Shown: positions 1 to 64,000 of the stretch, piece after piece
Layout of the letters: the number at the start of each line of letters is the position of its first letter
Position numbering within the stretch: position 1 is the first letter of the stretch
Notes under the pieces: generated by a model
What the model was told of the DNA's origin: nothing
The model's input: only the letters and a program-made list of their open reading frames with translations
The model's database searches: none
Program-made: the position numbers and the translations under genes
Origin: Enterobacter cloacae subsp. cloacae ATCC 13047
Lineage (GTDB): Bacteria; Pseudomonadota; Gammaproteobacteria; Enterobacterales; Enterobacteriaceae
Reading direction: 5' to 3'
Length of the DNA: 64,000 nucleotides
Assembly (NCBI RefSeq): GCF_000025565.1
Contig: NC_014121.1
Coordinates: forward strand, 2,604,001 to 2,668,000

Positions 1-358
1 TCTCGTGACCGTCTCATTTGCCCTGATGTTCCTGATGCCCGCGCTGGGCCTTCATGGACAGCTCATCCTGATTGCCCTCTCCGCCGTCGGGTTCGATCTG
101 GGTCTGCAGTCAAGCCTGGTGGCGCATCAGAATCTGGTGTATAGCCTTGAGCCGCAGGCCCGTGGACGCCTGAACGCCCTGCTCTTTACGGTAATCTTCA
201 TCGGCATGGCACTGGGCTCTGCGCTGGGCAGTAATATCTATACGCTGGCGGGATGGACCGGGGTGGTCGCGCTTGCGACGGTATGCGGCGTCATTGCGCT
301 GGTCATTCGCCTGATTGAGAGCGCTCGCGTCAGCGCCGTGCAGGCAGACATCGCCTAA
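1..358 (+). CDS. MFS transporter, C-terminal part (truncated by window edge)
   Basis: Only the last ~119 residues are present; the frame is open from the first bases of the window. The peptide is almost wholly hydrophobic, with about four membrane spans. Residues GRLNALLFTVIFIGMALGSALG-like resemble the loop and span that begin the last helices of DHA1-type drug/solute exporters. Substrate cannot be read from this fragment. It converges on flgL, and its stop codon lies in the A-run that forms the U-tract of the flgL terminator. In E. coli the neighbour of flgL is rne, so the locus differs here. Confidence 0.75.
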   Translation, partial: LVTVSFALMFLMPALGLHGQLILIALSAVGFDLGLQSSLVAHQNLVYSLEPQARGRLNALLFTVIFIGMALGSALGSNIYTLAGWTGVVALATVCGVIALVIRLIESARVSAVQADIA

Positions 359-388
359 AAAAAATGCCCAATCCAGACGGATTGGGCA
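357..388 (-). terminator. Rho-independent terminator of flgKL
   Basis: A perfect 10-bp inverted repeat (TGCCCAATCC at 365-374, GGATTGGGCA at 379-388, loop AGAC) is followed on the minus strand by an eight-T run (complement of 357-364). It ends the flgKL transcript. The U-tract overlaps the TAA stop of the converging MFS gene. Confidence 0.9.
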
Positions 389-434
389 GTCAAAACATGC
401 CCAGTTTCAAGACATGTTCTAAGAGGTAAAGATG

Positions 435-1388
435 TTATTTGTTCAACTGGAACAGCGACATACCCTGCATATCGCTAAACGCTTTATAGGACGCCTGCAA
501 GGCAGCCTGCTGCATAATGTAAGAAGAAATGGCACTGTTCCAGTCAACATCGACCAAATCGCTCATCTGCTGAGTCTGCCCCAGCGCACGGTCATCGCCC
601 AGGTTATCGAGTTTTTCCAGTTCGTTCATCTTGGTACCCACATCCGCCACGACGGTAAGGACATTGTTCTGGGTATTGGTGATGCCGATCTGTGCATCAG
701 AAATCGCTTTGTTCTGCACTTCCGCCGCCGCAGAGTCGTTATCAACAGGAACCTTGAGCGCGGAAATCGCCGAGTCGAGGATCTTGAACATATTCGTCTC
801 GCCATAACCGCCGCCAGGCAGTTCTTTGGCGTTACTGGTAATACTTTCGAAGATCTGCTGACCAGTGTGGCTAATCACCATATTACGGGCGGTATCAACC
901 TGCTGAGAGATGGCCTGAGTTCCCCCGTTGTAATCACCGGTAACGGAATCAAACGGTGGCGCTTCGGTCTTATAGCCAGCAAAAATATACCGACCATTAC
1001 CATCCGCTGAGTTTGCCAGGTTCATCAGCTGATCGCGGATACCCTGCAAGTCACTCGCCAGTGACAGACGATCGTCATCACTTAACGTGCCATTTCCTGC
1101 GTTAACGAGTTTCTCTTTCGCACTGGTAATTGCCGCGTTAACCTGGCTCAGCACGTTATCTTCCAGAGAGACTTTTTGCGTGGCGAATGTTCTCGCCAGG
1201 GCAAACTGGCTATTCTGGGATTGAGATTGTGACAACACAACCGCCTGCGACGCCGCAATAGGATCGTCCGACGGACGGTTAACACGCTTACCGGTGGACA
1301 TTTGTTCACCGTAGCTCAGCCACTTACTCTGGGAATCGGTGATTCCCCGCATGTTCTGGTCGTACATCATCTGGGTGCTAATACGCAT
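435..1388 (-). CDS. flgL: Flagellar hook-filament junction protein FlgL (HAP3)
   Basis: 317 residues, the same length as E. coli FlgL. The start MRISTQMMYDQNM and the end region with QQAALQASYKAFSDMQ are the paired terminal helices shared with flagellin, which form the D0/D1 coiled coil. FlgL forms the second ring of junction proteins between the hook and the filament and is exported by the flagellar type III apparatus. It lies 14 bp downstream of flgK and shares its sigma28 promoter; the terminator at 357-388 ends the unit. Confidence 0.97.
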   Translation of the reverse strand: MRISTQMMYDQNMRGITDSQSKWLSYGEQMSTGKRVNRPSDDPIAASQAVVLSQSQSQNSQFALARTFATQKVSLEDNVLSQVNAAITSAKEKLVNAGNGTLSDDDRLSLASDLQGIRDQLMNLANSADGNGRYIFAGYKTEAPPFDSVTGDYNGGTQAISQQVDTARNMVISHTGQQIFESITSNAKELPGGGYGETNMFKILDSAISALKVPVDNDSAAAEVQNKAISDAQIGITNTQNNVLTVVADVGTKMNELEKLDNLGDDRALGQTQQMSDLVDVDWNSAISSYIMQQAALQASYKAFSDMQGMSLFQLNK

Positions 1389-1402
1389 TTTTCACCTCAG
1401 CC

Positions 1403-3040
1403 TTAGCGAATATTGATAATTGCATCAAAAAGCGTGCTGGCAGTTTGTAAAACCTGCGCATTGGCAAGGTAATACTGCTGATAGCGCTGCAGGTTGCCAT
1501 ACTCTTCGTCGAGGTTTACCCCAGAGATGGACTGCTGCTGCTTAGTCAGTTGCGTCGCCACATTCGCTTTCGTTTCGCTGCTGGTTTTCAGCGCGGCGGT
1601 TGAGCTGCCGACCGTACTGACAAGGGAAGCATAGGCATCGTTGAAAGTCTTATTGCCGCCAACAACCTTACTGTTTTGCAGATCGAGCAGTTTTTGGCCA
1701 TTGCGGTTGTCGCTCTCGCCGCCGTTGCTTGCGGATGCCATAGCCAGTTTGGACTCATCTTTGAACTTGAGCTCCATATTGACGATGACATCAGAAACAG
1801 GCTTGACGATGAAACTGTCTTTGGCGTTCGCGCTACCGGTCACGTTGACGCTCAGGCCATCAAAGGAGAGATTGCCACTTGCGTCCGGGGCCATGGTGAA
1901 GCTGGTTTTATCCGAACGGGTGATAGTCCAGTCGGTGCCGTTAAACTGCAGCTTATAATCGGTGGCCTGCACTTTGGTGCTGTCTGCCACAGTGGCCGTC
2001 ATTGCGGCCGTACCGGTATTGCGACTGTTGGTTACCACGGCTGGCGAACCAAAGTCGAACAGCTTGCCACCGGCATCGCCATTGGCATCAAACCCGGCTT
2101 CATGCTGCTTATTCATCGCGTCCGCAAAGGCCAGTGCCAGCTGGTTGAGGTTGTTACGCGCTTTATCCAGATCTTCTGAGCGGAACGTAAACAAGCCCCC
2201 CAGCGAACCGGTGGTGACCATTTTCTCGGGAATTTCGACGTTGCCGGACACCTCATCGCTGTAGGCGATAGTCGTCCGGGTCGGATCGGCGCTGGATTTC
2301 ACCGCAGCTAACTGGTTTGCTTTGCTCCCCTGCACCAGGCTGTAACCGTTTCCAAAGGAGACGTTATAGGTGCCACCGTCCTGAACAGCCACTTCAACAC
2401 CCACAATTTGGTTCAGCTCACTCACCAGCTGATCGCGCTGATCCAGCAGGTCATTTGGCGATGAACCGGCCCCTACGCCGGTAAGACGGGAAATCTGATC
2501 GTTCAGATTCGCAATCTGTTTTGCGTAGTTGTTGATCTGCTCAACGCTTGAAGCGATGGCGGTATTAACCTGAGAATCCTGATCGCGAAGATACTGGTCG
2601 TTCGTTTTAAACTGATTGACCAGACCATCCGCTTTTCCCAGCACCGTCTGTCTTGCGGCCGGGTCTTCCGCGTTGCTCACCAGCGTTTGCAGGCTTTTAA
2701 AGAAATCCTGAAGCGTCGTCGAAAGTGAGTTGGTGGAATCAGAGAGCACATCGTCAATTTTTGACATCTGCTGATAGCGCGTCGTCAGACCGCTACTCTG
2801 CGTTTGCGCGGCGCGCAGTTGGTTGGTGATGAAAGCATCATATTCACGCTGCACACCAGACACATACACCCCGTTGCCCACCCAGCCACCGCCGGTCAGC
2901 GTGCTGTTAGACGCACCCAGCACGGTCGTCTGGCGGGTGTAACCTGCCACGTTATAGCTTGAAATGTTATTACTGACGGTATTGAGTGCCGCCTGAGCAG
3001 CACTGAGGCCACTCATGGCGCTGTTAATCAAACTGGACAT
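1403..3040 (-). CDS. flgK: Flagellar hook-associated protein FlgK (HAP1)
   Basis: 545 residues, close to the usual ~547. The N-terminus has the rod/hook family signature (NTVSNNISSYNVAGYTRQ); the C-terminus (NLDEEYGNLQRYQQYYLANAQ region) forms the pairing helix. FlgK is the first junction protein laid on the hook. I chose the ATG at 3038-3040, preceded by AGGAACCTCC, rather than the upstream in-frame ATG at 3067, because MSSLIN is the family start. A sigma28 promoter lies just upstream (3083-3109). Chaperone FlgN is encoded at 11492. Confidence 0.96.
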   Translation of the reverse strand: MSSLINSAMSGLSAAQAALNTVSNNISSYNVAGYTRQTTVLGASNSTLTGGGWVGNGVYVSGVQREYDAFITNQLRAAQTQSSGLTTRYQQMSKIDDVLSDSTNSLSTTLQDFFKSLQTLVSNAEDPAARQTVLGKADGLVNQFKTNDQYLRDQDSQVNTAIASSVEQINNYAKQIANLNDQISRLTGVGAGSSPNDLLDQRDQLVSELNQIVGVEVAVQDGGTYNVSFGNGYSLVQGSKANQLAAVKSSADPTRTTIAYSDEVSGNVEIPEKMVTTGSLGGLFTFRSEDLDKARNNLNQLALAFADAMNKQHEAGFDANGDAGGKLFDFGSPAVVTNSRNTGTAAMTATVADSTKVQATDYKLQFNGTDWTITRSDKTSFTMAPDASGNLSFDGLSVNVTGSANAKDSFIVKPVSDVIVNMELKFKDESKLAMASASNGGESDNRNGQKLLDLQNSKVVGGNKTFNDAYASLVSTVGSSTAALKTSSETKANVATQLTKQQQSISGVNLDEEYGNLQRYQQYYLANAQVLQTASTLFDAIINIR

Positions 3041-3082
3041 GGAGGTTCCTTTTATTCGTTCAGACACGAGTCCTGATGAAAG

Positions 3083-3109
3083 TTATCGGCAGCCTCCACC
3101 GGGACTTGA
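3083..3109 (-). promoter_or_regulatory. Sigma28 (FliA) class 3 promoter of flgKL
   Basis: On the minus strand TCAAGTCC, an 11-nt spacer and GCCGATAA match the FliA consensus TAAAGTTT-N11-GCCGATAA, with a perfect -10 element. It lies 43 bp upstream of the flgK ATG, in the flgJ-flgK gap. Confidence 0.88.
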
Positions 3110-3115
3110 GAAGTT

Positions 3116-4069
3116 TCAGAACAGATTTTCGATATCTGTGCTATAGGCTTTGCTGACTTTCTCGCCCATCGATTTAAGCTGCTGAATCATGCTGGTGAGC
3201 TTACGCGCATAGTTCGGGTCGGTGGCATAGCCCGCATTTTGCAGGGCCTGCGCACCCTGCTCAGGCGTAGCCGCCTGCGTAACGGCGGCATAACGCGGGT
3301 TGCGGCTCAACAGGCCTACATAATCGGACAACGCTTCCAGATAAGAGCTGTAAACGCGGAATTTTGCTTTGATCTTCACCGCCGCTCCGTTTTCATATTC
3401 GGTGGTGGTGATCTCCGTTGTCGGCCCCTTCCAGCTGGCATTCGCCTTCACGCCAAAGATGTTGAAGCTCGGCTCGCCGTTTTCTTTACGGATCTGGCGC
3501 TGACCCCAGCCCGATTCCAGCGCGGCCTGGGCCAGAATCAGGTGATGTGGTACCCCACTCTGTTCACTGGCAAGACGGGCCGGCAGCGAAAGCTGTGCCA
3601 GGAAGTCTTTGCTGTCGCCGGAGAGCGGCTCATCGCTGCTCACCGTCGCCTTCGGTATCGCTTTACGCACCATTTGCTTCAGCGCCTGGTTCTGATAGCT
3701 GGTCACCGTTTGCAGGTCGAACTTCATCGGCACCTGCTGCGGCTCATCCTTCGGCTGGATCCCCTGCGCGGCTTCGGTCTGTTTGACTATCATGTCAGCC
3801 AGACCGAGCCCTTTACCGGCGGTCATCTGCTGAGCAATCTGTTGGTCATACATGCTGGTATACAGGCGCGTTGAATCACTGCTGAACATGCCGTCTTTAG
3901 GCAGGGTTTCACGCATGCTCTTCAGCATCATCTGTACAAACATCCCCTCCACCTGGCGGGCGACCGGGCGGATATTCGCCGCCGGGTCTTTGCCTGCCTG
4001 GGTTTTCAGTTCGTTAAGCGACTGGGCATCCCAGGCCGCGCTGGTCAACAGTTTGCTATCGGTCAGCAT
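3116..4069 (-). CDS. flgJ: Flagellar rod-cap / peptidoglycan hydrolase FlgJ
   Basis: 317 residues (E. coli 313). The N-terminal third (to about residue 110) is the rod-binding domain, with the FVQMMLKSMRETLPKDG segment. From about residue 165 comes a glucosaminidase-type domain (SGVPHHLILAQAALESGWGQ) with the expected catalytic Glu in AALESGWG. FlgJ caps the growing rod and opens the periplasmic wall. Its ATG overlaps the flgI stop by one base (TGATG), so the two are probably translationally coupled. Confidence 0.97.
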   Translation of the reverse strand: MLTDSKLLTSAAWDAQSLNELKTQAGKDPAANIRPVARQVEGMFVQMMLKSMRETLPKDGMFSSDSTRLYTSMYDQQIAQQMTAGKGLGLADMIVKQTEAAQGIQPKDEPQQVPMKFDLQTVTSYQNQALKQMVRKAIPKATVSSDEPLSGDSKDFLAQLSLPARLASEQSGVPHHLILAQAALESGWGQRQIRKENGEPSFNIFGVKANASWKGPTTEITTTEYENGAAVKIKAKFRVYSSYLEALSDYVGLLSRNPRYAAVTQAATPEQGAQALQNAGYATDPNYARKLTSMIQQLKSMGEKVSKAYSTDIENLF

Positions 4070-5166
4070 CAGATGATTTCCAGTTTGGCGCGCAGACAGC
4101 CCGCACTTTGCATGGATTGCAGAATAGACATCAGATCCATCGGCGTTGCCCCCAGGGCATTCAGGGCACGCACCACGCTGTTGAGGTTGGCACTGGAGCG
4201 TACGCTCTGCAGCGAGCCCCCGCTCTGACGCAAATCGATCTGGGTTTGCGGCGTTACCACCGTCTGCCCACCACCAAACGGGGTATCCGGCTGGCTGACG
4301 TTGGCGGAGCGGTTGACCGTTACCGAGAGGTTACCCTGCGCCACGGCGCAACTGTCCAGCGACACTTCACGGTTCATCACCACCGAACCGGTACGGGAGT
4401 TGATGATCACTTTGGCATCCTGAACAGGGACATTCACTTCCATGTTCTGGATATCGGCCAGCATGCGCACCTGGTTGCTGCCGCCCGTTGAGGTGCGGAT
4501 CTGCACGGTACGGGCGTCCAGCGCCGTCGCACTGCCATAGCCGCGGCTGCGGTTGATGGTGTCGGCGATCTGCTGCGCCATGGTGAAATCTTCGTTGTTC
4601 AGCTGCAGGTTGATGGTATTCCCCGCGCCGAACTGGGTCGGCAGTTCACGCTCAATGATTGCACCGTTAGTGATACGCCCGCCGTTCAGCTGGTTGACCT
4701 GCACGCTGCTGCCGCCTGCAGAGGCCCCCGCGCCGCCCACCAGAATGTTACCCTGCGCCAGGGCATAAACCTGGCTATCCACCCCTTTCAGCGGAGTCAT
4801 CAGCAGCGTACCGCCGCGCAGGCTTTTGGCGTTACCCATGGAGGAAACCACCACATCGATGGTCTGCCCCTGACGCGCAAACGCCGGGTAGGAAGCGGTT
4901 ACCATTACCGCCGCCACGTTTTTCAACTGCATGTTGGTGCCCGCCGGTACGGTGATACCGAGCTGGGACAGCATGTTGTTCAAGCTCTGGGTGGTGAATG
5001 GCGTCTGGGTGGTCTGGTCACCCGTGCCATCCAGGCCAACCACCAGACCATAGCCAATGAGGGAGTTTTCACGCACGCCCTGAACGCTGGTGAGATCGCG
5101 AATGCGGTCAGCCTGGGCAAATGTTGCCACCAGCATCAGCGCCACGGCGAAGATCGATTTAAACAT
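4069..5166 (-). CDS. flgI: Flagellar P-ring protein FlgI
   Basis: 365 residues, standard length. A cleavable signal peptide ([19 protein letters not shown]) leads into the mature start [21 protein letters not shown], typical of the P ring. The protein assembles around the rod in the peptidoglycan layer with help from FlgA. It sits 12 bp after flgH in the flgBCDEFGHIJ unit. Confidence 0.98.
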
Positions 5167-5178
5167 GGGTCACCTCGC

Positions 5179-5877
5179 TTACATCGGCGATAAATTAAGG
5201 AAGAAGCGCTGCAGCCAGCCCATATTTTGCGCTTCGTTGATATAGCCGTTACCGACGTACTCAATGCGCGCATCCGCCACCTGGGTGGACGGAACGGTGT
5301 TGGTGCCGCTGATGGTGCGAGGGTTAACCACACCGGAGAAGCGAATGAATTCAGTGCCCTGGTTAATGGCGATCTGTTTTTCACCCACCACATGTAAATT
5401 GCCGTTAACCAGCACCTGGTCAACCGTTACCGTCAGCGTGCCGCTGAAGGTATTGCTGGCGTTCGCGCCACCTTTACCGTTAAAGGTATTGCCGCCAGAC
5501 GCCTCAACATCCGCACGTGCATTACCGAAGAGTCCCTGCAGATAGCGCGGTACGGTATCGAAGCCAAAATTGGTTTTGCCATCGCGGCTGGCATTCGCCG
5601 ACGAGCTCTTGCTCGCGCTGACGTTCTCCTGCAGCACAATGGTCAGGGTATCGCCGACGTTACGCGGGCGACGGTCTTCAAACAGCGGCTGATAACCATA
5701 GTTGATCGGCTGCGCGGTCTGGAAAATGGAGCCGTTCACCACTGGCGCAGGGCCAGGAACGGGTTGGGCGGTCGTCGCACCCTGGACCAATGGTTTAGAC
5801 GGGATCCAGGCACATCCGCTAAGGGTGACGGCCAGAACAGTCAGAATCGGATAACGAAACGCCGCGTTTTTTTGCAT
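5179..5877 (-). CDS. flgH: Flagellar L-ring lipoprotein FlgH
   Basis: 232 residues from [10 protein letters not shown], matching E. coli FlgH; an ATG three codons earlier (5886) is possible. A lipobox (LSGC) near residue 20 marks lipid attachment. The central [24 protein letters not shown] stretch and the C-terminus [10 protein letters not shown] are near-identical to the family. FlgH forms the outer-membrane bushing of the flagellar rod. Confidence 0.97.
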
Positions 5878-5934
5878 TGCCTTCATCTTCGAAAACAGGG
5901 AGCCGGTGCGGCGTTCACCGCACCGGGCTGCACC

Positions 5935-7484
<1,550 letters not shown>

Positions 7485-7504
7485 TGCGCTTTCCTGTTAG
7501 CCGC

Positions 7505-8713
7505 TTAACGCAGGTTAACCAGCGTGTTGAGGATCTGATCCTGGGTCTTGATGGTCTGCGCGTTCGACTGATAGTTACGTTGCGCGACAATCATGTTCAC
7601 CAGCTCTTTACTCAGGTCAACGTTAGACGCTTCCAGCGCACCGTTGGTCAGCGTACCGAAGTTACCGGAACCCGCGGTACCCAGCAGCGCGACGCCGGAG
7701 GACTGCGTGGCAGACCAGACGTTGTCACCTTCAGACTTCAGACCTTCGTTGTTGGCGAAGTTTGCCAGCACGATCTGGCCCAGAACCTGGGTCTGTTCGT
7801 TGGAGTAGTTACCGACCACGGTGCCGTCGTCGTTGATCTGGTAGCTCACCAGGTCGCCCGGTTTAAAACCATTCTGGCTGGTTCCGACGATATTGTTCGC
7901 ACCGGTGTTCTGCTGCATGGAGTTCGCAAAACTCATGGCGAAGGTCGCAGGTGTGGCACCAGGAATGGTCGCGGTAGTCAGGTTGATGTTGCCACCGCCG
8001 ATCAGCGTACCGTTGTTGTTGAAGGTCAGCGTCGTGGCGAGAGAGGCCGTGCTGCCTGCCACGCTACCGTCCTGGGCATACACTTTCCAGGAGTTAGCCG
8101 GGGTCGCATCTTTAACGTAAAACAGGTTCATGTTGTGCGCATTACCCTGGCTGTCAAAGACGGTTACCGTACCTTTTTTGTTGTAAGTATCCGGGTTGGC
8201 CGGATCAAAGGCGGTGGTCGGTGCGGTATCGGTGGAGTTGAGGTTAATCTGCTGGGAAGCCGTGGTGGTGGCCTTCGCGGCCATCAGCGTGGTCGGGATA
8301 TTAATAGGCTGTGGGTTCGCACCGGTCTGAACCGTTGATGGCGTCCCGGCAACCGGATAACCGGTTAATTGCATCCCCTGCATGTTCACCAGGTTACGGT
8401 TTTCGTCCAGCTTGAACTGGCCGTTCCGGCTGTAGAACACCGAGCCGTTAGCATCGACCATACGGAAGAAACCGTTCTGGCTGATGGCAACGTCCAGGCC
8501 ACGACCGGTATTGGTGGTGGTGCCGTCGGTAAAGTCCTGGGTAATGCCTGCAACTTTTACGCCCAGACCCACTTTGGAACCGGCAAACATATCTGCAAAT
8601 GAAGCAGAACCGGATTTAAAACCATAGGTCGCGGAGTTGGCGATGTTGTTGCCAATGACGTCCAGGTTGGTGGCCGCAGCATTCAGGCCGCTGACCGCTT
8701 GAGAAAAGGCCAT
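7505..8713 (-). CDS. flgE: Flagellar hook protein FlgE
   Basis: 402 residues. The N-terminal axial motif (ATNLDVIGNNIANSATYGFKSG) and C-terminal VNMIVAQRNYQSNAQTIKTQDQI helix frame a Thr/Asn-rich central region that forms the exposed hook domains. About 120 copies build the hook on the FlgD scaffold, whose gene is immediately upstream. Confidence 0.98.
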   Translation of the reverse strand: MAFSQAVSGLNAAATNLDVIGNNIANSATYGFKSGSASFADMFAGSKVGLGVKVAGITQDFTDGTTTNTGRGLDVAISQNGFFRMVDANGSVFYSRNGQFKLDENRNLVNMQGMQLTGYPVAGTPSTVQTGANPQPINIPTTLMAAKATTTASQQINLNSTDTAPTTAFDPANPDTYNKKGTVTVFDSQGNAHNMNLFYVKDATPANSWKVYAQDGSVAGSTASLATTLTFNNNGTLIGGGNINLTTATIPGATPATFAMSFANSMQQNTGANNIVGTSQNGFKPGDLVSYQINDDGTVVGNYSNEQTQVLGQIVLANFANNEGLKSEGDNVWSATQSSGVALLGTAGSGNFGTLTNGALEASNVDLSKELVNMIVAQRNYQSNAQTIKTQDQILNTLVNLR

Positions 8714-8739
8714 GACTTACTCCTGATAAGTGTTAAGGC

Positions 8740-9450
8740 TTAGATAATCTGCCGAACTTCGTCGAGTGTGGTGGTACCAGAAGTACCCAAATCCAGTTTG
8801 TTGCCATCGCTACCTTTAATGACGCCCTGGACCAGCGCAAACTGCAGCGGCTGAGCCACCAGCTGGGTAGAGCCATTGCTGGCACTGATTGCCACTTTGT
8901 AAGAACCGTTTGGCGCTTTGGTGCCGTCGGCCAGGCTGCCATCCCAGGTAAAGGTATGAACGCCCGCCTTCAGTTCGCCGATATCAATCGTGCGAACCAC
9001 GGCGCCGGTAGCGTCGGTGATCGTCGCGGTGACTTTGTCGGCCGCCTGCTGCAGCTCAACGCCAAACGGCGTGGTGGTGGTGGTCGTATTGCCTTCGGTG
9101 GTGCTGGTGCCCGCCAGGATCGTGGTGCCCGGGATCATCACCCCGTGACCAATCAGGCTCGCAGCCTGCAGGGACTGGCTGTTATCAATTTGCCCGGAAA
9201 CAGAGCCGAGGGTGGTATTGAGTTTCTCAATGCCGCTGACGGTACTGATTTGCGCAAGCTGCGTGGTCAGTTCGTTGTTCTGCATGGGGTTGGTGGGATC
9301 CTGGTTCTTCAGCTGTGCCACCAGCAGCGTCAGAAAGCTGCTTTGCAGATCGGAGGCGTTACTTCCCGTCAGGGAGCTGGAACCCGTCGAACTTTTGGCG
9401 CCACTGACGCCCGAGTTCGTTGGATCATTCACATTAACGGCGATGGACAT
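8740..9450 (-). CDS. flgD: Flagellar hook-cap scaffold protein FlgD
   Basis: 236 residues (E. coli 231). The N-terminal half has the conserved FLTLLVAQLKNQDPTNPMQNNE segment. The middle carries a Thr-rich linker, and the C-terminal half has the FlgD Ig-like/Tudor fold signature (FTWDGSLADGTKAPNGSYKV). FlgD caps the growing hook and is later discarded. Confidence 0.97.
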   Translation of the reverse strand: MSIAVNVNDPTNSGVSGAKSSTGSSSLTGSNASDLQSSFLTLLVAQLKNQDPTNPMQNNELTTQLAQISTVSGIEKLNTTLGSVSGQIDNSQSLQAASLIGHGVMIPGTTILAGTSTTEGNTTTTTTPFGVELQQAADKVTATITDATGAVVRTIDIGELKAGVHTFTWDGSLADGTKAPNGSYKVAISASNGSTQLVAQPLQFALVQGVIKGSDGNKLDLGTSGTTTLDEVRQII

Positions 9451-9461
9451 GCATGTCTCCT

Positions 9462-9866
9462 TTACTGGCCGAGAGTGAGGGTTTTGAGCATCATGCTCTT
9501 CACGGTATTAAGCACTTCGACGTTTGCCTGGTAGCTACGTGAGGCGGACATGGAGTTCACCATCTCCCCCACCACATCCACGTTTGGCATTTTCACGTAG
9601 CCGTTCGCATCCGCCAGCGGGTTGCCGGGCTCATACACCAGCTTGTCCGGTGCCTGGCTTTCCACCACGTCAGAGACTTTCACCCCGCCCGTCGCCGCGC
9701 CTGGTGCAGCATCCACCTGGAACACTACCTGCTTTGCACGATAAGGCTGTCCGTCAGGTCCGGTCACGCTGTCGGCGTTCGCCAGGTTACTGGCAGCCAC
9801 GTTCAGGCGCTTGGACTGCGCGGTTAACGCCGAGCCGGCGATATCGAAAATATTCAGCAAGGCCAT
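9462..9866 (-). CDS. flgC: Flagellar proximal rod protein FlgC
   Basis: 134 residues, exactly the usual length, with rod motifs at both ends ([18 protein letters not shown] and [24 protein letters not shown]). Its start codon directly abuts the flgB stop codon with no spacer. Confidence 0.98.
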
Positions 9867-10286
9867 TTATCCGTTGCCCCCCTGCAGGACGTTCATCATG
9901 CCTTTGATCTGTCCGCCGAGTACGGTCAGGCCCATCTGGTATTTCAGGCTGTTATCGGCAAACTGCGTACGCTCCCGGTCCATATCCACGGTGTTACCGT
10001 CGAGTGAAGGCTGGTCGGGAATGCGATAAAGTAAATCGGTCGTGGGCGCCGTCATCGCCTGAGCAGGAATATGGCGTGAGGAGGTCAGAGCGAGCGCGAC
10101 ACCGCTCCCTTCTGCACGTCCACGCTCCATCACTTTTTTAAGCTCACTGGAAAAATCAATATCGCGCGCCTGATACCCTGGCGTATCGGCGTTGGCAATA
10201 TTAGCGGCTAAAATCTCCTGCCGCTGGGCGCGTAAATTGAGCGCTTCCTGCTGAAAACGTAACGCGGCGTCGAGTTTATCGAGCAT
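9867..10286 (-). CDS. flgB: Flagellar proximal rod protein FlgB
   Basis: 139 residues, first gene of the flgBCDEFGHIJ operon. The N-terminal motif ([21 protein letters not shown]) is the consensus of axial flagellar proteins. FlgB is the base of the rod. The start is preceded by GGAGGAGA. The divergent promoter region with flgA carries the expected FlhDC-type palindrome. Confidence 0.98.
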
Positions 10287-10347
10287 GTCTCCTCCGCTGA
10301 TGGCAAAATTTCAGTTCACAGCTTAAATCTCACCCCGTCCCCCCTAT

Positions 10348-10390
10348 CGACGGAATAAGCGCAAAATGCGTCGCTATTTATTCCGTTGAT
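10348..10390. promoter_or_regulatory. Probable FlhDC operator between flgB and flgA
   Basis: An imperfect inverted repeat, CGACGGAATAAGCG then about 10 nt then CGCTATTTATTCCGTTG, resembles the FlhD4C2 box (two ~16-nt arms flanking a 10-12-nt gap). It lies in the divergent flgB/flgA promoter region, as expected for class 2 flagellar genes. Assignment is by pattern only. Confidence 0.7.
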
Positions 10391-10443
10391 GCAAAACCAC
10401 TGCAGGTAGAATCCTCTCAATTCGGGTAACGGTGGAATGTGCG

Positions 10444-11100
10444 ATGCAAACGTTAAAACGCGGCCTGGTGGCTACGGCCCTGCTTTTCAGCCCCCTGGTA
10501 CAGGCTGAAGTACAGGATCAACTGACGGCTTTCTTTGCTCAGCAACTGGCGGGCTTTAGCGATGAAGTCAACGTCACCGTGCGCACGCCACCTAATCTCT
10601 ATCCCTCCTGTGAGCAGCCGTCGTTCAGCGTAACGGGCACCACAAAACTGTGGGGGAACGTGAACGTGCTGGCGCGCTGTCCGGGTGAAAAACGCTATTT
10701 ACAGGTTGCGGTACAGGCGACGGGCAATTATGTTGTGGCCGCCGTTCCCATTGCTCGCGGCAGCATGTTGCACGCCAGCAGCGTGACTCTGAAACGCGGT
10801 CGTCTGGATCAGCTTCCGCCGCGCACCATGCTTGACATTAACCAGGCACAGGATGCCGTCAGCCTGCGTGATGTCGCGCCAGGCCAGCCGATACAGCTCT
10901 CCATGCTGCGTCAGGCATGGCGGGTTAAAGCGGGTCAGCAGGTGATGGTGGTGGCCAACGGCGATGGTTTTCAGATAAACAGTGAAGGGAAGGCATTAAA
11001 CAATGCCGCGGTGGCGCAAAATGCCCGCGTCAGGATGTCCTCAGGCCAGGTGGTTAGCGGAACCGTCGATTCTGATGGGAATATTCTGATTAACCTATAA
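10444..11100 (+). CDS. flgA: Flagellar P-ring assembly chaperone FlgA
   Basis: 218 residues from MQTLKRGLVATA, preceded by GGTGGA; an ATG four codons upstream (10432) is less likely. There is a signal peptide of about 22 residues. The SAF-like domain (ATGNYVVAAVPIARGSMLHASSVTLKRGRLD) and C-terminal NARVRMSSGQVVSGTVDSDGNILINL-type end match the family. It is a periplasmic chaperone for FlgI polymerisation. Confidence 0.96.
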   Translation: MQTLKRGLVATALLFSPLVQAEVQDQLTAFFAQQLAGFSDEVNVTVRTPPNLYPSCEQPSFSVTGTTKLWGNVNVLARCPGEKRYLQVAVQATGNYVVAAVPIARGSMLHASSVTLKRGRLDQLPPRTMLDINQAQDAVSLRDVAPGQPIQLSMLRQAWRVKAGQQVMVVANGDGFQINSEGKALNNAAVAQNARVRMSSGQVVSGTVDSDGNILINL

Positions 11101-11106
11101 TCTTTT

Positions 11107-11133
11107 TAAAGAAATCGCTGCGACTGCCGATAA
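11107..11133 (+). promoter_or_regulatory. Sigma28 (FliA) promoter of flgMN
   Basis: TAAAGAAA, an 11-nt spacer and GCCGATAA form a near-perfect FliA promoter starting 7 bp after flgA. flgM can thus be made both by read-through from flgA (class 2) and from its own class 3 promoter. Confidence 0.9.
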
Positions 11134-11193
11134 ATAATCAACTAATGATGATGTCAGGCGCCAACGCCGCGAACCCTCGATGAGGACAACACT

Positions 11194-11487
11194 ATGAGCA
11201 TTGATCGTACATCAGCCCTGAAGCCGGTAAGCGCTGTACAGCCTCGCGAAACGAATGACGCCACGCCGCAGAAAACGCGTGTGGAAAAACCGTCAACGTC
11301 CAACAGCACCAGCGTCACCCTGAGCGATGCTCAGGCAAAACTGATGCAGCCAGGCAGCAGCGATATCAATATGGAACGCGTGGAAGCGCTGAAAACGGCT
11401 ATTCGTAATGGTGAGCTGAAGATGGATACCAGCAAAATTGCTGACGCCCTGATTCAGGAAGCACAGAGTTTCTTACAGAGTAACTAA
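11194..11487 (+). CDS. flgM: Anti-sigma28 factor FlgM
   Basis: 97 residues, the standard length. The N-terminal half is low-complexity and likely disordered. The C-terminal half ([33 protein letters not shown]) is the FliA-binding segment. FlgM holds FliA inactive until the hook is complete, then is exported. GAGG lies before the ATG; flgN follows after 4 bp. Confidence 0.97.
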
Positions 11488-11491
11488 CCGT

Positions 11492-11917
11492 ATGAGTCGA
11501 CTGTCAGAAATACTGGATCAAATGACGGTTGTCCTGAACGACCTGAAAACGGTCATGGACGCGGAGCAACAGCACCTCTCTTCCGGTCAGATCAACGGCA
11601 GCGCGTTGCAGCGTATTACGGAAGATAAAAGTTCGCTTCTGGCGACGCTGGATTATCTGGAACAACAGCGTCGCGCTGAGCAAGATCCTAAGCGCAGTGC
11701 GAATGACGATATTGTAGAACGCTGGCAGACCATTACAGAAAAAACCCAGCATCTGCGCCATCTCAATCAGCACAACGGCTGGCTGCTGGAAGGCCAGATT
11801 GAGCGTAATCAGCAAGCGCTTGAGGTGTTAAAGCCGCATAAAGAGCCCGGGCTGTACGGTGCGGATGGTCAAACATCAACGGCACGTGTCACGGGCGGGA
11901 AAAAGATTTCGATTTGA
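11492..11917 (+). CDS. flgN: FlgK/FlgL export chaperone FlgN
   Basis: 141 residues (E. coli 138), a largely helical cytoplasmic protein starting MSRLSEILDQMTVVLNDLKTVMDAEQ. It binds the C-termini of FlgK and FlgL before export. Co-transcribed with flgM; converges on murJ. Confidence 0.96.
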   Translation: MSRLSEILDQMTVVLNDLKTVMDAEQQHLSSGQINGSALQRITEDKSSLLATLDYLEQQRRAEQDPKRSANDDIVERWQTITEKTQHLRHLNQHNGWLLEGQIERNQQALEVLKPHKEPGLYGADGQTSTARVTGGKKISI

Positions 11918-11941
11918 AGCCCAGGCGACAAATCAGGCAGC

Positions 11942-11972
11942 GGGGAGCACCCTAAGGTGAACTCCCCTTTTG
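11942..11972. terminator. Terminator between convergent flgN and murJ
   Basis: A stem GGGGAG(ca)CC...GG(tgaa)CTCCCC with small bulges is followed by TTTT on the plus strand, placed 25 bp after the flgN stop. It probably ends the flgMN transcript. Confidence 0.7.
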
Positions 11973-11976
11973 GCGT

Positions 11977-13596
<1,620 letters not shown>

Positions 13597-13641
13597 CTAC
13601 CCGGATTTAAGGGAATTACTATCGGCAGATGTTACAGAGAA

Positions 13642-14565
13642 TTATTCGCTCATGGCCTCTCGCCAGAGCCGCTCAACAATGCGTTGTGCCATGATGGCCT
13701 GCTCACCGGATGTTTCCGGAACCGTCTGATTTTGCACACAGGTGATAAAGTGGCGGGCGCATCCGTCAAAGCCGCGCTGCTCGAGGGTGCTTTGCCAGCC
13801 AGGCGCCGGTAGCGTGACCACGCCGCTGCCTTTCTCTTCGCGCCATTCGCGCATGTCGGTAATGTCATACAGGGCACCATCCGTGACCGCCTGCACAGAC
13901 TCCCGCTGACTGCCGGCCCGGCGATGCATGCTGGTGGTGACCTGCAGATGCTCAAGAGCAAAATGGTGCTCAGCGTAAACCATCTGGCCCTGATCGTTGG
14001 TCAACAGGGTGCCGCTTTTAAGCTGGGCTTGCCCGTTGGTTAGCCAGAGCGCCGTATCTACCACGTGCAGGTAATCATCCAGAAGGGTAAAGCGCAGATC
14101 GTTCGGTCCGACGCTGTCGGTACGATGCTTGTCCATTCTCAGGGACGCGAGCCCACCAGACCGGGCCTTCAACTGCTGGTAAAGCGGCGCAAAACGGCGA
14201 TTGAAGCCCACCATCAGCGTCAATTTTTTGCGTGCAGCGAGTTCAATCAGCCGTTCGGCATCCTGAATGTTTTCCGCCAGGGGTTTATCCACACAAACGT
14301 GGACCCCGGCATTCAGTAATTCGCTGACTACCTGATAATGGGTGGCGGTAGAGGTGTGCACAAAGACCGCATCGCAGTCGCGCGCCAGATCCTGAAGCGA
14401 TGCCGCATACGGCATGCGCCAGGTTTCGCAGATCCGCTCGGCCTTCTCGCGGGTAGGTGACCACGCCCCTTGCAGCGTCCAGTCCGTCGCGGCCCCCAGA
14501 ACAGGCAGCCAGGCCTTTTGCGCAATACCGCCCAGCCCTACCACGCCAACGCGTAATTTTTTCAC
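13642..14565 (-). CDS. yceM: Gfo/Idh/MocA-type oxidoreductase YceM (MviM)
   Basis: 307 residues, the E. coli length. An N-terminal Rossmann motif (VGVVGLGGIAQKAW) binds NAD(P). The DKP of CVDKPLAENIQDAE corresponds to the EKP-type catalytic lysine motif of this family. Substrate is unknown. It follows yceH by only 2 bp and precedes murJ, the same order as in E. coli. Confidence 0.93.
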   Translation of the reverse strand: MKKLRVGVVGLGGIAQKAWLPVLGAATDWTLQGAWSPTREKAERICETWRMPYAASLQDLARDCDAVFVHTSTATHYQVVSELLNAGVHVCVDKPLAENIQDAERLIELAARKKLTLMVGFNRRFAPLYQQLKARSGGLASLRMDKHRTDSVGPNDLRFTLLDDYLHVVDTALWLTNGQAQLKSGTLLTNDQGQMVYAEHHFALEHLQVTTSMHRRAGSQRESVQAVTDGALYDITDMREWREEKGSGVVTLPAPGWQSTLEQRGFDGCARHFITCVQNQTVPETSGEQAIMAQRIVERLWREAMSE

Positions 14566-14567
14566 CG

Positions 14568-15218
14568 TCAGTCTCCTAAATGTGCCAGCAATGCATCCAG
14601 GCGTTGTTTCAGCCCGGCCACCTCTTCCTCCAGCGCCTCTACGCGTGCTGCGAGGCTGTCATGCGCGGCGGGGGCAGCCGAATCTGCTAACACCGTTGAC
14701 GTATCAACCTCACCGCTAAACAGGTGCATATAGCGGCTTTCACGTTTCCCCGGCTCACGCGCCAGACGTACCACGTAAGGGCCATCCTCGCGGGTGGCAA
14801 GCCCATCCAGGGTCTGCTCAACCTCCTGCATATCGGCGAACTCATGCATGCGGGAGGCCCGGGTGCGCAGTTCACCGGGTGTTTGCGCGCCGCGCAGTAA
14901 CAGCGTGGTGATCACCGCCACCTCGGCGGCACTCAGCTTCAGATCGCCGAACTCAGAATTGCAAAACCGCTGCTCGTACTTGGTCACGCGGTTACCGAAA
15001 CCGCTGACCGTGCGCAGGTAATGGCGTTTAACCAGTTCATCGAGAATATCCTGCACCTCATGTTCGCCGAGATTCATCACCGGCTCACGGTTGGTTTTCT
15101 GGTTACACGCCATCGTCACGGCATTGACGGAGAGCGGATACTGTTCCGGCGTGGTGACCTGTTTTTCCAGCAGGCAGCCAATCACACGCGCTTCTGTTGC
15201 GCTTAACTGATATTTCAT
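14568..15218 (-). CDS. yceH: YceH, UPF0502 family winged-helix protein
   Basis: 216 residues (E. coli 215). The start [30 protein letters not shown] belongs to the DUF480 family, with two predicted winged-helix units. The last ~35 residues ([22 protein letters not shown]) form a short coiled coil. Function unknown. The stop is 2 bp from the yceM start and the gene begins 9 bp after rimJ, so rimJ-yceH-yceM are likely co-transcribed. Confidence 0.93.
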
Positions 15219-15227
15219 CTCTTCTCC

Positions 15228-15812
15228 TTAGCGGCCTGCCGTCCAGTCCCGGGTGGTTAATGCTGTCAGTACGTGGTCGCGCCACTCTCCGTCTATCAGC
15301 AGATAATCTTTAGCATACCCCTCTTTCTCAAACCCCAACCGCGCGAGCAAATTACCGCTGCGCTGATTGTGTGGCATGTAGTTCGCCATAATGCGATGGA
15401 TATGTTGCGTGCGCTGCATATAACGGATCGCCACCGTTAGCGCTTCATACATCAGCCCCTGCCCTTGCCATTTCTGGCCGATGGAGTAGCCGAGGTAGCA
15501 GGCGTGAAACGATCCGCGCACCACGTTGGAAAAGTTGGCAATGCCGATGATCTCTTTTTCCTCCGGATCCAGCAGCGCGAAATAGAACGCGCTTCCCTGC
15601 TTGTGGAATTCTGCAATCATGCTGAGGCGCGCCTGCCAGCCGGAAGGGTAGCAATGGCTCTCATCCCGAACGGGTTCCCAGGGTTTTAAAAACTGGCGAT
15701 TCTCGGCGTAATAATCCGCCAGACGCCAGGCATCACGCTCGTGCACCAGACGAACAACCAGCCTGTCCGTTGTCAGACGCACTTTTGGCACATTACTGCG
15801 ATAGCCAAACAT
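15228..15812 (-). CDS. rimJ: Ribosomal protein S5 N-alanine acetyltransferase RimJ
   Basis: 194 residues from [23 protein letters not shown], the E. coli length; an ATG three codons earlier is less likely. A GNAT fold is shown by the acetyl-CoA loop ([18 protein letters not shown]) and the [19 protein letters not shown] segment. It acetylates the N-terminal alanine of ribosomal protein S5. Confidence 0.96.
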
Positions 15813-16031
15813 CGATACCACTCCTTCCCGTCACTTCTGCTTACCCATTAGCTTTACTATACCTGCGCCTGTGCCGTCTGTGAAAACAGTGACATACCAT
15901 TTTGACCTCTTTTCACATTTTTCGATGAGAACTCTCTATCAAAGCGCTCTTTTGATAAAAAAATATTGTCACGCGCGGGGGTGGGAAAAAACGTGGCGAC
16001 ACCGCAGAATGTTAGCGTGCTCACCATCCTG

Positions 16032-16049
16032 TTTTCCCTGGAGGGAAAA
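16032..16049 (+). promoter_or_regulatory. Hairpin enclosing the mdtH ribosome-binding site
   Basis: TTTTCCC (16032-16038), TGGA, GGGAAAA (16043-16049) is a perfect 7-bp inverted repeat. It contains the GGAGGG Shine-Dalgarno sequence and ends on the A of the mdtH ATG. Folding would hide the start site. Structure is inferred. Confidence 0.55.
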
Positions 16050-17257
16050 TGTCCCGCGTATCACAGGCCAGGAGCCTGGGTAAATATTTCCTGCTAGTCG
16101 ATAACATGCTGGTCGTGCTCGGCTTTTTTGTTGTGTTTCCCCTCATCTCGATCCGCTTTGTCGATCAAATGGGCTGGGCGGCACTGATGGTCGGTATCGC
16201 GCTCGGGTTACGCCAGTTTGTCCAGCAGGGTCTGGGCGTGTTTGGTGGCGCCATCGCTGACCGCTTTGGTGCCAAACCGATGATCGTGACGGGCATGCTG
16301 CTACGCGCGGCAGGCTTCGCCACCATGGCAATTGCCCAGGAGCCGTGGCTGCTGTGGTTTTCCTGCTTCCTCTCCGGTATCGGCGGCACCCTGTTTGACC
16401 CGCCGCGCACCACGCTGGTGGTTAAACTCATTCGTCCGCAGTACCGGGGACGCTTCTTCTCAATTTTGATGATGCAGGACAGCGCCGGGGCGGTGATTGG
16501 CGCCCTGCTGGGAAGCTGGCTGTTGCAGTACGACTTTCGTCTGGTCTGCGCGGCGGGTGCGCTGCTCTTTATTCTGTGTGCGCTCTTTAATGCCCTGTTT
16601 CTGCCGGCATGGAAACTGTCAACGGTCAAAGCCCCGGTACGCGAAGGTCTTGGCCGCGTGCTGCGAGACAAACGCTTTGTTACGTACGTGCTGACCCTGA
16701 CGGGGTATTACATGCTGGCCGTTCAGGTCATGCTGATGCTGCCGATCATGGTAAACGACATTGCGGGCACCCCGGCCGCCGTAAAATGGATGTACGCCAT
16801 AGAAGCCTGCCTCTCTCTGACCCTGCTCTACCCGATCGCCCGCTGGAGCGAACGGCGTTTTCGCCTGGAGCATCGCCTGATGGCCGGGCTGTTATTGATG
16901 ACGCTCAGCATGATGCCCATCGGGCTGGTGAACTCGCTCCAGCAACTGTTTACGCTGATTTGCACCTTCTATATCGGCTCCATTATTGCCGAACCGGCTC
17001 GTGAAACGCTGAGCGCCTCGCTTGCCGACGCGCGCGCTCGCGGCAGCTATATGGGGTTCAGCCGCCTGGGGCTGGCCTTTGGCGGTGCATTGGGTTACGC
17101 CGGCGGCGGCTGGCTGTTCGATGCCGGAAAAGCCCTAAGCCAGCCGGAACTGCCCTGGGTCATGCTCGGCGTGGTCGGCTTTATGACGCTCCTTGCGCTG
17201 TGGTGGCAATTCAGCCAGAAGCGCAGCGCGAGCGGCATGCTCGAACCTGGGGCATAA
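16049..17257 (+). CDS. mdtH: MFS multidrug exporter MdtH
   Basis: 402 residues, same length as E. coli MdtH, with 12 predicted spans. The MFS motif A region is visible ([18 protein letters not shown]). Both the start [25 protein letters not shown] and the [27 protein letters not shown] segment are near-identical to the family. In E. coli it gives mild quinolone resistance. In E. coli grxB follows; here yceB follows directly. Confidence 0.95.
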
Positions 17258-17378
17258 TATTCCCTGCGGCGGGGCCTCCCCCGCCGCCATTATCAGTTTT
17301 TTCTGCTGGTTTCCGCTATTTCACCCTGACATACTGGCGTAACAGGACAGTAGCGCCGATTTTTCGTTGAGGAACACT

Positions 17379-17939
17379 ATGAAAAAAATTGTCATTGCCG
17401 CCGCATTCATTGTCAGCGGCCTGCTGGTAGGTTGTAACCAGCTTACGCAATACACCGTCAGTGAGCAGGAAATTAATCAGGCGCTGGAAAAACATAATAA
17501 CTTTTCAAAAGACATTGGTGTGCCGGGGCTTGCCGATGCGCATATCGTCCTCAGCAATCTCACCAGCCAGATTGGGCGCGAAGAGCCGAATAAAGTCACT
17601 CTCGCCGGGGATGCCAATCTCGATATGACCTCTCTCTTCGGTAACCAGAAAGCCAACATTAAGCTGAAGCTCAAAGCGCTGCCGGTCTTTAACAAAGAGA
17701 AAGGGGCCATCTTCCTACAGGAGATGGAAGTGGTAGACGCGGACGTCACGCCGGACAAGATGAAACCGGTGATGCAGACCCTGATGCCTTACCTGAACCA
17801 GTCCCTGCGCAACTACTTTAACCAGCAGCCGGCCTATGTCTTAAGTGAAGACAAGAGCAAGGGTGAGGCACTGGCGAAAAAATATGCCAAAGGCATCGAG
17901 GTGAAACCGGGAGAGATCGTTATTCCATTCACCGATTAA
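17379..17939 (+). CDS. yceB: YceB lipoprotein (DUF1439)
   Basis: 186 residues from MKKIVIAAAFIVSGLLVGC, with a lipobox (LLVGC) giving Cys at about residue 19. The rest is a conserved DUF1439 domain, likely periplasmic and lipid-anchored; role unknown. TGAGGA lies before the start. It begins 122 bp after mdtH, with no grxB in between. Confidence 0.94.
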   Translation: MKKIVIAAAFIVSGLLVGCNQLTQYTVSEQEINQALEKHNNFSKDIGVPGLADAHIVLSNLTSQIGREEPNKVTLAGDANLDMTSLFGNQKANIKLKLKALPVFNKEKGAIFLQEMEVVDADVTPDKMKPVMQTLMPYLNQSLRNYFNQQPAYVLSEDKSKGEALAKKYAKGIEVKPGEIVIPFTD

Positions 17940-17946
17940 CCTGAAG

Positions 17947-17970
17947 GGGCGCAAAAGCGCCCTTTTTTTT
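17947..17970 (+). terminator. Terminator of yceB
   Basis: GGGCGC, loop AAAA, GCGCCC then T8, seven bases after the yceB stop codon. Confidence 0.92.
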
Positions 17971-17986
17971 ACGGAAAAGTGTGCAA

Positions 17987-18002
17987 ACGAAAACGTTTCC
18001 GC
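17987..18002. promoter_or_regulatory. PurR operator of pyrC
   Basis: ACGAAAACGTTTCCGC matches the PurR consensus ACGCAAACGTTTGCGT, and sits just upstream of the probable -10 (TATGAT, 18004-18009), as in E. coli pyrC. Confidence 0.82.
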
Positions 18003-18014
18003 TTATGATTTGTG

Positions 18015-18061
18015 TCCGGCAAAAACAGCCATCCTAATGACTGATTCCTGACAAGCCGGAG
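18015..18061 (+). promoter_or_regulatory. pyrC leader hairpin (nucleotide-sensing translational control)
   Basis: TCCGGC (18015-18020) pairs with GCCGGA (18055-18060), which contains the Shine-Dalgarno GGAG. In E. coli the pyrC transcript starts at alternative bases depending on CTP/GTP, and only the longer transcript can form this hairpin. The arrangement here fits that scheme. Confidence 0.75.
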
Positions 18062-18066
18062 CTTCC

Positions 18067-19113
18067 ATGACTGCACAACCCCAGGTTCTTAAAATCCGCC
18101 GCCCTGACGACTGGCATATCCATCTGCGTGATGGCGATATGTTGAAAACGGTCGTGCCGTATACCAGCGAAATTTATGGCCGCGCGATTGTCATGCCTAA
18201 CCTGGTTCCACCAGTCACCACCGTTGATGCCGCTATGGCTTATCGCCAGCGAATTCTTGATGCCGTGCCGGCAGGACATGATTTCTCTCCGCTGATGACC
18301 TGCTATCTGACCGACACCCTCGATCCGAATGAAGTGGAACGCGGCTTTAACGAAGGCGTGTTCACCGCGGCGAAACTCTACCCGGCTAACGCTACCACCA
18401 ACTCCAGCCACGGTGTCACCAGTATTGACGCCATCATGCCGGTTCTGGAGCGCATGCAAAAACTGGGCATGCCGCTGCTGGTACACGGTGAAGTGACCCA
18501 CGCCGACATTGATATCTTCGACCGTGAAGCCCGCTTTATCGAAACCGTAATGGAGCCGCTACGCCAGCGTCTTCCTGCGCTTAAAGTGGTGTTTGAACAC
18601 ATCACCACCAAAGATGCCGCAGAGTATGTCCGCGATGGCAATGAACTGATTGCCGCCACCATCACGCCGCAGCATCTGATGTTTAACCGCAACCACATGC
18701 TGGTTGGCGGCGTTCGTCCGCATCTCTATTGCCTGCCCATTCTGAAGCGTAACGTTCATCAGCAGGCGCTGCGTGAACTCGTTGCCAGCGGTTTCTCCCG
18801 CGCCTTCCTCGGCACGGACTCCGCGCCTCATGCACGCCACCGCAAAGAGGCCAGCTGCGGTTGCGCAGGCTGCTTTAATGCCCCTACCGCACTCGCCAGC
18901 TACGCCACCGTGTTTGAAGAGATGAATGCCCTGCAACATTTCGAAGCGTTCTGCTCGCTCAATGGACCACGCTTCTACGGGCTGCCGGTCAACGAAACGT
19001 TCATTGAACTGGAGCGTAAAGAGAGCCGCGTGGACGAGGCCATTCCGCTGACGGATGACACGCTCATCCCATTCCTTGCCGGTGAAACCGTCAACTGGAC
19101 GGTAAAACGCTAA
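18067..19113 (+). CDS. pyrC: Dihydroorotase PyrC
   Basis: 348 residues, the standard length. Metal ligands are visible: the HxH pair in [10 protein letters not shown], the lysine to be carbamylated in [13 protein letters not shown], and the Asp in [12 protein letters not shown]. It catalyses reversible cyclisation of carbamoyl aspartate in de novo pyrimidine synthesis. Upstream are a PurR box and a leader hairpin. The rut operon for pyrimidine breakdown begins at 62707. Confidence 0.98.
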
Positions 19114-19148
19114 AAAAACAGTGCCCCTTGTTGTCAAACCCATAATAT

Positions 19149-19168
19149 ACCTGTATAAATAAACAGTA
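19149..19168. promoter_or_regulatory. LexA box of dinI
   Basis: CTG-N10-CAG with an AT-rich core (CTGTATAAATAAACAG) lies 20-37 bp before the dinI ATG and matches the SOS box consensus. Confidence 0.92.
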
Positions 19169-19187
19169 TATTACACAGGGGGCATTT

Positions 19188-19433
19188 ATGCGTATTGAAG
19201 TCACCATAGCCAAAACAACCGTTCTGCCTGCTGGCGCGCTTGATGCGCTGGCCGGTGAATTATCCCGCCGTATTAACAGTACTTTCCCTGACAACGCTGG
19301 TGCCGTAACGGTTCGTTATGCGGCGGCAAACAACCTCTCCGTCATTGGCGGCGCGAAAGAAGATAAAGACCGTATCAGCGAAATCCTGCAGGAAACCTGG
19401 GAAAGCGCCGACGACTGGTTCATCACAGATTAA
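19188..19433 (+). CDS. dinI: DNA damage-inducible protein DinI
   Basis: 81 residues, the E. coli length, starting MRIEVTIAKTTVLPAGALDAL. The C-terminal acidic helix (EDKDRISEILQETWESADDWF) mimics DNA and contacts RecA. DinI tunes RecA filament stability and LexA/UmuD cleavage. It has its own LexA box and a terminator at 19459-19481. Confidence 0.96.
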   Translation: MRIEVTIAKTTVLPAGALDALAGELSRRINSTFPDNAGAVTVRYAAANNLSVIGGAKEDKDRISEILQETWESADDWFITD

Positions 19434-19458
19434 TCTTGCTCCCTCATTGTTCTTTTTT

Positions 19459-19481
19459 GCCGGGTCGCCCCGGCTTTTTTT
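19459..19481 (+). terminator. Terminator of dinI
   Basis: GCCGGG, loop TCGC, CCCGGC then T7, 25 bp after the dinI stop. Confidence 0.92.
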
Positions 19482-19705
19482 CGTCTGAAATCCGGTTCGT
19501 TCAAATTAATTCGGCAACAAATTTAAAAATCGTGAACAAGGTGGTGTTTTATTGTTCGAACAATCCTAAAAAGCTGAAAAATGTGTTGCCAACTGTTTAT
19601 TTTTCCCTTGCGAACCCTTATTACTTGTATACTGAAGATGCTTTCAGAAAAACATGCATTGAACCTCGGAGCCGTTGTCTTCTAACACGCATTAAGGGGG
19701 TTATA

Positions 19706-19960
19706 ATGGAAAAGAATAGCGAAGTCATCCAGACCCATCCGCTTGTTGGCTGGGATATCAGTACCGTAGATAGCTACGATGCGCTGATGCTGCGTTTGCA
19801 CTACCAGACCCCGAATCAACTCAACCGTGAAGAAGCGGAAGTTGGACAGACGCTGTGGCTTACAACAGACGTCGCCCGTCAGTTTATTTCTATTTTAGAG
19901 GCAGGTATTGCCAAAATAGAATCTGGCGACTATCAGGAAAATGAGTATAAACGGCACTAG
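19706..19960 (+). CDS. bssS: Biofilm regulator BssS
   Basis: 84 residues from MEKNSEVIQTHPLVGWDIS, the usual length; the frame is open further upstream but AAGGGGG lies just before this ATG. In E. coli BssS affects biofilm formation and indole/AI-2 related signalling; the molecular action is not known. A terminator (GGCACCC-TCC-GGGTGCC, 19986-20002) follows. Confidence 0.93.
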   Translation: MEKNSEVIQTHPLVGWDISTVDSYDALMLRLHYQTPNQLNREEAEVGQTLWLTTDVARQFISILEAGIAKIESGDYQENEYKRH

Positions 19961-19985
19961 GTTTATACCTATTCTTCGCTCAACA

Positions 19986-20010
19986 GGCACCCTCCGGGTG
20001 CCTTATTTAT
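19986..20010 (+). terminator. Terminator of bssS
   Basis: GGCACCC, loop TCC, GGGTGCC, then TTATTTATTT, 25 bp after the bssS stop. Confidence 0.85.
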
Positions 20011-20076
20011 TTCTCCCTTGTGTCAGCCCGCATAGTTAATTACTCTGCTAACAAAGCGTAAGTTCGAGAGATGGAT

Positions 20077-21195
20077 ATGAGATACGACTTAATCATTATT
20101 GGTAGCGGATCCGTGGGGTCTGCCGCCGGTTATTACGCAACGCAAGCGGGTCTGAAGGTCCTGATGATCGATGCCCATCGTCCTCCCCATGCAGAGGGCA
20201 GCCATCATGGCGACACCCGGCTTATTCGCCACGCCTATGGTGAAGGCGAGCGCTATGTTCCGCTGGTGCTCCGCGCCCAGACGCTATGGGATGAACTGGC
20301 GAAGCTGACGGAAGAACGCATTTTCGAACGCACGGGCATCATCAACCTGGGCCCTGCCCGCTCTGATTTTCTGGCCAACGTTGAACAGAGTGCGAAAGCG
20401 TTTAATCTTGATGTGGAGAAGCTGGACGCGGCAGGCATCATGGCCCGTTGGCCAGAGATTGCCGTCCCGGACGATTATATCGGCCTGTTTGAAGCCAACT
20501 CCGGGGTCTTACACAGTGAAACGGCCATCAAAACCTGGATCGATCTTGCGGAAAAAGCGGGCTGCGCTCAGCTCTTCAACTGCCCGGTGGAATCCCTCAC
20601 TCATCACGCTGACGGCGTTACGGTCACCACTGCGGACGGAGAATATTCAGCGTCCCGTCTGCTGATTAGCGCAGGCACCTGGGTCACCCGTCTGCTGCCC
20701 GATCTGCCTGTTCAGCCGGTGCGCAAGGTCTTCTCCTGGTTCCAGTCGGATGGCCGTTACAGCGCACAGAATAAATTCCCGGCATTTACCGGGGAGTTAC
20801 CGAACGGCGATCAGTTTTACGGCTTCCCGTCTGAGAAAGACGCACTCAAAATCGGAAAACACAATGGCGGGCAGGCGATCTCCTCCCCAGAAGAGCGTAA
20901 ACCGTTCGGTGCATACCCACAGGATGGCTCCGAAGCGTTTACCTTCCTGCGCAATATCCTGCCGGGCGTAGGCGGCTTACTGTATGGTGCTGCCTGCACC
21001 TACGACAACACGCCGGACGAAGACTTCATCATTGACACCCTGCCGGGGCATGACAACACGCTACTCATCACCGGCCTCAGCGGTCATGGCTTTAAGTTCG
21101 CCTCCGTGCTGGGCGAGATTGCTGCGCAGTTTGCCCAGGGGATCGCACCGCAGTTTGATCTCACCCCCTTCTCACTTTCGCGTTTTAGCAGATAA
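20077..21195 (+). CDS. solA: N-methyl-L-tryptophan oxidase SolA
   Basis: 372 residues from [20 protein letters not shown]; an ATG two codons earlier (20071) is also possible, but GAGAG is better spaced for this one. [10 protein letters not shown] is the FAD-binding dinucleotide fold. The Cys in [17 protein letters not shown] is the expected covalent flavin site of the monomeric sarcosine oxidase family. It oxidatively demethylates N-methyl amino acids. Confidence 0.95.
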
Positions 21196-21203
21196 TCCGC
21201 CGC

Positions 21204-21246
21204 GGGTTTCGGACGTCCGGAACCCGTTTTCCAGACAGAAAACGGG
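21204..21246 (+). other. Two overlapping inverted repeats between solA and yceO
   Basis: GGGTT(21204-21208)...AACCC(21221-21225) and CCCGTTTTC(21223-21231)...GAAAACGGG(21238-21246) share the CCC at 21223-21225, so the two hairpins exclude each other. The second ends 5 bp before the yceO ATG. No U-tract follows. Confidence 0.6.
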
Positions 21247-21251
21247 ACATT

Positions 21252-21365
21252 ATGCGCAGGATCGTTGGCTTTCTTATCAATAACATTCGTGAGCATTTTA
21301 TGCTCTATATTTTATTATGGGGGCTGCTGGCACTCATCGATATTATTTACATTGTATTTTACTGA
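21252..21365 (+). CDS. yceO: Small membrane protein YceO
   Basis: 37 residues beginning [19 protein letters not shown], with a single C-terminal hydrophobic span ([18 protein letters not shown]). It matches E. coli YceO (INNIREHLMLYLFLWGLLA region) at the same place after solA, minus about nine N-terminal residues. Function is unknown; the E. coli gene is linked to biofilm/indole phenotypes by mutant screens. No strong Shine-Dalgarno is visible. Confidence 0.8.
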
Positions 21366-21583
21366 AAAGTGAAGCTGACAATTACTGACATTACTTTAGG
21401 TTAGCTTAATCTTTTGCTTGCTGCTTATTCCGCCTTGGACGAAGCGATTGAATTACATTTGCGGATCATTTTCAAAACTGCTGAAATAAATAAAATAAAA
21501 ATCTATATTCAATTATTTCAGTTGCAATATCATTTATTCCCGTTCATTTTTACTATTCTGTTTTTCTTCGAATGGTCATTCTG

Positions 21584-22150
21584 ATGCAATTGCGTAACTC
21601 CTCTCAGCGCTACGGAATAATATCCATGTGTTTACACTGGATAGTTGCTCTTACCGTTTATGCAATGTTCGGACTGGGTCTGTGGATGGTGACGCTCAGT
21701 TATTACGACGGCTGGTATCACCAGGCACCAGAACTGCATAAAAGCATCGGCATCCTGCTGATGATGACGTTGTTTATTCGCGTGATCTGGCGTCACATTT
21801 CCCCGCCGCCCGCCGCGCCCAAAACCCACAGTAAATTAACGCGTGTCAGCGCGGTTGCCGCGCACGTTACGCTCTATATCCTGCTGTTCGCCATTCTGAT
21901 TAGCGGGTATCTCATTTCCACTGCAGACGGCAAGCCGATTAACGTCTTTGGCCTGTTTGAGGTTCCGGCCACGCTCTCTGACGCAGGGGTTCAGGCCGAC
22001 ACCGCAGGCGTGGTGCATCTCTGGCTCGCGTGGAGCGTGGTGATCCTGTCTGTCCTGCACGGGCTTGCCGCCCTTAAACACCATTTCATCGATAAAGACG
22101 ATACGTTAAAGCGCATGCTTGGCCGTTCGTCAGTTGACTCTGGAGCATAA
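21584..22150 (+). CDS. yceJ: Cytochrome b561 family protein YceJ
   Basis: 188 residues from [14 protein letters not shown], equal to E. coli YceJ; an upstream ATG at 21572 exists. Four membrane spans with heme-ligand histidines in the expected places ([35 protein letters not shown] and [11 protein letters not shown]). Probably a di-heme superoxide:quinone oxidoreductase-type protein (CybB family). It ends 1 bp before yceI. Confidence 0.93.
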
Positions 22151-22151
22151 A

Positions 22152-22730
22152 ATGAAAAAACACCTGCTGGGTATCGCATTAGGTTCTCTGCTATTCACCA
22201 CCGGTTCTGCCGTGGCGGCTGATTATAAAATTGATAAAGAAGGCCAGCATGCTTTCGTCAATTTCCGTATTCAGCACCTCGGTTATAGCTGGCTCTACGG
22301 TACCTTTAAAGATTTTGACGGCACATTCACCTTTGACGATAAAAATCCTGCCGCCGATAAGGTCAATGTGACCATTAATACGAATAGCGTCGACACCAAC
22401 CATGCAGAGCGCGATAAACATTTGCGTAGTGCGGAATTCCTGAATGTATCAAAATTCCCACAGGCGACCTTTACGTCGACCGAGGTGAAGAAAGAAGGTG
22501 AGAAGCTGAATATTACCGGTAATCTGACGCTCAATGGCGTCACGAAACCGGTGACCCTGGAAGCCAAATTACTCGGCCAGGGTGACGATCCGTGGGGTGG
22601 CAAACGTGCAGGTTTTGAAGCCGCAGGAAAAATTCATCTGAAAGATTTTAATATCACCACGGATTTGGGTCCGGCGTCTCAGGACGTAGAGCTGATAATT
22701 TCCGTTGAAGGTGTTCAGCAGAAGGCATAA
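22152..22730 (+). CDS. yceI: Periplasmic YceI lipocalin-like protein
   Basis: 192 residues with a signal peptide ending AVAA. The mature part ([23 protein letters not shown]) is the YceI domain, a beta-barrel binding polyprenoid lipids in homologues. Induced by high pH in E. coli. Translationally linked to yceJ (1-bp gap), which suggests a quinone/isoprenoid connection. Confidence 0.95.
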
Positions 22731-22736
22731 TAAACA

Positions 22737-22765
22737 CGCCCGGCAGGGTTTGACGTTGCCGGGCG
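22737..22765. terminator. Hairpin between convergent yceI and trhO
   Basis: CGCCCGGCA (22737-22745) pairs with TGCCGGGCG (22757-22765). It lies between the two stop codons and could end either transcript, though no long U-tract is present. Confidence 0.65.
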
Positions 22766-22771
22766 TCATTA

Positions 22772-23821
22772 TCATTCCGGGTCAGGAATACCCAGTTTGG
22801 TATTCAGGCGGCCACGGGATTTATTAAAAATCTTATTGCCGTTTTCACGTCCCGCACGACGGCGGCGCTGCTCCTCTTCCGGCAGCATGCTCTCTTCACT
22901 GCACAGTTCGCTACAGCAGCCGTTAAATTTCTCTGCGCACGCCGGGCACTGAATAAACAGCAGATGACAACCGTCATTTTTGCAGTTGGTGTGAGTATCG
23001 CACGGTGCGCCGCACTGGTGGCAATGGGCAATAACGTCTTCTGAAATACGCTCACCCATTCGCTCGTCAAAGACAAAGTTTTTACCGATAAAACGCACCG
23101 GTAACCCCTGCTCACGGGCACGGCGGGCATATTCGATGATACCGCCTTCGATATGCCAGACCTTATTAAATCCGTTATGTTTCATCCACGCGCTGGCTTT
23201 TTCGCAGCGAATACCACCGGTGCAGTACATAACGATTTTTTTATCTTTATGTTCCTGCATCATCTCAACCGCTTTCGGCAGTTGCTCGCGGAAGGTGTCG
23301 GCCGGGATTTCCATTGCGTTCTCGAAATGGCCCACTTCATATTCGTAGTGGTTACGCATATCGATGAATACCGCGTCCGGGTCATCAAGCATCGCATTGA
23401 CTTCCGCCGCCTTCAGGTATTCCCCCACGTCAGCCGGGTTGAAGGCCGGGTCGTCAATGCCGTCTGCCACGATGCGCTCACGCACTTTCATACGCAGCAC
23501 CCAGAATGATTTACCGTCATCGTCCAGGGCGATGTTCAGGCGTAAGCCGTTCAGCGCCGGATCGAAGCCGTAAAGAAAATCGCGGAAGGCGCTCACGTTG
23601 CTTTCCGGGATGCTGATCTGGGCGTTGATACCTTCACGCGCCAGATAGACGCGCCCAAAGACGTTCAGCGCAGTGAAGGCCTTATAGAGCTCATCGCGGG
23701 TCGCTTGCGGATCGTTGATCGTGAAGTATTTATAGAATGAGATGGTGGTGCGCGGTTCGGTTTCAGCCAACATACGCGCCTTCAACATCTCATTCGATAC
23801 GCGGTTGTGTAACACTGGCAT
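22772..23821 (-). CDS. trhO: tRNA uridine(34) hydroxylase TrhO (YceA)
   Basis: 349 residues from [13 protein letters not shown] (E. coli 350). An N-terminal ferredoxin-like domain is followed by a rhodanese domain with the catalytic Cys in [11 protein letters not shown] (about residue 180). A Cys-rich C-terminal zinc segment comes last ([14 protein letters not shown] and [16 protein letters not shown]). It makes 5-hydroxyuridine at tRNA position 34 in an oxygen-dependent reaction. Confidence 0.95.
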
Positions 23822-24044
23822 GGTGTACAAGTCCTGCAATCGTTATTGAGAAAGGAAAATCGGTCGGCATCATATAGCAAACAATAACAATTTACATCCA
23901 CACAATTTACGCTACATTTCTGTCAGCCTGAACTATGCGTCATAACATTTGCTGCATTAGCGCGCGTTTCGACATCAGACATTTTGGCTATGTAGTAAAA
24001 AATGAGACACTAAGACCTTCAGGACGTTAGAAAACAGGACCGAC

Positions 24045-24971
24045 ATGACCCAATTACCGAAATTTACCGTCACCCTTTTGCATCCTCGCTATTGGTTGAC
24101 CTGGCTTGGCATTGGCTTTTTATGGCTTCTGGTCCAACTCCCCTACCCGGTTATTTTCCGTCTGGGCAAAAGCCTGGGTCGTCTTGCGCAAATGTTTATG
24201 AAGCGTCGCGCCAGAATCGCCTACCGCAACCTTGAACTGTGCTTCCCGGACATGAGCGAGGCTGAACGTCATGACATGGTGACCAGGAATTTTGAGTCTG
24301 TCGGCATGGGGCTGATGGAAACAGGAATGGCGTGGTTCTGGCCGGACAAACGCATGGCGCGCTGGAGCGTCGTTGCCGGTACGGGGATGGAGCCGGTACA
24401 TTCGCTGCAGGCGAATCAGACGGGCGTGCTGCTGATTGGCGTACACTTTCTGACCCTGGAAATCGGCGCCCGTATGTTCGGTATGCAGGCGCCCGGCATT
24501 GGGGTTTATCGTCCAAACGACAACCCGGTTATCGATCTGATCCAAACCAATGGCCGTATGCGGTCCAACAAAAGCATGATCGACCGTAAGGATCTGAAGG
24601 GCATGATCCGCGCCCTCAAATCAGGTGAAGTGGTCTGGTATGCCCCCGATCACGACTACGGCCCGCAATCCAGCGTATTTGTTCCGTTCTTTGCCGTTGA
24701 CGAGGCGGCCACCACCACGGGCACCTGGATGCTGGCACGCATGTCCAAAGCCGCCATCGTCCCTTTTGTTCCGCGCCGCAAACCGGATGGTTCGGGTTAC
24801 GAATTGATTATGCTGGAGCCCGAACTGGCGCCTCCACTGGATGATGCTGAGACCACCGCACGCTGGATGAACGGCATTGTCGAGAAATGCATTATGCTCG
24901 CACCGGAGCAGTACATGTGGCTGCACCGCCGCTTTAAAACGCGGCCAGAAGGCACGCCGTCCCGCTATTAA
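24045..24971 (+). CDS. lpxL: Lipid A lauroyltransferase LpxL (HtrB)
   Basis: 308 residues (E. coli 306). One N-terminal membrane span ([22 protein letters not shown]) and the acyltransferase HX4E motif in [14 protein letters not shown]. The C-terminus [17 protein letters not shown] is typical. It adds laurate to Kdo2-lipid IVA at the inner membrane. A terminator follows at 24980. Confidence 0.97.
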
Positions 24972-24979
24972 TTCCCCCT

Positions 24980-25006
24980 GCGGCCCTTTGGGCCGCTCCC
25001 TGTTTT
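24980..25006 (+). terminator. Terminator of lpxL
   Basis: GCGGCCC, loop TTT, GGGCCGC, then TCCCTGTTTT, 9 bp after the lpxL stop. Confidence 0.85.
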
Positions 25007-25113
25007 AGCTTTAAAAGCTCTCCCTCATTGCGGCAATCATAACCCAGGCGCATAATTAGCAGGCTTATTACTTCATGCCTTACGGTGCGCTGCACCTCAT
25101 TATGCGGATTGTT

Positions 25114-26331
25114 ATGTCACCCTCAGATGCCCCCATAAACTGGAAACGTAACCTTACGGTTGCCTGGCTTGGCTGTTTTCTTACCGGCGCGGCGTTTAGC
25201 CTCGTGATGCCCTTTCTGCCCCTGTACGTTGAACAACTGGGCGTGACGGGCCACAGTGCGCTCAATATGTGGTCTGGTCTGGTGTTCAGCATCACTTTCC
25301 TCTTCTCCGCCATTGCTTCGCCGTTCTGGGGCGGCCTTGCCGACCGTAAAGGGCGTAAAATCATGCTGCTGCGCTCGGCGCTGGGAATGGCCATCATCAT
25401 GGCGTTAATGGGTGTGGCGCAGAACGTCTGGCAGTTTCTGATTTTGCGCGCGCTACTTGGCCTGCTGGGAGGATTTATTCCCAACGCGAATGCGCTGATC
25501 GCCACCCAGATCCCGCGTCATAAAAGCGGCTGGGCGCTCGGGACGCTCTCAACCGGAGGCGTCAGCGGCGCCTTGCTGGGGCCTCTGGCGGGCGGCTTGC
25601 TGGCGGACAGCTATGGCCTGCGCCCGGTATTTTTCATTACTGCCAGCGTGTTGTTCCTCTGCTTTATCGTTACGCTGATCTGCATTCGTGAAAACTTCAC
25701 CCCCGTCGCCAAAAAAGAGATGCTCCACGCACGGGATGTGCTGGCTTCACTCAAAAACCCCAGACTGGTACTGAGCCTGTTCGTGACGACACTCATTATT
25801 CAGGTCGCGACCGGTTCGATTGCCCCTATTCTGACGCTGTACGTTCGCGATCTGGCAGGTAACGTGAGCAACATTGCGTTTATCAGCGGGCTGATTGCCT
25901 CCGTACCCGGCGTGGCGGCGCTGCTTAGCGCCCCGAGGTTAGGGAAACTGGGAGACCGTGTCGGCCCGGAAAAGATCCTGATTTGTGCGCTGGTGATCTC
26001 CGTGCTGCTGCTCATTCCCATGTCGATGGTGCAATCACCCTGGCAGCTGGGCGTTCTGCGCTTTTTGCTGGGTGCCGCCGACGGGGCGTTACTGCCCGCC
26101 GTTCAGACCCTGCTGGTTTACAACTCTACGAACCAGATCGCCGGGCGTATCTTCAGCTACAACCAGTCATTTCGCGACATCGGCAACGTTACCGGCCCGC
26201 TGGTGGGGGCCGGGATCTCCGCCAGCTTCGGTTTTCGCGCCGTATTTATCGTCACGGCGGGCGTAGTACTGTTTAATGCGGTTTACTCGTGGTTCAGTTT
26301 ATCCCGGACATTACGGCCGGTGGCGGAATAA
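25114..26331 (+). CDS. mdtG: MFS multidrug exporter MdtG
   Basis: 405 residues from [21 protein letters not shown] (E. coli 408); in-frame ATGs upstream at 25075 and 25102 lack family similarity. Twelve spans; MFS motif A in [15 protein letters not shown]. In E. coli it is a mar/sox/rob-regulated exporter giving fosfomycin and deoxycholate tolerance. msyB would be the next gene, but its start is now separated from its body by a mobile-element scar. Confidence 0.95.
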
Positions 26332-26428
26332 GACAAATACGTGACGGCTTATTTTCGCATTCATACTTGCAGAATCAGATATTCAGCTATTCTTTCCCTG
26401 AAACCTTCTGGAAAACAGGGAGACACCA

Positions 26429-26461
26429 ATGACCATGTACGCCACGCTGGAAGCATCGTAA
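26429..26461 (+). pseudogene. Orphaned native 5' end of msyB
   Basis: An ATG with a good AGGGAG ribosome site encodes MTMYATLEAS then stop. The first eight residues, MTMYATLE, equal the start of E. coli MsyB (MTMYATLEEAIDAA). After ACGCTGGAAG (26444-26453) the sequence departs from msyB. The rest of msyB resumes at 28530 after the same ten bases. This is the native promoter side of a gene split by integration. Confidence 0.85.
26440..26457. other. Left attachment-site remnant (attL-like) in msyB codons 5-9
   Basis: The shared core ACGCTGGAAG (26444-26453) is preceded by native msyB sequence (ATGACCATGTACGCC) and followed by foreign AT-rich sequence. The partner site is at 28526-28543. Short cores flanked by unlike arms are usual for serine integrases. 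Confidence 0.72.
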
Positions 26462-26679
26462 AGTAAAATACATACATAATTGTACCATTACATTATCCGG
26501 TCATAAGTACGTACTTTAGCCTTTGGCTTTATCAGTCCGTCCTGTCAGAATCCCCGGGTTCGTTTTAAACACGCATAGCCTATAACCTTAGACTTCATAC
26601 GCCATTGAAAGATCCTTATAAGGGGTGTATATTCTCACAAGCTGTTCATCCAAACAGTACGCAAAGATAAGGAAATGTA
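26462..26679. other. Left arm of the island remnant; no gene seen
   Basis: 218 bp of AT-rich sequence between the attL-like core and the truncated gene at 26680. No credible reading frame or RNA gene was found. It presumably holds the promoter of the truncated gene. Confidence 0.5.
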
Positions 26680-26793
26680 ATGGCAGATAATTCAGAATCT
26701 TTTGCAACAATAGAACAAATCACCTCACGCCCAAATTTTTCTTCCGATGTAGAAATTACTGTTAAAAGTTTTCGTTCTCTTGTAGGACGCTGA
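26680..26793 (+). pseudogene. Truncated unknown island gene (first 37 codons)
   Basis: An ATG with AAGGAAAT ahead of it opens a frame beginning MADNSESFATIEQITSRPNF. It runs to the IS boundary at 26790 and stops at once on the TGA that begins the IS inverted repeat. The peptide is not recognised. The A+T-rich composition differs from the neighbouring mdtG and opg genes. It is the 5' end of a cargo gene whose remainder is lost. Confidence 0.7.
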
Positions 26794-26861
26794 CCTGCTC
26801 CCCGTTGATTAGTACACCCCGATGTTAGTAATGTCTTCATAAGCCACATGAGGACATCCCC

Positions 26862-27125
26862 ATGAAGAAGCGTTTTTCCGACGAACAGATCATCAGTATT
26901 CTCCGCGAAGCCGAAGCTGGGGTACCCGCCCGTGAACTCTGCCGCAAGCATGCCATTTCCGATGCCACGTTTTACACCTGGCGTAAGAAGTATGGCGGTA
27001 TGGAGGTGCCTGAAGTTAAGCGCCTGAAGTCGCTTGAGGAAGAGAACGCCAGACTCAAGAAGCTGCTTGCCGAAGCCATGCTGGATAAAGAGGCGCTTCA
27101 GGTGGCTCTTGGGCGAAAGTACTGA
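26862..27125 (+). CDS. IS3-family transposase OrfA
   Basis: 87 residues. A helix-turn-helix DNA-binding domain ([42 protein letters not shown]) is followed by a leucine-zipper-like segment ([25 protein letters not shown]), the standard IS3 OrfA plan. It recognises the IS ends and is the N-terminal part of the OrfAB transposase. Confidence 0.93.
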
Positions 27126-27982
27126 CGACAGACCAGAAGCGGGAAGCCGTGATGTTGATGTGTGATGCGACCGGTCTGTCGCAACGTCGTGCCTGCAGGC
27201 TTACAGGTTTATCCCTGTCGACCTGCCGCTATGAGGCTCACCGTCCGGCTGCTGATGCGCATTTATCAGGGCGCATCACTGAGCTGGCACTGGAGCGCAG
27301 GCGTTTTGGCTACCGTCGTATTTGGCAGTTGCTGCGCCGTGAAGGGCTTCATGTTAATCATAAGCGCGTGTACCGGCTTTATCACCTCAGTGGCCTGGGC
27401 GTAAAACGCAGAAGACGTCGTAAAGGGCTGGCAACAGAACGTCTGCCGCTGCTCCGTCCGGCGGCGCCCAATCTGACCTGGTCGATGGATTTCGTCATGG
27501 ACGCACTTTCCACCGGTCGCAGGATCAAGTGTCTTACCTGCGTCGATGATTTCACAAAGGAATGCCTGACGGTCACTGTTGCCTTTGGGATTTCAGGCGT
27601 TCAGGTCACGCGTATTCTGGACAGCATTGCACTGTTTCGAGGCTATCCGGCGACGATAAGAACTGACCAGGGGCCGGAGTTCACTTGCCGTGCACTGGAT
27701 CAATGGGCCTTTGAGCATGGTGTTGAGTTGCGCTTAATCCAGCCGGGCAAGCCAACGCAGAACGGATTTATTGAGAGCTTTAACGGACGATTTCGCGATG
27801 AATGTTTGAATGAGCACTGGTTCAGCGATATCGTTCATGCCAGGAAAATTATTAATGACTGGCGGCAGGATTATAACGAATGCCGCCCGCACTCCACGCT
27901 GAATTATCAGACACCGTCTGAATTTGCAGCGGGCTGGAGAAAGGGTCATTCTGAGAATGAAGATTCCGACGTTACTAACTGA
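27116..27982 (+). CDS. IS3-family transposase OrfB (DDE integrase domain)
   Basis: The frame lies -1 relative to orfA and overlaps its end; the GCGAAAG region near 27113-27119 is the likely slip site. An internal GTG-ATG start at 27149-27154 is also possible (277 residues). An HTH_21-type N-terminal part is followed by the rve catalytic core. The DDE triad is visible in [19 protein letters not shown] and [15 protein letters not shown]. All catalytic residues are present and the frame is intact, so the element may still be active. Confidence 0.92.
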
Positions 27983-28011
27983 GTGTTGTATCTAATCGTG
28001 GGGGCAGGTCA

Positions 28012-28453
28012 CACGTTCAATACTTGTGGATAATGCAGATAACTTGTGATCGAGCTTATAGCTGTAGATTTGCCCCGTTTCAACTTCAACAATATCAATG
28101 TTACGTTTGATCAGGAAAGTAAACTCATCAATTGCATCATAGCCCTGCTTCCTGGAAAACCTGTCAACACTCTCAATCAGCAAACAACCTTCAGTAATTT
28201 CTCCTGATCTTACACGTTCCTTGAACCGCCCCAATGATCCCTTCGTGAAGTTGTGTCCGGCGTAACCTGACAAGCCTTTATCACTTTCCAGTACTTCATG
28301 ATGGCTTGGATCAAGCTGATACCCTAATTCAGCGGGTAGTTTAGCGTTTTCGAGGAAGTCTAATACTGTACTAATCTGGCGATCTAAGCCAAAAGCATCA
28401 ACCTGCTGCAAGCTCGATACCCTACTATAGATGTAGGCTTTGACAGTTCGCAT
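28012..28453 (-). pseudogene. Serine recombinase (island integrase), N-terminal ~147 residues, truncated by IS
   Basis: Starting MRTVKAYIYSRVSSLQQVD, this is the resolvase/invertase catalytic domain. YSRVSS holds the nucleophile (Ser13 by alignment to Tn3 resolvase) and ESVDRFSR is the conserved DRxxR-type active-site patch. The frame runs into the IS at 28011 and stops 6 codons later; the DNA-binding C-terminus is missing. Its start is 47 bp from the new msyB start, i.e. at the very edge of the element, where integrase genes usually lie. It is the probable agent that split msyB. Confidence 0.85.
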
Positions 28454-28468
28454 TCATGCACCTATACA
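28440..28468 (+). promoter_or_regulatory. Element-borne sigma70 promoter reading into msyB
   Basis: TTGACA (28440-28445), a 17-bp spacer and TATACA (28463-28468) form a near-consensus promoter. It points out of the element toward the msyB start at 28500, with GAGGA 7 bp before that ATG. It overlaps the 5' end of the recombinase gene on the other strand. Confidence 0.75.
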
Positions 28469-28499
28469 TTTGATAAACATAATCATTGAGGAACTCATT

Positions 28500-28889
28500 A
28501 TGTCCGATAAAGAATATGTATTCTATAGTACGCTGGAAGAAGCTATTGATGCCGCTCGTGAAGAGTTCCTCGCCGATAACCCCGGCGTTGATGAAGAAGA
28601 TGCGGACGTGCAACAACTCAATATCCAAAAGTATGTCCTTCAGGACGGAGATATTATGTGGCAGGCCGAATTCTTTGCTGACGAAGGTGAAGAAGGCGAA
28701 TGTTTGCCGATCCTGAGCGGTGAAGGAGCTCAGGCCGTCTTTGATGGTGACTATGACGAAATTGAGTTGCGTCAGGAGTGGCTGGAAGAGAACACCCTGC
28801 ACGAGTGGGATGAGGGTGAATTTCAGCTCGAGCCACCGCTGGATACGGAAGAAGGTCAAACCGCAGCTGACGAATGGGACGAGCGTTAA
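28500..28889 (+). CDS. msyB: Acidic protein MsyB with a replaced N-terminus
   Basis: 129 residues (E. coli 124), very acidic, ending GEFQLEPPLDTEEGQTAADEWDER as in MsyB. From TLEEAIDAAREEFLADNPG onward it matches the family, but the first ten residues, MSDKEYVFYS, replace the native MTMYA. The foreign start, ribosome site (GAGGA) and promoter come from the integrated element. In E. coli MsyB was found as a multicopy suppressor of secY and secA mutants; its direct role is unclear. Codons from 28540 onward are native. Confidence 0.9.
   Translation: MSDKEYVFYSTLEEAIDAAREEFLADNPGVDEEDADVQQLNIQKYVLQDGDIMWQAEFFADEGEEGECLPILSGEGAQAVFDGDYDEIELRQEWLEENTLHEWDEGEFQLEPPLDTEEGQTAADEWDER
28526..28543. other. 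Right attachment-site remnant (attR-like) in msyB
   Basis: ACGCTGGAAG at 28530-28539 repeats the core at 26444-26453. To its left is element sequence (the new start codons), to its right the native msyB sequence AAGCTATTGATGCC. Joining the left native arm to this right arm restores MTMYATLEEAIDAA in frame. Confidence 0.75.
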
Positions 28890-28895
28890 TTACCG

Positions 28896-29123
28896 CTACT
28901 CATAGGGGCCGTGGCTGGCATCGATGGGCAACAACAGCGTATCGAAAATCAGCGAGAACGGCAGATCGAGCACTGTCAGGTAGCGCCATGCGGAATCCCG
29001 GACATCCCATTTCACGCCCGGATAGTACTGATTCCCGTGGCCCTGCCCCGGAATGGTGCGACTGATGATGCTGCCGCAGCCGCTCAGCAGACATGCCATC
29101 ATGACGACGATGATTATTTTCAT
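28896..29123 (-). CDS. yceK: YceK lipoprotein (DUF1375)
   Basis: 75 residues with a signal peptide and lipobox (LLSGC) giving Cys16, then GSIISRTIPGQGHGNQYYPGVKWD. The length and C-terminus ending in LPIDASHGPYE match E. coli YceK. Function unknown. It converges on msyB with a 6-bp gap. Confidence 0.93.
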   Translation of the reverse strand: MKIIIVVMMACLLSGCGSIISRTIPGQGHGNQYYPGVKWDVRDSAWRYLTVLDLPFSLIFDTLLLPIDASHGPYE

Positions 29124-29132
29124 CCGTTACCT

Positions 29133-29166
29133 CTAAAAAAATACCGGCGTTTAAGCCGGTATTTTA
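29133..29166. terminator. Terminator after opgGH
   Basis: ATACCGGC (about 29139-29146), loop GTTTAA, GCCGGTAT (about 29153-29160), flanked by an A-run on one side and T-rich sequence on the other, so it can act in both directions. On the minus strand it lies downstream of opgH. Confidence 0.75.
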
Positions 29167-29169
29167 TCT

Positions 29170-29195
29170 GGCGGGTGGCACATTGCTTACCCGCC
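29170..29195. repeat. REP-like palindrome
   Basis: GGCGGGT (29170-29176) pairs with ACCCGCC (29189-29195), with a GGCACATTGCTT centre: the common enterobacterial REP form. It sits between opgH and its terminator. Confidence 0.7.
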
Positions 29196-29207
29196 CTACG
29201 TTGCCAC

Positions 29208-33342
<4,135 letters not shown>

Positions 33343-33537
33343 TCAGGCAATCCGACAACATTATCACCGCTTTGTTCAGCTCGCTGGCTCAGGGATTAAG
33401 CAAATGAAAGAACCCGCTTTTCACTTTGCGTGCTTATCCTGGAGACAGGGTGTCGGTCTTGGTGTAGGGTTGGCTTCGAATGTAACCATTATGAGTCTTA
33501 GGGATAAGGCGAAAAGTCTGAGAATGCACAAAGTTAT

Positions 33538-34677
33538 ATGAGCACAACACCTGTAGAACGTGAATACTTCCTCGACTCGATCCGGGCATGGCTGATGCTA
33601 TTGGGGATCCCCTTCCACATTTCACTGATTTACTCCAGCCACACCTGGCATGTTAATAGTCAAATGCCCTCCTGGTGGCTGACGCTGTTTAATGACTTTA
33701 TTCACGCCTTCCGCATGCAGGTGTTTTTTGTCATTTCAGGTTATTTCTCTTATATGCTGTTTCTGCGCTACCCCATCAAGCGCTGGTGGAAAGTGCGCGT
33801 GGAGCGCGTCGGCATTCCGATGCTCACCGCCATTCCTCTGCTGACGTTGCCGCAGTTCATCATGTTGCAGTACGTAAAGGGTAAAGCGGAGAACTGGCCT
33901 AATCTGTCGCTGTACGAAAAATACAACACCCTGGTTTGGGAGCTGGTGTCCCACCTCTGGTTCCTGCTGGTGCTGGTGGTCCTTACCACGGTCAGCGTGT
34001 TGATTTTTAGCCGCTTTCGCCGCCATTTAAGCGACAAAGCTAACGCCTTTTTCGCCAGTATCACCCTGGGAAAACTGTCGCTGCTCTTTTTGCTGCTGGG
34101 CATCGCCTATGCGGCAGTGCGACGGACGCTGTTTATTGTCTATCCGCCGATTCTGAGCGACGGATTATTCAATTTTGTGGTGATGCAGTCGCTGTTCTAC
34201 ATCCCCTTCTTTTTAATCGGGGCGCTGGCCTTTATTTATCCGAAGCTTAAGTCGCTGTTTACGACGCCCTCACCGTGGTGTGCTTTTGGTGCCGCCATCG
34301 CGTTTGCGGCCTATCTTTTAAATCAGCGCTACGGCAGCGGCGATGCGTGGATGTATGAAACCGAGAGCGTCATTACCATGCTGCTGGGCCTGTGGATGGT
34401 GAATGTGGTCTTTGCGCTGGGCCACCGACTGCTTAATTTTAAGTCCAGCCGCGTGACCTATTTCGTCAATGCTTCGCTGTTTATCTATCTGGTGCACCAC
34501 CCTCTGACGTTGTTCTTCGGGGCCTATATCACACCGCATATCGCCTCCAACACGCTGGGCTTCTTTACCGGGCTGGTCTTTGTGATTGGAATCGCCATCG
34601 TGCTTTACGAAATCCACCTGCGGATACCGCTTCTGCGTTTCCTTTTCTCCGGGAAACCGCAGGTAAGAGCATCATAA
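33538..34677 (+). CDS. opgC: Glucan succinyltransferase OpgC
   Basis: 379 residues (E. coli 385) with about ten membrane spans. It belongs to the acyltransferase-3 family: [30 protein letters not shown] holds the conserved early His (FHIS). It decorates periplasmic glucans with succinyl groups, which makes them anionic. Divergent from opgGH. Confidence 0.95.
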
Positions 34678-34679
34678 AA

Positions 34680-34706
34680 AAACGCGGCGCACTCAGTGCG
34701 CCGCGT
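34680..34706. terminator. Bidirectional terminator between opgC and ymdB
   Basis: ACGCGGCGCAC, loop TCA, GTGCGCCGCGT, with an A-run on the left (serving ymdB on minus) and GTGTTT on the right. Confidence 0.85.
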
Positions 34707-34711
34707 GTGTT

Positions 34712-35254
34712 TCAGATCTCTAATTCCTGTCCGCGCTGGGTCAACAGCCGCTGATAAAGATGCAGTGTCTCCTCATCGAAACAGACAAATGTCACTTTTT
34801 CGGGCATCGGTTTAAGCGACAGGTAACGATACACGGTGTCTACCGCAATCGTCGCTGCGGCAGCTTTCGGATAGCCATACACTCCGGTGCTGATGGCCGG
34901 AAACGCCATGGTTTTATAGCCATTATCAGCGGCCAGACGCAGGCAGTTTCGGTAGGCCTCTTCGAGGATACTCGCCTCATGCCGATCGCCGCCATGCCAT
35001 ATTGGCCCCACGGCATGAATCACCGCTTTCGCGGGAAGATCGCCCGCAAGCGTAATAACGGCATGACCCGGTGGGCACTCCCCCTGTTGCTGACGCACAG
35101 TCTTGCAGGCTTCCAGCAGTTGCGGTCCGGCAGCCCGGTGGATAGCGCCATCCACGCCACCGCCGCCCATCAGTGACGGATTGGCTGCATTGACGATCAC
35201 ATCAACGTGCATCGTCGTGATATCGCCATGAATAACGTCAATTTGCGGTTTCAT
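34712..35254 (-). CDS. ymdB: O-acetyl-ADP-ribose deacetylase / macrodomain protein YmdB
   Basis: 180 residues. The macrodomain signature is clear: [25 protein letters not shown] near the N-terminus and [18 protein letters not shown] at about residue 120. It hydrolyses O-acetyl-ADP-ribose; in E. coli it also inhibits RNase III and influences biofilm formation, which fits its place beside the curli genes. Confidence 0.95.
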
Positions 35255-35321
35255 AAATACCCTCTGCTTCCCGCCATTTTCTTAAGTGTATCGCAGAGGT
35301 ACCCGAGAGAAAAAACTATCG

Positions 35322-35353
35322 GGAAAAACCTCTTCCGCCGTAAAGCGGAAGAG
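35322..35353 (-). terminator. Terminator downstream of ymdA
   Basis: CTCTTCCGC, loop CGTAAA, GCGGAAGAG lies 7 bp beyond the ymdA stop; on the minus strand it is followed by GGTTTTTCC. Confidence 0.75.
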
Positions 35354-35359
35354 CACACA

Positions 35360-35680
35360 TCAGCGGTACTGAATTTGTACCACCGCGAGCGTTTTTTCAG
35401 GATTGAGGTACTTCATGCTGAGGGTGGCGAGGCTGGTATCGGTCACATGGCCATTAAGTGCATCTTCATAACTGACCATGCGCGTATGAATCCGGTTATT
35501 TTCCGGGCATGACAACGCAAACTGCCGCGTTTGTGCAGTCACTTCACAGGGGTCGGCGACAATCGCGCCGCGAAAATGAATGACCCCACCCTCAACAACC
35601 GTCGCCGCAAAAACCGGGGTTACAAAAAGAGAAATGAGCAGACTAAAACCAGAAGCGAGTTGAGCGATATATTTGGTCAC
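35360..35680 (-). CDS. ymdA: Small exported fimbrial-subunit-like protein (YmdA position)
   Basis: 106 residues from a GTG (35678-35680) preceded by GAGGAG; the frame is open upstream to 35731 without a good ribosome site. A signal peptide is followed by TVVEGGVIHFRGAIVADPCEV, which is the N-terminal strand of type 1 pilin subunits, with two Cys (in DPCEV and LSCPE) for the usual pilin disulfide. It is shorter than a true pilin. Length and place match E. coli YmdA, on which the symbol rests. Role unknown. Confidence 0.72.
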   Translation of the reverse strand: MTKYIAQLASGFSLLISLFVTPVFAATVVEGGVIHFRGAIVADPCEVTAQTRQFALSCPENNRIHTRMVSYEDALNGHVTDTSLATLSMKYLNPEKTLAVVQIQYR

Positions 35681-35841
35681 GTGTATGTACTCCTCAATGA
35701 AAATCGTCCTTGAGGGGTAAAAGCGCTCCATTAAAGCAAACGTAGTTTCACGTTCCGGAACTTAGTTGCTCAGTTCCTGTTATCAGCATAGCTCAACGGT
35801 GAAGGCCTGCCACATTGGCAAATCATTGATTTTATGAATGA

Positions 35842-36174
35842 TTAAAGCCTCTTCTCCGGCGGTGACCACTGCTGTGATAAATGAAGCGATTTACCATCAG
35901 AGACGGTGACAATAATGTTCACCGTATCCCCCGTACCAATATTTAAACTCAGCCGCATTAAATCGATCGTCTGATTAGCGGGGATAAAAAGCCTGTTTTG
36001 CTGGCGTGATGTACTTTGGCCACTCTGCCCTTCCCGTTCAGCCACGATTTGTACCTGACAATCACACGGCGTTGTCAGCGTAACCTGGGGAATAATGGTG
36101 GTCATATCGCCCTGCTGCGATGTGTTAAACGTTATTTGACTGGAAAGCGCGGCAAGGAGAATTAAGGTATTCAT
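35842..36174 (-). CDS. csgC: Curli assembly inhibitor CsgC
   Basis: 110 residues, E. coli length, with a very short signal peptide (MNTLILLAALSSQ) and the CxC motif (PCDCQVQ). CsgC is a periplasmic Ig-like chaperone that stops CsgA from forming amyloid too early. It follows csgA and its terminator, 61 bp downstream. Confidence 0.95.
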   Translation of the reverse strand: MNTLILLAALSSQITFNTSQQGDMTTIIPQVTLTTPCDCQVQIVAEREGQSGQSTSRQQNRLFIPANQTIDLMRLSLNIGTGDTVNIIVTVSDGKSLHLSQQWSPPEKRL

Positions 36175-36185
36175 GATGCACTCCC

Positions 36186-36219
36186 GAAAAAAAACAGGGC
36201 TGAGGCCCTGTTTTTTTGT
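36186..36219 (-). terminator. Terminator/attenuator after csgA
   Basis: AAAAAACAGGGC, loop TGAG, GCCCTGTTTTTT: symmetrical with A- and T-runs, between csgA and csgC. It would limit csgC expression relative to csgBA. Confidence 0.9.
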
Positions 36220-36235
36220 AGCACAGATTTCAGTA

Positions 36236-36691
36236 TTAATACTGATAAGCTGCAGCGTGGTTACCAAAACCAATCTGGGTAACATTGACCGTAGAATTAG
36301 ACGCAGTCTGATCAACCATTGCGCCGTTAAATCCACCGTACTGGCTCACATTCATTGTAGAGTCGTGACTGTTCCATTGATCAAGCGTTGCGCTGTTGGC
36401 AAAACCATTCTGAGTCAGAGAGATGGTGCTGTCGTCAGAACCTTGTCCAACATCTGCGCCATTACCGCCACCACTCTGGCTAATAGACAGCGTTGAATCT
36501 CTGGCATTGGTCTGCAAGGCGACAGCTGAGTTACCGCCACCGTTCTGGTAAATATTCAGGGTTGAATTTGGGCCATCACCGCCTTGACCATGACCGTGTC
36601 CATGGCCCCAGCCACCTTGATCAATGAGACCGGCCATAGCACTACCAGAAACGACGATTGCTGCAAGAGCTGCCACTTTGATAAATTTCAT
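36236..36691 (-). CDS. csgA: Major curlin subunit CsgA
   Basis: 151 residues. After the signal peptide (ending GSAMA) comes an N-terminal targeting segment unusual for alternating His-Gly (GHGHGHG). Five curlin repeats of the SxxxxxQxGxxNxAxxxQ type follow (starting near STLNIYQNGGGN, STLSISQSGGGN, STISLTQNGFAN, STMNVSQYGGFN and STVNVTQIGFGN). It forms the extracellular amyloid fibre, nucleated by CsgB and exported through CsgG. Confidence 0.97.
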   Translation of the reverse strand: MKFIKVAALAAIVVSGSAMAGLIDQGGWGHGHGHGQGGDGPNSTLNIYQNGGGNSAVALQTNARDSTLSISQSGGGNGADVGQGSDDSTISLTQNGFANSATLDQWNSHDSTMNVSQYGGFNGAMVDQTASNSTVNVTQIGFGNHAAAYQY

Positions 36692-36732
36692 GGTAAAACC
36701 CCCATCGGATTGATTAAAGTCGCCGCGAATAA

Positions 36733-37188
36733 CTAACGTTGAATAACGCGAATTGCCATTTGCGACTGTTTTTGCACTACAACTGCGTTTTTCTGTGTAC
36801 CGTACTGCGTGATGCTTGCCCTATTACCCGACCCTTTCTGGATAATTTTCGCACTATTACCAAATCCGTCCTGCGTAATATCTGCATCATTCGCAAAGCC
36901 GCTCTGAGCAATATACGCAATATTATAAGTCCCTGATTGATCAACCCGCGCCCTGTTACCTGACCCATCCTGGGAAACGATGGACAATAATTTTGAACCG
37001 TCCTGGCGCACCTGAGCGTCATTAAGTACACCCTGTTGACCAATAATGGCTGCCTGATTTAATGATGTACGGCTTAATTCATTTACCGCAAAGTTATATT
37101 CAGAGGTAGCCAAATCTGAATTCGCCGCGGTGACAACCCCAGGCGCTCCCAGTAATGTAAACATCATAAATAACGATGTGTTTTTCAT
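36733..37188 (-). CDS. csgB: Minor curlin / nucleator CsgB
   Basis: 151 residues with a signal peptide and five less regular curlin repeats (for example NAAIIGQQGVLNDAQVRQ, IAYIAQSGFANDADITQ, SAKIIQKGSGNRASITQ). The C-terminal repeat is basic (KNAVVVQKQSQMAIRVIQR), a feature needed for surface anchoring in E. coli. First gene of csgBA, 41 bp before csgA. Confidence 0.97.
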   Translation of the reverse strand: MKNTSLFMMFTLLGAPGVVTAANSDLATSEYNFAVNELSRTSLNQAAIIGQQGVLNDAQVRQDGSKLLSIVSQDGSGNRARVDQSGTYNIAYIAQSGFANDADITQDGFGNSAKIIQKGSGNRASITQYGTQKNAVVVQKQSQMAIRVIQR

Positions 37189-37932
37189 GTTGCCACCCTG
37201 GACCTGGCTGTTTTAAAAGACTTCAGGTTAGAACAACGCATATTTTATTAACGCGTCGTTACGGTGAAGAGTATGTCTGCCGAAACACGTTAAATATCTC
37301 ACCCGCGCGGCTTATTTTTATTTTTCAGGTCACCTCAAAGTAGTAATCCCTGAACAAAAATAGCGATAAGCGAAGCCATTTAATTTTTATAAAGCCTTAT
37401 CCCTCGCAAATGGGTGAAACATCGCAGCGGCTGTTCCGACGCGAGAGAGGAAGGGTTAAACGTAACGACAGGATGACATTAACGTTAACGTGTGACACAA
37501 GACGCGATTTCTTAAGGCGAAGCGGCATTCATTCCGTAGGTTAGATTTTTTTTGAAACTCATACTTTAAAATTTCTGAAAAAGAATAGCATAAAAACATT
37601 AAAATCAGTCGCATATAAATATTTGTATGATTTTTAAAATCTGTGCATCATTATTTAGCTGTACAACTTTTTCATCAATTAAAGGCTTTCAAGAAGGTAC
37701 TTATTCATAAATTAATATTGATTTTTACATCTTGTTACACGTTTAACACTTGCTTTAAACTTCGTAAAAGCTAGATTGAAATTAGATGTACGAAATTCGT
37801 TTTATATTTTCCTCCCCTGTGGAGGTTATGGTTTGATTCTACACACAGCAGCGCAACATCTGTCAGTACTTCTGGTGTCCTCTTTTCGCAGGAGGACAAC
37901 TGCCAGGTGTCATAAAAAAGTGGGGTTTCATC
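37189..37932. promoter_or_regulatory. Divergent curli control region (csgBA / csgDEFG)
   Basis: 744 bp of AT-rich sequence without a gene. It holds both curli promoters, a CsgD box (37295-37305) and the csgD leader, which can fold a CCTCC/GGAGG hairpin (37811-37825). In E. coli this region binds CsgD, OmpR, IHF, H-NS, RstA and CpxR, and the leader is targeted by several small RNAs (OmrA/B, McaS, RprA). Individual sites other than the CsgD box were not assigned. Confidence 0.85.
37295..37305 (-). promoter_or_regulatory. CsgD box upstream of csgBA
   Basis: On the minus strand CGGGTGAGATA fits the CsgD consensus CGGGKGAKNKA exactly and lies about 107 bp before the csgB ATG. Confidence 0.8.
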
Positions 37933-38583
37933 ATGTATAATGAAGTCCATAGTTTACATGGTCATACATTACTGTTGATCACAAAACCTTCTTTGCAGGC
38001 GACCGCTTTATTACAACATTTAAAGCAATCTTTATCCCTGAACGGAAAATTGCATAATATTCAACGTTCTTTCGATGATATTGCACCTGGCAGCATTATT
38101 CTTTTCGATATGATGGAAGCGGATAAAAAGCTCATCCATTACTGGCAAGATACTTTGAGCAGGAAAAACAATAACATCCGCGTGTTATTATTGAATACGC
38201 CTGACGAGTATCCTTTCCGGGACATTGAAAGTTGGCCGCATATCAATGGCGTGTTCTACGTCACTGAAGAAGAGAATCGGGTGGTAGAAGGCCTGCAAGG
38301 TATCTTGCGAGGAGAGTGTTATTTTTCGCAAAAGCTGGCCAGCTACCTTATCACGCACTCCGGAAATTACCGCTACAACAGTTCAGAGTCAGCACTGCTA
38401 ACGCACCGCGAGAAAGAGATCCTGAACAAATTACGCATTGGTGCTTCAAATATTGAAATCGCCCGTTCGTTATTTATCAGCGAAAATACGGTAAAGACGC
38501 ACCTTTATAATCTTTTCAAGAAGATAGCTGTTAAAAACCGAACTCAGGCGGTTTCATGGGCAAACGATAACCTCAGGCGTTAA
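37933..38583 (+). CDS. csgD: Biofilm master regulator CsgD
   Basis: 216 residues, E. coli length, starting [17 protein letters not shown]. An N-terminal receiver-like domain is followed by a LuxR/FixJ helix-turn-helix ([52 protein letters not shown]). It activates csgBA and cellulose synthesis genes. Weak Shine-Dalgarno (GGGGTTTC), consistent with the tight leader control known for csgD. csgE follows after 4 bp. Confidence 0.97.
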
Positions 38584-38587
38584 TCAC

Positions 38588-38977
38588 ATGAAACGCACCA
38601 TGAGTTGGATTGCCGCAGCGGGCTTTCTGCTCGCTGCCGGGAACCTGAAGGCCGTCGAGGTCGAAGTTCCCGGATTGTTAACGGACCATACCGTCTCTTC
38701 TGTCGGACACAATTTTTATCGTGCCTTCAGTGATAAATGGGACAGTACGTATCCTGGAAATATAACAATCAACGAGCGGCCCAGTGCTCGATGGGGAAGT
38801 TGGATAACAATAACGGCTAATCAGTTCGTTATTTATCAAACATTTTTATTTCCCACCAAAATAGACTTCGATAAAAACGTAGCCTTGGCGCTGGCGCAAT
38901 CAGAAGACGCTATTAATCGCATGCAAATAGACAAAGCGCTATTAAGCACTAGTGATTTAGCAAAAGACGAGTTCTAG
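38588..38977 (+). CDS. csgE: Curli secretion specificity factor CsgE
   Basis: 129 residues with a signal peptide ending NLKA. The mature protein ([29 protein letters not shown]) matches the family. It is a periplasmic cap on the CsgG pore that directs CsgA to it. Confidence 0.96.
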
Positions 38978-39000
38978 CGAACCTATATCCGGAGGCTGTC

Positions 39001-39414
39001 ATGCGTATTGCATATGCAGTTGTTTCGATAATGCTCATCACCCCATTAAGCTGGGCCGGGAATATGACATTCCAGTTCCGTAATCCCAACTTTGGTGGTA
39101 ACCCGAATAATGGGGCGTTCATGTTGAATGAAGCCCAGGCGCAAAATTCTTATAAAGATCCCAGCTTCAAGGATTTTAGCGTGGATACGCCATCTGCACT
39201 GGACAACTTCACCCAGGCGATCCAGTCGCAAATTTTGGGCGGTTTGCTGACCAATATCAACACCGGCAAACCCGGCCGCATGGTGACCAATGACTTCATT
39301 GTCGATATCGCCAACAGGGACGGGCAGCTCCAGTTGAATGTTACCGATCGTAAAACCGGAAAAACCTCAACCATTCAGGTTTCCGGTTTACAAAATAACT
39401 CGACTGACTTTTGA
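39001..39414 (+). CDS. csgF: Curli assembly factor CsgF
   Basis: 137 residues with a signal peptide ending SWAG. The mature N-terminus [20 protein letters not shown] inserts into the CsgG channel in E. coli. CsgF couples secretion to CsgB nucleation at the surface. GGAGG precedes the start. Confidence 0.96.
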
Positions 39415-39440
39415 ACAACCCCAAAATAAGGACAACGATC

Positions 39441-40274
39441 ATGCAGCGCTTCCTGATACTTGTTGCAGTGTGCTTATTGAGCGGTTGTTTAACTGCTCCA
39501 CCTAAAGAAGCTGCAAAACCGACATTAATGCCTCGGGCTCAAAGTTATCGTGATTTAACCCATTTGCCTGCCCCGACAGGTAAAATATTTGTCTCCGTCT
39601 ACAACATTCAGGATGAAACCGGGCAATTTAAACCTTACCCGGCAAGTAACTTCTCTACGGCCGTACCGCAAAGCGCCACCGCCATGCTGGTGACCGCGCT
39701 GAAAGATTCGCGCTGGTTTATTCCTCTGGAACGTCAGGGGCTGCAAAACCTGTTAAATGAACGAAAAATTATTCGTGCGGCGCAGGAGAATGGTACCGTT
39801 GCAGATAATAACCGCATGCCGTTGCAATCTCTGGCTGCGGCGAACGTTATGATTGAAGGGTCGATTATCGGTTACGAAAGTAACGTGAAATCTGGCGGTG
39901 CTGGCGCACGTTATTTCGGTATCGGTGCAGATACGCAGTATCAGCTCGACCAAATTGCCGTTAACCTGCGTGTCGTTAACGTCAGTACCGGGGAAGTGCT
40001 CTCTTCGGTAACCACCAGCAAAACCATACTCTCTTATGAAGTGCAGGCCGGGGTGTTCCGCTTCATTGACTATCAGCGTCTGCTGGAGGGTGAAATCGGT
40101 TATACCTCTAACGAGCCGGTGATGATGTGCCTGATGTCAGCCATTGAAACCGGAGTTATCTTCCTGATAAATGATGGTATCGACCGCGGGCTGTGGGATC
40201 TGCAAAACAAAGCAGACGTGCAAAACCCGGTACTGGTGAAATACCACGATATGTCGGTTCCTCCGGAATCCTGA
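39441..40274 (+). CDS. csgG: Curli secretion channel lipoprotein CsgG
   Basis: 277 residues from MQRFLILVAVCLLSGC, the E. coli length, with lipobox Cys16. The channel constriction residues Tyr, Asn and Phe lie in the PYPASNFSTAVPQ stretch. A nonamer of CsgG forms the outer-membrane curlin pore. The gene starts 26 bp after csgF. Confidence 0.97.
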   Translation: MQRFLILVAVCLLSGCLTAPPKEAAKPTLMPRAQSYRDLTHLPAPTGKIFVSVYNIQDETGQFKPYPASNFSTAVPQSATAMLVTALKDSRWFIPLERQGLQNLLNERKIIRAAQENGTVADNNRMPLQSLAAANVMIEGSIIGYESNVKSGGAGARYFGIGADTQYQLDQIAVNLRVVNVSTGEVLSSVTTSKTILSYEVQAGVFRFIDYQRLLEGEIGYTSNEPVMMCLMSAIETGVIFLINDGIDRGLWDLQNKADVQNPVLVKYHDMSVPPES

Positions 40275-40286
40275 CAGGACGCGCAT

Positions 40287-40320
40287 AAAAAAGGCGAGAT
40301 AGTTATCTCGCCTTTTTTTA
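40287..40320. terminator. Bidirectional terminator between csgG and ycdZ
   Basis: AAAAAAGGCGAGAT, loop AGTT, ATCTCGCCTTTTTTT, placed between two convergent stop codons. Confidence 0.93.
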
Positions 40321-40800
40321 TTCACTCACCGCTGGCACGTTTTGCGCTTTTTCTCGTCGTGCCGCCAGCCACAGACCACTGTTCTTCATGGCATAGCCAA
40401 ACAGCAACCCCAGCGCCAGCGAGGGGACCACCAGCTTCCAGTCACCCTGCCCCGCAAAGGTGGCACACGCCCCCATAAACGTGCCGGGTACAAACGACAG
40501 CAACAGATGCTTTGCCTGAACGCACATCAAAAAGGCGACCACGCCCGTCATGATATAGCCGAGGATCTCCAGATGCGGAGCGAGCGCACTGCCCTTCATG
40601 ATAACCAGCGCCCAGATAACGCCGCTCATCAGCGTGCAGCCTGAGATAAAAAGCCCTTTGATCCCACCCTGCGGGCAGGCGAAGTAGGCCGTGCAGCCGA
40701 GAAATCCAGCCCAGCTGAACAGTCCGAGAGAGACGGCCACCCATCCCCAAAGTCCGGAGAGGATACCTGTTGTGAGTGCGATACAAAGTAATATGTTCAT
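40318..40800 (-). CDS. ycdZ: YcdZ inner-membrane protein (DUF1097)
   Basis: 160 residues from MNILLCIALTTGILSGLWGWVAV (E. coli 163); the frame is open 16 codons upstream without similarity. Four to five spans, with the conserved GCTAYFACPQGGIKGL and FGYAMKNSGLWLA segments. Function unknown. Confidence 0.92.
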   Translation of the reverse strand: MNILLCIALTTGILSGLWGWVAVSLGLFSWAGFLGCTAYFACPQGGIKGLFISGCTLMSGVIWALVIMKGSALAPHLEILGYIMTGVVAFLMCVQAKHLLLSFVPGTFMGACATFAGQGDWKLVVPSLALGLLFGYAMKNSGLWLAARREKAQNVPAVSE

Positions 40801-40896
40801 GGCGCGCATCTTAGCAGAAGCGCGCCATGGAAATGAGATCAGAAGCACATTATATGCAAGATGATGCGTTGCGTTGCAGAACTAATGTGATCATGA

Positions 40897-41451
40897 TCAC
40901 TCTTCATTCTCTTCTTCCAGCTCATCCCACATTGCAGCGATGGCGTCACGCGTCAGGGGAGCCAGCGTTCTCCAGAATGGCGAGGTGGCATGCGCTTCAA
41001 CTTTCCCAAGGAATGTCCCGACCCACGGCAGCAGGTACATTTCGAACAAGGTTTCGATGGCTTCGTTCTCATCGTCACCGGCGTGGTCCTCAATCCAGGA
41101 TGCGGCCAGCAGCAGCGTACCGATATGATCGGCAGGCGTGTCGGTCAGCGGCATGCCGCGCTCTGAAAGAAAAGCGCGCACTTCCGCTTCCGTTGCCCCT
41201 TCCTGCCAGGCAGAGCGGTAAGGTGAAACACGGCACTCTTCCCCCACAAACAGCGCGTTGTAATCTGTGGAGATTTGCTGCATGTCGCAGCTTTTCTGCA
41301 GGCGCTCCAGTAAATCATCCTGTTCCAGCGGCCAGTTCTGCGCCAGTTTCCCTTCACGAATTAATGTAAAGAGCGGGACCAGCAGCGGGTCTTGAGGCTG
41401 GCGGTAGTACAGCGTACCCAGCACGCGGCAAAGGATGGAAAACTCATTCAT
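40897..41451 (-). CDS. ycdY: YcdY, TorD/DMSO-reductase-chaperone family
   Basis: 184 residues, E. coli length, helical, with the TorD-family segment (EAEVRAFLSERGMPLTDTPADHIGTLLLAASWI). In E. coli YcdY aids zinc loading of the phosphatase YcdX and affects swarming. It lies 20 bp after ycdX in the same unit. Confidence 0.94.
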   Translation of the reverse strand: MNEFSILCRVLGTLYYRQPQDPLLVPLFTLIREGKLAQNWPLEQDDLLERLQKSCDMQQISTDYNALFVGEECRVSPYRSAWQEGATEAEVRAFLSERGMPLTDTPADHIGTLLLAASWIEDHAGDDENEAIETLFEMYLLPWVGTFLGKVEAHATSPFWRTLAPLTRDAIAAMWDELEEENEE

Positions 41452-41471
41452 TTTTTTATTCCATTACACAA

Positions 41472-42209
41472 TTAAAGATCGGCAAATTCGGCAATCGGTT
41501 CCATTCCGCGCGACTCAAGGAAATCGAGCATGCGACGAGGGGTCACGTTCAGGATTTGCGCTTCCGGGAAGTTAACATCATTCAGCACTTTCAGGCACTC
41601 GCTGAAATCACCCAGTGTGAACGCAGTATGGGAATCTGAACCCAGCGCCACCATGCCTCCTGCATCACGCACTGCGGCCGCCACTTCGCGGCAGTTCGCT
41701 TCACTGCCCTTACGCGAGTGCACGAAGGAGGAGTTGTTAATCTCCAGCGCCACGTGATGCGTCGCTGCCGCCTGCGCGACAGCCTGAATATCGATTGGGT
41801 ACTTCGGGTTGCCGGGGTGGCTAATAATATGCACGTTGCCGCTGGCAATGGTGGCAATCATCGCCGCGGTGTTGGTCTCTTTATCCTGAGGCGCAAAGAC
41901 AGGTTCATGGAAACCGGCGAGAATAAGGTCAAGAGATGTCAGCATCGGGCCGGTGCAGTCGATCTCACCGTCGGTATTTTTAATGTTCGCCTCAATGCCA
42001 CGCAGTATCCCAATACCGTCCACCAAGCGTGGCCAGATCCGCATATTCACAAAATGCCAGTAGTGCGGCGCATCCGCCATATCCGGGCCATGATCGGTGA
42101 TCGCAAAAAGCCTGATGTCCTTGAGCTTCGCTTGTGCAATGTAATCATGGAGGTTGCTATACGCGTGGGTGCTGGCGACGGTGTGCATATGCAGGTCAAC
42201 GGGATACAT
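41472..42209 (-). CDS. ycdX: PHP-domain phosphatase YcdX
   Basis: 245 residues. Metal ligands typical of PHP enzymes are present: [11 protein letters not shown] near the N-terminus, [18 protein letters not shown] and GSDSHTAF. It is a trinuclear zinc phosphatase needed for normal swarming in E. coli. Gene order ycdX-ycdY-ycdZ is conserved. Confidence 0.95.
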
Positions 42210-42267
42210 CTCTCTCTCCTTTGCGGTTTTTCCAAAGGATAGCAGTTATCTGCTGCGATTATTAGCA

Positions 42268-42292
42268 AAAACCCGGCTAACGCCGGGTTTCA
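42268..42292 (-). terminator. Terminator after ghrA
   Basis: AAACCCGGC, loop TAAC, GCCGGGTTT; on the minus strand it is followed by TTTGC, and lies directly next to the ghrA stop. Confidence 0.75.
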
Positions 42293-42293
42293 C

Positions 42294-43232
42294 TCAGTAG
42301 CCGCGCGTTCTGTCGACCTGCCCGGTCACCGCGTTGCCCTGCTCTATCTCACTGATGGTGTGCGTAATATAGGCCACCGCCTCTGCCGGACGCGTCACAG
42401 CGGCAACGTGTGGGGTCATCGCCACGCGCGGATGTGCCCACAGCGGGCTCTCTGCCGGCAACGGCTCGCGGCTGTACACATCCAGCATCGCGCCTTTCAC
42501 CTTGCCACCATCAAGAGCTTTGAGGAGATCGGCTTCCACCAGATGAACCCCGCGCGCCAGATTCATCACGTAACTCTGATCGGCCAGCTGATTCATAAGC
42601 GCGCTATTAATAATGCCGACCGTTTCCGCCGTATTCGGCAGCAGATTGATCAGTACGCGCGTCCCCTTCAGAAACGCCGGGAGTTCATCTGTTCCGGCAA
42701 AACTCTCAACGCCAGGATAGTTCTTGCGGCTGCGGCTCCAGCAGCGCAGCGGGAAGCCCCACGGTGCCAGCGCTTCGGCCACTTTTGAGCCGAGCACGCC
42801 CGCCCCGAGAATACCGATGGTAAACTCTTCACGTTGATATTCCGGCAGCGGCTCCCAACGGGATTGCAGTTTTAAGGCCTGATAATCGTCAAAACGTCGG
42901 AACCAGTGCAGCACCTGACTCACGGCATATTCCTGCATTTGCTGGCCCATGCCGGTATCTTCCAGGCGGAACAGGGGGATTTCCTCCGGCAGCATTTCAG
43001 GGTGCGCTTTCAGTTTGCTCAGAATGGAATCCACACCGGCGCCGAGGGCAAAAACGGCCTTCAGCTTGCGCCCCTGGAGCATCTCGACCGGGGGATGCCA
43101 CACCAGCGCGTAGTCTGCATGTTCGTTATCACCGCGCTTCCATTCACGCACACGCGCCCCCGGTAACGCTGCCGAAAGTGCCTTAATCCAGTAAGCCGTA
43201 TCAAAAGTGGGGTGATAGAAGATAATATCCAT
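42294..43232 (-). CDS. ghrA: Glyoxylate/hydroxypyruvate reductase A
   Basis: 312 residues from [15 protein letters not shown], chosen because AGGA is six bases before this ATG; an ATG two codons upstream is too close to it. D-2-hydroxyacid dehydrogenase with the nucleotide fold [16 protein letters not shown], the catalytic Arg in [10 protein letters not shown] and His in [11 protein letters not shown]. It reduces glyoxylate and hydroxypyruvate with NADPH. Confidence 0.96.
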
Positions 43233-43400
43233 ACTCATTCCTGCCTTTTTTGCGCTGTTTTATTTTCATTTTCAACTGGATTGCCAGCATAACAAATTTA
43301 TCGCCGGACCGCGTTGCCGATAAAAAAGGCGCTTTCAGCACATTTAAGAATCATGTTGTTTGAAGTTTGTCTAAATGCGCTAATTTACTGAAAAAGTGTG

Positions 43401-43429
43401 TTGACGGCTGTTCGGCTTTTCCTTACATT
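43401..43429 (+). promoter_or_regulatory. Promoter of the first tRNA-Ser gene
   Basis: TTGACG, a 17-bp spacer, TACATT, then a GC-rich discriminator (AGCGCCC) typical of stringently controlled stable-RNA genes. Confidence 0.82.
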
Positions 43430-43463
43430 AGCGCCCGTCCCGACAACAACGGGATGACAATAT

Positions 43464-43551
43464 GGTGAGGTGTCCGAGTGGCTGAAGGAGCACGCCTGGA
43501 AAGTGTGTATACGGCAACGTATCGGGGGTTCGAATCCCCCCCTCACCGCCA
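43464..43551 (+). tRNA. serX: tRNA-Ser (anticodon GGA), copy 1
   Basis: 88 nt with CCA encoded. The acceptor stem GGTGAGG pairs with CCTCACC, the discriminator is G, the anticodon loop CTGGAAA holds GGA, and there is a long variable arm as in type II serine tRNAs. It decodes UCC/UCU. Placed next to ghrA like E. coli serX. A second, identical copy is at 46394. Confidence 0.97.
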
Positions 43552-43565
43552 TATTCAAGGCAAGA

Positions 43566-43591
43566 GCTCGTACGAAAGTACGGGCTTTTTT
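43566..43591 (+). terminator. Terminator of tRNA-Ser copy 1
   Basis: GCTCGTAC, GAAA tetraloop, GTACGGGC then T6, 15 bp after the tRNA CCA end. Confidence 0.92.
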
Positions 43592-43646
43592 CTTTTATAG
43601 TCTCCGAAAAGGGGGATGAGAACCTTGAGCCCCCTACGCTCTTCAT

Positions 43647-43672
43647 GTCGGGTGGCGCTGTGCTTACCCGAC
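43647..43672. repeat. REP-like palindrome
   Basis: GTCGGGT...ACCCGAC around GGCGCTGTGCTT, between the tRNA terminator and the LysR gene stop. Confidence 0.65.
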
Positions 43673-43682
43673 CTACATAAAG

Positions 43683-44588
43683 CTACTCTTCAACCATCCG
43701 TGCATACTCTTCTGTAAGAAAATCCACCAGCGCCCTGACGGACGGCAGTAATCCGCGTCTTGATGGATAAACCGCATGAATCACTTCTCTTTTTGGCTCC
43801 CACGCCTCCAGCACCCGAATCAGCTCTCCTGATGCCAGCTGATCTTTCACCATCAGTATCGGCAGTTGCACCACACCGATGCCCGCCATGGCCGCTTCAC
43901 GCAGCGCCAGCATGTCGGTGGTAATCAGGCGCGGGGTAAAATGGATTTCTGCTTTCGCGCCTTCCGGGCCGCATAATTGCCATTTATGGATATGCTTACC
44001 CTCGCCCATACTCAACCCGGGCCAGGCGCTGAGTTCTGACGGCATCGACGGTTTTCCCAGGCGTTCAATCAAGGCCGGGCCCGCGACCAGGCAATGTCCC
44101 CGGTCGGCAAGCACCCGTAATACCAGATCGCTGTCATCAAACGGACGGGGACGCACGCGGATCGCCACATCCACACCCTCCCCCACCAGATCCACCCGCC
44201 GGTTCGTTGCTTCCAGCTGAAGGTTGATCCCGGGATAGCGCACCATAAAGCGCGCCAGCATCGGGCCAACATGCACATGCAACAACGTGACAGGACAGGT
44301 GAGCCTGACGATACCGCGCGGTTCCGCCTGCAGCGCGGCCACGGCTTCTTCCGCTGCTTCCGCTTCAACCATCATGGCTTTGCAGTGTTGATAGAACGTC
44401 TGCCCGACCTCCGTTACCGTAAATTGTCGCGTTGTACGTTGAATTAACCGCACGCCGAGCCGCTCTTCAAGCTGCGCAATACGGCGGCTCAGTCTGGACT
44501 TAGGCAGATCGAGTGCCCGCCCTGCTGCTGCAAAACCACCGTAGTCGACCACTTTCACAAACCACACAAAGTCATTGAGATCCTGCAT
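43683..44588 (-). CDS. LysR-family transcriptional regulator
   Basis: 301 residues. The N-terminal winged helix (MQDLNDFVWFVKVVDYGGFAAAGRALDLPKSRLSRRIAQLEERLGVRLIQR) is that of the CrgA/PP_1262-like subgroup, often acting on quinone, aldehyde or redox stress genes. The C-terminal part is a substrate-binding domain. It is divergent from the pirin and hydrolase genes, with a 109-bp gap, so it probably controls them. Effector unknown. Confidence 0.88.
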   Translation of the reverse strand: MQDLNDFVWFVKVVDYGGFAAAGRALDLPKSRLSRRIAQLEERLGVRLIQRTTRQFTVTEVGQTFYQHCKAMMVEAEAAEEAVAALQAEPRGIVRLTCPVTLLHVHVGPMLARFMVRYPGINLQLEATNRRVDLVGEGVDVAIRVRPRPFDDSDLVLRVLADRGHCLVAGPALIERLGKPSMPSELSAWPGLSMGEGKHIHKWQLCGPEGAKAEIHFTPRLITTDMLALREAAMAGIGVVQLPILMVKDQLASGELIRVLEAWEPKREVIHAVYPSRRGLLPSVRALVDFLTEEYARMVEE

Positions 44589-44697
44589 AAATCCTCATCG
44601 TTCTATTTTCAGAACAGTGAATGCCATTTTCACTCTCTACCGGAACATTAACTCTGAATATAAGCTAATTACATCAACAGAACATCAGGAGTTCATC

Positions 44698-45558
44698 ATG
44701 AAAAACGTAACAGGCGTCTATACCGCCCCCCGTCAACACTGGGTTGGCAATGGTTTCCCGGTGCGTTCGATGTTTTCTTATCAGACACACGGCGAGTCGC
44801 TGAGCCCGTTCTTACTGCTGGACTACGCAGGCCCACATACCTTCCCGGTGGACGGCACAAAACGCGGGGTGGGCGAGCATCCGCATCGTGGTTTTGAAAC
44901 GGTCACCATTGTCTATTCCGGCGAAGTGGAGCATCGCGACTCCACCGGCAGAGGCGGCGTCATTGGTCCGGGCGACGTGCAGTGGATGACAGCCGGTGCA
45001 GGCATTCTGCATGAAGAGTTCCACTCCAGCGCGTTCGCGCACAAAGGCGGAGAACTCAAGATGATGCAGCTTTGGGTCAACCTGCCGGCGAAAGACAAAA
45101 TGGCCACGCCGGGCTATCAGAGCATTACCAAAGCCGATATCCCGGTGGTCACGCTGCCCGACAACAGCGGCTCGCTGCGGGTTATCGCTGGTCACTACGA
45201 CGATGTTAGCGGCCCGGCGCATACCTTCTCGCCGCTGAACGTGTGGGACATTGCCCTCAACCAGGGCAGCCACGTCACGCTCAGTCAGCCAGAGGGCTGG
45301 AGCACGGCGCTGGTGGTGCTGGAAGGCCATGTCACGGTGAACGGTACGGCTCACGCGGGAGAAGCACAGCTGGTGGTCATGAGTCAGGAAGGTGACAGGT
45401 TACACCTGGAAGCCAGCAGCGATGCCAAAGTACTGCTGATGGCCGGTGCGCCGCTGAATGAACCGATTGTGGGCTACGGCCCGTTCGTGATGAACAGTAA
45501 AACCGAAATCAATGAAGCCATTCGTGATTTCAACTCCGGCCGTTTCGGCCAGATCTAA
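44698..45558 (+). CDS. Pirin family protein
   Basis: 286 residues from MKNVTGVYTAPRQHWVGNGFPV, preceded by CAGGAG. The N-terminal cupin carries the pirin metal motif (HPHRGFETVTIVYSGEVEHRDS, with HxH plus a later His/Glu: GILHEEFHS). Related pirins such as YhhW have quercetin 2,3-dioxygenase activity in vitro. The paired hydrolase 20 bp downstream suggests a small aromatic or quinone handling cassette under the divergent LysR protein; that is inference. Confidence 0.9.
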   Translation: MKNVTGVYTAPRQHWVGNGFPVRSMFSYQTHGESLSPFLLLDYAGPHTFPVDGTKRGVGEHPHRGFETVTIVYSGEVEHRDSTGRGGVIGPGDVQWMTAGAGILHEEFHSSAFAHKGGELKMMQLWVNLPAKDKMATPGYQSITKADIPVVTLPDNSGSLRVIAGHYDDVSGPAHTFSPLNVWDIALNQGSHVTLSQPEGWSTALVVLEGHVTVNGTAHAGEAQLVVMSQEGDRLHLEASSDAKVLLMAGAPLNEPIVGYGPFVMNSKTEINEAIRDFNSGRFGQI

Positions 45559-45578
45559 CCGTAATAAAGGAGATGAAC

Positions 45579-46256
45579 ATGTCTACACCTGCCAACTTTA
45601 ATGGAGCACGTCCGATCATTGATGTGAACGATGCGGTGATGTTGCTTATCGACCACCAGAGTGGCCTCTTCCAGACCGTCGGCGATATGCCGATGCCAGA
45701 GCTGCGTGCCCGTGCGGCGGCTCTGGCGAAAATCGCGACGCTTGCGAACATCCCGGTGATCACCACCGCTTCCGTCCCGCAGGGCCCGAACGGTCCGCTC
45801 ATCCCGGAAATTCATGCCAACGCGCCGCATGCACGGTATGTGGCACGTAAAGGGGAGATCAACGCCTGGGATAACCCGGAATTTGTGGCTGCGGTTAAAG
45901 CCACCGGACGTAAGACGTTGATTATCGCCGGTACCATCACCAGCGTCTGCATGGCATTTCCGTCGATTAGCGCAGTGGCGGATGGCTATAAAGTCTTTGC
46001 GGTGATTGATGCGTCCGGTACTTACAGCAAAATGGCGCAGGAGATCACCCTGGCCCGTGTGGTGCAGGCGGGCGTGGTGCCAATGGATACGGCGGCCGTT
46101 GCCTCTGAGATCCAGCGGACATGGAACCGTGAAGATGCGGCCGAGTGGGCAGAAGTCTACACGCACATTTTCCCGGCGTACCAGCTGCTGATCGAGAGCT
46201 ACGGTAAGGCGCAGGAAGTGGTGAAAAACAGCGAAGCGCTCGATTCACAGCGTTAA
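45579..46256 (+). CDS. Isochorismatase-like cysteine hydrolase (YcaC type)
   Basis: 225 residues from MSTPANFNGARPIIDVND; the ATG two codons earlier is too close to AAAGGAG. The catalytic triad is visible: Asp in LLIDHQSGLF, Lys in VARKGEINAW and Cys in GTITSVCMAFPSISAVADGYKV. Similar to the YcaC family, whose substrate is not known. Forms a two-gene unit with the pirin. Confidence 0.9.
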   Translation: MSTPANFNGARPIIDVNDAVMLLIDHQSGLFQTVGDMPMPELRARAAALAKIATLANIPVITTASVPQGPNGPLIPEIHANAPHARYVARKGEINAWDNPEFVAAVKATGRKTLIIAGTITSVCMAFPSISAVADGYKVFAVIDASGTYSKMAQEITLARVVQAGVVPMDTAAVASEIQRTWNREDAAEWAEVYTHIFPAYQLLIESYGKAQEVVKNSEALDSQR

Positions 46257-46321
46257 GCGCCCGTGCTGTGACCAAAGCTGATTAAGACTTAACCGAACAC
46301 GCACTAAAGCTGAAAATCTGC

Positions 46322-46350
46322 TTGACCGTTTTAGCGCAACTCCCTATAGT
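46322..46350 (+). promoter_or_regulatory. Promoter of the second tRNA-Ser gene
   Basis: TTGACC (46322-46327), 17-bp spacer, TATAGT (46345-46350), then AGCGCCCC discriminator. Similar in plan to, but not the same sequence as, the promoter of copy 1. Confidence 0.85.
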
Positions 46351-46393
46351 AGCGCCCCGTTGCCCCCCAAGCGGTCAGGCAGCAAAACAATAT

Positions 46394-46481
46394 GGTGAGG
46401 TGTCCGAGTGGCTGAAGGAGCACGCCTGGAAAGTGTGTATACGGCAACGTATCGGGGGTTCGAATCCCCCCCTCACCGCCA
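46394..46481 (+). tRNA. tRNA-Ser (anticodon GGA), copy 2
   Basis: 88 nt, identical along its length to copy 1 at 43464, with the same encoded CCA. It has its own promoter and terminator (46496-46521). Confidence 0.97.
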
Positions 46482-46495
46482 TATTTAAGACAAGA

Positions 46496-46521
46496 GCTCG
46501 TACGAAAGTACGGGCTTTTTT
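46496..46521 (+). terminator. Terminator of tRNA-Ser copy 2
   Basis: Same stem, GAAA loop and T6 as after copy 1. Confidence 0.92.
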
Positions 46522-46644
46522 CTTTTATAGTCTCCGAAAGGGGGGGATGAGAACCCCCGACCGGGGTTCGACAACTGGCGACAGCCAGTTGGACAGACTG
46601 CGAGCGCAGCGAACAGGCTGCCCGAAGGGCGAGCGAAGCGAGTC
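46522..46644. other. Spacer between duplicated tRNA-end/terminator units
   Basis: 123 bp without a protein gene. It is rich in short inverted repeats (CCCCCGACCGGGG, CAACTGGCGACAGCCAGTTG and GCCCGAAGGGC) and could be a structured part of a longer tRNA precursor. Confidence 0.5.
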
Positions 46645-46705
46645 AATCCCCCCCTCACCGCCATATTCAAGACAAGAGCTCGTACGAAAGTACGGGCTTT
46701 TTTCT
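46645..46705 (+). repeat. Duplicate of the tRNA-Ser 3' end plus terminator (rtT-like)
   Basis: 46645-46663 repeats the last 19 nt of the tRNA (AATCCCCCCCTCACCGCCA). It is followed by TATTCAAGACAAGA and another copy of the GCTCGTAC-GAAA-GTACGGGC terminator (46678-46697). The layout recalls the rtT repeats after E. coli tyrT, which also repeat the last 19 nt of the tRNA. Confidence 0.8.
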
Positions 46706-46741
46706 TTTATAGTCGCCTTATCCCGCCGACAAGCCTCGTAG

Positions 46742-46768
46742 GCCCGTGCAAGCGTAGCGCCGCCGGGC
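46742..46768. repeat. REP-like palindrome
   Basis: GCCCG...CGGGC with a GCAAGCGTAGCGCCGC centre, a common enterobacterial extragenic form, between the tRNA repeat and the symporter gene. Confidence 0.6.
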
Positions 46769-46801
46769 GAAACCCACAAAGCGCACATTGCCAGCTGTCT
46801 G

Positions 46802-46823
46802 AGCCCGTATAGCAATACGGGCT
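46802..46823 (-). terminator. Hairpin downstream of the AGCS symporter
   Basis: AGCCCGTAT, loop AGCA, ATACGGGCT, 7 bp beyond the symporter stop. No U-tract follows on the minus strand, so its strength is uncertain. Confidence 0.5.
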
Positions 46824-46830
46824 ACCACGA

Positions 46831-48336
46831 TTAATTGTTCAGTTTCCCTGCGTTCTGCTCTCTCACGACAGAAGTCGTCTGTTCTGGATTTGCAGCAGGT
46901 TCATCTTTACGCTCTTCCAGCCAGTAATCCGCATTTTTAATCCCCAGTCGAATCGGGTCAAAGTGCGGATCCACCCCCTGCGCATTCTGAATTTCATAAT
47001 CTTTAAGGCTGGCAAACGCTTTTTTATGTAAAAGCACAATGGCAATAATGTTGAGCCATGCCATCAGCCCTACCCCAATATCCCCCAGCCCCCATGCCAG
47101 ATCCGCCGTGCGGACTGTGCCATATACCGTTGAAGCCATCAGGCATAATTTGAGAACGAATGTCAGCCATGGACGGTGAATTTTACGGTTGATGAAGGCG
47201 ATATTAGTTTCAGCAATATAGTAGTAAGCAATAATGGTCGTGAAGGCAAAGAAGAACAGCGCAACAGCAACAAAGTAATTACCAAAGCCTGGCATCATAC
47301 TTTCCATTGCCGTCTGCACATAGCCAGGCCCTGCTGCCACGCCGGAAATACCGGTATAGAGTGCAGCACCGTCAATGCCCTGCACGTTATACAGACCGGT
47401 GATCAACAGCATAAACCCGGTCGCCGAGCAGACAAACAGCGTGTCGATATAGACCGAGAAAGCCTGAACCAGCCCCTGCTTCACCGGATGGCTCACTGCC
47501 GCCGCAGATGACGCATGCGGCCCGGTACCTTGCGCCGCCTCGTTGGAATAGACTCCGCGCTTAACGCCCCACATGATAGCCTGACCAAGAATGGCACCAA
47601 AACCAGCTTCCAGACCAAAAGCGCTTTTCCAGATCAAAAGAATCACACCAGGAAGCTCAGTAATATTAATCGCGATAATAACGCAAGCCACAATAATATA
47701 GCCGAGCGCCATAAACGGAACGACCATACTGCTAAAACTGGCGATCCTTTTCACACCACCGAAAATAATAAAGCTTAACAGTACGGCAAGTAGTGCCGCC
47801 GTGACATTTGGATCAAGCCCAAATGCAATCTCCAGGCTGGCACCAATCGAGTTTGCTTGTACCCCTGGCATTAATAAACCGCAGGAGAAAATGGTGACGA
47901 TGGCAAATAACCATGCATACCATTTAACGCCTAAGCCTTTTTCAATATAAAAGGCAGGACCGCCACGATATTCACCGTTGATTTTTTCTTTATAAACCTG
48001 GCCCAACGTAGATTCCACAAACGCAGAGCTGGCCCCCAAAAACGCCACCATCCACATCCAGAAAAGTGCGCCCGGTCCACCGAAGGTGATAGCGGTGGCG
48101 ACGCCAGCAATGTTCCCGGTCCCTACACGCCCTGCCAGCGTCATCGTCAGTGCCTGGAACGACGATACGCCAGCATCGGTAGGACGCCCCTGGAACATCA
48201 AGGTAATCATATGTTTTATATGACGTAACTGCAAAAAACGACTACGTAATGAGAAATAGAGGCCGACACCCAGACATAAAAATATTAACGCCGGGCTCCA
48301 GATAACACCGTTAATTGCACCAACCAGTTCGTTCAT
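46831..48336 (-). CDS. Alanine/glycine:cation symporter (AGCS family)
   Basis: 501 residues, about 11 spans. The family signature (VSSFQALTMTLAGRVGTGNIAGVATAI) lies near residue 60 and GVYSNEAAQGTGPHASSAA near residue 270; the latter follows the AGCS consensus. It takes up alanine and/or glycine with Na+ or H+. E. coli has a relative, YaaJ, but not at this place. GAGGG lies before the start. Confidence 0.9.
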   Translation of the reverse strand: MNELVGAINGVIWSPALIFLCLGVGLYFSLRSRFLQLRHIKHMITLMFQGRPTDAGVSSFQALTMTLAGRVGTGNIAGVATAITFGGPGALFWMWMVAFLGASSAFVESTLGQVYKEKINGEYRGGPAFYIEKGLGVKWYAWLFAIVTIFSCGLLMPGVQANSIGASLEIAFGLDPNVTAALLAVLLSFIIFGGVKRIASFSSMVVPFMALGYIIVACVIIAINITELPGVILLIWKSAFGLEAGFGAILGQAIMWGVKRGVYSNEAAQGTGPHASSAAAVSHPVKQGLVQAFSVYIDTLFVCSATGFMLLITGLYNVQGIDGAALYTGISGVAAGPGYVQTAMESMMPGFGNYFVAVALFFFAFTTIIAYYYIAETNIAFINRKIHRPWLTFVLKLCLMASTVYGTVRTADLAWGLGDIGVGLMAWLNIIAIVLLHKKAFASLKDYEIQNAQGVDPHFDPIRLGIKNADYWLEERKDEPAANPEQTTSVVREQNAGKLNN

Positions 48337-48744
48337 GTATGACCCTCAACGTGATGTTCCAGGGAAACGGTTCCCCATGGGATTTTCTTGTTAGAATGTT
48401 GTTTGAATCAGTACGAAACATAGAGAATTAGACACAATACACCAACTTAATTTTCACATCTTAGTAACATTATGTGACAACATTCACGTTTAAATTTGAG
48501 CGAACAATTAGCGCGATCATGATATTCATGGGTACTTTGTGGATATTATAAATACACATCACATTTCGCTGAGCGTGATAAAAAACCAGCGTCAAAAATG
48601 AATAACCGACATGATCAATTCCGCAAGACAGGCAATCTTTTAAAAGACAACCAGACGCGAGTCGTGAGAAGAAATAAAAGAAGCTTCCCGGCATTACGCC
48701 GGGAAGGGATGACAGGTGAGCGGTAAAACGGCGATGTTTTACCG
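48337..48744. other. Intergenic region between AGCS symporter and phoH
   Basis: 408 bp, AT-rich, holding the symporter promoter on the left and the phoH terminator (48684-48706) on the right. No convincing gene was seen; the 108-residue minus-strand frame that spans it lacks a ribosome site and family features. Confidence 0.6.
48675..48706 (-). terminator. Terminator of phoH
   Basis: CTTCCCGGC, loop ATTAC, GCCGGGAAG; on the minus strand it is followed by CTTCTTTTATTTC. Confidence 0.85.
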
Positions 48745-49812
48745 TCAGTCGGAATAGACTTCCAGCGTGCGCTGGCACAGCGCCGACCGCACACAATCTT
48801 CTTTGGTAAAGCGTACTACCCCAATCATGTCGTCTTCCTCAAAACGTGACATGGCGTCGCTCAAGCCGGATTTCACGCCGGATGGCAGGTCGCACTGGGT
48901 AATATCGCCATTGACGATAACCGTCACGTTCTCCCCGAGGCGCGTTAAGAACATCTTCATTTGCGCAGCGGTCACATTCTGAGCCTCGTCAAGAATGACG
49001 ACCGCATTTTCAAATGTACGTCCGCGCATATAGGCGAACGGCGCGATTTCCACCTTGCCAATCTCTGGTCGCAGGCAGTACTGCATAAAGGATGCACCCA
49101 GTCGCTTCACCAGCACGTCATAAACGGGCCTGAAGTAAGGGGCAAACTTCTCCGATATGTCACCGGGTAAGAAGCCGAGATCTTCATCAGCTTGCAGTAC
49201 CGGACGGGTAACAATAATTCTCTCCACGTCCTTATGGATCAGGGCCTCCGCTGCTTTGGCTGCACTGATCCAGGTTTTCCCGCATCCGGCTTCACCGGTT
49301 GCAAAGATGAGCTGTTTACTCTCGATAGCATTCAGGTAGTGCGCCTGAGCCTCATTGCGCGCCACAATTGGGGAATTATCACGGCTGTCCCGCGCCATGC
49401 CAATTGCTTCTACGCCACTCATCTGCACAAGCGAGGTGACCGATTCTTCTTCACGCTGTTTATGACTACGTGAATCCCGTCTCAGCACACGTTTTGCTTC
49501 GCGACGAGCTTTGATCACTGCTTTTTGTCTTCCCATGGATAGCACCTTGAGTTGTTGGTATTCATCACACGCGCCAGTTTCGGCACGATTATGCGCACGA
49601 ACATCAGAGGGTTGGCTTCCTTGTAAGCCATTGCTTGCCTTGCCGGATGACGATACAGAATAGCTACGCGCACCATTCTGCACGTCGGTAGAATCTGGTT
49701 TCTGAATAGAAGGGGAAAATTTAGTGGTGAGGAAATCGCTGCCGGAGTCTGAGCCTCCGCGCCGGGTACTGCGGTTGTTGTGTTTACCTTGTCCAGTACA
49801 GGACGATACCAT
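48745..49812 (-). CDS. phoH: PhoH family ATP-binding protein
   Basis: 355 residues from an ATG preceded by GGAG. The P-loop is FATGEAGCGKTWIS, followed by VVILDEAQNVTAAQMKMFLTRLGENVTVIVNGD (Walker B and sensor). The first ~92 residues are polar and low in structure. A second start, MGRQKAVIKARREAKR at 49536, has its own AAGGTG and would give the 263-residue core. PhoH proteins are phosphate-starvation induced and linked to RNA processing; a Pho box lies upstream. Confidence 0.92.
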   Translation of the reverse strand: MVSSCTGQGKHNNRSTRRGGSDSGSDFLTTKFSPSIQKPDSTDVQNGARSYSVSSSGKASNGLQGSQPSDVRAHNRAETGACDEYQQLKVLSMGRQKAVIKARREAKRVLRRDSRSHKQREEESVTSLVQMSGVEAIGMARDSRDNSPIVARNEAQAHYLNAIESKQLIFATGEAGCGKTWISAAKAAEALIHKDVERIIVTRPVLQADEDLGFLPGDISEKFAPYFRPVYDVLVKRLGASFMQYCLRPEIGKVEIAPFAYMRGRTFENAVVILDEAQNVTAAQMKMFLTRLGENVTVIVNGDITQCDLPSGVKSGLSDAMSRFEEDDMIGVVRFTKEDCVRSALCQRTLEVYSD

Positions 49813-49953
49813 TCGCGATCTCCATAGTGATTCAGCATCACTGCCGGGAACTACCGCTGTCTTATCTTAAGTACATCAGGGATTATCATAAATGCAACAT
49901 TTATTTTACCTGAATGCAACTTTTAAGACTGCTCCTGCAGTTGAAAACAGTCT

Positions 49954-49982
49954 CATACAGGAATATTACAGAAATATAACAG
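49954..49982 (-). promoter_or_regulatory. Pho box (PhoB operator) of phoH
   Basis: On the minus strand three 11-bp-spaced units CTGTTAT, CTGTAAT and CTGTATG separated by ATTT and ATTC match the PhoB direct-repeat consensus. The block lies about 140 bp before the phoH start. Confidence 0.88.
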
Positions 49983-50036
49983 AGGGATAGTCATATGAAA
50001 AAATAATGTCCCCGCGAACTATCGCAGGGACAATTA

Positions 50037-51320
50037 TCAGGCTTCTATCAGCCCTTGCGCGAGCCAGGCGTTCGAATCGCGCACGCCGGGCAGCGCGAAG
50101 AAATAGCCGCCGCCGATAGGTTTAACGTACTCTTCCAGCGCTTCGCCGTTTAACCGCTTCTGCACGGTGAGGAAACCCTTCTCCAGATCGTGCTGATAGC
50201 AGACAAACAGCAGCCCCATATCCAGCTGACCGGAATTGGTCACCCCCAGCGAGTAGCTATAGCCCCGGCGCATCATCAGGCTTGACTGCGTCTCTTTGGT
50301 GCGCGGGTTCGCCAGCCGGATATGGCTGTCCAGCGCAATGGTATTGCCATTAGGATCGCTGGCGTAATCCGGCACATCATGCTCGTGCTTCATGCCAAGC
50401 GGCGCCCCGCTCTGCTTGTCACGGCCAAAGATCGTCTGCTGCTCTTTAAGCGGCGTGCGATCCCAGAATTCCACATGGAACTGAATCACCCGCACCGCCT
50501 GATAGCTCCCGCCGACGGCCCAGGCAGGCTCACCCTGATCGGCTGTGACCCAGACGACCTCTTTCATTAGCTCGCCGTTGCTGCTGTCCGGGTTGGCGGT
50601 GCCATCCTTAAAGCCCAGCAGGTTCACCGGCGTCTCTTTGCCTTTGCTGCGGGCAGCATGGTCAGAGATAAACCCTTCCCGCTTCCAGCGCACGCTCAAC
50701 AGATCAGGCGTGTGTTTGATGATATCCCGCAGAGCGTGGATCACCGTGTCCTGCGTGTTAGCGCAAATCTGCAGGAGCAGATCGCCGTGGCAGAGAGCAG
50801 CATCCAGCGAGTCATTCGGGAAACGCGTCATTTTTTGCAGCGCTTTCGGCTTCTGTTTTGCCAGCCCGTAACGTTCATCAAACAGCGATTCGCCCAGCGA
50901 CACCGTAATGGTCAGATTATCCGGGGCGATGAACGACCCTAAGATCCCCGAGTCCATAGGCGGCAGTCGTGGATTTGGCGTTTCTGGCGCCGGTCCCCCT
51001 GCAGTCAGAAACGCGATGCGGGTGGTGAGCAGGCGAAACAGGCGCTCCAGGTCAGCTTTATCACTTGCCAGCGAATCAAAGGCCACCAGCATCATGGAGG
51101 CCTGCTGTGGTGTCAGAATGCCCGCCTGATGCTCGCCATAGAAAGGCTGCGTCTCCATACGGGCATCCGGTGACAGCGTACCGGGCGCACTTTGCGGTTT
51201 TACCGCATGCGCCACCGGACACCCTCCGGCCAGGGCAAATGCGCCCCCCAGCGCCCCTACCCCTTTCAACAACCGACGACGTGACGGTTCTGCCACGTCG
51301 TATTCGTCATGCTTGTTCAT
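50037..51320 (-). CDS. efeB: Deferrochelatase/peroxidase EfeB
   Basis: 427 residues. A Tat signal ([21 protein letters not shown]) sends the folded heme protein to the periplasm. The DyP-type peroxidase motif is GFKDGTANP (GxxDG). EfeB oxidises ferrous iron and can release iron from heme while working with EfeO and EfeU. It starts 5 bp after efeO. Confidence 0.96.
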
Positions 51321-51325
51321 CGTGC

Positions 51326-52453
51326 TTAGTCCAGACCCAGTACGCCACGCAGCAGGGAGAGATCTTCCGCCAGGGTGGTAATCGGGCCTTTCAGCGCGTT
51401 ACGGTCGGCGTCGGTCAGTTTGTCGTAGGTTTCAAACCCGTCTTTGGTGCGGTACTTCGCCAGAATGGTGTCGACTTTCTTAAAGTTGGCATCCACTTTT
51501 GCCAGCAGCTCGCTGTTCTCTTTTTGCAGCTGTGGGCGCAGAAGGTTAACAATTTTCTGTGCGCCATCGACGTTCGCCTGGAAATCCCACAGATCAGTGT
51601 GGCTGTAGCGATCTTCTTCACCGCTGATTTTGCTGGCGGCCACTTCTTCAATCAGTCCGGCCGCACCGCCCACCACTTTAGATGGCGGGAAGGCCAGCTC
51701 GCTGATGCGCTTTTGCAGCTCCAGCACGTCGCTGTTGAGCTGATCGGCATACTTCTCCATCCCTTTGGTAGAGTTATCGCCAAACAGGGCTTTCTCCAGA
51801 CGGTGGAAGCCGGTGAATTTTGGATCGGCCGCTTTCTGCTCGTAATCGTCTTCACGGGCATCAATGCTGCCATCAAGATCGGAGAACAGCTCCGCAATCG
51901 GCTCAATGCGCTCGTAGTGCTGACGGGTGGGCGCATACAGGGATTTCGCTTTGTCGATATCGCCCGCTTTCACCGCATCCGTAAAGGCTTTGGTTCCCGC
52001 TGCCAGGTCTGCCGTCTCTTTGATGACATACGCTTTATAAGCGGTGATGGCATCGCCCAGGCTCAGCAGGGCCGTGCCTTTCGCGGCATCCGCTGTGGCA
52101 TTCCCCTTAACGATGAGCTTACCTTTCGGGTTGGTCAGCAGACCGCAGGTCATGTCATATTCACCCGGCTGCAGGTTAGCCGTCATTTTCTGGCTAAAGC
52201 CCGGCGCGATATTTTCGCGCTCTTCCACGACCATCACGCCTTTGAGAATTTCCCACTCCAGCGCTTTCTGGCTGTGGTTCTGAATAATAAATTGTGTCTT
52301 ACCGCTGTTGACCGTAATGGTCATCGGCTCACACTGCTTATCATTCACCGTCACCTTGACCTGTGGAATATCAGCAGCCTGAGCGGCGAAGGCAGAAGCA
52401 ACAAGCGCTGCCACACCAACCTGTAACGCACTACGACGAAATTGAATTGCCAT
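51326..52453 (-). CDS. efeO: Iron-uptake periplasmic protein EfeO
   Basis: 375 residues with a signal peptide ending AFAAQA. The N-terminal cupredoxin-like domain (about 28-120, [18 protein letters not shown] and EYDMTCGLL) is followed by the EfeO/M75 helical domain with the HxxE metal motif in [10 protein letters not shown]. It receives iron in the periplasm and passes it to EfeU. Confidence 0.95.
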
Positions 52454-52496
52454 GACCCTTCCCTTTTAAAAGTATGTTGTAACTACAGTAAGCACA

Positions 52497-53330
52497 TCAG
52501 GGCGCAGTACGCGACGGCTGAGCGCTGGGGCGCGATGGCATAAAGAACAGCGCCAGCGCCGGAATAAGATAGATAAAGTACATCGCCACTTCACTGACGC
52601 TTGGCGTTTCCTGATAGCCGAAGATCCCTTCGAGCAGCGTGCCGGTCAGTGAATGGGTAGAAAGAACATTGCTAAGATCGAACGCCACATCCTGGAAGTG
52701 GTTCCACAGACCCGCCTCATGGAAAGCGCGAATCGCCCCTGCCGCCAGCCCTGCGGCCACCAGCAAAATGAACAGGCTGGTCCATTTAAAGAAGGCCCCC
52801 AGGTTCAGGCGAATGCCACCCCAGTAGAGCAGGAAACCCAGCACCACGGCCGTTGCCAGCCCCAGCATCGCCCCCAGCGGTGGCCAGATCCCCACATCCT
52901 GCTGAAAGGCAGCCAGCAGGAAGAAAACGGATTCCAGGCCTTCACGCGCCACGGCGAAAAAGACCATCATGATCAGCGCCCAGCCGTGATGATTTCCCTT
53001 CTGCAGGGCATTATCTACCGCCTGCTCCAGCTGCACCTTCACGTTACGCGAGACTTTACGCATCCAGAACACCATCCAGGTGAGGATCACCACCGCTATC
53101 ACGGCAACGATACCTTCGAACAGCTCCTGCTCTTTCTGCGGGAATTCACCGGTGGTTTCATTGATCAGAATGCCCAGGCCCAGACAGAGCGCAGCGGCGA
53201 GGAAAACCCCTATCCACATCACCCCAATCCAGCGTCCGCGCTGGGTTCGCTTCAGATAACTGGCGATGAGGCTAACAATGAGGGCCGCTTCCAGGCCTTC
53301 GCGTAACATAATGAGAAATGGAACAAACAT
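52497..53330 (-). CDS. efeU: Ferrous/ferric iron permease EfeU (intact)
   Basis: 277 residues with seven predicted spans. Both Ftr1-type RExxE motifs are present: LREGLEAALIV in span 1 and AREGLESVFFL in span 4. It moves iron over the inner membrane. In E. coli K-12 the gene is frameshifted; this copy reads through. A Fur box lies upstream. Confidence 0.95.
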   Translation of the reverse strand: MFVPFLIMLREGLEAALIVSLIASYLKRTQRGRWIGVMWIGVFLAAALCLGLGILINETTGEFPQKEQELFEGIVAVIAVVILTWMVFWMRKVSRNVKVQLEQAVDNALQKGNHHGWALIMMVFFAVAREGLESVFFLLAAFQQDVGIWPPLGAMLGLATAVVLGFLLYWGGIRLNLGAFFKWTSLFILLVAAGLAAGAIRAFHEAGLWNHFQDVAFDLSNVLSTHSLTGTLLEGIFGYQETPSVSEVAMYFIYLIPALALFFMPSRPSAQPSRTAP

Positions 53331-53386
53331 GCAGACACCTTAAACGTTTATCGCGGTCAACTGATGCAAAGAAAGGTAAATTCTTG

Positions 53387-53405
53387 TGATAGTGATTATC
53401 ATTAC
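53387..53405. promoter_or_regulatory. Fur box upstream of efeUOB
   Basis: TGATAGTGATTATCATTAC differs at few positions from the GATAATGATAATCATTATC consensus and lies 57 bp before the efeU start. Confidence 0.88.
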
Positions 53406-53580
53406 GGCGATAAGAAAAACAAGCGAAATGTGTGGTTTTTGATGACGAGTTGTAAACGCATCGCGGGGTAATAGTTGCGCTCGTGATGTTCCGGTTTATA
53501 AGGTATAACGAAAATGCCCATTTACGGTTAATCAGCGCTGTGGCTAAATATCCGCCTCGCAAACTAACCGAAAATAAACC

Positions 53581-54765
53581 ATGTTTAAGATTGTCCATTT
53601 CCTGCTGGCGCTGGTGATTATTCTTGCGCTTGCCTGGCTGGTAAGTTTTGACCGCCGAAAAATTCGCATTCGCTTTGTTTTACAGCTGATCGTTATTGAA
53701 ATTGCGCTGGCGTTCTTTTTCCTGCACGCCGAAAGCGGGTTATTCCTGATTAAATACATCTCCGGTTTCTTTGAATCACTGCTCAAATTTGCCGGCGAAG
53801 GGACCAATTTCGTCTTTGGCGGAATGGGTGAAAAAGGGCTGGCGTTCATTTTCCTCGGCGTGCTTTGCCCGATTATTTTTATCTCCGCACTCATTGGTAT
53901 TCTTCAGCACTGGCGCATTCTGCCGATTTTTATTCGGCTGATTGGCACGCTGCTGTCAAAACTGAACGGCATGGGCAAGCTGGAATCCTTTAACGCGGTG
54001 AGTTCGCTGATCCTCGGACAGTCTGAAAACTTTATTGCCTACAAGGGCGTACTGGGCGATCTCTCGTCACGTCGTCTGTTCACCATGGCGGCCACGGCCA
54101 TGTCGACCGTCTCCCTGTCGATTGTCGGTGCCTATATGACCATGCTCGACGCTAAATTTGTGGTGGCGGCGCTCATTCTGAACATGTTCAGCACCTTTAT
54201 TATTCTCTCCGTCATCAACCCGGTTCGCCCGGAAGCGGAGCCGGATATTAAGCTCGAAAAACTGCATGAATCCCAGAGCTTCTTCGAAATGCTGGGCGAG
54301 TATATTCTGGCCGGTTTTAAAGTGGCGATGATTATTCTGGCGATGCTGATTGGCTTTATTGCGCTTATAAGCGCCATTAACGCCCTCTTCTCCAGCGTAT
54401 TTGGTATGAGCTTCCAGCAGATCCTGGGCTATGTGTTTTATCCGCTGGCGTGGCTGGTGGGTATTCCGCTGAGCGATGCCTTAAATGCCGGCAGTATTAT
54501 GGCAACTAAGCTGGTAGCGAATGAATTTGTGGCGATGATTGAGCTGCAAAAAATTGCGCATCAGATGTCACCGCGCGGGCTGGGGATTTTATCCGTGTTC
54601 CTGGTGTCGTTCGCCAACTTCGCCTCCATCGGTATTGTCGCAGGTGCAATCAAGGGCCTGAACGAGCAGCAGGGCAACGTGGTGTCGCGGTTTGGTCTGC
54701 GTCTGGTGTATGGCGCGACGCTGGTGAGTTTGCTGTCGGCGAGCTTTGCGGGCCTGGTATTGTGA
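53581..54765 (+). CDS. NupC-family concentrative nucleoside transporter
   Basis: 394 residues, hydrophobic. The CNT family pattern is seen in [14 protein letters not shown] (nucleoside-binding hairpin with QSE) and [28 protein letters not shown], the C-terminal repeat. It takes up nucleosides with H+ or Na+. E. coli K-12 has no gene here between efeU and putP. It is related to NupC and the YeiJ/YeiM (NupX/PsuT) group; exact substrate unknown. Confidence 0.92.
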
Positions 54766-54771
54766 TGTGAT

Positions 54772-54798
54772 GCCGGGTGGCGCGCAGCGATCCCGGCC
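54772..54798. repeat. REP-like palindrome
   Basis: GCCGGG...CCCGGC around TGGCGCGCAGCGAT, directly after the nucleoside transporter stop. Confidence 0.65.
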
Positions 54799-54810
54799 TA
54801 CGATGCAACA

Positions 54811-54837
54811 ACGGCGGGTTATCCCGCCGTTTTCTTT
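54811..54837 (+). terminator. Terminator of the nucleoside transporter
   Basis: ACGGCGGG, loop TTAT, CCCGCCGT then TTTCTTT; its end overlaps the stop codon of the converging lipoprotein gene. Confidence 0.88.
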
Positions 54838-55255
54838 AAAACTGCACACACACCGGCTGATCGACCCGCATCACCGACTCCTGCGCAAAGCGGGATTTAT
54901 AGATACCGCGTAACGCCTCAATGTTCTTCTCGCTCTGCGCATCTTTTCCGTGGATCAGCATCAACGCCTTGCTCGGCTCACGCGCCACTTTACCGTCGTT
55001 GCCCAGCCACTGTCCGCGCGCATCAAACACCGTTAAGCCATCACGAAAACGCGGCGTCACGTCCCGGTCAACAAACTGCTGCCACTCGTCGGGGGTGATC
55101 TGCGCCCCGGCCGGACGATTTAAGCCGAAATAAAGCGTGGTCTGCTGCATCTGGTTATCCACTTTGCAGGTGTCAGTCGCCGTATGCTGCGACGGTGCCG
55201 TACAGCCAGCCAGCATCAGGAATGCCGCTGCCAGTAACCCTGTTTTGATTGTCAT
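54836..55255 (-). CDS. DUF3574 lipoprotein
   Basis: 139 residues with a lipobox (LMLAGC, Cys18). The body (TTLYFGLNRPAGAQITPDEWQQFVDRDVTPRFRDGLTVFDARGQW) is the DUF3574 domain. Two further Cys (TCKVDN and VCVQF near the end) may form a disulfide. Function unknown. Located between the nucleoside transporter and putP, both convergent in pairs. Confidence 0.9.
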   Translation of the reverse strand: MTIKTGLLAAAFLMLAGCTAPSQHTATDTCKVDNQMQQTTLYFGLNRPAGAQITPDEWQQFVDRDVTPRFRDGLTVFDARGQWLGNDGKVAREPSKALMLIHGKDAQSEKNIEALRGIYKSRFAQESVMRVDQPVCVQF

Positions 55256-55317
55256 GCTTCGCTATCCTCATTGTTATAAGTGCAGCGATATCACCGTAAA
55301 TTACGGATTTTGGCAAG

Positions 55318-55352
55318 AAAAAAGCCGGGTGGCGCTGACGCTCACCCGGCTT
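55318..55352. terminator. Bidirectional terminator / REP-like hairpin between DUF3574 gene and putP
   Basis: AAAAAGCCGGGT...ACCCGGCTTA with a GGCGCTGACGCTC centre. It lies beyond the putP stop. Confidence 0.75.
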
Positions 55353-55372
55353 ACAGTGTGCAGGAAGAAAAA

Positions 55373-56881
55373 TTACTCAGCCTGGAGCTTCGTCGGCGGC
55401 GCAGTGTGGTAATGGGCATCCGCTTCCGCAAAGCGTTTCTGCATGGAGGCAGACGGCGCTTTACCCAGCAGGCTAAAGACCACAATACCGAGACTGCCGA
55501 AGATGAAGCCCGGGATAATTTCGTACAGACCCAGCCACGCGAACTGTTTCCAGACGATAACCGTGACCGCACCAATAATCATCCCCGCCAGCGCGCCGTT
55601 ACGGGTCATACGCGACCACATCACGGAGAACAGCACCACCGGACCAAACGCCGCACCAAAGCCCGCCCACGCGTAGCTCACCAGACCCAGCACGCGGTTT
55701 TCCGGGTTCGACGCCAGCGCAATGGCCACCAGCGCCACCACCAGCACCATGAAGCGCCCTACCCACACCAGCTCTTTCTGGCTTGCGCCTTTACGCAGGA
55801 ATGCCTTGTAGAGGTCTTCGGTGATCGCACTGGAGCAGACCAGCAGCTGGCAGCTCAGGGTGGACATCACCGCCGCCAGAATAGCGGAGAGCAGAATACC
55901 GGCAATCCATGGGTTAAACAGCACCTGCGCCAGCTCGATAAACACACGCTCGGCGTTCTGGTTTACCGCTCCCGCCTGCGCCGGGTTGTTGTTGAAGTAT
56001 GCAATGCCAAAGAAGCCCACCGCGCACGCCCCTGCCAGGCAGAGGATCATCCACGTCATACTGATGCGACGCGCATGAACGATGGTGTGGTGAGAGTCGG
56101 CCGCCATAAAGCGCGCCAGGATATGCGGCTGACCGAAATAGCCCAGACCCCAGCCCATCAGGGAGACGATGGCGACAAAGTTCAGCCCTTTGAGCATATC
56201 GACGTTTTCAATGCTCTTCTGCTTGATCACTTCCAGCGACTCGCCAAAACCACCAACGGTGAAGATCACAATCACCGGGGTCAGGATCAGGGCGAAAATC
56301 ATCAGGCTCGCCTGCACGGTGTCGGTCCAACTTACCGCCAGGAACCCACCCACGAAGGTGTAGAGGATGGTAGCCGCCGCACCGGCCCACAGGGCGGTTT
56401 CGTAGCTCATGCCGAAGGTGCTTTCGAACAGACGCGCACCGGCCACAATGCCGGAGGCACAATAAATAGTGAAGAACAGCAGGATCACCACCGCCGAGAT
56501 AATGCGCAGGATGCGGCTGTTATCTTCGAAACGGCCGGTGAAATAATCCGGCAGCGTCAGGGCGTTGTTGTTCGCTTCGGTATGCACGCGCAGACGGCCT
56601 GCTACCAGCTTCCAGTTAATCCACGCCCCGAGAGTCAGGCCAATGGCAATCCAGCTTTCAGAGATGCCGGAGATGAAAATCGCCCCCGGCAGCCCCATCA
56701 GCAGCCAGCCACTCATGTCCGATGCCCCCGCAGAAAGCGCAGTCACCATTGGGCCTAAACTGCGGCCACCCAGAATGTAGTCGTCAAAGTTCTTTGTAGA
56801 ACGCCATGCCAAAAACCCTATCAGGATCATGCCAAAAATATAAACGAGAAATGTCACCAGCATCGGTGTGCTCATTGCCAT
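55373..56881 (-). CDS. putP: Sodium/proline symporter PutP
   Basis: 502 residues, E. coli length, of the solute:sodium symporter family with 13 spans. The start MAMSTPMLVTFLVYIFGMILIGFLAW and the Na+-site region GGRSLGPMVTALSAGASDMSGWLLMGLPGA are characteristic. It imports proline for use by PutA, encoded divergently 422 bp away. Confidence 0.97.
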   Translation of the reverse strand: MAMSTPMLVTFLVYIFGMILIGFLAWRSTKNFDDYILGGRSLGPMVTALSAGASDMSGWLLMGLPGAIFISGISESWIAIGLTLGAWINWKLVAGRLRVHTEANNNALTLPDYFTGRFEDNSRILRIISAVVILLFFTIYCASGIVAGARLFESTFGMSYETALWAGAAATILYTFVGGFLAVSWTDTVQASLMIFALILTPVIVIFTVGGFGESLEVIKQKSIENVDMLKGLNFVAIVSLMGWGLGYFGQPHILARFMAADSHHTIVHARRISMTWMILCLAGACAVGFFGIAYFNNNPAQAGAVNQNAERVFIELAQVLFNPWIAGILLSAILAAVMSTLSCQLLVCSSAITEDLYKAFLRKGASQKELVWVGRFMVLVVALVAIALASNPENRVLGLVSYAWAGFGAAFGPVVLFSVMWSRMTRNGALAGMIIGAVTVIVWKQFAWLGLYEIIPGFIFGSLGIVVFSLLGKAPSASMQKRFAEADAHYHTAPPTKLQAE

Positions 56882-57068
56882 TCAAATTCTCCAAAAGTCG
56901 AGCGACAACCGTCCGGGTTGCCTTGTTATGTCATCACCGGAACGGGGTGATGGGTATCTGTGTTTCTGTTGGCCGCGCGTATCCTGCCGTAAGCAGTGCT
57001 CGCACACAAACGATTTAACACTGCATTTACATCAAATTCATCCCCGGTTTTATATGTCTTTCCTATAG

Positions 57069-57099
57069 GTTGCACTCGCTCACATTTATACGGGTTGCA
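57069..57099 (+). promoter_or_regulatory. PutA operators, central pair
   Basis: GTTGCA at 57069-57074 and at 57094-57099, 25 bp apart, both preceded by G and followed by C. Confidence 0.75.
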
Positions 57100-57227
57100 C
57101 CTTTTAAAAGTGTTAAGTACCGCATAAAAACAGGCTTCGTATGCAGAAGCCAGCGCTTTTTTCCAGCTAACCATCCGTTAACAATCCATTCATTTTTCAG
57201 CTTGCTAGCCGGGTCACATTTAACACG

Positions 57228-57243
57228 GTTGCACAAAGTTGCA
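57228..57243 (+). promoter_or_regulatory. PutA operators, putA-proximal pair
   Basis: GTTGCA at 57228-57233 and 57238-57243, ten bases (one helical turn) apart, 60 bp before the putA start. Confidence 0.78.
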
Positions 57244-57303
57244 ACATGATGGATATTTCAGGCTAACCACCGAACACGATCAAAGAACAACAGGAGTTTT
57301 GGC

Positions 57304-60300
57304 ATGGGCATGACCACCATGGGGGTTAAGCTGGATGACGCAACCCGCGAACGGATTAAGACCGCAGCAACCCGCATTGACCGCACGCCGCACTGGCTAA
57401 TCAAGCAGGCAATTTTTAACTATCTCGAACGGCTTGAGAGCGACGAAGGTCTGCCCGAGCTGCCCGCCCTGCTGGCAGGTGCCGCCAATGAGAGCGAAGA
57501 CGCGCCGGTTGCTGGCGACGAGAATCATCAGCCGTTCCTGGAGTTCGCGGAGCAGATCCTGCCGCAGTCCGTCAGCCGCGCCGCCATTACCGGTGCGTAC
57601 CGCCGTGCTGAAACGGACGCCGTGCCAATGCTGCTGGAGCAGGCTCGCCTGCCTGAAGCCGTCGCCGCGCAGGCGCACAGCCTGGCGTATCAGCTGGCCG
57701 ACAAACTGCGTAACCAGAAAACCGTCAGCGGCCGTGCCGGTATGGTGCAGAGCCTGCTGCAGGAGTTTTCCCTCTCCTCCCAGGAAGGCGTGGCGCTGAT
57801 GTGTCTGGCGGAAGCGCTGCTGCGTATCCCTGATAAAGCCACCCGCGATGCGCTGATCCGCGACAAAATCAGCAACGGCAACTGGCAGTCACACATTGGC
57901 CGCAGCCCGTCGCTGTTCGTTAACGCCGCCACCTGGGGTCTGCTGTTTACCGGCAAGCTGGTCTCGACCCACAACGAAGCGAACCTCTCCCGCTCCCTGA
58001 ACCGTATTATCGGCAAGAGCGGCGAGCCGCTGATCCGCAAAGGCGTGGATATGGCGATGCGCCTGATGGGCGAGCAGTTTGTTACCGGTGAAACCATCGC
58101 CGAAGCGCTGGCCAACGCCCGCAAGCTGGAAGATAAAGGGTTCCGCTACTCTTACGACATGCTGGGTGAAGCGGCCCTGACCGCTGCCGACGCGCAGGCC
58201 TACATGGTCTCTTACCAGCAGGCGATCCACGCCATCGGTAAAGCGTCCAACGGTCGCGGTATTTATGAAGGTCCGGGCATCTCAATCAAGCTCTCCGCCC
58301 TGCACCCGCGCTACAGCCGCGCGCAGTACGACCGGGTGATGGAAGAGCTCTACCCGCGCCTGAAATCCCTGACCCTGCTGGCGCGCCAGTATGATATTGG
58401 CATCAACATCGACGCCGAAGAGGCAGACCGTCTGGAGATCTCGCTCGATCTACTGGAAAAACTGTGCTTTGAGCCAGAACTGGCAGGCTGGAACGGAATT
58501 GGCTTTGTTATTCAGGCCTACCAGAAACGCTGCCCGTTCGTTATTGATTACCTGATTGATCTGGCCAGCCGCAGCCGTCGTCGCCTGATGATCCGACTGG
58601 TAAAAGGCGCTTACTGGGACAGCGAGATCAAACGCGCCCAGATGGAAGGTCTGGAAGACTACCCGGTTTACACCCGCAAGGTTTACACCGACGTCTCTTA
58701 CCTCGCCTGTGCGAAAAAGCTGCTCGGCGTACCAAACCTGATCTACCCGCAGTTCGCTACCCACAACGCTCATACCCTGGCGGCGATCTATACCCTGGCC
58801 GGGCAGAACTACTATCCGGGCCAGTACGAATTCCAGTGCCTGCACGGCATGGGTGAACCGCTGTATGAGCAGGTCACCGGTAAAGTGGCAGAGGGCAAGC
58901 TGAACCGTCCGTGCCGTATTTATGCTCCGGTGGGTACCCATGAAACCCTGCTGGCGTACCTGGTGCGTCGTCTGCTGGAGAACGGGGCGAACACCTCCTT
59001 CGTTAACCGCATTGCCGATACCACCCTGCCGCTGGACGAACTGGTTGCCGATCCGGTGCAGGCCGTTGAGAAAATGGCGGCTCAGGAAGGCCAGATTGGT
59101 CTGCCGCATCCGAAGATTGCCCTGCCGCGCGAGCTGTACGGCAAAGGCCGCATCAACTCGGCGGGTCTGGATCTCGCCAACGAACACCGTCTGGCGTCCC
59201 TCTCTTCTGCCCTGCTCAACAGCGCGCTGCAGAAATGGCAGGCCAAACCGATGCTGGAACAGCCGGTCGCAGACGGCGAGATGCAGCCGGTGATCAACCC
59301 GGCAGAGCCAAAAGATATTGTCGGCTACGTGCGTGAAGCCACGGAAGCGGAAGTGGAGCAGGCGCTGGAAAGCGCGGTAAACAACGCGCCAATCTGGTTC
59401 GCCACCCCGCCGCAAGAACGTGCCGCCATTCTGGAACGCGCCGCGGTGCTGATGGAAGATCAGATGCAGTCGCTCATTGGTATCCTGGTGCGCGAAGCGG
59501 GGAAAACCTTCAGCAACGCCATCGCCGAAGTCCGTGAAGCCGTCGACTTCCTGCACTACTACGCAGGCCAGGTACGCGATGATTTCGATAACGAAACGCA
59601 CCGCCCGCTTGGTCCTGTGGTCTGTATCAGCCCGTGGAACTTCCCGCTGGCGATCTTCACCGGCCAGATTGCCGCCGCGCTTGCCGCAGGCAACAGCGTG
59701 CTAGCCAAACCGGCGGAGCAAACCCCGCTGATTGCCGCTCAGGGGATTAACATCCTGCTGGAAGCGGGCGTACCGGCGGGCGTGGTGCAGCTGCTGCCTG
59801 GGCGGGGTGAAACAGTGGGTGCGAAGCTCACTGCGGATAACCGCGTGCGCGGCGTGATGTTTACCGGCTCGACCGAAGTGGCCTCCCTGCTGCAGCGTAA
59901 CATTGCCACCCGTCTGGATGCCCAGGGCCGCCCAACGCCGCTCATCGCGGAAACCGGCGGCATGAACGCCATGATTGTCGACTCCTCCGCGCTCACCGAG
60001 CAGGTAGTGGTAGACGTGCTGGCCTCCGCCTTTGACAGCGCGGGGCAGCGCTGCTCCGCCCTGCGCGTGCTGTGCCTGCAGGACGACGTGGCCGACCACA
60101 CGCTGAAGATGCTGCGTGGTGCCATGGCCGAGTGCCGCATGGGCAACCCGGGCCGCCTCACCACCGATATCGGGCCGGTGATCGACGCGGAAGCCAAAGC
60201 GAATATTGAAAACCACATTCAGGCCATGCGTGCCAAAGGCCGTCCGGTGTTCCAGGCCGTGCGCGAGAACAGCGAAGATGCCCGCGAGTGGCAGACCGGC

Positions 60301-61266
60301 ACCTTTGTGCCGCCTACGCTTATCGAGCTGGCAAGCTTCGACGAGCTGAAAAAAGAGGTCTTCGGCCCGGTCCTGCACGTGGTGCGTTACAACCGTAACA
60401 ACCTGAATGCATTGATTGAGCAGATCAACGCCTCCGGCTATGGCCTGACGCTCGGCGTGCATACCCGTATCGACGAAACCATCGCCCAGGTCACCGGCAG
60501 CGCCAAAGTGGGCAACCTGTACGTCAACCGCAACATGGTTGGCGCGGTCGTGGGCGTGCAGCCGTTCGGCGGCGAGGGGCTCTCCGGCACCGGTCCTAAA
60601 GCGGGTGGCCCGCTCTATCTGTACCGTCTGCTGGCGAACCGTCCTGAGCGCGCGCTGGGCGTGACGCTGGCACGCCAGGACGCGGACTATCCGGTGGATG
60701 TCCAGCTGAAAACCGTGCTGACGCAGCCGCTGGAAGCACTCATCACCTGGGCGGAAAAACGTCCTGAGCTGCGCGCTGTCGCACAGCAGTACGGCGAGCT
60801 GGCGCAGGCTGGCACGCAGCGTCTGCTGCCTGGTCCTACCGGCGAACGCAACACCTGGACGCTGATGCCGCGCGAACGCGTGCTGTGCGTGGCGGATAAC
60901 GAACAGGATGCGCTGGTTCAGCTGGCCGCCGCGATGGCAACAGGTTGTGAAGTGCTGTGGCCGGAAGACGGTCTGCACCGCGATCTGGCGAAGCAACTGC
61001 CGAAAGCGGTGTCTGCCCGCATTCACTTTGCGAAGCCTGATGCCCTGCTTGCGCAGCCGTTTGACGCGGTTATCTACCACGGTGATTCCGATCAGCTGCG
61101 CGAACTGTGCGAGCAGGTTGCGGCCCGCAGCGGGGCGATTGTTTCGGTGCAGGGCTTCGCCCGCGGTGAAACCAACCTGCTGCTGGAGCGCCTGTACGTG
61201 GAGCGTTCGCTCAGCGTCAACACCGCGGCAGCGGGCGGTAACGCCAGCCTGATGACAATCGGGTAA
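57304..61266 (+). CDS. putA: Trifunctional PutA: proline dehydrogenase, P5C dehydrogenase and repressor
   Basis: 1320 residues, E. coli length. Residues 1-47 are a ribbon-helix-helix ([32 protein letters not shown]). The FAD proline dehydrogenase barrel spans about 260-610. The aldehyde dehydrogenase domain spans about 640-1130, with the catalytic Cys in [11 protein letters not shown] and the Glu in [11 protein letters not shown]. The remainder is the C-terminal lid domain. It converts proline to glutamate at the membrane and represses put genes when unreduced. Confidence 0.98.
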
Positions 61267-61278
61267 TCGTGTACACTC

Positions 61279-61300
61279 TCCCCGGTGACGCTACGCTAAC
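61279..61300. repeat. REP-like palindrome after putA
   Basis: CCCCGGT...ACCGGGG around GACGCTACGCTA, a compact inverted repeat shortly after the putA stop. Confidence 0.6.
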
Positions 61301-61322
61301 CGGGGCTACAACTTCACCTTAG

Positions 61323-61353
61323 GCCGGATAAGCACAGCGCATCCGGCTTTTTT
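61323..61353 (+). terminator. Terminator downstream of putA
   Basis: GCCGGAT, loop AAGCACAGCGC, ATCCGGC then T6, about 60 bp after the putA stop. Confidence 0.85.
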
Positions 61354-61367
61354 ACACGGAGGGGATG

Positions 61368-61757
61368 ATGAAAAGAGTATTTCTCGCAGGCGCCGCCCTG
61401 CTGCTGAGCGCCAGCGCGCTGGCCGACGAGTGCGACAACGCCACTACGCAGCTTGAACTGAATACCTGTAGCGCGCAGCAGTACCAGGCCGCTGATAAAA
61501 AGCTCAACCAGACTTATCAGTCCGCCATTAAGCGTGCGGCGGCCCCACAGCGTGACCTGCTGAAAAAGGCGCAGCAGGCGTGGATCGCCCTGCGCGATGC
61601 GGATTGCAATTTTATCGGTTCTGGTACCGAGGGAGGCAGCGTGCAGCCTATGATCATGAGTCAGTGCCTGACGGAGAAAACCGTGGAACGCGAGGCGTTT
61701 CTGGCCTCGCTGATGCAGTGTGAAGAGGGCGACTTAAGCTGTCCTCTCACCCCATAG
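61368..61757 (+). CDS. LprI/DUF1311 family secreted protein
   Basis: 129 residues from the second of two adjacent ATGs, better spaced from GGAGG. A signal peptide (ending SALA) precedes a DUF1311 domain (QLELNTCSAQQYQAADKKLNQTYQSAIKR and KKAQQAWIALRDADCNF), with six Cys. Relatives inhibit lysozyme, but that is not shown for this protein. Its last codons (PLTP and the stop) lie in an extragenic repeat that begins at about 61741. Confidence 0.85.
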   Translation: MKRVFLAGAALLLSASALADECDNATTQLELNTCSAQQYQAADKKLNQTYQSAIKRAAAPQRDLLKKAQQAWIALRDADCNFIGSGTEGGSVQPMIMSQCLTEKTVEREAFLASLMQCEEGDLSCPLTP

Positions 61758-61825
61758 GGGCGAGGGAGAAAAGACAGCACAGAACAGTCCCCTCTCCCCG
61801 TGGGAGAGGGTTAGGGTGAGGGAAA
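61741..61825. repeat. Extragenic palindromic repeat overlapping a gene end
   Basis: CCTCTCACCCC-ATA-GGGGCGAGGGAG, then a 20-nt spacer, then CCCCTCTCCCCGTGGGAGAGGG and TTAGGGTGAGGG. Both halves are inverted repeats and each is related to the other, a widespread bacterial extragenic repeat form. The left half encodes the last residues and stop codon of the LprI-like protein. Confidence 0.75.
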
Positions 61826-62464
61826 CTAGCGCACGCGGATCCCTTCAATAATCATCCGCTGCACGTTTTCGAGAGTGCTCTGGAAAAACGCTTCGTCCTG
61901 CAGCGTCTTTCCGGTTACCGCTTCCACCTGGGCCGCAAAGTCAGCGTAGTGCTGGGTGGCGGCCCAAATCATAAAGATCAGATGCTGCGGATCGACAGGT
62001 GCCAGTTTGCCGCTGGCGACCCACCCGGCGATGATCGCGGATTTATCGTCCACCAGCTGTTTTAAATCCCCCGTCAGCTCTGCCTTCAGCAGCGGCGCGC
62101 CCTGCAGCATCTCCAGACAGAACAGCCGGGATGCCTGCGGATAATCACGGGAGACCTCCAGCTTCAGGCGAATGTACTCTTTGATCGCCACCAGCGGGGC
62201 GAACTCCTGACGAAAGGCCTTTAGCGGCGCCAGCCAGATATCCAGGATCTGCTGCATTACTGCCACATACAGCGCCTCTTTCGACGGGTAATAGTAGAGC
62301 AGATTGGTTTTGGACACCCCGGCCTGCTCCGCCACCTGTTCCAGGCGCGTGCCGTGAATGCCGAACTGTGAAAAGGTCTCCAGCGCCGCACTGAGGATGG
62401 CGTGTTTTTTGGCGCTCACCGCCTGCGAACGTTTACCTGCTGTTTTCACTGCGCCTTGTGTCAT
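61826..62464 (-). CDS. rutR: Pyrimidine-responsive repressor RutR
   Basis: 212 residues from MTQGAVKTAGKRSQAVSAKK, E. coli length; the frame is open 20 codons upstream. A TetR-type helix-turn-helix lies at about 20-65 (ILSAALETFSQFGIHGTRLEQVAEQAGVSKTNLLYYYPSKEALY). It binds uracil or thymine and controls rut, pyrimidine synthesis and nitrogen genes. It is divergent from rutA; a RutR operator sits between. Confidence 0.97.
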   Translation of the reverse strand: MTQGAVKTAGKRSQAVSAKKHAILSAALETFSQFGIHGTRLEQVAEQAGVSKTNLLYYYPSKEALYVAVMQQILDIWLAPLKAFRQEFAPLVAIKEYIRLKLEVSRDYPQASRLFCLEMLQGAPLLKAELTGDLKQLVDDKSAIIAGWVASGKLAPVDPQHLIFMIWAATQHYADFAAQVEAVTGKTLQDEAFFQSTLENVQRMIIEGIRVR

Positions 62465-62570
62465 CCCGCTCTCCTTATTCTGCGTTGCCAACAGCATAGC
62501 AAAACCCCCGCCTCGCCACGACATTCTGCACTCCCATCGCGCATGAATGCCTGTTTTGTGTGCAATGTTT

Positions 62571-62586
62571 TTGACCAGTTAGTCCA
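62571..62586. promoter_or_regulatory. RutR operator
   Basis: TTGACCAGTTAGTCCA fits the RutR consensus TTGACCANNTGGTCAA with three mismatches and lies in the rutR/rutA gap. Confidence 0.8.
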
Positions 62587-62650
62587 CTTTTGTCACGCTC
62601 AATTCACCAACCATTGATTAACACATTAATAACAAAGCCATTTTGAAAAC

Positions 62651-62666
62651 TGGCACTCCCTTTGCA
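62651..62666 (+). promoter_or_regulatory. Sigma54 promoter of the rut operon
   Basis: TGGCAC, five bases, TTGCA: the -24/-12 arrangement of sigma54 promoters, 41 bp before the rutA ATG. It agrees with the NtrC control of rut known in E. coli under nitrogen limitation. Confidence 0.87.
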
Positions 62667-62706
62667 AAACCCTGTTCACCTGCAACGTAGTGAAGAGAGG
62701 TTCGTG

Positions 62707-63798
62707 ATGAAAATTGGCGTATTTGTACCCATCGGCAACAACGGCTGGCTTATCTCGACCACTGCTCCGCAATACATGCCGACCTTTGAGCTGAACAAAG
62801 CCATCGTGCAAAAAGCGGAGCACTACCATTTCGACTTTGCACTTTCGATGATCAAGCTGCGCGGCTTTGGCGGTAAAACCGAATTCTGGGATCACAATCT
62901 GGAGTCCTTCACCCTGATGGCGGGCCTGGCGGCGGTGACGTCACGGATTCAGATCTACGCCACCGCCGCCACGCTCACCCTGCCGCCAGCCATTGTCGCG
63001 CGGATGGCCTCCACCATCGACTCCATCTCCGGGGGGCGTTTTGGCGTCAATCTGGTCACCGGCTGGCAAAAGCCGGAGTACGACCAGATGGGGCTCTGGC
63101 CGGGAGATGAGTACTTCTCGCGCCGCTATGAGTACCTTACCGAATACGTGCAGGTGCTGCGCGATCTGTGGGGTACCGGCAAGAGCGATTTCAAAGGTGA
63201 CTACTTCACCATGAATGACTGTCGCGTCAGCCCGCAGCCTTCTGCACCAATGAAGGTGATCTGCGCCGGGCAGAGCGACGCGGGAATGGCGTTCTCGGCA
63301 AAATACGCCGACTTCAATTTCTGTTTCGGTAAAGGTGTCAACACCCCCGCCGCCTTCGCCCCAACCGCCGCACGCATGAAAGAGGCCGCCGACAAAACCG
63401 GCCGTGATGTGGGCTCTTACGTGCTGTTTATGGTCATTGCCGACGAAACCGATGAGGCCGCGCGCGCCAAATGGGAGCGTTATAAGGACGGGGCTGACGA
63501 CGAGGCCCTGAGCTGGCTCACCGAACAGAGCCAGAAAGATACCCGTTCCGGCGCGGACACCAACGTGCGCCAGATGGCCGACCCGACCTCTGCCGTCAAT
63601 ATCAACATGGGCACGCTCGTCGGCTCGTATGCCAGCGTTGCCAGAATGCTCGACGAAGTGGCCGCCGTTCCCGGCGCGGAAGGCGTTCTGCTGACCTTCG
63701 ACGATTTCCTCACCGGTGTGGAGACCTTCGGCGAGCGCATTCAGCCGCTGATGCAGTGCCGCGCCCACATTCCCGCCATCACCAAGGAGGTGGCGTAA
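62707..63798 (+). CDS. rutA: Pyrimidine monooxygenase RutA
   Basis: 363 residues from [17 protein letters not shown], chosen because GAGAGG precedes this ATG. A luciferase-like flavin monooxygenase: [33 protein letters not shown] is the core strand-turn pattern. It opens the uracil or thymine ring with O2 and FMNH2, giving ureidoacrylate peracid. The stop overlaps the rutB start (TAATG). Confidence 0.97.
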
Positions 63799-64000
63799 TG
63801 ACAACCCTTAATGCCCGTCCGGAAGCCATCACCTTTTCTGCACCGCAGAGCGCGCTGATTGTAGTGGATATGCAAAACGCCTACGCCAGCCCCGGCGGTT
63901 ATCTGGATCTGGCGGGGTTTGACGTCTCCGCCACCCGGCCGGTGATTGAGAACATCAAAACCGCCGTCGCCGCCGCACGCGCCGCCGGGATGCTCATCAT
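63798..64000 (+). CDS. rutB: Ureidoacrylate amidohydrolase RutB, N-terminal part (cut by window edge)
   Basis: The first 67 codons are present, starting [20 protein letters not shown]. The catalytic Asp of the isochorismatase-like fold is in [18 protein letters not shown]. RutB hydrolyses the ring-opened product to aminoacrylate peracid, CO2 and ammonia. Translationally coupled to rutA by a TAATG overlap. Confidence 0.96.

Follow-up and report, generated by a model that had tools for sequence, protein, structure and literature searches.

The msyB gene of Enterobacter cloacae subsp. cloacae ATCC 13047 raises the question of how a coding sequence can be split near its eighth codon and still be open, and of where its present start comes from. 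In the 64,000-nucleotide window analysed here (contig NC_014121.1, positions 2,604,001 to 2,668,000), the native start lies on one side of a stretch of foreign DNA and the rest of the gene on the other, where it opens with a different N-terminus. The original prediction read this arrangement as the scar of an island inserted by a serine integrase. Comparison with empty and occupied sites in relatives makes it very probable that codon 8 of msyB was entered by a temperate tailed phage, which encoded a large serine recombinase (LSR) and supplied the gene with a new front. Most of the prophage was probably deleted later by an insertion sequence (IS).

The split gene and its flanks

The native start, an ATG preceded by GGGAG, codes for MTMYATLE, and the present msyB reads MSDKEYVFYST from its own ATG (Table 1). 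The ten-base repeat ACGCTGGAAG ends the first fragment and recurs at the far side, at the point from which msyB continues in frame as far as its stop; joining the outer arms by script gives MTMYATLEEAIDAAREEFLADNPG... through to that stop, and the 50-mer over the join is found exactly in 13 of 60 same-genus loci. A chance ten-base repeat is ruled out by the empty sites and by the E. coli pair described below. The recombinase catalytic domain, also predicted from the sequence, matches PF00239 (Resolvase, E 5.5e-7) and faces inward. The description of the foreign DNA as AT-rich holds for the two remnants of the element (37.7% and 40.9% GC), but not for the IS (53.6%, against 54.4% for the window). 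A solved structure of MsyB is on record (8imq).

Table 1. Features of the msyB locus, in window coordinates
Feature	Position	Strand	Remarks
mdtG, left chromosomal neighbour	25075..26331	+	Intact ORF, 418 aa; named from the annotated E. coli homologue adjoining msyB
attL: orphaned native msyB ribosome site/start and codons 1-8, core at end	26429..26453	+	
Core ACGCTGGAAG, left copy	26444..26453		Probable exchange dinucleotide AA at 26451-26452
Prophage left remnant	26454..26790		337 bases
First 35 codons of an ORF within the left remnant	26680-26784	+	
Insertion sequence	26791..28011	+	1,221 bp; ORFs 26862-27125 and 27149-27982
LSR, N-terminal 147 codons	28012..28453	-	PF00239; cut by the IS
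-35-like TTGACA	28440..28445	+	Inside the 5' codons of the opposite-strand recombinase gene
-10-like TATACA	28463..28468	+	Spacer 17 bp
Ribosome-site-like GAGGAA for the putative phage-supplied msyB start	28488..28493	+	
Ten-codon leader MSDKEYVFYS, putatively phage-supplied	28500..28529	+	
msyB in present form	28500..28889	+	129 aa; PF13984
attR: core ACGCTGGAAG, right copy	28530..28539		

Most of the interval between the msyB parts is occupied by the IS, which the original prediction had left unremarked. It carries transposase ORFs, has 12 other near-identical copies in the same genome, and is presumably IS3-like, going by its two ORFs. With the IS in this position, only the left remnant and the 518 bases of the right remnant (including the recombinase piece) are sequence of the element, and the recombinase is left with its PF00239 part alone, as a protein cut short.

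Empty sites, occupied sites, and the exchange point

The msyB gene is present in all 61 same-genus genomes and is contiguous with a native start, reading MTMYATLEEA or MTMFATLEEA, in 56 of them (60 loci were read together, and that of G055, the 61st, separately), as had been expected of empty sites. In three of these 56 loci (L065, L078, and L079) mdtG is absent from the fetched stretch, and in L078 and L079 another gene lies upstream of msyB. The phage-type start is carried by the other five genomes, namely the window genome, G049, G055, G040, and G053. Across the family, one exact native-start pattern is present in 62 of 392 genomes, which is a count of that pattern and not of msyB presence in the other genomes.

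Among the occupied sites, Enterobacter sp. JBIWA008 (G049) holds a 35-kb prophage between msyB and mdtG. Its LSR is intact (611 aa), and ten of its proteins are assigned by PHROGs: integrase, small and large terminase, portal, major head, major tail (a piece), tail, tape measure, tail fibre J, and a lysozyme-like protein. The right remnant of the window is 88% identical to this prophage over 529 bp, and the LSR piece shares 96% protein identity with its LSR, the nearest relative found. In both genomes the start codons of the LSR and of msyB are 47 bases apart, the distance of about 47 bp that had been predicted, and the gene content differs between elements, as was foreseen for variable cargo. 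A single protein of about 600 residues combining PF00239, PF07508, and PF13408 (Resolvase, Recombinase, and zinc ribbon) is encoded in G049 and also in G432, whose element measures 12.5 kb. The element of G055 spans about 27 kb, with an LSR broken by an IS of the window's kind. An LSR adjoining a phage-type msyB start is also found in Kluyvera ascorbata ATCC 33433 and in the draft genome of Enterobacter sp. R1(2018), the latter with a broken LSR frame. Two elements match defence models.

In E. coli, the mdtG-msyB junction was matched in 5,375 of 5,426 genomes (no match in 51), and at least 80% of it lay in one place in 5,374, with strain SI-NP020 as the sole exception; because this count joins pieces up to about 0.8 kb apart, a locus with a short scar, like the one in G053, might be counted as intact. 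The 39 others among the matches listed (of the 5,375) are all single pieces. In SI-NP020, an annotated prophage with a recombinase separates two msyB parts, split at the same codon. Its annotation includes packaging, head, and tail genes, as in G049, but gives the large terminase in pieces, and this prophage may therefore be defective. Neither remnant of the window has a DNA match in E. coli.

Empty sites and same-site prophages in relatives support the claim of site-specific integration into a protein-coding gene, whereas the word island fits the intact relatives poorly, as these are prophages. A non-phage genomic island or integrative element that used an LSR, with a window remnant that was never phage, would explain why the window is devoid of phage structural genes and why no capsid or large-terminase ORF was recognised by eye in the G432 element. 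However, the closest LSR relative is encoded in G049 together with a complete set of tailed-phage genes, SI-NP020 is alike by annotation, and the ORF of the left remnant is related to one of 331 aa located at the corresponding end of the G229 prophage. The full phage gene sets of relatives disfavour a plain genomic island, which is regarded as very improbable. Packaging, head, and tail genes are found in the intact msyB-site elements (G049 and, by annotation, SI-NP020) and are missing from the window, where they would have been deleted.

The same core had been predicted at both ends of every copy. A core is indeed shared by both ends in the window and in G049, where it measures 10 bp, but it is not one 10-bp sequence everywhere: its length is 12 bp in G432 and 16 bp in E. 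coli (the arms of SI-NP020 share GCAACGCTTGAAGAAG), and in G055 only 2 contiguous bp plus AGG are shared. The left junction of G055, ACTCTAGAGG, is like that of native relatives, while its right junction is ACCCTGCAGG; since AGG alone agrees around the join, the exchange lies there. When each phage arm is compared with the reverse complement of the other, four of five elements have the same best axis of dyad symmetry, with scores of 13/19 in the window, 12 in G049, 15 in G055, and 12 in E. coli. G432 breaks this pattern, its best axes lying elsewhere (10/19). The dyad centre is AA (AG in G055), which corresponds to bases 2-3 of codon 8 (GAA or GAG). A short core, a central dinucleotide in four of five elements, and differing arms with no long direct repeat are the features of LSR-type attachment, and all five elements examined (window, G049, G055, G432, and E. 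coli) have an orphaned native start at their far end. Codon 8 of msyB is the candidate attB of the phage LSR, a position shown by comparison of genomes, with a strand-exchange chemistry expected from the LSR family. A temperate tailed phage would enter msyB at this codon, exchanging strands at AA, or at AG in the G055 lineage.

How the window came to hold so little of the prophage is probably explained by the IS, which is flanked by the two element remnants. The match between the left ends of the window and G049 stops after 33 bp, and among the elements compared no full one shares the exact left end of the window. The window copy of the IS has no target duplication, which is weak evidence because three of seven other copies examined also have none (a 4-bp duplication flanks the other four). 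The locus would be a deletion remnant made by the IS, through adjacent deletion or recombination between two IS copies. Nearly the whole prophage would have been removed in this way, including the C-terminal domains of the integrase, so that the window element could hardly excise via its own enzyme. For the rest of the prophage, a search of the ATCC 13047 genome with the G049 terminase, run without a positive control, was empty, and the C-terminal part of the LSR matched in this genome only a single further ORF, which encodes 711 aa and is 29-39% identical.

A probable replacement front for msyB

Two of the Enterobacter loci carry the phage-type start next to no recombinase gene. In G053, 237 bp separate the end of mdtG from the codon T of msyB, with neither a recombinase gene nor a native start, and 119 bp of this stretch align at 88% to the LSR start, promoter-like element, and leader of the window. 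In G040 the stretch comprises 1,169 bp, of which 173 bp align to the window at 76%, and no recombinase gene adjoins. Both loci keep the promoter-like element, the leader, and an open msyB. An island-free relative with the MSDKEYVFYS start had been named as evidence against integration, and G053 has this form (MSDKEYAFYS), yet LSR-end sequence lies upstream; it is read as an older scar on account of that alignment. The alternative of a long-standing host allele of msyB with the MSDKEYVFYS-type start, unconnected with integration, would account for a leader without an adjoining recombinase gene in G040 and G053, but it is scarcely tenable in view of the LSR-end sequence preceding the leader in both, the orphaned native start at the far end of five elements, and the E. 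coli split at the same codon. With integration preferred, G040 and G053 would be further reduced loci, in which nothing but short phage traces remains, the promoter and leader among them. Relative to the window, the leader codons differ by four synonymous and two nonsynonymous changes in G040 and by four and one in G053, and the two scars differ from each other by one synonymous and three nonsynonymous changes; these numbers are too small to prove selection. The scars suggest that a phage-supplied front can persist as the start of the host gene after the phage itself is lost.

The front itself was compared across nine phage-type-start loci: the window, G049, R1, G055, Kluyvera, G432, SI-NP020, G040, and G053. 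All nine have an ATG seven codons ahead of a conserved F, a purine-rich ribosome-like site, a ten-codon leader in frame with an open msyB, and a TTGAC[A/G]-N17-TATANN element ending 31-42 bp upstream of the ATG; the loci are related and hence do not represent nine independent observations. The whole LSR frame is missing in five of them (window, G055, R1, G040, and G053), and msyB is open in every one. Judged from these sequences, the element brings a promoter-like sequence, a ribosome-like site, and a leader for msyB, from which transcription and translation would proceed. At the phage end joined to the 3' part of msyB, a sigma-70-like promoter sequence comes first, with a -35 that shares bases with the opening codons of the divergent integrase gene; a ribosome site, an ATG, and ten codons in frame follow. 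Since this end carries the front in frame, a lysogen would still have a complete msyB frame, with a different N-terminus and probably under different control, and after the deletion the window msyB would stay on its phage-derived start.

The exact residues of the leader are not strongly conserved: between distant lineages, 6-7 of 11 codons specify different amino acids. In G432 and SI-NP020 a second in-frame ATG lies two codons ahead of the F, and NCBI annotates the SI-NP020 msyB from the internal ATG, not from the leader ATG.

A front that is real but functionally neutral, with hexamers that are a by-product of integrase codons and att symmetry and with msyB expression hardly altered or read from elsewhere, is considered rather unlikely. 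It would agree with the overlap of the -35 with conserved integrase codons and of the leader with the att arm dyad. The promoter scores also speak partly in its favour: in 1,000 dinucleotide shuffles they were reached 1-20 times in seven arms, but 112 times in G432 and 122 times in E. coli, which makes the latter two unexceptional. Six control LSR loci, taken from eight at other sites, score 7.5-9 with varied hexamers, and two of them equal the phage-type score at 9. Against neutrality stand the 17-bp spacing and the position, kept at all nine loci despite a different integrase N-terminus in G432 and E. coli, and the retention of the front by scars without an LSR. In addition, promoter, leader, and core are identical between the window and G049 (107/107 bases), while the adjoining LSR DNA differs at 61 of 422 bases (361 identical).

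With a functional front as the preferred reading, the native control of msyB becomes relevant. The native upstream region reaches 7.5-8 in the sigma-70 scan and contains GCTATTCTT, which we take to resemble a sigma-S extended -10. For E. coli O157:H7 EDL933, msyB is tabulated among RpoS effects with a value of 40 and RpoS as the regulator (PMC2907692). Lysogens would be expected to make MsyB from a growth-phase promoter. The chances seem evenly balanced that msyB has in this way left RpoS (stationary-phase) control and come under a constitutive sigma-70 promoter within the integrase gene, in a lysogeny-dependent manner, with the front permanently captured in ATCC 13047, G040, and G053 after loss of the phage.

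Relatives of the integrase and comparison with known systems

Relatives of the LSR occur in 6 of 392 family genomes with the N-terminal query (E <= 1e-20) and in 12 of 392 with the Kluyvera LSR as query (E <= 1e-30), ATCC 13047 being included in both counts. In a tree of 13 rows, with a partial sequence for G055, long branches for some of the other rows, and R1 and the scars left out, the five msyB-site LSRs group together with a support of 94/96, below the program's star threshold. The msyB-site trait requires one change on this tree, against a shuffled mean of 4.2. Protein databases hold at least 135 homologues (E <= 1e-30), from Enterobacter, Cronobacter malonaticus, Citrobacter koseri, Lelliottia, Leclercia, and others. 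The LSR is thus common in Enterobacter and its neighbours, where it is labelled merely 'recombinase family protein'.

The LSR is matched by 34 of 50,697 phage records, always at less than 60% identity and never across more than 80% of its length, with 24-27% identity in the best 20 of the 34. No close phage relative of the LSR, the terminase, or the head protein is found among the matches listed from these records. For both the terminase (35.9%) and the major head protein (30.9%) of G049, the best listed match is Escherichia phage DCP80 (PQ671644), a remote 140,978-bp record that has no LSR match among the best 20 of the 34. IMG/VR contains no exact copy of the promoter/leader pattern and one LSR relative (44%), located at another site, and nothing in plasmids matches the G049 att end.

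Phage HK022 and the SXT/R391 elements, both with integrases of the tyrosine type, offer two points of comparison. As far as the available text of Carey et al. 2019 (PMC6814406) describes it, the HK022 prophage at torS-torT of E. coli cuts a host gene off from its own promoter, and a phage promoter drives the gene instead. The msyB phage would likewise separate a host gene from its promoter, a likeness that lies in the promoter-like sequence. However, HK022 is described there as inserting between genes, with a promoter proven by experiment, whereas the msyB phage inserts inside a coding sequence and is known from sequence. Unlike HK022, it uses a serine integrase and supplies the start codon and N-terminal codons as well. 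SXT/R391 elements, according to the portions available of PMC12210918 and PMC4489591, enter the 5' part of prfC and restore a functional gene. Entry in the 5' portion of a coding gene and restoration of its 5' end are thus shared at the level of sequence, with a function of the msyB product that is predicted, but SXT/R391 are described as conjugative elements, not phages, and use another gene.

LSRs aimed at one conserved site within a coding gene are numerous, as reported in the available text of Durrant et al. 2022 (PMC10083194), which treats the target genes as disrupted, whereas msyB instead gets a new front. Neither msyB nor Enterobacter occurs in the main text of that study, and no published report of attachment at msyB was found among titles and abstract openings, mostly of literature outside subscription. 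The msyB case is a variant of known phage behaviour, combining known features in one serine-integrase phage lineage. New here are the IS, the exchange point at codon 8 (AA/AG), the element-borne front, and the scars that keep this front.

As far as could be found, msyB is a previously undescribed chromosomal phage attachment site in enterobacteria, which exists in K-12 and is split in just 1 of 5,426 E. coli genomes. It also provides a case of a phage end that appears to encode an entire replacement front for a host gene, with a promoter-like sequence overlapping the integrase gene. The question of whether msyB is freed from RpoS by lysogeny becomes a testable one, and if it is, lysogeny would rewire a host stress protein.

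Insertion sequences, possible reduction and candidate defence genes in the msyB-site elements

This genome carries 13 near-identical copies of the insertion sequence (IS) that cuts the large serine recombinase (LSR) gene in the window, one of them located on a 200-kb contig. In the relative G055, the msyB-site element has a similar IS inside its LSR gene. The 12.5-kb element of another relative, G432, retains its LSR and a small-terminase-like ORF, while no head or large-terminase ORF was seen in it by eye; this element may be a deletion derivative or a phage satellite.

The msyB-site prophage of E. coli SI-NP020 carries a CBASS-like pair of neighbouring genes, matched by the PADLOC models of an oligonucleotide cyclase and a 2TM effector. 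The candidate defence family PDC-S31 is matched by one protein in each of two different msyB-site elements, those of Enterobacter sp. JBIWA008 and G055.

Coordinates of the features discussed (L, stretches from the compared genomes)
Feature	Genome	Position
IS within LSR	window	26791-28011
Similar IS within LSR	G055	L022:5282-6501
12.5-kb element	G432	L026, between 4214 and 16600
Effector and cyclase genes	SI-NP020	L106:23925-25225
PDC-S31 match	JBIWA008 (G049)	L020:16333-17115
PDC-S31 match	G055	L022:6614-7645
msyB of lysogen	SI-NP020	L106:35046-35420
ORF matching LSR C-terminal part	window's genome	G000:C3:2525781-2527292
Prophage with related LSR, apparently inside mdtG	G229	L024:4461-4673, L025:16564-17604
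Locus of LSR and pilin-family ORF	G256	L098:1049-1450
Locus of LSR and Hsp70-family ORF	G134	L099:765-1436

Annotation and context of msyB

In the SI-NP020 lysogen, the NCBI annotation of msyB begins at an internal ATG, which would conceal a phage-supplied start upstream. Two genomes (G006 and G042) carry a native msyB preceded by another gene, mdtG not being found upstream within the stretches covered (L078 and L079).

Related recombinases elsewhere

A further ORF of 711 residues, about 77 kb before the window, matches the C-terminal part of the LSR with 29-39% identity. The LSR of a G229 prophage is related, at 56% in its N-terminal part. A match to the C-terminal part of mdtG adjoins the start of this LSR, and the N-terminal part of mdtG lies at the opposite prophage end; the prophage thus appears to reside inside mdtG, the neighbour gene of msyB. 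More distant LSRs adjoin truncated-looking coding genes, an ORF of the pilin family (G256) and one of the Hsp70 family (G134), so that 5'-end targeting may be wider within this LSR group.
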